39,867 nt of DNA from Chlorobiaceae bacterium (lineage in GTDB: Bacteria; Bacteroidota; Ignavibacteria; Ignavibacteriales; Ignavibacteriaceae): positions 1 through 39,867 of the forward strand of contig PNNF01000020.1 in NCBI GenBank assembly GCA_013824085.1. Reading direction: 5' to 3'. Under the pieces are notes generated by a model. The model ran no database searches, was not told the DNA's origin, and worked only from the letters and a program-made list of their open reading frames with translations. This document shows, piece by piece, positions 1 through 39,867 of this stretch. Numbering within the stretch: the stretch's first letter is position 1; each line of letters opens with the position of its first letter. The translations under genes were made by a program, and so were the position numbers.

Positions 1-725
1 GTATCCCAAGGATTTGATACAAATCCACCAGGCAACAGAACTTTATCAGAATATTTTTCTGCTGAATAATTTATCATTTCTATTGGATTCATTCCAAACT
101 GAGCAAGTGTTAAGATTACGAGGAAAGTAGCGCCAGCCAAGAGCAAAACAGCTTTTATTATCTGAACCCAAGTTGTTGCGAGCATACCTCCAAAAAGAAC
201 GTATGAAATCATTACAAATCCAACAACAATAACTGCGATTTCATATGGAAGTCCAAACAGAACAGTGATTAATCCGCCTGCACCAACCATTTGTGCAATC
301 AAATAAAAAACAATAGTCATTAATGAGCCAATAGATGAAGCTATGCGCACAGGTTTTTGCTTTAACCTAAATGCGACAACATCTGCAAAAGTAAATTTCC
401 CCAAATTTCTAAGTGGTTCAGCAACAAGAAACATCACTAATGGCCACCCTACTAAAAATCCAATTGAGTAAACAAGTCCGTCATAACCTTGAAGTGCAAC
501 CATTCCCGCAATACCAAGAAAAGATGCTGCACTCATATAATCACCTGCTAATGCGAGCCCATTCTTAAAGCCCGAAATGCTTCTGTCAGCCGCATAAAAT
601 TCTGTACTAGTTTTTGTTTTTTTTGCTGCCCAATATGTTATCATTAAAGTGAAAGCAACAAAAGCAAAAAATATTATTATCGATGCAAGATTTACTTGCC
701 CTAAAGTTGTATCAATATTTCCCAA
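1..725 (-). CDS. actP: Cation/acetate symporter ActP-like (SSS family), cut by window edge
   Basis: Inner-membrane sodium:solute symporter, probably for acetate or another short carboxylate. About 241 N-terminal residues are visible and the frame runs off the left end of the window. Motifs shared with E. coli ActP include FYAADRSISGFKNGLA, LAGDYMSAASFLGIAG, YSIGFLVGWP, LYN-type helix YLIAQMVGAG and FGGMLATTWVQIIKAVLLL, so the sodium-binding core is recognisable. The start is taken as TTG at 725-723 because AAGGAG lies seven bases upstream; no ATG is as well placed. It follows the DUF485 gene by 36 bp on the same strand, the usual yjcH-actP order. Substrate is inferred from family resemblance only. 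Confidence 0.9.
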   Translation of the reverse strand, partial: MGNIDTTLGQVNLASIIIFFAFVAFTLMITYWAAKKTKTSTEFYAADRSISGFKNGLALAGDYMSAASFLGIAGMVALQGYDGLVYSIGFLVGWPLVMFLVAEPLRNLGKFTFADVVAFRLKQKPVRIASSIGSLMTIVFYLIAQMVGAGGLITVLFGLPYEIAVIVVGFVMISYVLFGGMLATTWVQIIKAVLLLAGATFLVILTLAQFGMNPIEMINYSAEKYSDKVLLPGGFVSNPWD

Positions 726-761
726 AGTAATTCTCCTTAAACTTTCATTAAAAAATCATTT

Positions 762-1076
762 TTATTTTTCAAGAATTTCATTTCGTAATTCCCGAACTGC
801 TTTGTCGTATTTATTGTTTGCCCATCGGATATAAACGCCTGTTAATAACCAAGCGAAAATTATTATACCGATTCCGATAGGTAAACCAATGGTTATGTGT
901 TCACCAATTTTTATCGAATAAAATTCTTTGTAAAAAGCAATGGTGAACATAAAACCGTAATAGACAGCTAGCATAATGAATGTTAGGAGTAGCGATATTG
1001 TGAGACGTTGTTTGACAAGAGATTTGAATTTATCGGAGTTCAATATTTCATGAACGCGATTTTTACTGATTGCCAT
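762..1076 (-). CDS. yjcH: DUF485 small membrane protein (YjcH-like), symporter partner
   Basis: A 104-residue inner-membrane protein with two hydrophobic segments (about residues 27-50 and 62-84) joined by a short loop, and charged ends. Size, topology and the cytoplasmic tail ending in VRELRNEILEK fit DUF485/YjcH, which is typically encoded directly upstream of actP-type symporters. AGGAAA precedes the ATG. The two genes almost certainly form one transcript whose promoter lies in 1077-1362, a spacer shared with the divergent dGTPase gene. The biochemical role of YjcH is not established. Confidence 0.85.
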   Translation of the reverse strand: MAISKNRVHEILNSDKFKSLVKQRLTISLLLTFIMLAVYYGFMFTIAFYKEFYSIKIGEHITIGLPIGIGIIIFAWLLTGVYIRWANNKYDKAVRELRNEILEK

Positions 1077-1362
1077 ATTTTTTCCTTAACAATTTAATAA
1101 TTTTTCTTTCCATATTTTTTGAAAAGTCAATGTATAAATTAGGTTACTTTTATTTTGAAATCAAAAGATTTTATGAAAGAAGTGAGATAAAATTAATTTG
1201 AACACTGCTGGATTTATTCTAATTCAAGTCGATGAAAGCAAACATCTCGATTCTTTAGGGAGATGAAGATTGCAAAACTTTTAATTGAAATTATACTTGC
1301 AATGCATCAAAAAAATATTTCTTAAATTGCTTTTTATTTCACAAAAAATTAGAAACATAAGA

Positions 1363-2631
1363 TTGAAAAATAATTTTTACAATGAGTTTGATATTGCTCG
1401 CATAAAAACGAGTGAGCGAACTGACGATTACAGAACACCATTTCAGATAGACAGAGATAGAATAATTCACTCTTCAGAGTTTCGCAGACTACAAGGAAAA
1501 ACTCAAGTATTTTTACCGGGCGAATATGATTTTTACAGAACTCGACTAACTCATTCAATTGAAGTTGCACAAATTGGAAGATCGATTTGCAATTTTCTAA
1601 AATCAAAAGAAAAGAAAATATTGAATGAAGAATATTTTATTGATCCCGATTTAGTTGAATCGATTTGTCTCGCCCACGATCTCGGTCATCCACCTTTTGG
1701 ACACGCGGGCGAAAGAACATTGAATCAGTTGATGAAAAAATATGGTGGCTTTGAAGGAAATGGACAGACATTGCGTCTCGTTACAAAAGTGTTTTATAGA
1801 GATGACGACCATTACAGAGGCATGAATCCTACTCGTGCGTTCTTAGATGGAATTCTAAAATACAAAGCAACGTTTAGCGATTTTAAAAATCCATATAATC
1901 ATTTTGTTTATGATGATGCTAATCAATACATCACATTTGTGTTTGATAATAAAAGCTACAAACGAAAATTAAATTCTCCCGAAAAGCTAAATGAATTTCA
2001 AAGCATTGAGTGTCAAATTATGGATTGGGCTGACGACACTGCTTATGCGATTAACGATTTAGTAGATAGTATTTCAGGAGGATTTATTACTATTGAAAAA
2101 CTCTCTAAATGGAAAATGACAAAAGATTTATCCGATCATCAAAATTTAATAATTGAAGAAATTATTGATTGGATAAAAACGGGAAAGTATAAATTAAAAT
2201 TTGGGACTAAAATAGGTGAGTTTGTTGCAGCTTGTAGCTTGAAGGAACGTAAAACATTTATGGACAAAGCTACAAATCGTTACAAGTATCAATTAATGAT
2301 TCCGCTCGACATTGTAGAAAAAGTAAAAACATACAAGCGTATCTCCATCGAGCTGGTTTTCCGTTCTGCTGCTCTTCATCAGATTGAATTTAAGGGAGAC
2401 AGTATGATCGAAAAATTATTTAAAATGTTAGAAACCAATTATGTAACTAGACTTGGCAAGTATCAATTGCTCCCAGATTTTAATGACAAATTAATTAGAA
2501 ACGAAAAAGATAAAAAAGCTCGCGCTCGGATGGTGTGCGACTATATTAGCGGTGCGACTGATTCATATGCTTTAAGAATGTATAGAAGAATTTTTGATAC
2601 TGAATATAGTTCACTAACTGATTTAGTTTAA
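1363..2631 (+). CDS. dgt: Deoxyguanosinetriphosphate triphosphohydrolase (HD domain)
   Basis: Cytoplasmic dNTPase that hydrolyses dGTP (or related dNTPs) to the nucleoside and triphosphate. Family signatures are clear: RTPFQIDRDRIIHSSEFRRL, then TRLTHSIEVAQIGRSI (metal-ligand His), the HD pair in CLAHDLGHPPFGHAGE, and MDWADDTAYAINDL carrying the last Asp ligand. The frame is open further upstream, to a TTG at 1285, but that extension encodes a hydrophobic stretch unlike dGTPases. TTG at 1363 gives a family-like N-terminus reading NNFYNEFDIARIKTSERT. Neither has a good ribosome-binding site, so the start is uncertain. Besides nucleotide-pool control, dGTPases can act in phage defence; nothing nearby argues for that role here. 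Confidence 0.88.
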   Translation: MKNNFYNEFDIARIKTSERTDDYRTPFQIDRDRIIHSSEFRRLQGKTQVFLPGEYDFYRTRLTHSIEVAQIGRSICNFLKSKEKKILNEEYFIDPDLVESICLAHDLGHPPFGHAGERTLNQLMKKYGGFEGNGQTLRLVTKVFYRDDDHYRGMNPTRAFLDGILKYKATFSDFKNPYNHFVYDDANQYITFVFDNKSYKRKLNSPEKLNEFQSIECQIMDWADDTAYAINDLVDSISGGFITIEKLSKWKMTKDLSDHQNLIIEEIIDWIKTGKYKLKFGTKIGEFVAACSLKERKTFMDKATNRYKYQLMIPLDIVEKVKTYKRISIELVFRSAALHQIEFKGDSMIEKLFKMLETNYVTRLGKYQLLPDFNDKLIRNEKDKKARARMVCDYISGATDSYALRMYRRIFDTEYSSLTDLV

Positions 2632-2674
2632 CTGAAAATATTTCGCTGAATTATTTGCTTTAAAAATTTCTTTT

Positions 2675-5572
2675 TTAACTTCTTATATCTTCACTAAAGA
2701 GTGCTTTGGTTCTGCTTTTTAATTCTTCAATCTGTTCCAAATATTTTTTTATCAATACAATATTTAGTTCAGATAATTCAATCGGGACTAAAATATTATC
2801 AACAGTAGTTTTATTTTTTTTGTTATTCAATTGATGCAGCAATCGCAGTTGCATCAGATGGTTATAAAATATTTTTAGATTAGAATAAGTCGATGAGTTT
2901 AATTTTCCTATCTTATTCAATTCTTTCAGTCTGCCCAATGTATTTGAAACGCGGAGATTGTATTTTAGCGATAGAACGCGTGACAAATCGACCAGAGGAA
3001 GCAAAAGAAGTTTTATATCAAAAGGGGTTTTGAGCTTATTAACATTGATTGATATCTCTTGGTTCTCAATCTCCTCAGCCAAATAAATAAAAAAATTATT
3101 CGAACTTTTAGTTAAGTGAAAAATATGATTTGTCAATTCGTTCGTTAAATTAATATTTCCAAAAACATGTCTTAAATCAAAAAATATTTTGGAGTCGAGA
3201 ATATCTTTTGGATTAGCATCTGTTATCCAATTTGTGAAATAGCGTTTCCATACTTTCAATGGCTGACACCATTTACTATTTTGAACTGAATTTCCTCCTT
3301 TGCAATGTGCATATCCAAGTGAGTTTAAGTCATTCGATATTTTTATTCCCAACTCTAAAAAATATTTTTGCAATTTTTCTGGCTCTTGATAATCTGTGTC
3401 GTCATAAATTATTAAATTATCTTGATCGCTGAGGAGAGTTTGTTCTTCTCTTCCTTCGCTTCCAAACGTTATGAAAGCAAAGTTGACAGGCGCTACGCCA
3501 ATCTCTTCAATCGCTAATTTTATTACTTTCTCAGTTACTAAATCAGAAATCATCGAAATAAATTTTGTAACAGTTTTTATATTTGCTTCGTTATCGATAA
3601 GCAAATCAATGAAATATTCTAATTCATTTTTATATTTTTTTAGTTGATTAATATTGACTGCATTCTCTGTCTTCTTCACAAAAAACAAAAAATTAGATTG
3701 AGAAGCTCCAATAAGTTTTTCTAAACTAATCAAATGTTTGGTGAACTGATTCCCTTTTTTCACAACCAGATGTTTTGAATTATTATTTCGGAGTTTAACT
3801 AAACAGGAATAAATTGAATCATCAAAATTTGCTGTCTCAATTGGAACGGACATTATCTGATGTGATGGCGTTTCTAATCCCGCATTGCTCTCAAGTGCAA
3901 TTTTGTTGAGATCATTTTCAGTTAGCAGCCCTAAAAATTCACCCTCATTATTTTTTATTATCAACGCATCGGTATTGTGCAAACTCATCAGCCTAAATGA
4001 TTCTGATACAGTTGCAGAATAAATGATTGATGGAACTTCGTAGCTGTATGGTTCAATCGTTTGATTTAAAAATATCACAGAGTTGTAGAGATCAGAATAA
4101 AGTTCTTCCTTCTGACGATCTGTTTCCTTCTGTTCTGTAACATCTTCTATTATTCCTTCAATCGATAGGACTTCATCATTTTTCCCTTTTACTAACACGG
4201 CTGAAACGGCGCACGTAATTTTTGTTCCATTCGATTTTTTGAATTGTGTTATTCTGTTTTTTACTAACTCAGTTTTTTTTATTTCGTCATAAAGTTTGTT
4301 TTGCTCTTTGCTATCAACAAGAAATTCCGAAATTGATTTATTGTATAATAAATTTTCTTTTCCATCAGTTAAAAGTTTAACTAGCGCAGGATTGAATTCT
4401 ATTATTCGTAAATCATTGTCTGCAGTTAATCTGAAAACACCTATAGTAAGTTGATTTGTTACTGCAAAATATTTTTCGCGTGAGTAACCTAACTCTTCTT
4501 CAATCTCTTTATTCTTGCTAATATCTTTTACGCTAAGAATTAATCCATTATTATTTTCGAATGAGATTGGTGAAATATTTACGAAGACATCAATCAATTT
4601 TCCATTAACTTTTTGCAGCTTTGTTTCAATCTGTTTTGAATTATTTTTTATCTCATTCATAAACGCAGCAATTGAGTCGTTAGAGTTAAAATATGTTAAG
4701 CCCGGAAATAGCTTGTTAATATTGACTTCAATCGCATTATCTAAACTATCAATCATCGAAAAAATAGTTTTGTTGAAGTATGATTTTTGATTTTCGAGAA
4801 TCATTATTAATCCTTCACCCGAAGTTTCGACGAGCATTTTAAATTTTTCTCTGGATGCTTTCAATTCATCTTCAGCTTCTTTTTTTCCTTTTTGACTTTT
4901 GTAATTTTGATAAGCGATGTAGAGCAATAAAATTGTGCCGAGTAGCGTTACAAAAATTGAGATGTTTAGAATTTTTGTTTCCAATAAAATTATTTCTTCT
5001 TTCACATCATCCAAATAAATTCCTGTTCCAATTATCCAACCCCAAGGTTCAAATCCTTTTACATATGATAATTTTGGGACGATCTTTGCAGTGTCATCTT
5101 TCCATTGCCACAAATAATCTACAAATCCTTCACCATCTCGCTTCACAACTTCAACTATCTTAACAAACAATTTTTTATGATGCGGGTCTTCAATGTTAGC
5201 TAAATTTTTTCCATCTAAATCTGGTCGATACGGATGAACGATCATTATTGGTTGATAATCAGTCACCCAGAAATAATCTTTATCCTCAATTCCATATCGC
5301 AATTTTTTTACTTGTTCAATTGCTCCCGCCTGTGCTTCGGCTCTGCTCATCTTACCTGATGCTTCTTGTTCTTCCCAACTATTAATCATGCTTACTGTAG
5401 CTTTTGTTAGCTCACGAATTGTTTCTCTTTTTCTCTCCATAATATCAGCCTCAAACTGGGGAATAAGCAGAAGAAAAAGTGAGATAACGAAAAGAGAAAT
5501 TATTAATAAAGTAGGAAGTAGAATTTTTAGATATGCTGTTTTTTGTAATATTGAATCAAGGCGTTTACTCAT
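2675..5572 (-). CDS. Cache-PAS-PAS-CBS-DUF294 sensor / nucleotidyltransferase-like protein
   Basis: A 965-residue multidomain protein. Order: TM helix (about 19-38); periplasmic single Cache_2 domain (about 45-195, with YFWVTDYQPIMIVHP and EPWGWIIGTGIYLDDV); TM helix (about 203-221); PAS (about 240-355); PAS (about 365-478, ending IIEDVTEQK); CBS pair (about 510-622); DUF294 nucleotidyltransferase-like domain (about 640-800, with FGSEGREEQ and SDQDN at 704-719); DUF294_C to the end. GSEGR plus DxD resembles the GlnD/polymerase-beta-type active site, so nucleotidyl transfer is possible but unproven. CBS-DUF294 proteins are often encoded near ActP-type symporters, and here the symporter pair is 1.6 kb away with dgt between. 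Inferred role: sensing an external carboxylate and adjusting uptake or metabolism. AAGG precedes the ATG; no frameshift seen. Confidence 0.85.
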   Translation of the reverse strand: MSKRLDSILQKTAYLKILLPTLLIISLFVISLFLLLIPQFEADIMERKRETIRELTKATVSMINSWEEQEASGKMSRAEAQAGAIEQVKKLRYGIEDKDYFWVTDYQPIMIVHPYRPDLDGKNLANIEDPHHKKLFVKIVEVVKRDGEGFVDYLWQWKDDTAKIVPKLSYVKGFEPWGWIIGTGIYLDDVKEEIILLETKILNISIFVTLLGTILLLYIAYQNYKSQKGKKEAEDELKASREKFKMLVETSGEGLIMILENQKSYFNKTIFSMIDSLDNAIEVNINKLFPGLTYFNSNDSIAAFMNEIKNNSKQIETKLQKVNGKLIDVFVNISPISFENNNGLILSVKDISKNKEIEEELGYSREKYFAVTNQLTIGVFRLTADNDLRIIEFNPALVKLLTDGKENLLYNKSISEFLVDSKEQNKLYDEIKKTELVKNRITQFKKSNGTKITCAVSAVLVKGKNDEVLSIEGIIEDVTEQKETDRQKEELYSDLYNSVIFLNQTIEPYSYEVPSIIYSATVSESFRLMSLHNTDALIIKNNEGEFLGLLTENDLNKIALESNAGLETPSHQIMSVPIETANFDDSIYSCLVKLRNNNSKHLVVKKGNQFTKHLISLEKLIGASQSNFLFFVKKTENAVNINQLKKYKNELEYFIDLLIDNEANIKTVTKFISMISDLVTEKVIKLAIEEIGVAPVNFAFITFGSEGREEQTLLSDQDNLIIYDDTDYQEPEKLQKYFLELGIKISNDLNSLGYAHCKGGNSVQNSKWCQPLKVWKRYFTNWITDANPKDILDSKIFFDLRHVFGNINLTNELTNHIFHLTKSSNNFFIYLAEEIENQEISINVNKLKTPFDIKLLLLPLVDLSRVLSLKYNLRVSNTLGRLKELNKIGKLNSSTYSNLKIFYNHLMQLRLLHQLNNKKNKTTVDNILVPIELSELNIVLIKKYLEQIEELKSRTKALFSEDIRS

Positions 5573-5928
5573 TTTAACCTTCTTGCAATATCGTTTTAGT
5601 TTTTGTCTATGACTTGAAATTATTTTTATTCGTCAACGACTTTTTAATGTTTCAACAATTAATTTTTACACTTATGCTGAACTGGGATAACTAATCTCGA
5701 AAAAAAGTTAATAATTTTTTTCGTGAAATTATTTTATTCACTAAGAAATCTAATACATAACTAGCAAAACCGCAAAGCTAATAAGTATAAATGGCTTTTC
5801 TTCCGGTTCTATTTTGCTTTTAGAAGAGAAACTTTATTGATAGATTAGGAAAGTAAGTTTGATTTTTTTTAACAGGGTTGAATTCGGTTACTCAATAAAT
5901 ATTACTTTTTATTTTTTGGAGAGGTATT
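5573..5928. other. Intergenic spacer between divergent genes
   Basis: About 350 bp of AT-rich DNA between the start of the Cache/DUF294 gene (minus) and the start of the C69 peptidase gene (plus). It must hold promoters for both. I see no convincing -35/-10 pair, operator palindrome, hairpin or small ORF. The only clear signal is the GGAGAGG ribosome-binding site just before 5929. Confidence 0.6.
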
Positions 5929-7746
5929 ATGAAATCTAAAAGTTTAATTATTTTTTTAACGCTAATCTCGGTTCTGTTTCTTAATCGAGAAATAAATTCA
6001 TGTAGCAGTTTATTGGTCACAAAAGGTGCTTCGAAAGATGGCTCAACAATGATCACATACACCGCAGACGCTTTTAATCTATACGGCGAGTTGTATTATT
6101 TCCCTGCTGCCAAATATCCTGAAGGTACGATGCTTGATATTTACGAATGGGATACCGGAAAATTTTTAGGTAAGATTAAACAAGCACGCGAAACTTTTAA
6201 TGTTGTCGGAAATATGAACGAATACCAATTAGTTATTTCTGAATCTACTTTTGGTGGAAGAAAAGAATTGATTGATCCTAAAGGAATTCTTGATTATGGA
6301 AGTTTAATTTACATCACTCTGCAAAGAGCAAAAACAGCACGCGAAGCAATCCAAATTATGACTGATTTAGTTGCTGAATATGGTTACTATAGTTCTGGCG
6401 AATCTTTTTCAATTGCTGATCCACACGAAGTTTGGATGATGGAAATGATTGGTAAAGGTCCAGGAAACAAAGGAGCAAATTGGGTCGCGATTAGAATTCC
6501 TGATGGATACGTTGCGGGACATGCAAATCATTCAAGAATTACAAAATTTGAATTGAACGATCCTGAAAATGTGATTTATTCAAAAGACATTATTCAATTC
6601 GCACGTCAGCAAGGATTTTTCAAAGGCAAAGATTCTGATTTTAGTTTTTCAGATGCTTTCGCTCCGCTTGAATTCAGTTTAGTAAGATTTTGTGATGCAA
6701 GAGTTTGGTCGATGTTTAGAAGAATTAACGCTGACGCTAACAAATATATTGCATACATCCGTGGCGAAAGTCTAGAAAGAATGCCTCTTTACATTAAACC
6801 AGACCGAAAACTTTCTGTCGAAGATGTTATGAGTTTGAAGCGAGATCATTATCAAGGAACAGAATTAGATATGACAATTGGAGTTGCAGCTGGTCCTTAC
6901 AAAATGCCTTATCGCTGGAGACCATTAATTTGGGAACACGAAGGACAACGCTATTTCAACGAACGTCCACTCTCAACACCTCAAACTGCTTTTTCTTTTG
7001 TTAGTCAATCCCGCTCTTGGCTACCAAGAGAAATTGGCGGCGTACTTTGGTGGGGCGTTGACGATACTTACTTCACTGTTTATACACCGCTTTACGCATC
7101 AATGACAAGAATGCCTCCTAACTCTAAACAAGGATTAGGTTCTCTCTCTAAATTTACTTGGGAATCTGCTTTCTGGGTTTTTAATTTCGTAGCAAATTTT
7201 TCTTACCCAAAATACAGCATCATAATTGATGACGTTGTAAAAGTTAGAAATGAATTAGAAGGAACTTTTTTAGCGAGACAAAAAGAAGTTGAAGATAAGG
7301 CATTAGCACTTTCAAAAAGTTCTTCTCGTGAAGCAACCGAGTTCTTGAACAATTATTCTTTAGACATGGCTGCAAAAGCATATAAACGATGGAGAGAATT
7401 AGGTGAATTCCTTATTTTAAAATATGTTGATGGCATTGTAAAAAATGAATACTTCCAGCCCGTCAATGTTGGCTATCCAGACGAATTCAAAGATTTGATG
7501 ATAAAGAATGATGGTGATCGACTTAAGATGAGACAAGTTCCAGGCGAGAATGATTGGAAATTTAATGATATTATCTTAAAAGCGGATAAGCTAGTTTCTG
7601 AGAAAAAATATCAAGATGCAAAAAAATCTTTTGAAAGCGCACTGAAACTTAAACCGAATGAAGTTTATCCAAAAGAACAAATTGAAAAAATAGACGCAAT
7701 CTTAAAAGAGATTGATGGAATTCACGGAAGAGTATTTGCCAAATAA
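5929..7746 (+). CDS. Secreted C69-family dipeptidase
   Basis: Probable exported cysteine dipeptidase of peptidase family C69 (Ntn-hydrolase fold, PepD-like). A signal peptide (residues 1-24) ends exactly before Cys25, which would become the N-terminal catalytic Cys after processing, in the context INSCSSLLVTKGAS. DGSTMITYTADAF, ESTFGGRKEL and FSIADPHEVWMMEMIGKGPG are typical of the family, as is VAGHANHSRI. At 605 residues it is longer than the ~470-residue lactobacillal PepD, in line with larger Bacteroidetes homologues. The last ~60 residues (DAKKSFESALKLKPNEVYPK) look like a single TPR-type helical pair. GGAGAGG lies six bases before the ATG. It is monocistronic and followed by a good terminator. 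Substrate unknown. Confidence 0.85.
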   Translation: MKSKSLIIFLTLISVLFLNREINSCSSLLVTKGASKDGSTMITYTADAFNLYGELYYFPAAKYPEGTMLDIYEWDTGKFLGKIKQARETFNVVGNMNEYQLVISESTFGGRKELIDPKGILDYGSLIYITLQRAKTAREAIQIMTDLVAEYGYYSSGESFSIADPHEVWMMEMIGKGPGNKGANWVAIRIPDGYVAGHANHSRITKFELNDPENVIYSKDIIQFARQQGFFKGKDSDFSFSDAFAPLEFSLVRFCDARVWSMFRRINADANKYIAYIRGESLERMPLYIKPDRKLSVEDVMSLKRDHYQGTELDMTIGVAAGPYKMPYRWRPLIWEHEGQRYFNERPLSTPQTAFSFVSQSRSWLPREIGGVLWWGVDDTYFTVYTPLYASMTRMPPNSKQGLGSLSKFTWESAFWVFNFVANFSYPKYSIIIDDVVKVRNELEGTFLARQKEVEDKALALSKSSSREATEFLNNYSLDMAAKAYKRWRELGEFLILKYVDGIVKNEYFQPVNVGYPDEFKDLMIKNDGDRLKMRQVPGENDWKFNDIILKADKLVSEKKYQDAKKSFESALKLKPNEVYPKEQIEKIDAILKEIDGIHGRVFAK

Positions 7747-7831
7747 TATTTTTTTTGTTTCATATTTTTTTTCTGAAGTAATAATTCAGATAAAAAAGAG
7801 ATTGAAATTATTTATTGCAAGTTGACTTTTT

Positions 7832-7870
7832 AAGAGATGGTAGATATAACAACTGCCATCTCTTTTTTTT
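7832..7870 (+). terminator. Rho-independent terminator after C69 peptidase
   Basis: AAGAGATGGTAG (7832-7843) pairs with CTGCCATCTCTT (7853-7864), a 12-bp stem with one T-G wobble and a 9-base loop, followed by a T-run to 7870. It lies 86 bp after the peptidase stop codon and ends that transcript. Confidence 0.85.
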
Positions 7871-8325
7871 TGTATAAAAATTTTCCCTTCTAAATTTTTT
7901 TATATTCATATTAATATTTTTCTCTCGCTACTTTTTATAAATCAGTCAATGCTTATTGATTCATCATCGAAGTAATTCCAAACAATTTTTTTCATTAGCG
8001 TAATTGAATTTTATTTTTTCTTCTACTAAACTTATTGAAAAAATTCGCTTTATTACCCACAAAAAATTTCCTAAAAAATCAATTAATATTTTTCCGATTA
8101 ATGAATAATTTATGTTAAATTTTCAATGGTGATTATTATTGTATTATTGAAAGTATAATTTGTTTCTTTAGCTATTTGGTAAGTCTTAGAAAAAAACAAA
8201 TTCATTTTTTCAATCGCATGCCTGATAATTGTCCTTCGGTTTTTACTCACATATTTTAGATAACATTTATTACTATTTGCAATGTGCATCACCACTTTAA
8301 GATAAAAAAAATTTAAGGAGAAATT
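7871..8325. other. Long AT-rich intergenic region before MFS gene
   Basis: About 455 bp without a supported gene. A 61-codon minus-strand frame at 8110-8295 has no recognisable domain or ribosome-binding site and is probably chance. A weak hairpin (TCAAT/ATTGA, around 7947-7960) is too short to interpret. The promoter for the OFA transporter should be here, but I could not pick one out. AAGGAG precedes the ATG at 8326. Confidence 0.5.
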
Positions 8326-9555
8326 ATGAATTACTTTTTAACAAGATGGACTGTTCCATTCGCTGGTTTCCTATTTACATTAATGGGTGGCATCGCATAT
8401 GCTTGGGGAGTTTTTGTTGTTCCACTAAAAGAGCAATATGGTTGGACTACCACAGAGGCGACTCTTCCATTTTCAGTCTATCTTTCAATTTTAGCATTTA
8501 GCATGATTCCAGCAGGAAAGTTACAAGACAAATATGGTCCACGAAGAGTTTCAATAGTTGGTGCTGTTCTATTTTTTGTTGCATATAGTTTAGCTTCGTT
8601 CATAGATTCAATCGCATCGGCTTGGTGGTTGGTGATGACTTATGGCGTTATTGCTGGAGTAGCCAGTGGTATTTGTTATGCTTGTGCAATTCCAGCAGCA
8701 CGGAAATGGTTTCCAGATAGACCGGGCTTGGCGATTTCGGTTTCAGTAACAGGCTTCGGATTAGCTGCTCTCTTTTTTGCGCCACTCCTTGCAATACATT
8801 TAATTCCAAATTTTGGAATAGCTCAAACATTTTTCATACTTGGAGTTTTAACTTCATCAGTTGCGATTTTTGCATCTTGGTTAACGAGATTTCCACCTGA
8901 AGGATGGAAGCCAGATAATTGGACACTCGAAGAAGATCCATCAGTGAAAACAACTTTTTTACTTCATGAATCGACGCAAAAAGAAGCTCTAAAAAATCCG
9001 TTAATCTTGGGAATTTGGTTTCCATTTTTCCTTGTAATTTTTGGTGGAATTATGTGCGTTGGACTTATCTCAAAATATGCACAACTAATAATTGGATTAA
9101 CACCAGCGGAAGCAGCAATTGCAATGTCCGTCTTTGCTTTCTTTAATGGATTCGGAAGACCAGTGGCGGGATTCTTGGGCGATAAGTTCGGACCAATGCG
9201 AACAATGATCACAACTTATATTATTCAAACAATAATTTTATTTTCGTTTACTACTTTCGCAGTTTCAATGTTATCACTCTATATTTTTGTTGCATTTATT
9301 GGTTGGAGCTTTGCAGTTACATTAGCACTCTTTCCCGTTGTAACTACAATGAGTTTTGGAATAAAAAACTTGGGAGCAATTTACGGAATTGTTTTTTCAG
9401 CTTTTGGCGCTGCTGCACTACTTGGCCCAATCGTTGGGGCTTTACTATTTGATTTTACTGATAGCTATACATCGTCATTTATGTTAGCAGGAAGTTTATG
9501 CTTTATTGGTTTGATGCTTGTTATTTTTCTAAAAAGAAAATACAAATTTCCTTGA
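8326..9555 (+). CDS. OFA-family MFS transporter (oxalate/formate antiporter-like)
   Basis: Twelve-helix major facilitator of 409 residues in the inner membrane. Family-typical stretches are GGIAYAWGVFVVPLKEQYGW at the first helix, the MFS motif AGKLQDKYGPRRVS in loop 2-3, RKWFPDRPGLAISVSVTGFG in mid-protein and GFLGDKFGPMRT in loop 8-9. This fits the oxalate:formate antiporter (OFA) family, whose members carry small mono- or dicarboxylates; the real substrate cannot be read from sequence. Helix count and length are normal. AAGGAG seven bases upstream supports the ATG. It stands alone: no oxalate or formate enzymes are nearby, and serA starts 176 bp downstream. Confidence 0.87.
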   Translation: MNYFLTRWTVPFAGFLFTLMGGIAYAWGVFVVPLKEQYGWTTTEATLPFSVYLSILAFSMIPAGKLQDKYGPRRVSIVGAVLFFVAYSLASFIDSIASAWWLVMTYGVIAGVASGICYACAIPAARKWFPDRPGLAISVSVTGFGLAALFFAPLLAIHLIPNFGIAQTFFILGVLTSSVAIFASWLTRFPPEGWKPDNWTLEEDPSVKTTFLLHESTQKEALKNPLILGIWFPFFLVIFGGIMCVGLISKYAQLIIGLTPAEAAIAMSVFAFFNGFGRPVAGFLGDKFGPMRTMITTYIIQTIILFSFTTFAVSMLSLYIFVAFIGWSFAVTLALFPVVTTMSFGIKNLGAIYGIVFSAFGAAALLGPIVGALLFDFTDSYTSSFMLAGSLCFIGLMLVIFLKRKYKFP

Positions 9556-9731
9556 CGTTCAATTTTTGTTAAACTTGATTTATCAAAAAAATATTTTATC
9601 AATAAAAATTTAAGGGACTTGTTTTTTTCTTAGTCAAATTTTGAAAAGAAATGTTTGAATAGAAAAAATACTATTGCTTAAATAATTGAATAAAAATAAT
9701 TTTAACAACCACTAAAGAAAAAGTTATTGAA

Positions 9732-10973
9732 ATGGAAAATCAAAAAAAATATTCGTTATCAAAAGAGAAAATAAAAATTCTTCTTCTTGAAGGAATTCAT
9801 GAAAACGCTTTACAAATTTTTAATTCAAATGGTTACTCAAACATTGAATACTTAAAAACTTCATTAGATAGCGAAGAGCTAATTGAAAAAATCAAAGACG
9901 TTCATTTACTTGGAATTCGATCTAAGACGAACATCACTAATACAATTTTTGAGAATGCAAATAAATTAATTGCAATTGGTTGCTACAGTATTGGTACAAA
10001 TCAAGTGGACTTACACACATCAAAAATAAATGGCGTTCCAGTTTTTAACGCACCATTTTCAAATACAAGATCTGTTGCAGAATTAGTAATAGCAGAAGCA
10101 ATTTTTTTAATAAGAGGAATTCCAGAAAAAAATTATGCGGCTCATAATCAACAGTGGCTGAAAGACGCTTCAAACTCTTTTGAATTAAGAAATAAAAATT
10201 TAGGAATTATCGGATATGGACATATTGGTTCGCAAGTTTCTGTTCTTGCTGAATCACTTGGGATGAATGTCTTTTATTTCGATATAGAACAAAAGTTAAA
10301 ACTTGGAAACGCAAAAGCATGCACAAGCTTAGCAGAGTTGCTGCAGAGTTCTGACATTGTTACAATTCATGTCCCCGAGACTGAGCTCACGATGAATATG
10401 ATTACGTCAAGAGAATTGGCTTTGATGAAGAAGGGAGCGTTCTTGATTAATGCTGCTCGAGGAAAAATAATTAATATCGATGACTTAGTAAACGCTTTGG
10501 AGACAAGACATATCGCAGGTGCGGCTATTGATGTTTTCCCGATTGAACCTATTTCGAACAATGATCAATTTGTTTCGTCGCTACAAAAATTTCAGAATGT
10601 TATTTTAACTCCGCATATTGGAGGCAGCACTGCAGAGGCTCAATCAAACATTGCGATTGAAGTCTCAGAAAAATTAATTAAATATTGTGACATTGGTTCA
10701 ACATTAGGTGCAACTAACTTTGTAGAAATTTCACTCGGAAGAAATGTAAACTGCAAAAGATATTTGCATATTCATAAAAATCAACCAGGCGTGTTAAACA
10801 AGATCACAAAAATATTTACTTCGAGGAACATAAATATTTCTGCCCAGTTTTTGCAAACTGATCCACACATCGGATATGTGATAATGGATATTGATATTAA
10901 AGAAGAAAGTGCAGATATACTCGGAGAGTTGAGAGCAATTCCAGAAACAATAAAGACACGAGTGTTGTATTAA
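9732..10973 (+). CDS. serA: D-3-phosphoglycerate dehydrogenase with ACT domain
   Basis: Cytoplasmic NAD-dependent enzyme that oxidises 3-phosphoglycerate to 3-phosphohydroxypyruvate, the first step of serine synthesis. It is 413 residues, like the E. coli-type enzyme. In order: substrate-binding half with GCYSIGTNQVDL; Rossmann fold GIIGYGHIGSQV; catalytic Arg in NAARGKIINIDDL; Glu region in DVFPIEPIS; catalytic His in TPHIGGSTAEAQ; and a C-terminal ACT domain beginning YLHIHKNQPGVLNKI that usually gives feedback inhibition by serine. The start has only a purine-rich AAAGAAAAAG upstream. No other serine gene is adjacent. Confidence 0.92.
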   Translation: MENQKKYSLSKEKIKILLLEGIHENALQIFNSNGYSNIEYLKTSLDSEELIEKIKDVHLLGIRSKTNITNTIFENANKLIAIGCYSIGTNQVDLHTSKINGVPVFNAPFSNTRSVAELVIAEAIFLIRGIPEKNYAAHNQQWLKDASNSFELRNKNLGIIGYGHIGSQVSVLAESLGMNVFYFDIEQKLKLGNAKACTSLAELLQSSDIVTIHVPETELTMNMITSRELALMKKGAFLINAARGKIINIDDLVNALETRHIAGAAIDVFPIEPISNNDQFVSSLQKFQNVILTPHIGGSTAEAQSNIAIEVSEKLIKYCDIGSTLGATNFVEISLGRNVNCKRYLHIHKNQPGVLNKITKIFTSRNINISAQFLQTDPHIGYVIMDIDIKEESADILGELRAIPETIKTRVLY

Positions 10974-11178
10974 TTTAAATTAGTAGAAAAATTTATTTAT
11001 CGAAGAATAATTTCGTTTTTGGATTATTGAAGTTCATTTCTTCATCAATTTAATTTTTGAAGAAGAAAAATCAATAGAGTAGAAAACTACCAGACATAAA
11101 TTACAACAAGTATTTTCAGTGCTCCGGATGATTAATTATTTTTCAGCCGGATTTTATTTTAAGTATAGGAAAGATGTT

Positions 11179-12585
11179 ATGAATATTTTTTTTTACATTT
11201 TTATTTTTTTCTATCTGTTCGGAAACAGTGCTCAATCTCAAAATTTTTCGCTAAATGAAAAACTTGATTCACTCTTCTCATCACCATTTTTTGATACAGC
11301 ACAAGTATCACTAACGGTTTACGATTTATCTGAAAACAAAAATCTTTACGAAATAAATTCTTTGCTTCTAATGTCTCCTGCCTCTAATATGAAAATATTA
11401 ACGAGCGCTGCAGCATTACTATTTCTTGGTAAAGATTACTATTTCACAACTTCATTTTATTATTCAGGAGAAATTCGTGATAGTGTGCTCAATGGCGACC
11501 TCTATATTCAAGGTGGCTGTGATCCAGATTTTTCGCTGACGGATTTTGAGAAAGTAATAGATACATTAAAATATCTGGGCATAAAAAAAATTGCAGGAAA
11601 TATTTTTGGCGATATCTCATTTAAGGATTCATTGTTTTGGGGAAATGGTTGGATGTGGGATGATGACCCTTCAACAGATGCACCTTATTTTAGCCCATTA
11701 AATATTAATGATAACGCCGTTCAAGTAAATGTTAAGACGACTGAAGAGAATAAATTAACGGAAGTTGTTCTCGCCCCTGAATCAAATTATTTTTCACTTA
11801 CAAATCTGAGCACTACAAAGCTAAATGAAAAAAATAATTTTGTCGTTACAAGAGATTTTCTTAACCGAACAAATGAAATTATCGTAAAAGGAAATTTTTC
11901 AAGAAATTATTCGACACGGCTAAATGTATTTGCACCTGAGAAATATTTTCTAACGCTCTTTGAAGAAAAATTAAATAACAAAAATATTGAATTTGAGGGT
12001 AAATTATTGTTCGACACTATCCCAAATCAATCACAACTTTTATATCAAATAAAACGAAATTACTTAAATGTCCTTCCAAACCTGAATAAATATAGCGATA
12101 ATCTTTCTACCGAAATGGTTCTATATGCAATGGCTGAAAAATATTTTGGTCAGCCTGCCACAGCAGAGAATGGCATAAAGTTAATTGATAGTATGATTAC
12201 ACTCAGTGGACTGCAACCAGCAAGTTACAGAATAGTTGATGGTTCAGGAGTTTCTCATTACAATTTAATCTCAACAGAATTATTATTAAAAATCCTAAAA
12301 TATTTTTACTACAATCATTCTGATTTATATGTGATATTAAAAAATTCATTCCCAATTGCAGGAGTCGATGGAACATTAAAAAATAGAATGAGAAATAACT
12401 CAACTTTGAATAATGTTTATGCTAAGACAGGAACACTGAGCGGAGTCTCTTCATTGTCGGGATATCTAAATTCTTCAAGTGGAAATTATATCGCATTTTC
12501 AATTATGATACAAAATTATGTGGGCAGAAGTATTAACGCCACAAAGTATATTGACGAAGTTTGTAAAATTTTAGCAGAGTATTAA
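11179..12585 (+). CDS. dacB: D-alanyl-D-alanine carboxypeptidase/endopeptidase (PBP4, S13)
   Basis: Periplasmic class-C penicillin-binding protein that trims or cleaves peptidoglycan cross-links. All three active-site motifs are present: SNMK (SxxK) near the N-terminus, SDN in KYSDNLSTEM, and KTG in YAKTGTLSGVSSLSG. The frame opens at a GTG at 11119, but the ATG at 11179 has AGGAAAG upstream and begins directly at the signal peptide MNIFFYIFIFFYLFG, so it is preferred (468 residues). The last 62 bases plus the base after the stop are duplicated, bases identical, 2.4 kb downstream at the far edge of the AbiE island; this copy keeps the gene intact. Confidence 0.9.
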   Translation: MNIFFYIFIFFYLFGNSAQSQNFSLNEKLDSLFSSPFFDTAQVSLTVYDLSENKNLYEINSLLLMSPASNMKILTSAAALLFLGKDYYFTTSFYYSGEIRDSVLNGDLYIQGGCDPDFSLTDFEKVIDTLKYLGIKKIAGNIFGDISFKDSLFWGNGWMWDDDPSTDAPYFSPLNINDNAVQVNVKTTEENKLTEVVLAPESNYFSLTNLSTTKLNEKNNFVVTRDFLNRTNEIIVKGNFSRNYSTRLNVFAPEKYFLTLFEEKLNNKNIEFEGKLLFDTIPNQSQLLYQIKRNYLNVLPNLNKYSDNLSTEMVLYAMAEKYFGQPATAENGIKLIDSMITLSGLQPASYRIVDGSGVSHYNLISTELLLKILKYFYYNHSDLYVILKNSFPIAGVDGTLKNRMRNNSTLNNVYAKTGTLSGVSSLSGYLNSSSGNYIAFSIMIQNYVGRSINATKYIDEVCKILAEY

Positions 12586-12586
12586 T
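12523..12586 (+). repeat. 64-bp direct repeat, copy 1 (dacB 3' end)
   Basis: This stretch encodes the last 20 residues of DacB plus its stop codon and one further base. It is identical, base for base, to 14967-15030. It marks the left edge of the AbiE-carrying insert and resembles an attachment site in the 3' end of a gene. Confidence 0.93.
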
Positions 12587-12750
12587 CTGTTTTTTTTATA
12601 TAGACAAGTGAAACTAATGAAGTTTATTTTCATGGGAATCTCATTGGGCAACTTACTTTCGTTTAACTGAAAAAACATACAATTAACAGTATTTAATTCT
12701 GAGATTTCTGAAGGATTAAAAATGTTTCTATATTACGGCAACATTTTTTA

Positions 12751-12782
12751 TTTGCTGCCACAATGTAGTTTGCTTATCTTTG
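12751..12782 (+). promoter_or_regulatory. Bacteroidetes-type promoter of the AbiE pair
   Basis: TTTG at 12751-12754 and TATCTTTG at 12775-12782, 20 bp apart, match the Bacteroidetes primary-sigma consensus (-33 TTTG, -7 TAnnTTTG). Transcription would begin close to 12790, just before the coding frame of the antitoxin-like gene. The match is exact, but the region is AT-rich, so chance cannot be excluded. Confidence 0.6.
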
Positions 12783-12793
12783 TATTAAATTGA

Positions 12794-13549
12794 AGAAATA
12801 TCATCGCAAACGAAATATTAAATATTATCAACCTTCGTTCCCATTTCAGACTGAAAAGTAGCTTTGGAACAAAGGAAATTGTTAAGTTCTATAGAATATT
12901 TGAGCCCAAAGTAAAAGCAACAACAATCAACTGGAGAGTTTACAAGTTAGTACTGTCTGGCGTGATTTCACGAATAGGCAGAGGCAAATTTACTTTAGGG
13001 CAAAGGAAAGATTTTGTTCCTCAAATTTCTTCCCAAACAAAAAAACTGTATGACAAATTGCAAAAACAATTTCCATATTTACAAATCTGCATTTGGAACT
13101 CCTCCGTTCTTAACGAATTCATGTTGCACCAACCCGGCAGATTTCACACTTTAGTAGAAGTTGAAAAAGATGCAATGGAACCCGTTTTCTTCTTTCTCAA
13201 AGAAAATAAAATAAATGCGTTTCTTAACCCAGACTCCGAAACCCTTAGCCGTTATGCTTTTGGCGAAAAGGATATCGTAATTGTAAAACCTTTGGTGACT
13301 GAATCGCCAATGCAAAATGTGCAAGGAGTACAAACCATCACAATTGAAAAACTGTTGGTCGATATTTTTTCTGCCCAAACAATTTTCGCAGCGCAACAAG
13401 GTAGTGAAATGCAAAACATTTTCCGTGAAGCATTCAACAAATACACTATCCACGAAAGCCGGATGTTGCGGTATGCAGATAGAAAAAGAAAGAAAAAAAA
13501 TATTGAAAGATACTTGAATAGGATTTCTAAATTTCGGCAACAAATATAA
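12794..13549 (+). CDS. AbiEi-like antitoxin / transcriptional regulator (DUF6577-type)
   Basis: Probable antitoxin of a type IV (AbiE) toxin-antitoxin system: a winged-helix repressor joined to an AbiEi C-terminal region. The first canonical codon in frame is GTG at 12962, which would give 195 residues. The frame is open back to 12794, and the extra codons read as a sensible N-terminal helix-turn-helix (HFRLKSSFGTKEIVKFYRIF, then EPKVKATTINWRVYKL). The true start is therefore upstream, yet no ATG, GTG or TTG is in frame there; ATA at 12815 or ATT at 12824 are possible, or the start has been lost. Later features include FMLHQPGRFHTLVEVEKDAM and a basic KRKKKN region near the end. The stop is 24 bp before the toxin gene. 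Family call by resemblance. Confidence 0.75.
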   Translation, partial: RNIIANEILNIINLRSHFRLKSSFGTKEIVKFYRIFEPKVKATTINWRVYKLVLSGVISRIGRGKFTLGQRKDFVPQISSQTKKLYDKLQKQFPYLQICIWNSSVLNEFMLHQPGRFHTLVEVEKDAMEPVFFFLKENKINAFLNPDSETLSRYAFGEKDIVIVKPLVTESPMQNVQGVQTITIEKLLVDIFSAQTIFAAQQGSEMQNIFREAFNKYTIHESRMLRYADRKRKKKNIERYLNRISKFRQQI

Positions 13550-13573
13550 AAGAGTGCCGTTTTATAGTTAAAT

Positions 13574-14698
13574 ATGATTGACAAGAATACACTCACTCAG
13601 CAATGGATAAACGAGGTTTCAAAGACAAACCGAAATGCAGATAAAATTCTAATAGAGAAAGTTATCCGTGCTTTGCTGCTACTGGAAGGATTGAGCAAAG
13701 CTAAGCTGCCATTTATACTAAAAGGCGGCACGGCATTGATGTTGCTCTTAAATTCAGCGAAGAGATTGTCGATTGACATTGACATCATTGTGTCAAAAGC
13801 TCCAAAGAATTTTGAAGAGATGGTGCAGGAAGTTGGAAAAGTTCAGGGCTTCAACAGAGTAATTTTACAGGAACGAAAAAAAAATTCTAAAATTGAAAAA
13901 GTACACTACAAATTTTTCTACACTCCGGTACATAAGACTCACTCAAGTGATGATTATGTATTGCTTGATATTATTTTCGAATCAAACAATTATAGTAATG
14001 TTTCGTTTTATGAATTGCAATCACAATTCGTAAGCAACATCGGCACGGCTGTTCAAATACAAATGCCATCATTAGAAGATTTGCTCGGCGATAAACTCAC
14101 TGCCTTTGCTCCAAACACTACTGGGATTCCATATCTTAAAAACGAGAATAGCATGAGTATGGAAATTATTAAACAGCTTTATGACATAGGTAATTTATTT
14201 GATGTGGTGAGTGATTCAAAAATAATTAAAACTACTTTCGATAAAATTGTAAGAACAGAAACAAATTATCGTAACCTTAAAAAAGTTTCACCCTTCAAAG
14301 TGCTGGAAGATATTTACCAAACTTCACTTTGTATTTCGCTTCGTGGGAATGGCGGCAATGGAAACTTTGCAGAACTACAAAGTGGAATACAACGGATTAC
14401 AGGTTTTATTTTTTCAGAACCTTACCACTTAGAGAAAGCAATTGCTCATTCTGCCAAAGCAGCATACCTAACGCAGCTTATTGCAACCAACCAAACTACA
14501 TTTGAAAAATATAGCGATGCGATTCAAGTTCAAGAGGCTGTTATTAAGTCACCACACAACACCCGACTACAAAAATTAAAGCGGTCAAACACTGAAGCGT
14601 TTTTTTATTGGTGGAAAGCAACTCAATTAGTAGATAATTATATTTCGCAAAGGAAAGATTTAACAAAACTTATAAACAAAAACGAAAAGCAAAAATGA
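13574..14698 (+). CDS. AbiEii/AbiGii-type nucleotidyltransferase toxin
   Basis: A 374-residue nucleotidyltransferase of the AbiEii/AbiGii family, the toxin half of AbiE phage-defence systems. The DNA-polymerase-beta-like core is visible as LKGGTALMLLLNSAKR followed by LSIDIDII, giving the GG-T and D-x-D residues, with a second conserved region at MPSLEDLLGDKLTAFAP. In characterised relatives this fold transfers nucleotides to RNA, such as tRNA 3' ends, and stops growth; that activity is inferred here. It lies 24 bp after the AbiEi-like gene in the usual antitoxin-toxin order. The ATG lacks a Shine-Dalgarno sequence, unlike many backbone genes. No frameshift is seen. Confidence 0.87.
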   Translation: MIDKNTLTQQWINEVSKTNRNADKILIEKVIRALLLLEGLSKAKLPFILKGGTALMLLLNSAKRLSIDIDIIVSKAPKNFEEMVQEVGKVQGFNRVILQERKKNSKIEKVHYKFFYTPVHKTHSSDDYVLLDIIFESNNYSNVSFYELQSQFVSNIGTAVQIQMPSLEDLLGDKLTAFAPNTTGIPYLKNENSMSMEIIKQLYDIGNLFDVVSDSKIIKTTFDKIVRTETNYRNLKKVSPFKVLEDIYQTSLCISLRGNGGNGNFAELQSGIQRITGFIFSEPYHLEKAIAHSAKAAYLTQLIATNQTTFEKYSDAIQVQEAVIKSPHNTRLQKLKRSNTEAFFYWWKATQLVDNYISQRKDLTKLINKNEKQK

Positions 14699-14966
14699 GT
14701 TTAACCTTTTATCAAGGATTACGTTTTGCTAAGGGATTAACCAAATGCATTTCTTTAAATCGTTTAGAAAATTCACAACTTCAATTTTTGATGCATAATT
14801 GAAATAAGTAATCTCTTTTTTCGGAAATGTTCAGACCGCTAATGCTGAGCTGGAATTAAGCTTATTGATGTCTTGATAACAAAGGACGGAGTTACTTCTA
14901 TTTCGATAGAACAAATTTCAAAAGTAGTTGTTATTTTCCTCCTCAATTATTTTGCACTATTACTTT
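14699..14966. other. Island tail, non-coding
   Basis: DNA between the toxin stop and the second repeat, with no supported gene. Its last 29 bases before the repeat (14938-14966, ending just left of the perfect core) still resemble dacB: about 21 of 29 positions match, and the reading frame (SIILHYYF) parallels the native SIMIQNYV. This may be a diverged dacB 3' end carried in with the island. With 15031-15063 it forms a 365-bp gene-free gap. Confidence 0.5.
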
Positions 14967-15030
14967 GGCAGAAGTATTAACGCCACAAAGTATATTGACG
15001 AAGTTTGTAAAATTTTAGCAGAGTATTAAT
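14967..15030 (+). repeat. 64-bp direct repeat, copy 2 (detached dacB 3' end)
   Basis: A second identical copy of the dacB 3' end (pairs with 12523-12586, offset 2444). It has no dacB body in front of it and so is non-functional. It defines the right edge of the AbiE island, 33 bp before the next gene. Confidence 0.93.
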
Positions 15031-15063
15031 TTTAATTTTTCTTTAATCAAAAAAGATTCAACA

Positions 15064-15996
15064 ATGTTTAATTTTATTTTTAACGAAAATTTTTTGCTTC
15101 ACAAATCAACTTTTTCACACGTGGAAAATCCTGACAGAATGACTGCGATATTAAGTGGAATTGAAAAAGATGAACTTTTAAAAAGTAAATTGAATTTTAT
15201 TCCTTCAGGAAAAGCAACTGATGAAAATATTTTATTGGCTCACTCAGAAGCTCATTATGAAAATGTAAAAAATAAAATTGATGCTGGTGTAACTATGCTT
15301 GATGACGGCGACACCTACGCTTGTCAAGATTCGTTCGATGTTGCATTAACCGCAGTTGGTTCTGTATTAAAAGGCGTAGATGACGCTATTCAAAATAAAA
15401 ATAATTCATTCTGTGCAGTGCGTCCACCTGGGCACCACGCTGAGAGTAATAAAGCTATGGGATTCTGCATCTTCTCTAATGTAGCTGTTGGTGCTAAATA
15501 TGCTCTTGAGAAATATAAATTGGATCGAATCGCAATCTTTGATTGGGATGTGCATCATGGAAATGGAACTCAAGAAATATTTTATGATAGCAATAAAATT
15601 TTATTCACCTCAATACAACAACATCCACTTTGGCCAGGGACAGGAATGGCGAACGAACGCGGAATTGGTAAAGGAGAAAATTACACTCTCAATTTTCCAG
15701 TACCGCCAGCAACTGATGGAAAAATTTATTTAAGTCTTCTACGCGAAAAAATTATTCCTGCGTTTCATAATTTTAGTCCTGACTTAATTTTTATTTCAGC
15801 GGGCTTTGATGCTCATAAAGATGATCCAATTAGTGAAATTAATTTGATTGAAAATGATTATTCTGAAATGACAAAATATCTACGCGATATTGCTGAACAT
15901 AAAAATATTCAAATAATTTCTGTACTTGAAGGCGGTTATAATTTGGACGCGCTTAGTAATTCTGTAAACTCTCACTTGCGAGTATTAGCCGAATGA
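15064..15996 (+). CDS. Histone deacetylase-like amidohydrolase
   Basis: Cytoplasmic zinc amidohydrolase of the arginase/deacetylase superfamily, related to bacterial class II HDAC-like and acetylpolyamine deacetylases. Signatures: RPPGHHAES at 120-128 (the tandem His pair), MGFCIFSNVAVGA, the zinc-binding DWDVHHGNGT at 160-169, and SAGFDAHKDDP with the last Asp ligand. The 310-residue length is normal. The natural substrate (acetylated protein, polyamine or small molecule) cannot be told from sequence. The stop overlaps the start of the next gene by 4 bp, indicating one operon with translational coupling. No clear ribosome-binding site precedes the ATG, and the gene begins just after the AbiE island. 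Confidence 0.88.
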   Translation: MFNFIFNENFLLHKSTFSHVENPDRMTAILSGIEKDELLKSKLNFIPSGKATDENILLAHSEAHYENVKNKIDAGVTMLDDGDTYACQDSFDVALTAVGSVLKGVDDAIQNKNNSFCAVRPPGHHAESNKAMGFCIFSNVAVGAKYALEKYKLDRIAIFDWDVHHGNGTQEIFYDSNKILFTSIQQHPLWPGTGMANERGIGKGENYTLNFPVPPATDGKIYLSLLREKIIPAFHNFSPDLIFISAGFDAHKDDPISEINLIENDYSEMTKYLRDIAEHKNIQIISVLEGGYNLDALSNSVNSHLRVLAE

Positions 15997-16823
15997 CAAA
16001 ATATTTTTCGTATAAAAAAATAAGAATAAATTATAAAGTCTGTGGAAATCTCGAAGACAAAAATAAAACTACACTTCTATTTGTTCACGGGTTTTCAAAT
16101 TCACTTAGCGACTGGAACGAAGTCATTAGTCTGATCAATGAAAAATATAACTGCATTGCAATTGACTTACCCGGCTTTGGCAAGAGTGACTCTCCTATTG
16201 AAATAAAATATTATTCACAAGATTTTTTAGTTGAGCTGTTACAAAAATTTATCTCATCTCTTAAACTCAAGAATATCATTCCAGTCGGATACTCGATGGG
16301 AGGCAGAATAGTACTCTCTTATGTTGTTAAATATCACTCGAAGGTAAAGGGTATTATTCTGGAAAGTTCTACTGCGGGAATAATTTCAGAGACAGAAAGA
16401 ATTGCAAGAACACACAGTGATTATCGCTTAGCAAAATTTATTGAGTCACATCCAATTGAAGATTTTGTGCAGCGATGGGTTAATATTGATTTATTTGAAT
16501 CACAAAAAAGATTAGATGAATCTAAACTAAACCATCTTCGTCAAGAAAAACTTTTATTAAACAAAGTTGGATTAATAAACTCTTTGATTGGTTTTAGCAC
16601 TGGTGTTATGAGCCCATTGTGGGATGAACTTCCTAATATTAAAATCCCTGTTTTATTAATTTCTGGCAAACTTGATAAAAAATTTATTAGTGTAAATCAA
16701 AAAATGAAATTAGTTTTTTATAACGCAACTCTCAGGGAGATTGATAATTGTGGTCACAACACACATCTCGAAAAACCTGAAGAGTTTGTAAAAATTCTAA
16801 ATGAGTTTTTGGAAACATTTTGA
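15993..16823 (+). CDS. menH: Alpha/beta hydrolase, probably MenH
   Basis: A 276-residue alpha/beta hydrolase. The oxyanion region is FVHGFSNSLSDW, the nucleophile elbow is VGYSMGGR (Ser101), and the catalytic His lies in DNCGHNTHLEKPEEF. The lid region is close to MenH (SHCHC synthase of menaquinone synthesis): SETERIARTHSDYRLAKFIE, WVNIDLFESQKRL and GFSTGVMSPLWDELP all have counterparts there. MenH removes pyruvate from SEPHCHC to give SHCHC. No other men gene is in the window, so the specific call rests on these motifs; a general hydrolase is the alternative. Start overlaps the previous gene by 4 bp (ATGA). Confidence 0.7.
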   Translation: MTKYFSYKKIRINYKVCGNLEDKNKTTLLFVHGFSNSLSDWNEVISLINEKYNCIAIDLPGFGKSDSPIEIKYYSQDFLVELLQKFISSLKLKNIIPVGYSMGGRIVLSYVVKYHSKVKGIILESSTAGIISETERIARTHSDYRLAKFIESHPIEDFVQRWVNIDLFESQKRLDESKLNHLRQEKLLLNKVGLINSLIGFSTGVMSPLWDELPNIKIPVLLISGKLDKKFISVNQKMKLVFYNATLREIDNCGHNTHLEKPEEFVKILNEFLETF

Positions 16824-16906
16824 TTGCTTACTTATAAAGAAAAAATAATTTCCTTCACACTGAATTAATTGCTCTCAAACCTGAAAAGAAATTTCATTCG
16901 CAAAAA

Positions 16907-17743
16907 TTATTTCGCCGTTTTTCCTAAAATTGTTTTTCCATCAAGAGAATATTCAGTACTATTTTTTAGTATTCCTTTTTCATAAACATCTAAGAACCAG
17001 AGAGTTCCATCTTTGCGATAAATTTTTGTTTCACCATCAAGTAACTCTTTACTATAATTTTGCACTGTCCAAAGCGAACCATCTTCATAAAAAGATTTAG
17101 AAATTCCGTTTAGATTTCCTCGTGAGTAAGACAATTCATTTTTTATCTTTCCATTTTCATGAAATATTTTGTGAATTTTTTCGGCGTAATTATTTTCAAA
17201 ATATTTTTCTGCTTTTAGATTTCCGTTTTCAAAATAATCTTTAGCAACGCCATGCACTCCACCTTCAAAATAATTATACTCGCCTTTTAGTTTTCCACTT
17301 TCGAAATAAAATAAAGACAAGCCATGTGGTTCATCATTCTTAAATTCAGCTTTCGATTTTAATTTTCCATTTGAGAAGTAGTCATAACCTATTCCAGTTT
17401 TTTTTCCATTTGACAATTGATATATAGATTTTAATTCTCCCCTTTCATAAAATGTTCTGTATTCTCCTTCTATCATTCCATTTTCATAAGTTCCAGTTTC
17501 AGATAAAACTCCATTCGGATGATAAATTGCAAACTCACCATTTAGAATTCCGTTTTCAAAAATAAATTTTTCTTTTAAGATTCCTGATGGAGAAAAATAA
17601 AAAACATTGCCATGAAGTTTTCCATTGCTGTAATTTAGAATTTCTTTAATGACTTTGTTTTCGTAGAAGTTTTTTACTTCACCACTCTGTGCATAATGAT
17701 TGAATTGAACCAAGATTAACAATGCTAAAATTATACTTTTCAT
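16907..17743 (-). CDS. YwqK-family MORN-variant repeat protein, shorter paralogue
   Basis: A 278-residue exported repeat protein: a signal peptide (about residues 1-19, ending YAQSG) followed by about ten 24-residue repeats of the form [FY]-x-x-x-G-x-L-K-x-E-x-x-[FY]-x-x-G-x-x-x-G, the MORN_2/YwqK pattern. Such repeats form beta-hairpin solenoids. Databases often label them 'YwqK family antitoxin' after a Bacillus protein, but no toxin is encoded beside it and the signal peptide places it outside the cytoplasm, so that name should not be read as function. It lies 7 bp downstream of a longer paralogue, and AGGA precedes the ATG. Role unknown; surface binding or envelope scaffold is a guess. 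Confidence 0.8.
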   Translation of the reverse strand: MKSIILALLILVQFNHYAQSGEVKNFYENKVIKEILNYSNGKLHGNVFYFSPSGILKEKFIFENGILNGEFAIYHPNGVLSETGTYENGMIEGEYRTFYERGELKSIYQLSNGKKTGIGYDYFSNGKLKSKAEFKNDEPHGLSLFYFESGKLKGEYNYFEGGVHGVAKDYFENGNLKAEKYFENNYAEKIHKIFHENGKIKNELSYSRGNLNGISKSFYEDGSLWTVQNYSKELLDGETKIYRKDGTLWFLDVYEKGILKNSTEYSLDGKTILGKTAK

Positions 17744-17750
17744 AACTATC

Positions 17751-19067
17751 CTAATTATATCCGTAAAGTGAAATTAAATTTCCGTTCTGGTCAAATTCTT
17801 TTTTTGTAACTAATTCATTTCTTCTGTAAAATGCTTCCAATTTAATTTTTCCATCTTCAAAATATTCATACACATAGCCCTCAAGTCCACCTTCATAATA
17901 TTTTTCTCTTTTTCTTAATTGTGAATTTCTGAAAAAATATTTTTTTTCTCCACTTAACAATCCATCTCTATAATTTGCTTCTGACTCGAGAAAACCATTG
18001 TCAAAAAACATTTTACTACTACCGACTAAAACATCATCAATAAAATTTTCTGATGCTTGAATGTTTCCATTTCTGTGATACGAAATTGAGATTCCATTTT
18101 TTTTATTGTCGAGATACATCGTCGCTGATTTGATATTTCCATCATCATAATAAAAAGTTGTAAGACCATTTTTAACATCATTAAAAAAAGTAATTTCAGA
18201 TTCAATAATTCCATTCTCAAAAAATGTTGAAGTTTTTCTTTCTAATTTTCCATCGACAAAAAACTCTTCTTTTTTTAGTAATCCATTCTCGTGAAAAATT
18301 TTTCTTCTGCCTTCCATAACTCCATCACGAGTAAAATATTCTTCTTCAATTATTCCTGATTCATCATAAGTTCTTTCAAATTTTTCGCGAGTTTCAAATT
18401 TTCCCAAGTAATTAAATCTCTCTCTATTCACCAACTCGCCATTGATATAATAATCTTTCACACGAATATATTTTGATGCATCAAAAAAAAAGACTTCCCC
18501 ACTTAATTTGTCATTTACGAAATTAGCTTCAACAGCCACAACTCCATTTTCATGATAGACGAAAGCGGCGCCATTCATTTTCCCATCATGAAAAGTTCGC
18601 ACAACTTCTGGCTTTCCATTTTCATAAAAAATAATTGACTTCCCATTGAGTTCGCCATTGACGTAGAGCCACTCTCCTTGAAGCTCACCTGTTTTATAAA
18701 ATGTTTTTGTTATGCCTTCTAACAATCCTAAAATATATTTTTGTTCAGACCAAAGCTCGCCCGATTCATAATACCATTTTGCAATTCCATCTTTCAAACC
18801 ATTTACGTAGTTCCACTCTATACTTAGCAAACCGTCTTCAAAAAACCAACGTGATGCACCTTCCTCTTTTCCATTAACGAAATTCCACTCTTTCCAAACT
18901 TGTCCATTGATGTAATACTCTTTAAAAATACCGTTCAACTTTCCATCAACATAAGTTCCTTCAGTTTTTAATTGACCCGTCGGGAAATAAGATTTCCTTA
19001 CTTCAATTTCTTGAGGAAACAGAACTATACTAAGTAGAAGCGTGAAGGAAAAAAAATATTTTAACAT
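17751..19067 (-). CDS. YwqK-family MORN-variant repeat protein, longer paralogue
   Basis: A 438-residue protein with a signal peptide (about residues 1-19) and roughly seventeen tandem repeats of about 24 residues; YYINGQVWKEWNFVNGKEEG shows the type. One repeat near residue 200 (FDASKYIRVKDYYINGE) is irregular and followed by a longer insert, dividing the solenoid into two blocks. It is first in a two-gene unit with the shorter paralogue and probably arose with it by duplication. AGGAA is seven bases before the ATG. No T9SS sorting domain, lipobox or transmembrane segment is present, so the mature protein is probably periplasmic or released. No enzymatic motif is visible. Confidence 0.8.
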   Translation of the reverse strand: MLKYFFSFTLLLSIVLFPQEIEVRKSYFPTGQLKTEGTYVDGKLNGIFKEYYINGQVWKEWNFVNGKEEGASRWFFEDGLLSIEWNYVNGLKDGIAKWYYESGELWSEQKYILGLLEGITKTFYKTGELQGEWLYVNGELNGKSIIFYENGKPEVVRTFHDGKMNGAAFVYHENGVVAVEANFVNDKLSGEVFFFDASKYIRVKDYYINGELVNRERFNYLGKFETREKFERTYDESGIIEEEYFTRDGVMEGRRKIFHENGLLKKEEFFVDGKLERKTSTFFENGIIESEITFFNDVKNGLTTFYYDDGNIKSATMYLDNKKNGISISYHRNGNIQASENFIDDVLVGSSKMFFDNGFLESEANYRDGLLSGEKKYFFRNSQLRKREKYYEGGLEGYVYEYFEDGKIKLEAFYRRNELVTKKEFDQNGNLISLYGYN

Positions 19068-19177
19068 GCGTTCCTATCGTTAACCAATAATTTTATAAAA
19101 TCTATCCATTAATATAAAAGAAAGATATTTTTATTTTGTGGGCAATTGTGAGAACTAATTTACGTGAGTTAAATAAC

Positions 19178-19199
19178 AATCTGTTTTGATTGACAGATT
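19178..19199 (-). terminator. Possible weak terminator hairpin after the dehydrogenase gene
   Basis: AATCTGT (19178-19184) and ACAGATT (19193-19199) form a perfect 7-bp stem with an 8-base loop, 45 bp after the end of the minus-strand dehydrogenase gene. It lacks a proper T-run in the direction of transcription, so it is only a candidate. Confidence 0.3.
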
Positions 19200-19244
19200 A
19201 AAATTGTAATGAGCGTTAACTCTTTTAAAATTTTTTATTGCTCT

Positions 19245-20723
19245 TTATTTTAACAGAATCATTTTTTTTGTTTCGAAAAAGTTATTTGAACTTAATTTAT
19301 AAAGATAAAGTCCCGATGATAATTTATCAGCATTAAATTCAACTTCATAATTCCCTGCTTGCTTTGTTTCATTCACTAAAATTGCAACTTCATTTCCAAG
19401 TGCATCATAAATTTTTAAAGAGACATGAATTGATTCGACACTACGAGAAGCAGATGGGATAGAAAATTTTATTTTAGTTGTTGCGTTGAAAGGATTAGGA
19501 TAGTTCTGATGAAGATAAAAATTATTGATCGAAGTTTCATCTTTTATATCAGAAGTTGTTGGTCTAAATTTCCAAACTTTTCCGTCGAAGCCCAAAATAT
19601 AAAGTTCATTATTTTGATCAACACCGAAAGATGAAATTCCGAATCCCGAATTATTTAGAACTACTTCATTTCGAGTTGGATTTATTCCATCATAAGTCAA
19701 AGCCCAAATTCTTCTACTCACATAATCGCCGTAGATATATTTACCAACAAGTTCGGGCACATCTCTACCACGATAAACAAATCCACCTGTAATTGAATAA
19801 CCACCAGCGGCATTGTGTCCATAAACAAAAATCGGAAGTGTTAAGCCAGATGTATCGCAGTTAGAAGGAGGATTGAAGCACTCGAAACCTTCCATGATTC
19901 TCCAACCATAATTTTTTCCTTTTTCGATAATAGAAATTTCTTCCCATTTACTTTGTCCAACATCTCCCGTCCACAAAAAATTTGTTACAGGATCAAAACT
20001 AAATCTCCAAGGATTTCTCAATCCCCAAGCATAAATTTCTTCACTCCAATTTTGTGTATTATTTACGAAAGGATTATCAACAGGGATTGAATAATTTATT
20101 CCCATTCGAGTTCGATCAACATCAATTCTCAAAATCTTTCCCAAAAGATTTCCTCTATTTTGCGAATTGTTTTGCGGGTCGCCTGCAGAACCACCATCGC
20201 CAGTTGCGATATAAAGAAATCCATCTCGCCCAAATGTTATTTGCCCACCGTTATGATTTGCAAAAGGTTGATTAAACTGAAGTATTATAAACTCGCTTGA
20301 TTTTATTGCTGAATCTGGGTTTGATTGACTTACAGTAAATCGTGAAATGACTGAGCGGCGTGGAGATGGTGCAGAATAGTAAACATAAAAAAATCCGTTT
20401 TGCGAATAGTTCGGATGAAATGCTAAACCAAGCAATCCTTCTTCACCTCCAAAAGTTAGACGATCAGAAATATTTAAAAATTGCTTTGCAGTTGCAACCT
20501 GTTTTTGATTTGGAAAAACCCAAATTATTCCTCCTTGTGCAACTACAAAAATTCTATTCGTTCCATCATTTGGAGATTGGAAATCAACAGGCCACGAAAA
20601 ATTGAGATTCGGAAATGCTTGTTCAATGCTAAACGATTGACTTTTGCTTTGATGAGAAAAAATAAATAGCATAACAAATATTACTACGCTTACACTTCGC
20701 CCATAACAATTAATCATTCTCAT
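19245..20723 (-). CDS. Secreted glucose/sorbosone dehydrogenase-like protein with T9SS tail
   Basis: A 492-residue exported protein with a six-bladed beta-propeller of the GSDH family (PQQ-dependent sugar dehydrogenases). After a signal peptide (to about residue 29) come FVVAQGGIIWVF, GGEEGLLGLAFHPNY, the catalytic His region NHNGGQITFGRDGFLYIATG, GNLLGKILRIDVD, YAWGLRNPWRFSFDP and GKNYGWRIMEGFECF. The last ~85 residues form a type A T9SS sorting domain (NYPNPFN, IYDALGNEV, SSGLYLYKLS), so the product should cross the outer membrane by the type IX system. Whether PQQ is used is unknown. It starts 6 bp after the stop of the GH13-like gene and is likely translationally coupled to it; a weak AGAG is the only upstream purine patch. 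Confidence 0.88.
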   Translation of the reverse strand: MRMINCYGRSVSVVIFVMLFIFSHQSKSQSFSIEQAFPNLNFSWPVDFQSPNDGTNRIFVVAQGGIIWVFPNQKQVATAKQFLNISDRLTFGGEEGLLGLAFHPNYSQNGFFYVYYSAPSPRRSVISRFTVSQSNPDSAIKSSEFIILQFNQPFANHNGGQITFGRDGFLYIATGDGGSAGDPQNNSQNRGNLLGKILRIDVDRTRMGINYSIPVDNPFVNNTQNWSEEIYAWGLRNPWRFSFDPVTNFLWTGDVGQSKWEEISIIEKGKNYGWRIMEGFECFNPPSNCDTSGLTLPIFVYGHNAAGGYSITGGFVYRGRDVPELVGKYIYGDYVSRRIWALTYDGINPTRNEVVLNNSGFGISSFGVDQNNELYILGFDGKVWKFRPTTSDIKDETSINNFYLHQNYPNPFNATTKIKFSIPSASRSVESIHVSLKIYDALGNEVAILVNETKQAGNYEVEFNADKLSSGLYLYKLSSNNFFETKKMILLK

Positions 20724-20729
20724 TTTAGT

Positions 20730-23700
20730 TTACTCTTTGGTTTTGTTTTCAGATTCTTCTTTTTTCTTCTTCTCAGCTTTTTCTAATTTTTTATTTTTCT
20801 TAATTTTTTTTTCTTCCAGTTTTTTTTCTTTTTTTAATTTTTTCTTTTCTTCTTTCTTCTTCTCTTTTTTGAGTTTCTTCTCTTCTTTTTTTTCGCCTTT
20901 AGTTTTCTTTTCCCCTTTAATTACAGCTTCTTCTTCTGAATTAAAATCTTTCTCTTTGTTTTTTTTCTTTTTCTCTTTTTTCATCTTATCCTCCAAGGGT
21001 TTTTTGTTTAGATCTTCGGGCATTGTTTTTATCTCTAATTCATCAGCATTTGAAACAGAAAGTAAAGTGGTGGCTGCTTCAACTGTATAAATAGATTGTG
21101 CTTTTATAAAATCATCAAATCGATAATCAGCTTTCTTGGCGGAATCTATAAATGTATTTATTATTTTTTCAAGTTGATTTACTTCTTCTAAAAATTCTCC
21201 ATCTTCTATCTTTAGATTAATCGCATCTTCCCAACTACGAATAAATTCAATTGTGAAATTCCAATTCAGTAGCAACTCAAAATTTTCTTTATTAAAATAT
21301 TTTATTCCACCATAAGAATTAAAACCAATAAAGTCTTTCACTAATTCACTCTCAAACATTTCTAATAGCGAATTTTCAGTAACACTCTTGTCTAACTCTA
21401 CTTTTGATTTCAGAAATAAACTTTTTGCTGAAGCAAGTAATTTCATTAAATCAAATTCTTGCTTTAATACTTTGTAATTATTTCCTAAGTGTAACAAGCT
21501 TTGCCAAATCGGTCTTTCCAGAAGCAGAGATTCATATAATTGAACTGAGGTTTCTTGTTGTTCAATTTTATAAATTTCTGCGAGTAGTCTTTTGATAACA
21601 ATATAAATCAAGATTAGTTCATTATTTGGATTTTCATTATTTGTTGAATCATAAACAAGAAATTTTTTAATTTCATCATCAAGTGTATTCTGAAGAAAAT
21701 CTTTATGCTCAACGAAATATGAATTCAATTCTCTAAAATGTATCAGATCATTTTCCAAAGCCAACAAAACATCTGATGCGTTAAAATTTAATCCTTTAAC
21801 ATTTTTTATTTCGTTAATCACAGGAATTAATTTCATCTTAACATAATAGGAGAGCGACAATTCTTCAGATGCGGGAAGACGCAATCCACAAAAAGATTTT
21901 AACTCATCAATTACAGATTTATTAAATAATTCTGTGAGTGAATTGTGCAAAGGCGAAAGCTTCATTTCCTTTAGTGCAAAATGAATTGAATTAACACCGT
22001 TATTATTTATCTGAAGATAAAGTTTTTTTATCTCGCCATTAAAATCATAGAACTCCTCAAAACCAAAAAACACTTGATACTGATAACCATTCAGTTGAGT
22101 TAGAAATCCCTGTTCACACAACTCTTTTCCGTTTTTTAGATATTCAAGTTTTGTCCGATGATCTTTTAGAACATAAAAATATTTTTCGTCATTCTTAATC
22201 TGAAGTGCGTCAGTTATTTGCTGGCTATTAAATTCCTTCTTATCACAATTTTCAAATCCCGCAAGAATTTTACCCGAAGAATATTTTATATAACCATGCG
22301 TTGCAGCATAACTGTTGTTATAAATAACCAAAACTTTTTCATCTTTTGCTCGATTAGTAAAAGCAAAAACATTTTGATTCACTTCTCCGTTTGATTCAAT
22401 AAAATCATATAGTTCAAAATTTTCTACTTGACTAAAGACATGTCGTTTTTTCAACAATGGAAAAATTTCTGCTTCGTGCCGCTTGACTAAATTGTTATCT
22501 ACAGTTTCATTGTAATAAGCCCGCTGATATTCCATTCCATATTTTTCAGTGAAACCTTCAACTTGTCCGTGAGCCAACATTGGCAAGCCTGGAAGCGTAA
22601 CCATCATAACTGCGATACCAAAATATTTATCACCTTTTCCAAATTGATTAACAGCAGTTTCTTCATCGGGATTGCTCATAAAATTTACATAGCGTTTCAA
22701 TATTTCAGGATTGAACTCAATCGTATTTTTTATCAACTCTCTATACTTTTGGTTTTCTTCTTTCATAAACATGTGCATAAAAGCAGAGTTATAAACTCGG
22801 TGCATTCCTAAAGTGCGTACGAAAAAACCTTCCATAAGCCAAAAAGCTTCAGCGAGTAGAAGTGTATTTGGCATTTCTGAATTTATTCTATCAACTACTT
22901 CACGCCAAAACTCATTTGGCATAATAGAATCAAACTGATCACGCGTCATCGCATAATCTGCACGCGAAGGAATTGCTCCACCTAAACCGGGCTGCGGAAA
23001 CCAGAGCCGCGAAAAATGTTTTTTTGCTAGCGTCATTGCTGCATCAAATCTGATTATCGGAGTTTTCTTCGCAACATGCATAATCGTCTGAATTATTGCT
23101 TCTCTAACTTCTTGCTTAAGTAAGTTGAGTTGAGCCGTATCGTTCCACGGCATGTTTGTTCCATCATTGCCGTGATAAATGTAGCGAGTTATTCCTGAAT
23201 TATTTTCAATCATCTGAAACACAACCGCTGCATCGCTCTTTGTATAATACTTATCTTCAATCCGAATTTGATATTGAGGATGATCTGATAAATTGGGTCC
23301 AGTGTAAGAATAATTTGGGAACGGCGGATTTTCCGATTGAATAAAAAATTCGGGATGTTCTAAAATCCATTTTGAATAAATGCCAGTATGATTAGGAACC
23401 ATGTCTGATGATAATCGTATTCCCCTTTGCCAACATCTATATTTTAGTTTTTGAAAAGCTTCATCGCCACCAAGCTTAAAGGCAACTTCATAATCATAGA
23501 GTGAATATGCTGAAGAAGCTGCGTCAGGATTTCCACAAAATTGTTTTATTTTTTTTGACGCACTACTTCGCTCCCAAAGCCCAATTAACCAGAGCGCGGT
23601 AATATTCCAAGAAACGAGTAAATCAAGTTCTTCATCGGGAATATTATCTAACGATGTAATTTCTCGCTCATATTTTTTTGATAGCTGATCCATCCAAACA

Positions 23701-24674
23701 AAAATATTTTTTGCGATCATTACTACATTCGGCATCCACTCAATGTCTTCAGTAAATTTTTCATATTCCAAGTAGCTTAAATTAATTTCATCAATGTCAC
23801 TTAATTTTTTTCCGGCTGCCAATGCTAACTTAATATTTTCAATTTCTTCTTTACTGAGTGCAAATTTATAACTCGGTACAGGTGGAGTTCCAAATCCGCC
23901 GTGAGCCAAAAATAATTTTACATCTTCTTTTATTAAATCAGTTCCGCCTAAAATTCTTTGCAAAAATTTCTCGTCGAGAATAACTCCCCATTTGAATCTC
24001 AAATAATTTAATTGCTCTTCTATGTTCAATGGATTTGCAAGAATTGGCACTCGCAATGATTTCAACAATGATGAGCCTTCAAGCGAAAATGGTTTTTCTT
24101 GTTCAAAAAATATTTCAGAATGGATTAGAAAATTATTATACGCTGTTGATTTAGCTAAAGGCGTTTCGTCAAATAATTCTTTTAATGAGTTGAATGCAGG
24201 ATTAATATTTTCAAGGTGAAGCAAAATTAATTCTTCAATAATAATTTCTTTATTAAATTTTTCTTCAGTGTATCCTGTTAAGTATTCATCAACAGTTATT
24301 TCACCCTTGTAAACAGCCAACGGAGGGAAGTTTTTCACATACTCTTTTAGAAGAATATTTAATTCCTTCTCTCCAAGTTCCTGAGTAAAATAATTTATAC
24401 TTCTTTCAAAAACGCCGGGATTTTCATTTACTTCATAATGTCGAATAATGAAATGAAATATTTCATGAATCAAAGCGAGGGAATTAATTTGTCCAGGAGT
24501 GGTAAAGTTTGTCTCTTCATTAAAAGCTCTTCTCGTCTCATTTATTTTTTGTGAAAGCAAACGAGCGTTCTGAAAATCAGCTACAATCAAGTCACCGTTA
24601 ATTGAAAATAACGAATGATCAAACTGATATTTCTGTCTTGTTGAAATTGAAACGTGAAACTCAAACTTTTTCAT
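20730..24674 (-). CDS. Giant GH13-like alpha-amylase-family protein with extra N-domain and Lys/Glu tail
   Basis: A 1314-residue protein, far longer than typical alpha-amylases. The GH13 barrel is recognised by DMVPNHTG (424-431, region I), IIRFDAAMTLA (540-550, nucleophile Asp544), LLLAEAFW (605-612, acid/base Glu609) and FMSNPDEETA (665-674, region IV; Asp670 is kept but the usual His before it is Pro). TLPGLPMLAHGQVEG follows. The ~330 residues before the barrel match nothing I know; they contain HEIFH (70-74), a zinc-protease-like HExxH. After the barrel comes a long helical region, then about 95 residues almost entirely Lys and Glu. No signal peptide, so probably cytoplasmic; glycogen or other alpha-glucan is the guessed substrate. 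CGGAG precedes the ATG. Confidence 0.82.
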   Translation of the reverse strand: MKKFEFHVSISTRQKYQFDHSLFSINGDLIVADFQNARLLSQKINETRRAFNEETNFTTPGQINSLALIHEIFHFIIRHYEVNENPGVFERSINYFTQELGEKELNILLKEYVKNFPPLAVYKGEITVDEYLTGYTEEKFNKEIIIEELILLHLENINPAFNSLKELFDETPLAKSTAYNNFLIHSEIFFEQEKPFSLEGSSLLKSLRVPILANPLNIEEQLNYLRFKWGVILDEKFLQRILGGTDLIKEDVKLFLAHGGFGTPPVPSYKFALSKEEIENIKLALAAGKKLSDIDEINLSYLEYEKFTEDIEWMPNVVMIAKNIFVWMDQLSKKYEREITSLDNIPDEELDLLVSWNITALWLIGLWERSSASKKIKQFCGNPDAASSAYSLYDYEVAFKLGGDEAFQKLKYRCWQRGIRLSSDMVPNHTGIYSKWILEHPEFFIQSENPPFPNYSYTGPNLSDHPQYQIRIEDKYYTKSDAAVVFQMIENNSGITRYIYHGNDGTNMPWNDTAQLNLLKQEVREAIIQTIMHVAKKTPIIRFDAAMTLAKKHFSRLWFPQPGLGGAIPSRADYAMTRDQFDSIMPNEFWREVVDRINSEMPNTLLLAEAFWLMEGFFVRTLGMHRVYNSAFMHMFMKEENQKYRELIKNTIEFNPEILKRYVNFMSNPDEETAVNQFGKGDKYFGIAVMMVTLPGLPMLAHGQVEGFTEKYGMEYQRAYYNETVDNNLVKRHEAEIFPLLKKRHVFSQVENFELYDFIESNGEVNQNVFAFTNRAKDEKVLVIYNNSYAATHGYIKYSSGKILAGFENCDKKEFNSQQITDALQIKNDEKYFYVLKDHRTKLEYLKNGKELCEQGFLTQLNGYQYQVFFGFEEFYDFNGEIKKLYLQINNNGVNSIHFALKEMKLSPLHNSLTELFNKSVIDELKSFCGLRLPASEELSLSYYVKMKLIPVINEIKNVKGLNFNASDVLLALENDLIHFRELNSYFVEHKDFLQNTLDDEIKKFLVYDSTNNENPNNELILIYIVIKRLLAEIYKIEQQETSVQLYESLLLERPIWQSLLHLGNNYKVLKQEFDLMKLLASAKSLFLKSKVELDKSVTENSLLEMFESELVKDFIGFNSYGGIKYFNKENFELLLNWNFTIEFIRSWEDAINLKIEDGEFLEEVNQLEKIINTFIDSAKKADYRFDDFIKAQSIYTVEAATTLLSVSNADELEIKTMPEDLNKKPLEDKMKKEKKKKNKEKDFNSEEEAVIKGEKKTKGEKKEEKKLKKEKKKEEKKKLKKEKKLEEKKIKKNKKLEKAEKKKKEESENKTKE

Positions 24675-24789
24675 CGAAACTCCGAAAGGTAGAATTTTAT
24701 TTACAAAATTACTCTAAAGATACATTTTTACGAAAGAAATAAAAATTACCTGATATTTCAATAATTATCGTTAATCTTCCCACCTCTCC

Positions 24790-26322
24790 CTACTTCACAT
24801 GAATCGCTTTTCTTGTAGCAATAAAATTGCTTGTAACTATTCGATAAAAATAAATTCCGCTTGTGAGTTGCGAAGCATTAAAATCAATTGAATGTTTTCC
24901 CACAGATAGTTCTTGATTAATAAATTCTTTTATCTTCTCACCCAGCGAATTATAAATTTCTATTCTCACAAAATCTTTTTCCTTTAAATAAAATTCTATT
25001 CGTGTAGATGAGTTAAATGGGTTTGGATAATTCTGATACAAAACAAAATTATTTGGTTGAACTGAATTTTCATTAATCGATGTCTGGAAAATAAAAGGCA
25101 TAAAAATAATATTTCCTCTGATTGTGCTGTCGCTTTTATCAATTATTCTAAGCGCTATCGAAGCTGAATCATAAACTTTCCAATCGTTATTCTGTGCGAA
25201 GAAATCGTTGGTACAATTATTAAACAAATCGTAATGTGTTGCTCCTTGCATATTGTTGAAGATAATATTTCTTCCATCATCAGTTGTATCAGTGTTAATT
25301 ATGTTTCCCAAATTTGGCTCTGGTCCCGCTTGAATAGTGGTTCCATTCATCACAGTCACGCCCCACCAATTGCCAGTGATAGTATTATTTCTAATGATTG
25401 GCCGATTGAGATTATTTCCGTTAATATTAATTCCGCTTCCCGTAGTTAAAACATCAGGATTAATTTTGTTGTTCCGAATCTGATTATTTGTAATTAAAAC
25501 TCTCAAGTCACCGCCAGCAAGAGCAATGCCAAAGCTATTCTCATAAATTTCATTATTCCGAATAATTGATTCAGACGCTGAGCCAACAAACAAAGCAGAA
25601 ATACTTATTCCACCTGTTCTATTAAACATGCCACCGTGAATTTTATTTCCTTCAATAAGTGGTGAGTTGATGCCTTGTGTACCAATACTAATTTGATTTT
25701 TTGCCGAAGTGTTTTGTGAGTTATTATTCACAAAAATATTATTCACAATTCTTGGTGATGAATTTAGAGTAGCTGTTAATCCCCACTCAAAACCTCTTTC
25801 AATAATGTTATTTTGGATCAATGAATTTGAGCCTGTCAACTGAATTGATCTTCGACACTTAAATAAAAAATTATTTTCAAAACGTGGCGAGGCATTCACA
25901 TTTCTTAATCCTGAGTTTGCATATTCTATTCGCGTGAATTGGATAAACGACAATGAGTCATTACTCGAATCATTGAAACGAATTCCTTCGTATGCACCTA
26001 ATGAGTCCTGTGTATTTGAAGTAAATAAAATTTGATTGCTCGCAGAACCATTGACTTGGAATATTCCATTCACTTCAATACCCGCAGCTCTTACACTAAA
26101 GTTTACTATCGACCCAGCTTGAATTACAACTTGATCAGAGACTGAAATAATAACGTTGTTGTTGATTGTGTAGTTTGGAAACACTCCAGTAACTACTCCG
26201 TTTGAATATTGAACGAGACTATCTAAATTCCAATTCCTTGAAGTATTGGGAGTAGTATATTGTCCAAAAGTTTGGATTGATAAAACAAAATATAATAATG
26301 TAATTACGTAGAAATTTTTCAT
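24790..26322 (-). CDS. Secreted right-handed beta-helix protein with T9SS sorting domain
   Basis: A 510-residue exported protein. The frame opens at a TTG (26328), but the ATG two codons later begins a clean signal peptide ending in TFGQ, so 26322 is preferred. The middle (about residues 100-390) has the Asn/Ile-rich pattern of parallel beta-helix repeats, with recurring turns such as NNIIERG, NNIFVNNN, NNEIYENSFG, NNQIRNNKI and NNTITGNWWG, as in NosD/PbH1 carbohydrate-binding or lyase folds. The C-terminus (NYPNPFNSSTRIEFYL to the end) is a type A T9SS sorting domain. No catalytic residues can be assigned. It is separated by 115 bp from the GH13-like gene and likely has its own promoter. Confidence 0.82.
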   Translation of the reverse strand: MKNFYVITLLYFVLSIQTFGQYTTPNTSRNWNLDSLVQYSNGVVTGVFPNYTINNNVIISVSDQVVIQAGSIVNFSVRAAGIEVNGIFQVNGSASNQILFTSNTQDSLGAYEGIRFNDSSNDSLSFIQFTRIEYANSGLRNVNASPRFENNFLFKCRRSIQLTGSNSLIQNNIIERGFEWGLTATLNSSPRIVNNIFVNNNSQNTSAKNQISIGTQGINSPLIEGNKIHGGMFNRTGGISISALFVGSASESIIRNNEIYENSFGIALAGGDLRVLITNNQIRNNKINPDVLTTGSGININGNNLNRPIIRNNTITGNWWGVTVMNGTTIQAGPEPNLGNIINTDTTDDGRNIIFNNMQGATHYDLFNNCTNDFFAQNNDWKVYDSASIALRIIDKSDSTIRGNIIFMPFIFQTSINENSVQPNNFVLYQNYPNPFNSSTRIEFYLKEKDFVRIEIYNSLGEKIKEFINQELSVGKHSIDFNASQLTSGIYFYRIVTSNFIATRKAIHVK

Positions 26323-26566
26323 TGTCAAATTCTTTACTAAATAAATTGAAATTAAATGTCGAACTTTTTAAAAACAAAGTTAAGGAAATTAGAGTTGGAT
26401 TAATTGTGTGATAAAATATAATTCCCTATGAAAATTAATATTCAGCACCTGACTTAACTATTACTCAGAATCCAATTTTTAAAAATTAGATTTCTTTTTT
26501 GCCACAAATTTAGATTTGATGTTAGGATTGGTTAAGGTAAATTTGTGAGCTAATTATGAAGTGAAT

Positions 26567-29176
26567 ATGCAAACACCGCTAATGAATCAATTTTCTAAAA
26601 TTAAGGAATCTTATCCCGATACGCTTCTGCTTTTTCGTGTTGGAGATTTCTACGAGACTTTTGAAGAAGACGCAAAAACTGCCTCAAAAGTTTTAGGAAT
26701 TACTTTGACTAAAAGAGCCAATGGCGCAGCAGGAGAAGTCCCTCTGGCGGGATTTCCTTATCACGCAATAGATACTTATTTGCCAAAGTTAGTAAGGGCA
26801 GGACTCCGAGTAGCAATTTGTGAACAAACTGAAAATCCCAAATTAGCTAAAGGACTTGTAAAGAGAGAAGTCGTTGAAATCGTTACACCGGGTGTTGCTT
26901 TCACTGACAAAATATTAGACCATAAAAAAAATAATTTTCTACTCGCTTTCACTGTAACAGAAAATATTCTTGGTGTCTCCTTCTGCGATATTACTACAGG
27001 CGAGTTTCAAGTATATGAAACAACTATAAACGCAGTTAAACAACAGATAGAATTAATAAATCCATCAGAAATATTAATTGCAAAAAAGCATAAAGATTTT
27101 TTTGCTACTCACTTCAATAACATAAACGAAACGATTAGAATTACGAAGCTCGATGATTGGGTTTTCAATTATGAGTATGCGAATGATATTTTGCTTAATC
27201 ATTTTAAGACCAAAAATTTTAAAGGCTTTGGAATTGAACAACTGCAAACAGGTTTGATCTCTGCTGGAGCTGTCTTTCATTATTTAAGTGAGACTCAAAA
27301 ATCTAATCTTAGTCACATAAATAAAATTTCGCGTTATAATTCTTCTGATTATATGATTCTCGATTTCGCTACAAAAAGAAATCTTGAAATAATTTTTTCG
27401 ATGCTCGATGGAACGCACGATGGCTCACTCTATTCAATACTTGATAGCACAGAAACATCAATGGGCGCAAGATTATTGAAGCGTTGGGTTTCAACTCCAT
27501 TAATAAAACTTCAACCAATTTTAGCACGACAAAATGCTGTCGATTTTTTATTTCATAGAAAAGATTTAAGAAGAAAAATTTCTGAAGAGTTAAAAGAGAT
27601 TGGAGATCTTGAAAGAATTATTTCTAAAATTTGTACGGGCAGAGCAAATCCACGCGAATTAATTGCATTAAAATCATCGCTAAATAAAATTCCGATAATA
27701 AAATCTTTACTCAATGATTCATCACAACAATTGTTAATTGAAATAAAAGAGAAACTTCTCACACTCGAAAATATTGTTGAAAAGATTGATAAATCAATTG
27801 TTGACCATCCTCCATTAAGTCTTACTGATGGCGGAGTAATAAAAAATGGCTTGAGCATTGAACTCGATGAGCTTAGAAATATTTCTATCAATGGAAAAGA
27901 TTGGATTGCACAGCTTCAAAAAAACGAAAGAGAGAAATCGGGAATTTCTTCTCTCAAAGTTAGCTACAACAAAGTTTTCGGTTATTATATCGAAATCAGT
28001 CACGCCAACAAAGATAAAGTTCCATCAGATTACATACGCAAGCAAACGCTTGTCAATTCTGAACGATTTATCACTCCCGAACTAAAAGTGTATGAAGATA
28101 AAATCTTAAATGCTGAAGAAAAAATTTATGATCTTGAATCACAATTATTTAATGAACTCCGACTTGAAGTTGCTTCGTATGCTGAATCGATTCAGTTAAA
28201 TGCTAAATTGATTGCAACACTTGATTGTGTAAATTCATTTGCACAAACCGCTGAAAGAAATAATTACACAAAGCCGGAAGTAAACGACTCAACTGATATT
28301 ATTATTCAAGATGGAAGACATCCCGTTGTCGAAAAAATTCTTCCGCCTTCTGAAAAATTCACAACGAACAGTTGCAAGTTGAACAATGACGCGATTCAAA
28401 TTGTTGTATTAACAGGACCGAATATGGCGGGAAAATCTGTTTATCTGCGTCAAATTGGATTGATTGTTTTGCTTGCACAGATTGGTTCTTTTGTTCCCGC
28501 TAAGTCAGCAACCATTGGAGTTGTTGATCGCATTTTTACTCGTGTCGGCGCAAGCGATAATATCACAAGTGGTGAAAGTACTTTTCTTGTTGAGATGCAA
28601 GAAGCAGCAAACATAATTAACAACGCTACTCCAAAAAGTTTAATTTTGCTCGACGAGGTTGGAAGAGGAACAAGCACATTTGACGGGCTTTCCATAGCTT
28701 GGGCAATTACAGAATATTTACATGAAAATCCGAGTTTAGCAGCTAAAACACTCTTTGCAACTCACTATCATGAACTGAATGAAATGGCTTCTATCTTTCC
28801 GCGAATAAAAAATTATAAAGTTGAAGTTCGTGAATATGGTGACAAAGTGATATTTTTGCACAAAGTTACTCCGGGCTTTGCAGATCATAGTTATGGAATT
28901 CAAGTTGCGCAAATGGCGGGCTTGCCTAAATTCATTACAGACAGAGCAAAAGAAATTTTACAAAATCTTGAAAGTAAAGAGTTGACTCCTTATGAAATTA
29001 AGAAAGAAAAACTTGCTAAAATGAGGAATCAAACTATTGGTCAATTAAGTTTGTTTGAATTTAAGGATGATCAGTTGCGAAGTGAAATAAAAGATATTGA
29101 AGTTGAAAATATTACTCCAATGGAAGCTTTAATTAAATTGAATGAATTAAAAAATAAAATTAGTGATGAGAAATGA
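26567..29176 (+). CDS. mutS: DNA mismatch repair protein MutS
   Basis: Cytoplasmic ATPase that recognises base mismatches and recruits MutL. The mismatch-reading FYE (residues 28-30, in VGDFYETF) is intact, as are Walker A TGPNMAGKS (about 617-625), Walker B LILLDEVGRGTSTFDGLS and the ATHYHEL switch. GQLSLF near residue 826 fits the QxxLF motif for binding the sliding clamp. The length of about 869 residues is normal for full-length MutS. GTG at 26561 is an alternative start two codons upstream; ATG 26567 is preferred, with little Shine-Dalgarno support for either. The stop overlaps the next gene by 4 bp. No mutL is in the window. Confidence 0.95.
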   Translation: MQTPLMNQFSKIKESYPDTLLLFRVGDFYETFEEDAKTASKVLGITLTKRANGAAGEVPLAGFPYHAIDTYLPKLVRAGLRVAICEQTENPKLAKGLVKREVVEIVTPGVAFTDKILDHKKNNFLLAFTVTENILGVSFCDITTGEFQVYETTINAVKQQIELINPSEILIAKKHKDFFATHFNNINETIRITKLDDWVFNYEYANDILLNHFKTKNFKGFGIEQLQTGLISAGAVFHYLSETQKSNLSHINKISRYNSSDYMILDFATKRNLEIIFSMLDGTHDGSLYSILDSTETSMGARLLKRWVSTPLIKLQPILARQNAVDFLFHRKDLRRKISEELKEIGDLERIISKICTGRANPRELIALKSSLNKIPIIKSLLNDSSQQLLIEIKEKLLTLENIVEKIDKSIVDHPPLSLTDGGVIKNGLSIELDELRNISINGKDWIAQLQKNEREKSGISSLKVSYNKVFGYYIEISHANKDKVPSDYIRKQTLVNSERFITPELKVYEDKILNAEEKIYDLESQLFNELRLEVASYAESIQLNAKLIATLDCVNSFAQTAERNNYTKPEVNDSTDIIIQDGRHPVVEKILPPSEKFTTNSCKLNNDAIQIVVLTGPNMAGKSVYLRQIGLIVLLAQIGSFVPAKSATIGVVDRIFTRVGASDNITSGESTFLVEMQEAANIINNATPKSLILLDEVGRGTSTFDGLSIAWAITEYLHENPSLAAKTLFATHYHELNEMASIFPRIKNYKVEVREYGDKVIFLHKVTPGFADHSYGIQVAQMAGLPKFITDRAKEILQNLESKELTPYEIKKEKLAKMRNQTIGQLSLFEFKDDQLRSEIKDIEVENITPMEALIKLNELKNKISDEK

Positions 29177-29811
29177 AACTAAATAAAAATCTATTTGTAA
29201 GTTATTTTGGATTCTTTTTAATCTTTACCTTTTCCGTTTTTCTAAACGGTTGCAAGACTTACACCGAAGAAGAAAAAAAATATATTTCAGAAATTGAAAA
29301 GAAACGTGAAGTAAAAAATCAATTCATGAGAGATGATCCTGCATCGCCATTCAATGCAAGAACAAAGGTTGAGTTTAAGCCATTAAAATATTTTGATGTT
29401 AATCCCAATTTTGTTTTTCATAGCAAGTTAATTGAGAATGAAGTGAAAGATACTGTTGTAATTTTTGGAACTAAAGGCGAAGAAAGAAATGTTGTTAGAT
29501 TTGGCTTTCTACAATTTGTTTTTGAGAATAAAACATATAAATTAAATATCTATGAAGCTACCGCAAAAACTGGAGAGAAACATCATAGCATTTGGTTCAC
29601 TGACAAAACAACTGCCGAAGAAACTTATGGCGTTGGAAGATATCTGAACTTCGAATTAAATCCAGAGAAAAATTTTGTTTACACAATTGATTTTAACCTT
29701 GCGTTTAATCCTTATTGTGCTTATAGTAAAGATTATTCTTGTGCAATTCCGACAAGAGAAGATTATATTGATCTAAAAATAAGAGCCGGTGAAAAAACTT
29801 TTCATAATTAA
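29173..29811 (+). CDS. DUF1684 lipoprotein
   Basis: A 212-residue predicted lipoprotein: a hydrophobic N-terminal segment ends in the lipobox LNGC, so Cys27 would be lipidated and the protein anchored in the envelope. The body carries DUF1684 features: KKREVKNQFMRDDPASPF at its start, FKPLKYFDVNPNF, FTDKTTAEETYGVGRYL in the middle and the Cys-containing LAFNPYCAYSKDYSCAIPTR near the end. DUF1684 proteins have no established function. It starts inside the mutS stop codon (ATGA overlap) and lies 15 bp before aroF, so it is co-transcribed, though a functional link to mismatch repair or aromatic synthesis is not evident. Confidence 0.85.
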   Translation: MKLNKNLFVSYFGFFLIFTFSVFLNGCKTYTEEEKKYISEIEKKREVKNQFMRDDPASPFNARTKVEFKPLKYFDVNPNFVFHSKLIENEVKDTVVIFGTKGEERNVVRFGFLQFVFENKTYKLNIYEATAKTGEKHHSIWFTDKTTAEETYGVGRYLNFELNPEKNFVYTIDFNLAFNPYCAYSKDYSCAIPTREDYIDLKIRAGEKTFHN

Positions 29812-29826
29812 ATACTTGGAGAAAAA

Positions 29827-30840
29827 TTGGTCGTAGTCCTTGAAAAAAATATTACTGCAAATCAAACTTTAAATATTGTCAAGCATCTTGAAGAATATGG
29901 TTTTAGAGTTCATAAAACAGTTGGGGTTCAACAAACAATACTTGCAGCAATTGGAGTTAAACCTGAATTCGACACAAGAAAAATTAAAATTCTTGATGGC
30001 GTAGCTGAAGTTTATAGAATTACTGAACCTTTTAAACTTGCAAGCAGACAAGCAAAAGAGGATAACACTATTATAAAAATAAAAAATGTTACAATCGGAG
30101 GCGATGAAATTGTTGTTATGGCTGGTCCTTGTGCTGTTGAGAGCGAAGACCAAATTAATAAAATCGCAGAATTAGTTTCAAAGAATGGCGCAAAAATTTT
30201 ACGAGGTGGTGCATTCAAGCCTCGCTCCTCACCTTACGCATTTCAAGGTTTGGGTGAAGAAGGTTTAAAGTTGTTAAAACAAGCCGCTGAAAAATATGGC
30301 TTACTCGTAATTACCGAAGTAATGGAAATCGGACAGATTGAATTAATCGGTGAATACACTGACATCTACCAAGTTGGTGCACGAAATATGCAAAACTATT
30401 CTCTCTTAAAAGAACTTAGCAAAGTAAACAAGCCTGTCTTCTTAAAGCGTGGACTCTCAGCAACTATTGAAGAGATGTTGATGTCTGCAGAATATATTTT
30501 ATCGAATACAAACAAAGATGTTATTCTTTGCGAAAGAGGAATTAGAACTTTTGAAACTTACACGAGAAATACTTTTGACCTTTCATCAATTCCGGTAGTA
30601 CATAAAAAAAGTCACTTACCAATTTTTGCTGATCCATCGCATGCAACAGGAATGCGAGACAAAGTAATTCCGATGGCAAGAGCCGCTGTTGCTGCTGGTG
30701 CTGATGGCTTAATGATTGAAGTGCATCATGACCCTGATGCTGCTTTGTCAGATGGACCTCAAGCTTTATTCCCAGATCAGTTTTCTGAAATGATGAGACA
30801 AATTAAACTTATCGCTGAAGCAATTGGAAGAAAAATTTAA
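29827..30840 (+). CDS. aroF: 3-deoxy-7-phosphoheptulonate synthase (DAHP synthase)
   Basis: Cytoplasmic enzyme condensing phosphoenolpyruvate and erythrose-4-phosphate to DAHP, the entry to the shikimate pathway. It belongs to the type I-beta group: a small N-terminal ferredoxin-like regulatory domain (residues 1-70, in which such enzymes are feedback controlled) precedes the barrel. Motifs: [75 protein letters not shown], and [12 protein letters not shown] with a metal ligand. The start is TTG at 29827, six bases after GGAG; no ATG fits. tyrA follows within 5 bp, so the pair makes precursors for tyrosine. Confidence 0.93.
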
Positions 30841-30845
30841 TTGTG

Positions 30846-31913
30846 ATGAATGTTTCAATTTTAGGTCTTGGTTTAATTGGCTCTTCACTTGCAAAGGCAA
30901 TCAAAAATTCCAATCCAGAAATAAAAATTTTGGGCTTTGATTTTCATGAAATTTCAAAGCAAGCATTGGAGTTATCAATCATTGATGAAAAACTTAATTC
31001 AATTACTGACGCAAAAAATTCTGATATTATCTTTCTTTGTCTGCCTATTGAAGTTACTTTAGATTTTTTAGAAATTGTTGCACCAATAGTCAAGAAGAAT
31101 GCAATCGTTACTGATGTTTGTGGCGTTAAGTCAGTCCTCTCAAACAAATGGAAAAATTTAGAGAGTAAAGGAATTTTTGTCGGCGGTCATCCAATGACAG
31201 GAAAAGAAAAAGGAGGAATTGAAAATTCAGATCCGCTTCTTTTTGAAAATGCCGTTTATATTTTAACTTATGAAGATGCAAACGATAAAAAAATTTCTCC
31301 TCTTAAAGAACTGTTACTTAGCATTGGAGCAAAACTCCGCTTTCTATCTGCAAAAAAACACGATGAGATTGTTGCACACGTTAGTCATCTTCCACAATTA
31401 ATTTCTGTGGCACTTGTAAATGCTGCATTGGATGACTTTAATAACGATTTCAAAGAATACGCTGCTGCTGGATTTAAGGATTTAACTAGAATCGCTTCGA
31501 GTGATTTTTATATCTGGAAATTTATTATTAAGCATAACAAATATGAGATCTTAAATTCATTAAAATCTTTTCAAGACTTAATTCATAAAATTACAACTTG
31601 TGTACTTAGTGATGATTTGTGGCGGCTGGAAGATTTGTTTGAAAGTGCAAAAGAGAAGAGAAACGAAATTCCAAAAAGCACCAAAGGATTTATTAATCCG
31701 CTTCACGATATTTTTGTTTATGTTAAAGATGAGCCGGGCGCAATCAGTAAGTTGACAACTCTTCTTTTTGAAAATAAATTTGATATCAAAGAGATAGAAT
31801 TGTTAAAAATTAGAGAAGGCACGGGTGGAACTTTTAGACTCTCATTTGAAAGTGAAGCAGTTGCAGAGAATGCTAAAAATAGTTTAGCACATTATGGTTA
31901 TAAATTCGGATAG
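30846..31913 (+). CDS. tyrA: Prephenate dehydrogenase with ACT domain
   Basis: Cytoplasmic NAD-dependent dehydrogenase converting prephenate to 4-hydroxyphenylpyruvate for tyrosine. The Rossmann motif GLGLIGSSLAKAIK is at the N-terminus; DVCGVKS and FVGGHPMTGKEKGGIENS (substrate and catalytic His region) follow, then HDEIVAHVSHLPQLISVAL and a helical dimerisation region. The C-terminal ~75 residues (HDIFVYVKDEPGAISKLTTL onward) are an ACT domain, expected to give feedback control by tyrosine. An in-frame GTG three bases upstream is an alternative start. It lies directly after aroF and completes the mutS-DUF1684-aroF-tyrA unit. Confidence 0.92.
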   Translation: MNVSILGLGLIGSSLAKAIKNSNPEIKILGFDFHEISKQALELSIIDEKLNSITDAKNSDIIFLCLPIEVTLDFLEIVAPIVKKNAIVTDVCGVKSVLSNKWKNLESKGIFVGGHPMTGKEKGGIENSDPLLFENAVYILTYEDANDKKISPLKELLLSIGAKLRFLSAKKHDEIVAHVSHLPQLISVALVNAALDDFNNDFKEYAAAGFKDLTRIASSDFYIWKFIIKHNKYEILNSLKSFQDLIHKITTCVLSDDLWRLEDLFESAKEKRNEIPKSTKGFINPLHDIFVYVKDEPGAISKLTTLLFENKFDIKEIELLKIREGTGGTFRLSFESEAVAENAKNSLAHYGYKFG

Positions 31914-31963
31914 AATTACAGACGTTTTTTAAGAGAATAAATTTTGCTTCACTCTTTTTATTC

Positions 31964-31985
31964 GAGATTATCAGTCTCATTTTTT
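31964..31985 (+). terminator. Weak terminator-like hairpin after tyrA
   Basis: GAGAT pairs with GTCTC (one T-G wobble) around a 5-base loop, followed by a short T-run. An outer CACTCT/AGAGTG pair (31950-31955 with 31986-31991) could enclose it. It sits between tyrA and efp and could end the operon or form an efp leader structure; the stem is short. Confidence 0.35.
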
Positions 31986-32039
31986 AGAGTGACCATTATT
32001 CAAAATATTTATATGATTTTTTTTTAGGAGAATTAATTT

Positions 32040-32603
32040 ATGGCATCAACTTCAGATTTCAGATCGGGAATGGTAATTAAATATAACAATGAACTCTGGA
32101 CTATCGTAGAATTTCAACATGTGAATCCGGGAAACTGGCGCGCATTTGTAAGAGTAAAAATGAAAAACATAAAATCAGGAAAAGTTCTTGAGAATAGATT
32201 TCGTGCGGGTGAAAGCATTGAATCAATTCGAGTTGAAAGAAAAACTTTTCAATATCTTTATAGAGATGGCGCTGACTATGCGGTGATGGATAATGAAACT
32301 TACGAACAGATGACAATCTCTTCAGATCTTATGGCGGGCGGAGAAAAATACTTAAAGGAAAATATTAACATCGATCTGCTTTTTAATGGAACTGAGATTA
32401 TTGCAATTGAGCTCCCAATCTTTGCTATCTTAAGAGTAACTATGACAGAGCCTGGACTAAAGGGAGATACAGTTTCGAACACTCTTAAACCTGCAACACT
32501 GGAGACTGGCGCAACAGTAATGGTTCCTTTATTTGTAAATGAAAATGATTTACTCAAAATCGACACAAGAACTGGTTACTATGTTGAAAGAGTGAAAGAA
32601 TAA
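32040..32603 (+). CDS. efp: Elongation factor P with Asn at the tip position
   Basis: Translation factor that relieves ribosomes stalled at proline runs. The 187-residue protein has the three expected beta-barrel domains; TEPGLKGDTVSNTLKPATLE and IDTRTGYYVERVKE at the C-terminus are diagnostic. In the domain I loop the sequence is VNPGNWRAF, so Asn32 takes the place of E. coli Lys34 and Arg34 lies two positions further on. It therefore cannot take the lysine (EpmA or deoxyhypusine-like) or standard Arg32-rhamnose modification at the same position. Such Asn-type loops exist in other EF-Ps, by memory. AGGAG before the ATG is strong. Monocistronic. Confidence 0.95.
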   Translation: MASTSDFRSGMVIKYNNELWTIVEFQHVNPGNWRAFVRVKMKNIKSGKVLENRFRAGESIESIRVERKTFQYLYRDGADYAVMDNETYEQMTISSDLMAGGEKYLKENINIDLLFNGTEIIAIELPIFAILRVTMTEPGLKGDTVSNTLKPATLETGATVMVPLFVNENDLLKIDTRTGYYVERVKE

Positions 32604-32635
32604 AAAAAATATTTGTTCAAAGTTTTAGAATCTAC

Positions 32636-32672
32636 AAAAAAAAATTCTATCCTGATTTTGTCAGGATAGAAT
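32636..32672 (-). terminator. Intrinsic terminator between convergent efp and FAD-protein genes
   Basis: A perfect 12-bp stem (ATTCTATCCTGA at 32644-32655 with its complement at 32661-32672) and a 5-base loop. On the minus strand it is followed by nine T residues (32644-32636), making it an ideal terminator for the FAD-protein gene. In the plus direction the following bases are A-rich and then T-rich, so it may also end efp transcripts. Confidence 0.9.
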
Positions 32673-32727
32673 CTGAAAAATGAAAAATTTTTTACTATGC
32701 TTTTACGTTTCTTAACAATAAATAATT

Positions 32728-34278
32728 TTACAAATAACGCGAAACAGCATCAGCACAATTTTCACCATCAATTGCAGCAGAAACAATTCCACCCGCATAT
32801 CCAGCACCTTCGCCACTTGGGAAGAGTCCTTCAATTTCAACGTGCATATAAGTTTCTCTGTCGCGTGTAATTCTAACTGGTGAACTCGTTCTTGTTTCAG
32901 CAGCCACCATTTGAGCATCTTGTGTAATATAGCCGGGTAATTTTTTCTCGAATTCGAATAACGCCAGTCTTAATCTTTCCGAAATTTGTTTTGGAAGAAT
33001 TTCATGAAGAGGTGCTGAAACGACACCCGGTATGTAAGAACATTTTGGTAAGCTACTTGAAATTTTTCCATCTATAAAATCTGTTACTCTCTGCGAGGGA
33101 GCAGTTTGATTGCTTCCTCCTGCAATGAAAGCAGCGCGTTCTAATTCTTTTTGCATTTGGAGTCCTGCAAAAGCACCATACTTTTCATATTGCAATAAAT
33201 CAAGATCACTTATCTCAACAACGAAACCAGAATTTGCGAATTTAGAATCACGTCTCGAAACAGACATTCCATTTACTACAAGTTCGCCGGGTGCTGTAGA
33301 ACCGGGAACAATTATTCCACCTGGACACATGCAGAATGAAAACACTGCTCTATCATCAATGTGACAATTAACGCCGTAAGTAGCAGCGGGAAGATGAGGG
33401 TCTCGCTTTGTTGAATGATATTGAATTTCATCAATCAATTTTTGAGGATGCTCTATTCTAACTCCCATTGCAAATGGTTTTGCATCCAATTTTATTTTTT
33501 TCTTATCGAGCATATAAAAAATATCGCGTGCTGAATGTCCTGTTGCAAGAATTACAGCATCTCCAATAATTTCTGTATCATCGTTTACAATTACTCCACG
33601 AATTTTTTTATTCTTGATAATCAAATCAGTAACTTTTGAATTGAAGGAGACTTCGCCACCCGCATTAATAATCGTTTCCCTCATGTTCTGAATAATTTTT
33701 GGAAGTTTATTAGAGCCGATATGAGGATGAGATTCATACAATACTTCTTCAGGAGCGCCGTGCTGTGCAAAGATGTGTAAAATTTTTCCGACGTTTCCTC
33801 GTTTCACTGAACGAGTATATAATTTCCCATCGCTGTAAGTTCCCGCTCCTCCTTCACCAAAACAAAAATTTGATTCAGGATTCACAATGTGATCTCTTTG
33901 AATTGCTTTTAAGTCCCGCCTTCTCCCTTTTACGTCTTGCCCTCTTTCCACAATTATTGGCTTAATTCCATGTTCAATTAATCGAAGAGATGAGAACATG
34001 CCCGCAGGTCCAGAGCCAACAACAATAACTCGCTTATCACTTTTTACTGGTTTGTATTGAATATCGCGATCAACTATTTCCGGTTCTTCATCAATAAAAA
34101 CTCTAAGGAGAATTTTATAAACCGGAAATCGTGGCCGCGCATCAATTGATTTTTTAATTTTTTGAATTGTATTAATATCCTCGAAGGTAATACCAAGCTG
34201 TCGAGCAGCATATAGTTTTAACGTATCCTCAGATTGCAGTTCATCTGGTAAAAGTGTAATTAAAGTTTCTTTAATCAT
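32728..34278 (-). CDS. FAD-dependent dehydrogenase, COG2509 type
   Basis: A 516-residue cytoplasmic flavoprotein. An N-terminal ~85-residue region (ARPRFPVYKILLRVFIDEEP) precedes the dinucleotide-binding fold VIVVGSGPAGMFSSLRLIEHG. Typical for this family are GEGGAGTYSDGKLYTRS, ILATGHSARDIFYML, FCMCPGGIIVPGSTAPGELV (with a C-x-C pair) and a C-terminal FAD-contacting FPSGEGAGYAGGIVSAAIDG. The family is widespread and conserved but its physiological electron donor and substrate are not established. It is the last gene of a minus-strand run (rnhB, yraN, then this gene 40 bp on) and is closed by a strong terminator. CGAGGT precedes the ATG. Confidence 0.87.
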   Translation of the reverse strand: MIKETLITLLPDELQSEDTLKLYAARQLGITFEDINTIQKIKKSIDARPRFPVYKILLRVFIDEEPEIVDRDIQYKPVKSDKRVIVVGSGPAGMFSSLRLIEHGIKPIIVERGQDVKGRRRDLKAIQRDHIVNPESNFCFGEGGAGTYSDGKLYTRSVKRGNVGKILHIFAQHGAPEEVLYESHPHIGSNKLPKIIQNMRETIINAGGEVSFNSKVTDLIIKNKKIRGVIVNDDTEIIGDAVILATGHSARDIFYMLDKKKIKLDAKPFAMGVRIEHPQKLIDEIQYHSTKRDPHLPAATYGVNCHIDDRAVFSFCMCPGGIIVPGSTAPGELVVNGMSVSRRDSKFANSGFVVEISDLDLLQYEKYGAFAGLQMQKELERAAFIAGGSNQTAPSQRVTDFIDGKISSSLPKCSYIPGVVSAPLHEILPKQISERLRLALFEFEKKLPGYITQDAQMVAAETRTSSPVRITRDRETYMHVEIEGLFPSGEGAGYAGGIVSAAIDGENCADAVSRYL

Positions 34279-34318
34279 GTGGACCTCGAATTAAGAGGAA
34301 TAAATTTTAGTTAATAAT

Positions 34319-34687
34319 TTAAAAAGCATTTTCAATATGGTTAATTTTTGGCGATTTTCCCTTTTCTAATAAAATACCAATTACATCAAATCTACAATTA
34401 TAATCAACAATTTTTTTTTCTGCAAGATAACATTGAGCAATTTTTCGTAATTGTTTTTGTTTAGATTTAGTAATTGCTTCTTCCGGTTCTCCATAATTAA
34501 GATTTTCGCGAGTTTTAACTTCTATGAAAACAATAAAATCTTTTTCTTTCGCAATAATATCAATTTCACCTTTTCCAAAGCGATAATTTTTTTCAACAAT
34601 TTCAAATCCATTATTCTTCAGAAGTTCAATCGCAAGCAACTCTCCTTCTTCGCCTAATTTTTTATTAAAAGATTTCATACTGCTCAT
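34319..34687 (-). CDS. yraN: YraN/UPF0102 family endonuclease-like protein
   Basis: A 122-residue protein with the nuclease-like fold of the UPF0102/YraN family. The restriction-enzyme-like core is intact: KLGEEGELLAIELL (Glu), GEIDIIAKEKDFIVFIEVKT (the D and E-x-K residues), and FDVIGI at the end. Function is not established, although the fold suggests DNA binding or repair and the gene often accompanies rnhB, as here. It overlaps the 3' end of rnhB by 23 bp. A second in-frame ATG three codons on (34678) is an equally reasonable start, giving MKSFNKKLG. Confidence 0.88.
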   Translation of the reverse strand: MSSMKSFNKKLGEEGELLAIELLKNNGFEIVEKNYRFGKGEIDIIAKEKDFIVFIEVKTRENLNYGEPEEAITKSKQKQLRKIAQCYLAEKKIVDYNCRFDVIGILLEKGKSPKINHIENAF

Positions 34688-35276
34688 TTAATATTTTTCT
34701 CAAAAATGTTTTTCTATGATACTCAGTTACTCCATATTTTCTAATAGCTTCAATATGTTTTTTTGTTGGATAACCTTTATTTACTTCCCACAAATAATTT
34801 GGAAATTTTTTAGAAAGATCTATCATGATACGATCGCGTATTACTTTAGCAATTATCGAAGCGGCTGCAATTGAGAATGATTTTGAATCACCTTTAACTA
34901 TTGCAATTGCTTCAATGTTATGATCAAATTTTTTATTACCATCAACTAAAATTAAGTCCGGGTTTATGTTGAGTGCGTCAATCGATTCTTTCATTCCTCG
35001 AAGAGAAGCTTGTAGAATATTAATTTCATCGATTGTTTCATTCGAAACAATTTTATATGAATAAGAGAGAGCAGAGTTTATAATTTCATCGAATAATTTT
35101 ACTCTCTTCTTTGCACTAAGTTTTTTTGAATCGTCAACATCTTCGAGAAAAAAATCTGGATGGAAAATAACTGACGCACAGACTACAGGACCAGCGAGCG
35201 GTCCACGCCCAGCTTCATCGGTTCCAGCTATCAATTTAATTTTTTCAGTTCTAAATGAATCGTCAAATTTTTTCAT
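34665..35276 (-). CDS. rnhB: Ribonuclease HII
   Basis: Cytoplasmic endonuclease that cuts RNA in RNA-DNA hybrids and starts removal of misincorporated ribonucleotides. The 203-residue protein has GTDEAGRGPLAGPVVCASVI with two of the acidic catalytic residues, LILVDGNKKF carrying a third, and KGDSKSFSIAAASIIAKVIR followed by DLSKKFPNYLWEVNKGYPT, all standard. It is first in the rnhB-yraN-FAD protein run and is the chromosomal gene immediately downstream of the accessory array that ends at 35370. Confidence 0.94.
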   Translation of the reverse strand: MKKFDDSFRTEKIKLIAGTDEAGRGPLAGPVVCASVIFHPDFFLEDVDDSKKLSAKKRVKLFDEIINSALSYSYKIVSNETIDEINILQASLRGMKESIDALNINPDLILVDGNKKFDHNIEAIAIVKGDSKSFSIAAASIIAKVIRDRIMIDLSKKFPNYLWEVNKGYPTKKHIEAIRKYGVTEYHRKTFLRKILNEQYEIF

Positions 35277-35369
35277 CTACCCAAATAAATTGATGTTAAA
35301 TTTATATCATATTTAATTTTAAAAATAAACTGAATAAGAACAAAACCAAAAATTAAAAAAAGGTCAAGT

Positions 35370-35426
35370 GCTAATACTGTCCCGCGTCCCGCTATGATAG
35401 AGCGAACGCTTCATTGGCTTGTTAGC
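35370..35426 (-). repeat. attC-like palindromic site 1
   Basis: An imperfect palindrome 2 bp after the stop of the GmrSD remnant. Outer arms GCTAATA (35370-35376) and TGTTAGC (35420-35426) pair over 7 bp with one wobble. An inner hairpin pairs GCGT (35384-35387) with ACGC (35406-35409), and CGCT (35390-35393) with AGCG (35401-35404), with bulged bases between. Two nested stems with extrahelical bases, ends resembling AAC/GTT cores and a position right behind a coding frame are the hallmarks of integron attC sites. Recombination activity is inferred. Confidence 0.5.
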
Positions 35427-35428
35427 TG

Positions 35429-36049
35429 TTACACAACTTGTATTTTCCAATCGTCAGGACTTAACTCAAAAAAATCTATTGTCTGACGACAAAATTTTTC
35501 AACACTTTTTGCTGAAAGATTCACTTCAACAAAACAACCATTTTTAAGTTCACGGATAGCTCGTAATTTACTTTTATCTTTGTTAAGAAAACGAGGATAT
35601 TCATTGATTAACAATTCAAAAGTATCTGGATCTACATCAGCCAAAACATTTAAAGTGTTTTCCAAAACATCACGCCAATTATTAACAGAAAATTATTGCC
35701 CCATAATTGTTAATAGTTGTAGAGTTGTTCCAGTGACATCTTGAATCTCAATTCCTTCGGGATCATCAGTTCCAAAATATGACCAAATATTTATCATAAT
35801 TTCGGAAAGTGTTATTGCTCGTCTTTCTATATCTAACTTTTTCCAATCGGTTATATTAGCAAAGTATTTATTAATCTCTAAATGGCTAGTTGCATATAAT
35901 TTCTTTTTTGAGTGAAAATTATAATTGGATAGTTCTGAATTGTAACCAGTTAATGTAAGATTTCCGATGTTATGTAATTGTAATTCATAAAAAATTTCCC
36001 ATTCCTCTCCAAGGTAATGTTGCCACCATTCAGATAAAGTTTGTGCCAT
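35429..36049 (-). pseudogene. GmrSD/DUF1524-type nuclease C-terminal remnant with in-frame stop
   Basis: Two ORFs (36049-35693 and 35665-35429) are one reading frame broken by a TAA at 35693-35695: the frame reads TIMGQ, stop, FSVNNWRDVLENTLNV. Together they match the C-terminal part of GmrSD-type (DUF262/DUF1524) type IV restriction enzymes: LHNIGNLTLTGYNSELSN, KLYATSHLEINKYF, PRFLNKDKSKLR and ELKNGCFVEVNLSAKS. The fragment begins MAQTLSEWW, where intact proteins have a His-x-x-Pro-Gln-Thr-Leu type motif, so the DUF262 NTPase domain and the catalytic His are missing. It starts 11 bp after the SRPBCC gene. It is almost certainly non-functional: truncated at the 5' side and carrying a nonsense codon. 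Confidence 0.8.
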
Positions 36050-36060
36050 AATTTTATTTT

Positions 36061-36510
36061 TTATGCGTCTGGAATATTAGGTTCAACCAAACGTTTTAAT
36101 TTGTCTAAAGATTCTTGCCAACCTAAATAACACATTTCCGCAGGTATTATATCAGGTATTCCTTCCTGTGTTGCGATAAGTTCTGTGCCACATAAAACCT
36201 TTTTAAATTTTATTGTGGTCATCATTTGTCCTGGTAAATTTGGGTCGTCAAATTGGTCAGTATATTTTAGTAATTCATTTGGTAGAATTTCTAAATATTG
36301 GCCTCCAAAAGAATGTTCGGTACCAGTGGTAAAATTTGTAAACGACATTTTGTATGTACCACCAATTTTAAAATCCATACTATGCACTTTACATACAAAC
36401 CCATAAGGTGGCAACCAAGAAGCCATTGCATCAGCATCTGTGAATGCTTTATATACTTTTTCTACCGGTGCAGCAAAAACTCGGTGCAGTGTTACATTGT
36501 TATTTGTCAT
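36061..36510 (-). CDS. SRPBCC / AHSA1-domain protein
   Basis: A 149-residue single-domain protein of the START-like SRPBCC superfamily (Activator of Hsp90 ATPase homologue 1 group). It reads VTLHRVFAAPVEKVYKAFTD, then ASWLPPYGFVCKVHSMDFKI, GGTYKMSFTNF and, near the end, CYLGWQESLDKLKRLVE, all standard for the family. These small hydrophobic-pocket proteins bind lipophilic ligands; function is not assignable from sequence, and bacterial members are common on mobile DNA. No Shine-Dalgarno sequence precedes the ATG. It is transcribed toward the GmrSD remnant and lies just downstream of palindromic site 2. Confidence 0.85.
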   Translation of the reverse strand: MTNNNVTLHRVFAAPVEKVYKAFTDADAMASWLPPYGFVCKVHSMDFKIGGTYKMSFTNFTTGTEHSFGGQYLEILPNELLKYTDQFDDPNLPGQMMTTIKFKKVLCGTELIATQEGIPDIIPAEMCYLGWQESLDKLKRLVEPNIPDA

Positions 36511-36589
36511 ATTTCTACTTTTTTATTTTGTCAAATTTAAATCTTAATTTTCAATTTTCTGTCTGTCAATGTCGTTTTATATTGACCAC

Positions 36590-36732
36590 TAACGGTTTGC
36601 GGCTTGGCGTATTGGCGGATTTCACCACAAATGTTTATACGAAGCACTACTGTTTGTTGACCCACAAAACTGTCAACTTGCACAAAAGTTTGATTGAAAA
36701 ACTGAACTTGATTTAACCACTGAACCGCCAAT
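36590..36732 (-). repeat. attC-like palindromic site 2, after arsC
   Basis: About 86 bp (36590-36675) form a direct repeat of 39209-39295: the block opens TAACGGTTTGCGGCTTGG, then differs for about ten bases, then is again nearly identical to its end. In this copy ATTGGCGG (36611-36618) pairs with CCGCCAAT (36725-36732), giving a long hairpin, and TTTGT/ACAAA makes an inner stem near 36653-36668. On the minus strand, the sense of the genes, the site follows arsC and ends in CCGTTAG, an attC R'-like core. A 79-codon ORF across it (36776-36537) is probably not a gene. The right arm differs from site 3. Confidence 0.5.
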
Positions 36733-36778
36733 TTCTTGTAGGTGCTGCTATCGGTAGCTATTCCTCGTTCATCCATTG

Positions 36779-37201
36779 TCAGTCGGTTAAATTGTCGGTT
36801 ACAAACTGTTGTGAATAGTTTTTAATCATTTGTCGAACTTGTCGAAACTGCTCTAAAATTTCTTCTTCTTTCCCAGTTGATTTTGCAGGGTCGGGAAAGT
36901 TTTGATGAAATTTTTTGGCTTTGGTTGGAAAGAAAGGACAACGTTCTTTGGCGTTGTCGCATACAGTAATGACATAATCAAAGTTAATGTCGAAATATTC
37001 GGCAATGTTGTTTGATGTGTGTTTAGAAATGTCAATGCCGTCCTCTTTCATTGTGGCAATTGCTCTCGGATTTACTCCGTGAGTTTCAACTCCTGCACTA
37101 TAAATTTCTGCTTTGTCGCCTGCGAAATGTCGCAAGTAACCTTCGGCAATTTGGCTTCGGCAACTGTTGCCTGTGCAAAGCACTAAAATTTTCTTTTTCA
37201 T
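36779..37201 (-). CDS. arsC: Arsenate reductase, LMW-phosphatase (thioredoxin-coupled) type
   Basis: Cytoplasmic enzyme reducing arsenate to arsenite so that the Acr3 pump can expel it. The 140-residue protein has the phosphatase loop C-x5-R as CTGNSCR (Cys9, Arg15), with Cys81 and Cys88 in [13 protein letters not shown], the pair used for the intramolecular disulfide cascade in thioredoxin-linked Ars[14 protein letters not shown] carries the general acid Asp. The ATG overlaps the acr3 stop by 4 bp (ATGA), so translation is coupled. Start has no Shine-Dalgarno sequence. It is the last gene of the ars operon. Confidence 0.92.
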
Positions 37202-38232
37202 TGAGTGTAATATTTTTGTTTGAGGTATAAACTTATTTTTACTAAAAGTATCAATACGGGAACTTCTACCAAAGGACCAATAACTCCCACAAATGCCTGT
37301 GGCGAATGGATACCAAATACAGAAATTGCAACGGCTATTGCCAATTCAAAATTATTTCCTGTGGCTGTGAATGATATAGAAGCATTTTTATCATAAGGGA
37401 TTTTGAGTGCTTTATTAATGAAAAAACTCACGAAAAACATCAGCACAAAATAGATGATGAGTGGAACAGCTATTTTTAAAACATCGAATGGTAATTCCAC
37501 AATTTTGTCGCCTTTTAAGCTGAACATTAAAACAATTGTCAGCAAAAGAGCAATCAGCGTAATGGGTGAAATTTTAGGAATGAACTTGTAATTGTACCAA
37601 TCTTTCCCTTTTTGTTTTATTAAAATATATCGGGTAAGAAAACCCGCTAAAAACGGAATACCCAAGTAAATTAAAACGCTTTCAGTAACATCACGCATTG
37701 AAACGCTGACGTCAAAATTTCCCAATCCCAAATATTTTGGTAAAATATTGATGAACAACCATACAAAAAAACTGTATGTAAAAATTTGAAAAATGCTGTT
37801 CAAGGCAACGAGCAAAGCTGTATATTCTCTGTTGGCTTTGGCTAAATCGCTCCAAACGATAACCATTGCGATACATCTTGCCAAACCTATCAAAATAAGT
37901 CCTGTCATATATTCGGGCTCGTTCCGTAAGAACAAAACCGCTAATCCAAACATTAAAACTGTACCGATTACCCAATTGAGCAATAACGAAATGAAAATTA
38001 CTTTTTTGTCTTGCCATGCTTTTGGCAATAAAGAATAATCTACTTTTGCTAAAGGCGGATACATCATCAATATCAATCCGATTGCTAAAGGAATATTGGT
38101 AGTTCCGACAGAAATAGCATTGATGTGGTTAGGAATATTCGGAAAGAAATGTCCCAAGCCTACACCAATTGCCATTGCGAGGAATATCCAAAGCGTTAAA
38201 TAACGGTCTAAAAATTTTAGTTTCGGTTGCAT
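37198..38232 (-). CDS. acr3: Arsenite efflux pump Acr3
   Basis: Inner-membrane arsenite:H+ antiporter of the BASS superfamily, 344 residues with about ten transmembrane helices. [20 protein letters not shown] opens the protein; [16 protein letters not shown], the essential-Cys helix [19 protein letters not shown] (Cys120), [20 protein letters not shown] and [19 protein letters not shown] are standard Acr3 motifs. It is often annotated ArsB, although it belongs to the unrelated Acr3 family. It comes 9 bp after DUF6428 and overlaps arsC by 4 bp. No Shine-Dalgarno sequence is evident. Confidence 0.93.
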
Positions 38233-38241
38233 ATTTACAAT

Positions 38242-38700
38242 TTAACAGCAACCAGAATTTGGTGTACAATTCGTAATACTTGCTAAATTTTTCTTTTGTT
38301 TTTCTGATGGAATTCCGCAAACATCTTGAGCCAAACAAGCCGTGGTTTTGTTTTTCAAGACAAATGTTTTTCCGTTAAATTCTAAATCGTATTTTCCAAT
38401 CGTATCACTTTGATATTCCACTTCAATTTCAAAATCTTCAATGCCTAACTTTTCTTCCGAGAGTTTGATGATGCTGAGTAGTTTGTTGGGTTTCAAGCGA
38501 TGTTCAAAATCGTCTGCATTCCATAATTGAAAGTTTACGACTTTTTCTGTGCGGATTACACCACCACAATCGATAAAGTTTTTAGTAATCATTCCCACTT
38601 CTGTAACGTGAAAATGTTCGGGAACAAAAGTTCCATTTTCTAATTGAAATTCAACATTTTCTAATGTTGGCAAAACCTGTTTTACGTCTGATAATTTCAT
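38242..38700 (-). CDS. DUF6428 protein of the arsenic operon
   Basis: A 152-residue cytoplasmic protein of the DUF6428 type, commonly encoded between arsR and acr3 in Bacteroidetes arsenic operons. The N-terminal part contains FVPEHFHVTEVGMITKNFID, a His-containing segment followed by CGG, and the body has FQLWNADDFEHRLKPNKLL. Its tail is Cys-rich: CLAQDVCG, then a Lys-rich linker, then NCTPNSGCC at the very end. The Cys pattern suggests arsenite or metal binding, perhaps as a chaperone to Acr3 or ArsC, but the function is not established. It lies 58 bp after arsR behind a second operator-like palindrome, and 9 bp before acr3. Confidence 0.85.
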   Translation of the reverse strand: MKLSDVKQVLPTLENVEFQLENGTFVPEHFHVTEVGMITKNFIDCGGVIRTEKVVNFQLWNADDFEHRLKPNKLLSIIKLSEEKLGIEDFEIEVEYQSDTIGKYDLEFNGKTFVLKNKTTACLAQDVCGIPSEKQKKNLASITNCTPNSGCC

Positions 38701-38724
38701 TGTTTTATTCTTTATAGTTTAAAT

Positions 38725-38734
38725 GCAATATTGC
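38725..38734. promoter_or_regulatory. Internal ArsR operator-like palindrome
   Basis: GCAATATTGC, a perfect 10-bp palindrome in the 58-bp gap between arsR and the DUF6428 gene, shares GCAATATT with the larger palindrome upstream of arsR. It could be a second repressor site that controls the resistance genes apart from arsR. No clear promoter boxes are visible around it. Confidence 0.5.
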
Positions 38735-38758
38735 GATATAGTTAGTTAAAAAAATGCT

Positions 38759-39085
38759 TTAACAGCATTTGGCTTTAGAAACTGTTTTTACAATTTTTGA
38801 GAAATAAATATTTAAAATGTCGATTGTTTTTTCATCAATGCAGTAGCAAATTGAGTTTCCGTCAATGTTTCCTTTAATAATTCCAGCGTTTTTCAATTCT
38901 TTTAAATGTTGCGAAACGGTTGGTTGTGCCAACGGAAGTTCGTTCACGATGTCGCCACAAATACATTCGTTTACTTTCATTAAATATTCAATAATTGCAA
39001 TTCTTGCAGGATGTCCCAACGCTTTTGCAATTGTCGCAATTTGATTTTGCTTGTCCGTGAAATGTTCTGTTTTAGTTGCACCCAT
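38759..39085 (-). CDS. arsR: ArsR/SmtB-family arsenite-responsive repressor
   Basis: A 108-residue winged-helix repressor that should leave the DNA when it binds arsenite. LGHPARIAIIEYLMK and the recognition helix PLAQPTVSQHLKELKNAGII are typical of ArsR. Cys41 and Cys43 (ECICGDIV) match the ELCVC-type metal site; Cys80 and Cys82 (SICYC) and a terminal CC pair are further candidates. It heads the ars operon: arsR, DUF6428, acr3, arsC, all on the minus strand. Upstream is a perfect palindrome likely to be its own operator. A weak purine run, GAAGAG, is the only upstream signal for the ATG. Confidence 0.92.
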   Translation of the reverse strand: MGATKTEHFTDKQNQIATIAKALGHPARIAIIEYLMKVNECICGDIVNELPLAQPTVSQHLKELKNAGIIKGNIDGNSICYCIDEKTIDILNIYFSKIVKTVSKAKCC

Positions 39086-39100
39086 AATCTCTTCAAGTTT

Positions 39101-39122
39101 AATATTGCAATATTACAATATT
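39101..39122. promoter_or_regulatory. ArsR operator palindrome upstream of arsR
   Basis: AATATTGCAATATT (39101-39114) is a perfect 14-bp palindrome, followed by a further half-site ACAATATT (39115-39122). It lies 16 bp before the arsR start and shares the GCAATATT core with the internal site at 38725. This position fits autorepression. Confidence 0.65.
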
Positions 39123-39204
39123 AAATTTATCAAGCAAGATTTTTTTATTTTTTTTGTCAATTAGTCAAATGTTGAATTTTGTACGAACGGTTGTCATAGG
39201 GTGA

Positions 39205-39322
39205 CGCATAACGGTTTGCGGCTTGGTGAAGGTGGCGATTTTCACCACAAATGTTTATACGAAGCACTACTGTTTGTTGACCCACAAAACTGTCATACGA
39301 AGCACTTCACCCGCCATATGCG
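39205..39322 (-). repeat. attC-like palindromic site 3, after the VOC gene
   Basis: Nested inverted repeats: outer CGCATA (39205-39210) with TATGCG (39317-39322); inner GGTGAAG (39225-39231) with CTTCACC (39305-39311); a central TTTGT/ACAAA hairpin; and two direct copies of ATACGAAGCACT inside. Its first 87 bp are a direct repeat of site 2. On the minus strand the site follows the VOC gene by about 40 bp and ends in GTTATGC, an attC R'-like core. At about 118 bp the size resembles large attC or VCR-type sites. Function is inferred. Confidence 0.55.
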
Positions 39323-39363
39323 CTAATACACTGTCTTGCGTTCGATTTTTCTTGTCAGTACTA

Positions 39364-39735
39364 TTAGTGAACTTGGCACGCTTCGAGAACATTCCCGTCA
39401 GGGTCGTAGAAAAAAAAGTACTTTACGAAATTATCATTAATAACTTCTCCAACGTTTACTCCCTTTTCCTGCAATTCTTGTCTTGCAATTTGAGCATCAA
39501 AAGTTCTAAATATTGGATACGATGATGTCTCTTTGTTATTTTCTATTAATTTGTCGGTCTGCCATATGGTTAAACTTGTCGGGCTACCTGTATCAAAAAC
39601 CACAAGTTTTATGTTTGAGTCGTCCCAAATTGGAGTAAGTTTTAATTTTTCTTCATACCATTTTTTGGAACTTTCTATATCGGATACCCGAACAATAATT
39701 GTATCAATACCTTGTAATAACTTTTTTTTCACCAT
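39364..39735 (-). CDS. VOC-superfamily (glyoxalase-fold) protein
   Basis: A 123-residue protein of the vicinal-oxygen-chelate fold (glyoxalase/bleomycin-resistance superfamily). It opens with IDTIIVRVSDIESSKKWYEE, has VVFDTGSPTSLTIWQTD in the first half and ends KYFFFYDPDGNVLEACQVH, with Asp-Pro-Asp-Gly-Asn before the last metal-ligand Glu. Members include lyases, dioxygenases and drug-binding proteins; the substrate is unknown. GAGG six bases before the ATG supports the start. It is first in the run of minus-strand accessory genes, and palindromic site 3 lies directly behind it. Confidence 0.85.
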   Translation of the reverse strand: MVKKKLLQGIDTIIVRVSDIESSKKWYEEKLKLTPIWDDSNIKLVVFDTGSPTSLTIWQTDKLIENNKETSSYPIFRTFDAQIARQELQEKGVNVGEVINDNFVKYFFFYDPDGNVLEACQVH

Positions 39736-39867
39736 TTTATCCTCGATTTAATTGATTTTAATAGCGTAAAAATACTGTCATTAAATTTCGAAACAATTCG
39801 CCGTCAAACACTTATTCCAATTTCAGTTTTGCAAATATATGTATAAATTTTTGTTGTGCTGAATTAA
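39736..39867. other. Right-edge spacer upstream of the VOC gene
   Basis: 132 bp to the window end without a gene. On the minus strand a TATATTTG at about 39832-39839 fits the Bacteroidetes -7 box (TAnnTTTG), but no TTTG lies at the right distance upstream, so the promoter is doubtful. If the array is integron-like, attI or another cassette site would be expected further right. Confidence 0.35.

Follow-up and report, generated by a model that had tools for sequence, protein, structure and literature searches.

A widespread GH13 protein family carries a predicted helical N-terminal domain with a variable [DHE]ExxH motif

The window analysed here (39,867 nucleotides from a Chlorobiaceae bacterium, contig PNNF01000020.1) includes a long gene whose product has an HEIFH sequence ahead of a GH13 barrel. 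This raises the question of whether a zinc protease has been joined to a glycosidase, as a first-pass annotation suggested, or whether the front domain serves the barrel in some other way. The gene opens with an ATG start codon and codes for a protein of 1314 amino acids according to the ORF list of the window. Its main parts are as follows.

20730..24674, minus strand: whole gene, GH13 protein with a helical N-terminal domain (ORF and Pfam)
23910..24674, minus strand: helical N-domain, residues 1-255, fold and family unrecognised (AF2 pLDDT 90.6; Foldseek against PDB; Pfam)
23760..23909, minus strand: low-confidence linker, residues 256-305 (pLDDT about 45-60 per block across 251-310, full-length model)
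22050..23759, minus strand: GH13 barrel and C-terminal beta domain, residues 306-875 (VIA-align; Pfam PF00128)
21090..22037, minus strand: helical C-terminal extension, residues 880-1195, with a conserved motif at about 1119-1138 (model and alignment)
20733..21017, minus strand: Lys/Glu-rich tail, residues 1220-1314 (alignment)

The C-terminal extension is shortened in some relatives. Lys and Glu make up more than half of the last 90 residues in 3 of 129 alignment rows, some of which stop at contig ends, and the window protein is one of the three. Judged by eye, its N-terminus has no signal-peptide-like hydrophobic start, in agreement with the first-pass annotation.

The central part belongs to GH13. 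The Pfam Alpha-amylase model (PF00128) matches residues 348-735 (E 2.6e-9, 37.3 bits, above its cut-off of 22), and the only other Pfam row for the protein up to E 0.1 is under its cut-off. Residues 306-875 form a TIM barrel and a C-terminal beta domain, with 404 residues aligned to 1bvz (VIA-align Z 26.9, rmsd 3.6). The conserved GH13 regions map as follows.

23388..23405, minus strand: region I DMVPNH, residues 424-429 (alignment)
23043..23045, minus strand: D544, region II, nucleophile by family analogy (129/129 and 169/169 rows)
22848..22850, minus strand: E609, region III, acid/base by family analogy (129/129 and 169/169 rows)
22665..22673, minus strand: N668-P669-D670, region IV, Pro replacing His (129/129 and 169/169 rows)

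The catalytic Asp, Glu and Asp (D544, E609 and D670) are thus invariant, and the region II Arg and region I His are invariant in 129 of 129 rows. The retained nucleophile and acid/base and the replacement of the His of region IV by Pro, all three pointed out at the first pass, hold in every row of both counts; NPD is always present where NHD would stand. According to a published account (PMC11239784), region IV ends in NHD in most GH13 subfamilies, typically, so that the triplet is not strictly defining for GH13.

The N-domain is confidently predicted to be helical (pLDDT 90.6 in an AF2 model of residues 1-330), and the model has just two strands of three residues each. Foldseek returned 0 matches in the PDB at E<=1e-3, a VIA comparison gave no match at Z>=5 among the 20 entries listed, and the best match in a viral structure library (E 0.21) is noise. 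The N-terminal sequence has no PDB match up to E 10, and Pfam searches of the N-terminal part of 82 members yielded weak, scattered rows (best E 0.0074), each in one or two members. The claim that this domain is unrecognised is therefore confirmed, there being no convincing match in Pfam, the PDB or the viral library. Structure prediction of residues 1-330, which had been proposed as a check on the protease-like motif, did give a confident domain, and no metallopeptidase is among the best 50 of 291 Foldseek matches or the 20 VIA entries listed, which leaves room for one beyond these rows. Other candidates were rejected. The top Foldseek match, to 14-3-3 proteins (E 0.52, TM 0.15), is noise. 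A di-iron (ExxH) protein was set aside, with one ExxH conserved and a best hint, the 'iron binding protein' 6n63 (Z 3.2, rmsd 4.8, 98 aligned), in the noise range, as is the metal phosphodiesterase 3g3n (Z 2.2, rmsd 5.9, 139 aligned).

The conserved positions of this domain are listed below.

24453..24467, minus strand: HEIFH, residues 70-74; family motif mostly [DHE]-E-x-x-H (motif scan and alignment)
24231..24236, minus strand: E147-E148; E148 is the top co-loss partner of H74 by Fisher test and a candidate further ligand (co-loss and alignment)
24201..24203, minus strand: N158, present in 200/202 rows and in each of the 17 that lack H74 (alignment)
24012..24014, minus strand: Q221, 202/202 rows (alignment)
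23925..23927, minus strand: E250, 202/202 rows (alignment)

HEIFH lies in a predicted helix spanning residues 60-84 of the model, which bears out the helical context first ascribed to it. It is the sole HExxH in the 28 ORFs scanned (11,229 aa; 28 of the 29 listed window ORFs of at least 120 aa, one ORF opposite another gene being omitted). From composition, the number of such motifs expected by chance is 0.055 for the whole window protein and 0.014 for residues 1-330, so that the motif alone is weak evidence, and it is conservation that makes the site real. The motif takes the form HExxH in 66 of 202 rows, DExxH in 104 and EExxH in 7. Position 70 is His in 66 rows, Asp in 114, Glu in 10 and a gap in 2, and hence one of the three residues in 190 of 202 (123/126 in another alignment). 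Wherever His70 is present the HExxH is complete (66/66 rows), as it is in all 26 rows of the starred clade to which the window protein belongs, and a barrel tree of 81 rows requires at least seven switches between His and Asp or Glu. The mean top-residue frequency of the N-domain is 0.52. The conservation of the HExxH residues, which the first-pass annotation had named as decisive, thus has a divided outcome: E71 (190/202) and H74 (181/202) are conserved and His70 is not. A third ligand had also been sought, and E148, kept in 190 of 202 rows, is a plausible acidic partner. An HExxH read from one sequence can therefore mislead, as most of the family has the broader motif [DHE]ExxH.

These residues also tend to disappear together. 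H74 is lost in 17 of 169 rows, and its loss coincides with 10 of the 12 losses of E148, 9 of the 10 losses at position 70 and 7 of the 10 losses of E71. By a Fisher test that ignores kinship, E148 ranks first and position 70 second of 45 positions for co-loss with H74. However, 27 of the 45 reach p<0.05, and hydrophobic positions 152, 67 and 166 are in the top seven; a general relaxation of divergent lineages therefore contributes. The starred branches offer 7 independent pairs, with same/opposite values of 3.3/0.1 for position 148 and 4.1/0.0 for position 70, and a kinship-aware sign test on these 7 pairs is not significant (median p 0.25 and 0.125, respectively). Position 70 also covaries with other columns of the N-domain, but this was computed without regard to kinship and was given no weight. 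All 17 rows without H74 retain N158, Q221 and E250, together with the GH13 catalytic residues and NPD. E147 is missing in 15 rows that retain H74, and is for this reason dispensable for the site. We read residue 70, E71, H74 and E148 as one coupled polar site that some lineages have dispensed with. Binding of a metal ion or small ligand is probable, as suggested by the ligand-type exchanges at position 70 and by the shared losses.

We therefore favor, with a probability of roughly 55%, a GH13 alpha-glucan enzyme whose helical N-domain is an accessory or regulatory module, not a protease, and carries a coupled [DHE]ExxH...E148 site. The enzyme would act in the cytoplasm, cleaving or transferring alpha-glucan chains by retaining double displacement with D544 as nucleophile, E609 as acid/base and D670 as transition-state stabiliser, in a barrel whose region IV His is replaced by Pro. 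The front domain of about 255 residues would serve this barrel. HEIFH would be one form of the family's [DHE]-E-x-x-H helix, which would make up a polar site for a metal ion or small ligand together with E148 and possibly also with E147, R48 and H7. In some lineages this site has been lost, but the catalytic residues remain, as do N158, Q221 and E250, which hardly vary.

The same residues might instead be purely structural, forming a salt-bridge cluster of acids with His (or Arg/Lys) that stabilises the helical bundle and binds no ligand. Two sequences (L182 and L266) read DEREE at residues 70, 71, 74, 147 and 148, so that H74 has become Arg while D70, E71, E147 and E148 are kept, as a salt bridge would allow. 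Yet several polar residues are strongly conserved although the mean top-residue frequency of the domain is 0.52, and H, D and E are repeatedly exchanged at position 70. Both features are more usual for a ligand site, and we hold this explanation to be possible but somewhat doubtful.

A more novel reading is that the N-domain is a new metal-dependent catalytic or sensory helical domain with a [DHE]ExxH...E site, and the obligate partner of a GH13 barrel whose -1 subsite chemistry is altered. One polypeptide would then link the sensing of a metal or ligand, or a second reaction, to alpha-glucan synthesis or turnover in several phyla. We consider this rather unlikely.

The GH13 part could also be a GlgE-like maltosyl or glucosyl transferase or phosphorylase of glycogen synthesis, in which the Pro marks the chemistry. 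Region IV reads NTPD in all four GlgE-domain proteins retrieved from relatives, and glycogen genes are close by in some genomes. Among the five loci drawn from six matches in the Abditibacteriaceae phylum, glgA is next or next-but-one in four (L186, L188, L189 and L193, but not L187), and the same is true of L190 and L068. L193 also has a GlgX-like gene (below the TIGR02100 cut-off) two genes away. The name glgA comes from NCBIfam in L095/L190 and L186 and from similarity in the others. Overall, glgA is near the GH13 gene in 8 of 120 loci (6 distinct places), and a GH57-DUF3536 gene, named by Pfam for L175 and by similarity elsewhere, is at most three genes away in 6 of 40 drawn loci. Both kinds of neighbor also speak for the favored alpha-glucan enzyme. 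Co-occurrence is uninformative about a glycogen role because glgA is near-universal (281 of 294 genomes of the class) and, of the 13 genomes that lack a glgA match, 5 carry the GH13 gene. The locus in the window has a different neighbor:

19245..20723, minus strand: glucose/sorbosone-dehydrogenase-like gene with a T9SS sorting tail, next downstream on the same strand (Pfam)

A relative of this exported, sugar-dehydrogenase-like gene follows the GH13 gene in 11 of 80 loci on genome contigs, which, like the low count of nearby glgA genes, weighs against the favored reading. Against the GlgE-like proposal, sequence kinship is remote (hhalign probability 6) and the GlgE N-terminal domain PF11896 was not found in the genome that carries the window. 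Moreover, the nearest relative found keeps NHD, so the Pro may be of independent origin. This identity therefore seems unlikely to us.

It is improbable that the whole protein is a non-catalytic scaffold or glucan-binding protein, as the loss of the region IV His, the large multi-domain form and the lack of any assayed member among those found might hint, since the Arg of region II and the His of region I are invariant in 129 of 129 rows, as are all three catalytic acids. Least probable is an active, divergent zinc metallopeptidase of gluzincin type, with residues 70, 74 and 148 as ligands and E71 as catalytic base: the complete motif in the window protein's clade and in all His70 rows, and the rank of E148 on its separate helix, would suit it, but Asp replaces the first His in most relatives, the PDB comparisons gave nothing significant, and the zinc-protease-like reading is rejected as the main one because His70 is exchanged (present in 66/202 rows) and the fold is helical.

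Nor is the joining of the two parts the unusual event that it seemed to be. The GH13 group occurs in 98 of the 294 genomes sampled from the window's class and in 56 of 301 genomes of a Chloroflexota draw. When 302 Chloroflexota genomes were searched, the N-domain shared a long frame (827-1677 aa) with the GH13 part in 53 of the 54 that gave a match. Only two short N-domain pieces depart from this, one in G440 (frame of 102 aa) and one that is a second piece in G542 (frame of 53 aa). The family is widespread and N-domain plus GH13 is its usual architecture, not a one-off fusion.

Among titles and the opening parts of abstracts on GH13 in Ignavibacteria/Melioribacter, GlgE, CSR-IV, DUF3536/GH57 and NTPD, no characterised member of the group was found, nor any evidence of a bound metal. 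The Melioribacter roseus genome paper gives several amylases by gene number (PMC3534657). Pfam and NCBIfam match the window protein only through its barrel, and the family is apparently a widespread and uncharacterised bacterial enzyme of the starch/glycogen type. In one GH13 group it brings together a domain that is predicted with confidence but has no recognised fold, and an active site in which His has invariably given way to Pro. Should a metal or metabolite bind at the coupled site, this would represent a new way to control an alpha-glucan enzyme.

Gluzincin metallopeptidases have HExxH in a helix and a conserved Glu further on, and the window protein resembles them in both features. The family differs in that most relatives have Asp for the first His and the helical domain has no recognised relative. 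For the barrel, neopullulanase-type GH13 enzymes give the top structural scores (1bvz TVAII, as above; 2wc7 NPDE, Z 26.7, rmsd 3.6, 405 aligned), although identity over the barrel is 17-18%, the N-domain is unmatched and many GH13 entries lie within a few Z. GlgE, the GH13_3 maltosyltransferase, shares the change from His to Pro in region IV and the barrel fold (5cim, VIA-align Z 23.8, rmsd 4.2, 399 aligned). It differs in its remote sequence and in having its own N-terminal domain, GlgE_dom_N_S (PF11896), which has no match in the window protein up to E 0.1 or in its genome up to E 0.001. That genome holds a single further match, L002, a plain GH13 protein that shares the core (455 aligned columns, hhalign probability 99.8, E 9.6e-29), whereas its 492-residue frame has neither the N-domain nor the C-terminal extension, and its region IV reads NHD. 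Its NCBIfam match is NF041321 (alpha-amylase MalA), far below the cut-off, and the window protein, too, has this entry as its best NCBIfam row.

The GH13 protein carries a helical domain of unrecognised fold, containing a coupled polar site, in front of a GH13 barrel that is intact apart from its unusual region IV; this combination is real. Pfam reports only the Alpha-amylase domain above cut-off (residues 348-735), and all NCBIfam matches are of GH13 type and below cut-off. The relevant features are as follows.

20730-24674, (-) strand: GH13 protein gene, an ORF of 1314 residues
Residues 1-255: N-domain
Between the N-domain and the barrel: low-confidence linker
Residues 306-875: GH13 barrel and beta domain
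From the beta domain to about residue 1195: helical C-terminal extension
20733-21017, (-) strand: C-terminal tail rich in Lys and Glu, about 95 residues long, present in 3 of 129 aligned rows, the window's among them
19245-20723, (-) strand: glucose/sorbosone-dehydrogenase-like gene with a T9SS sorting tail, starting 6 bases past the GH13 gene stop
26561-29176, (+) strand: mutS, upstream of the GH13 gene on the opposite strand, with one gene between

The first-pass annotation described the N-terminal domain as unrecognised, and modelling agrees. The model, built from 82 rows, is helical (pLDDT 90.6) with only two three-residue strands. Foldseek found nothing in the PDB at E<=1e-3 (its top hit has E 0.52), the best VIA comparison was to a designed protein (Z 3.9, rmsd 4.7, 120 aligned), and the viral library gave no match at E<=1e-3. 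Because none of these comparisons is convincing, the predicted fold is unrecognised by all three, and we do not claim that it is new.

The gene is a single copy in its own genome, which holds one additional, distant GH13 match. At E<=1e-40 it occurs in 98 of 294 sampled genomes from the window's class, in 56/301 genomes of a Chloroflexota draw centred on Chloroflexi bacterium AL-N1 (G298), and in 6/151 genomes drawn around an Abditibacteriaceae record. A search of genome_contigs confirmed 212 relatives, and the best 80 of these, mostly labelled Ignavibacteria or Bacteroidetes, were used here. An N-domain profile search matched 54 of 302 Chloroflexota genomes, and in 53 of these 54 the domain shares one long frame with the GH13 part. 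Two short pieces depart from this, one in G440 and the other a second piece in G542. Thus, the N-domain and GH13 barrel form an established architecture and no odd fusion.

The HEIFH at residues 70-74, ahead of the barrel, was correctly observed and is the sole HExxH among 28 ORFs scanned in the window (0.055 expected in this protein from composition alone). Among the 126 of 129 rows with residues at the motif, HExxH occurs in 50, DExxH in 66, EExxH in 6 and NExxH in 1, and the motif is lost in 3. An enlarged set of 202 N-domains (<97% identical) has HExxH in 66, DExxH in 104 and EExxH in 7. The expectation that relatives conserve the motif held for E71 (190/202) and H74 (181/202) and failed for His70, since position 70 is D in 114 rows, H in 66 and E in 10. 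Given this predominance of D and a helical fold with no PDB match at E<=1e-3, the proposed zinc-protease-like reading is not supported. Position 70 switched between H and D/E at least seven times on the 81-row barrel tree, where the window's starred clade has His70 in 26/26 rows. All 66 rows with His70 in the 202-row set retain the whole HExxH, which counts in favour of a functional site where His70 is present. Other polar residues are similarly well kept: E147 in 177, E148 in 190, N158 in 200, and Q221 and E250 in all 202 rows.

We compared 45 other near-conserved N-domain positions with the 17 losses of H74 in 169 rows. By Fisher test, E148 ranks first (10/12 of its losses coincide, 3.0e-10) and position 70 second (9/10, 9.3e-10), followed by L152, E71, H7, 67, 166, R48 and E147. 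Because the test ignores kinship and 27/45 positions reach p<0.05, relaxation of divergent lineages accounts for part of this signal. A kinship-aware test on starred branches leaves only 7 independent pairs: E148 scores 3.3/0.1 same/opposite, with a median sign-test p of 0.25, and position 70 scores 4.1/0.0, with a median p of 0.125. This result is suggestive, not proof, of one coupled site containing H74, E148 and position 70. Across the 169 rows, loss with H74 is not shared by R38 (1/15), D246 (0/8) or F116 (0/7). All 17 rows lacking H74 keep N158, Q221, E250, the catalytic D544 and E609, and NPD; thus, the coupled polar site looks dispensable for the GH13 barrel. We infer that the site may bind metal and that the N-domain may have a regulatory role.

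Neighbouring genes were clustered over 120 loci, of which 80 came from genome_contigs (many with short flanks) and 40 were drawn; at least four places are common to both groups, and the GH13 protein has a called gene in 38/40 drawn regions. The glgA gene is next or next but one in 8/120 loci, representing six distinct places (L186, L188, L189 (= L100), L193, L190 (= L095) and L068). It is named by NCBIfam at L095 and L186 and by similarity elsewhere, and L193 also carries a GlgX-like gene two genes from the GH13 gene. Six loci (L159, L164, L168, L170, L175 and L180) have a GH57-DUF3536 gene no more than three genes from the GH13 gene. Genome-level co-occurrence with glgA is uninformative, because 281/294 class genomes carry glgA and the GH13/N-domain gene is present in 5 of the 13 genomes that lack a glgA match. 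These contexts lean to carbohydrate metabolism, with no pathway fixed. The dehydrogenase-like gene lies 3' of the GH13 gene on the same strand, 0-383 bases away, in 11/80 genome_contigs loci; this links an exported sugar dehydrogenase (T9SS tail) with a glucan enzyme having no signal peptide seen by eye. The mutS gene is within 5.6 kb, mostly divergent, in 21/80. In L165, L171, L176, L182, L183 and L185, short-form relatives and a histidine kinase gene are arranged head to head, and an M29 aminopeptidase gene is found near such relatives at L182 and related Chloroflexota loci. Elsewhere in the window are two adjoining MORN-variant repeat proteins (16907-19067, (-) strand) and a Histone-deacetylase-domain protein (15064-15996, (+) strand) whose gene overlaps that of a MenH-like hydrolase (15993-16823) by four bases.

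The barrel model aligns with many GH13 structures, including 1bvz (Z 26.9, rmsd 3.6, 404 aligned) and the GlgE structure 5cim (Z 23.8, rmsd 4.2, 399 aligned). The reported Pro in place of the region IV His is confirmed, with N-P-D (N668-P669-D670) in 129/129 and 169/169 rows. Four GlgE-domain proteins of the class likewise have Pro in region IV (N-T-P-D). However, GlgE is remote from the window protein by sequence (hhalign probability 6), whereas L002, the other GH13 match in the same genome, is close (probability 99.8, E 9.6e-29) and retains NHD. The region IV Pro was therefore probably gained independently of GlgE, and the parallel offers a clue to the chemistry rather than to family membership.
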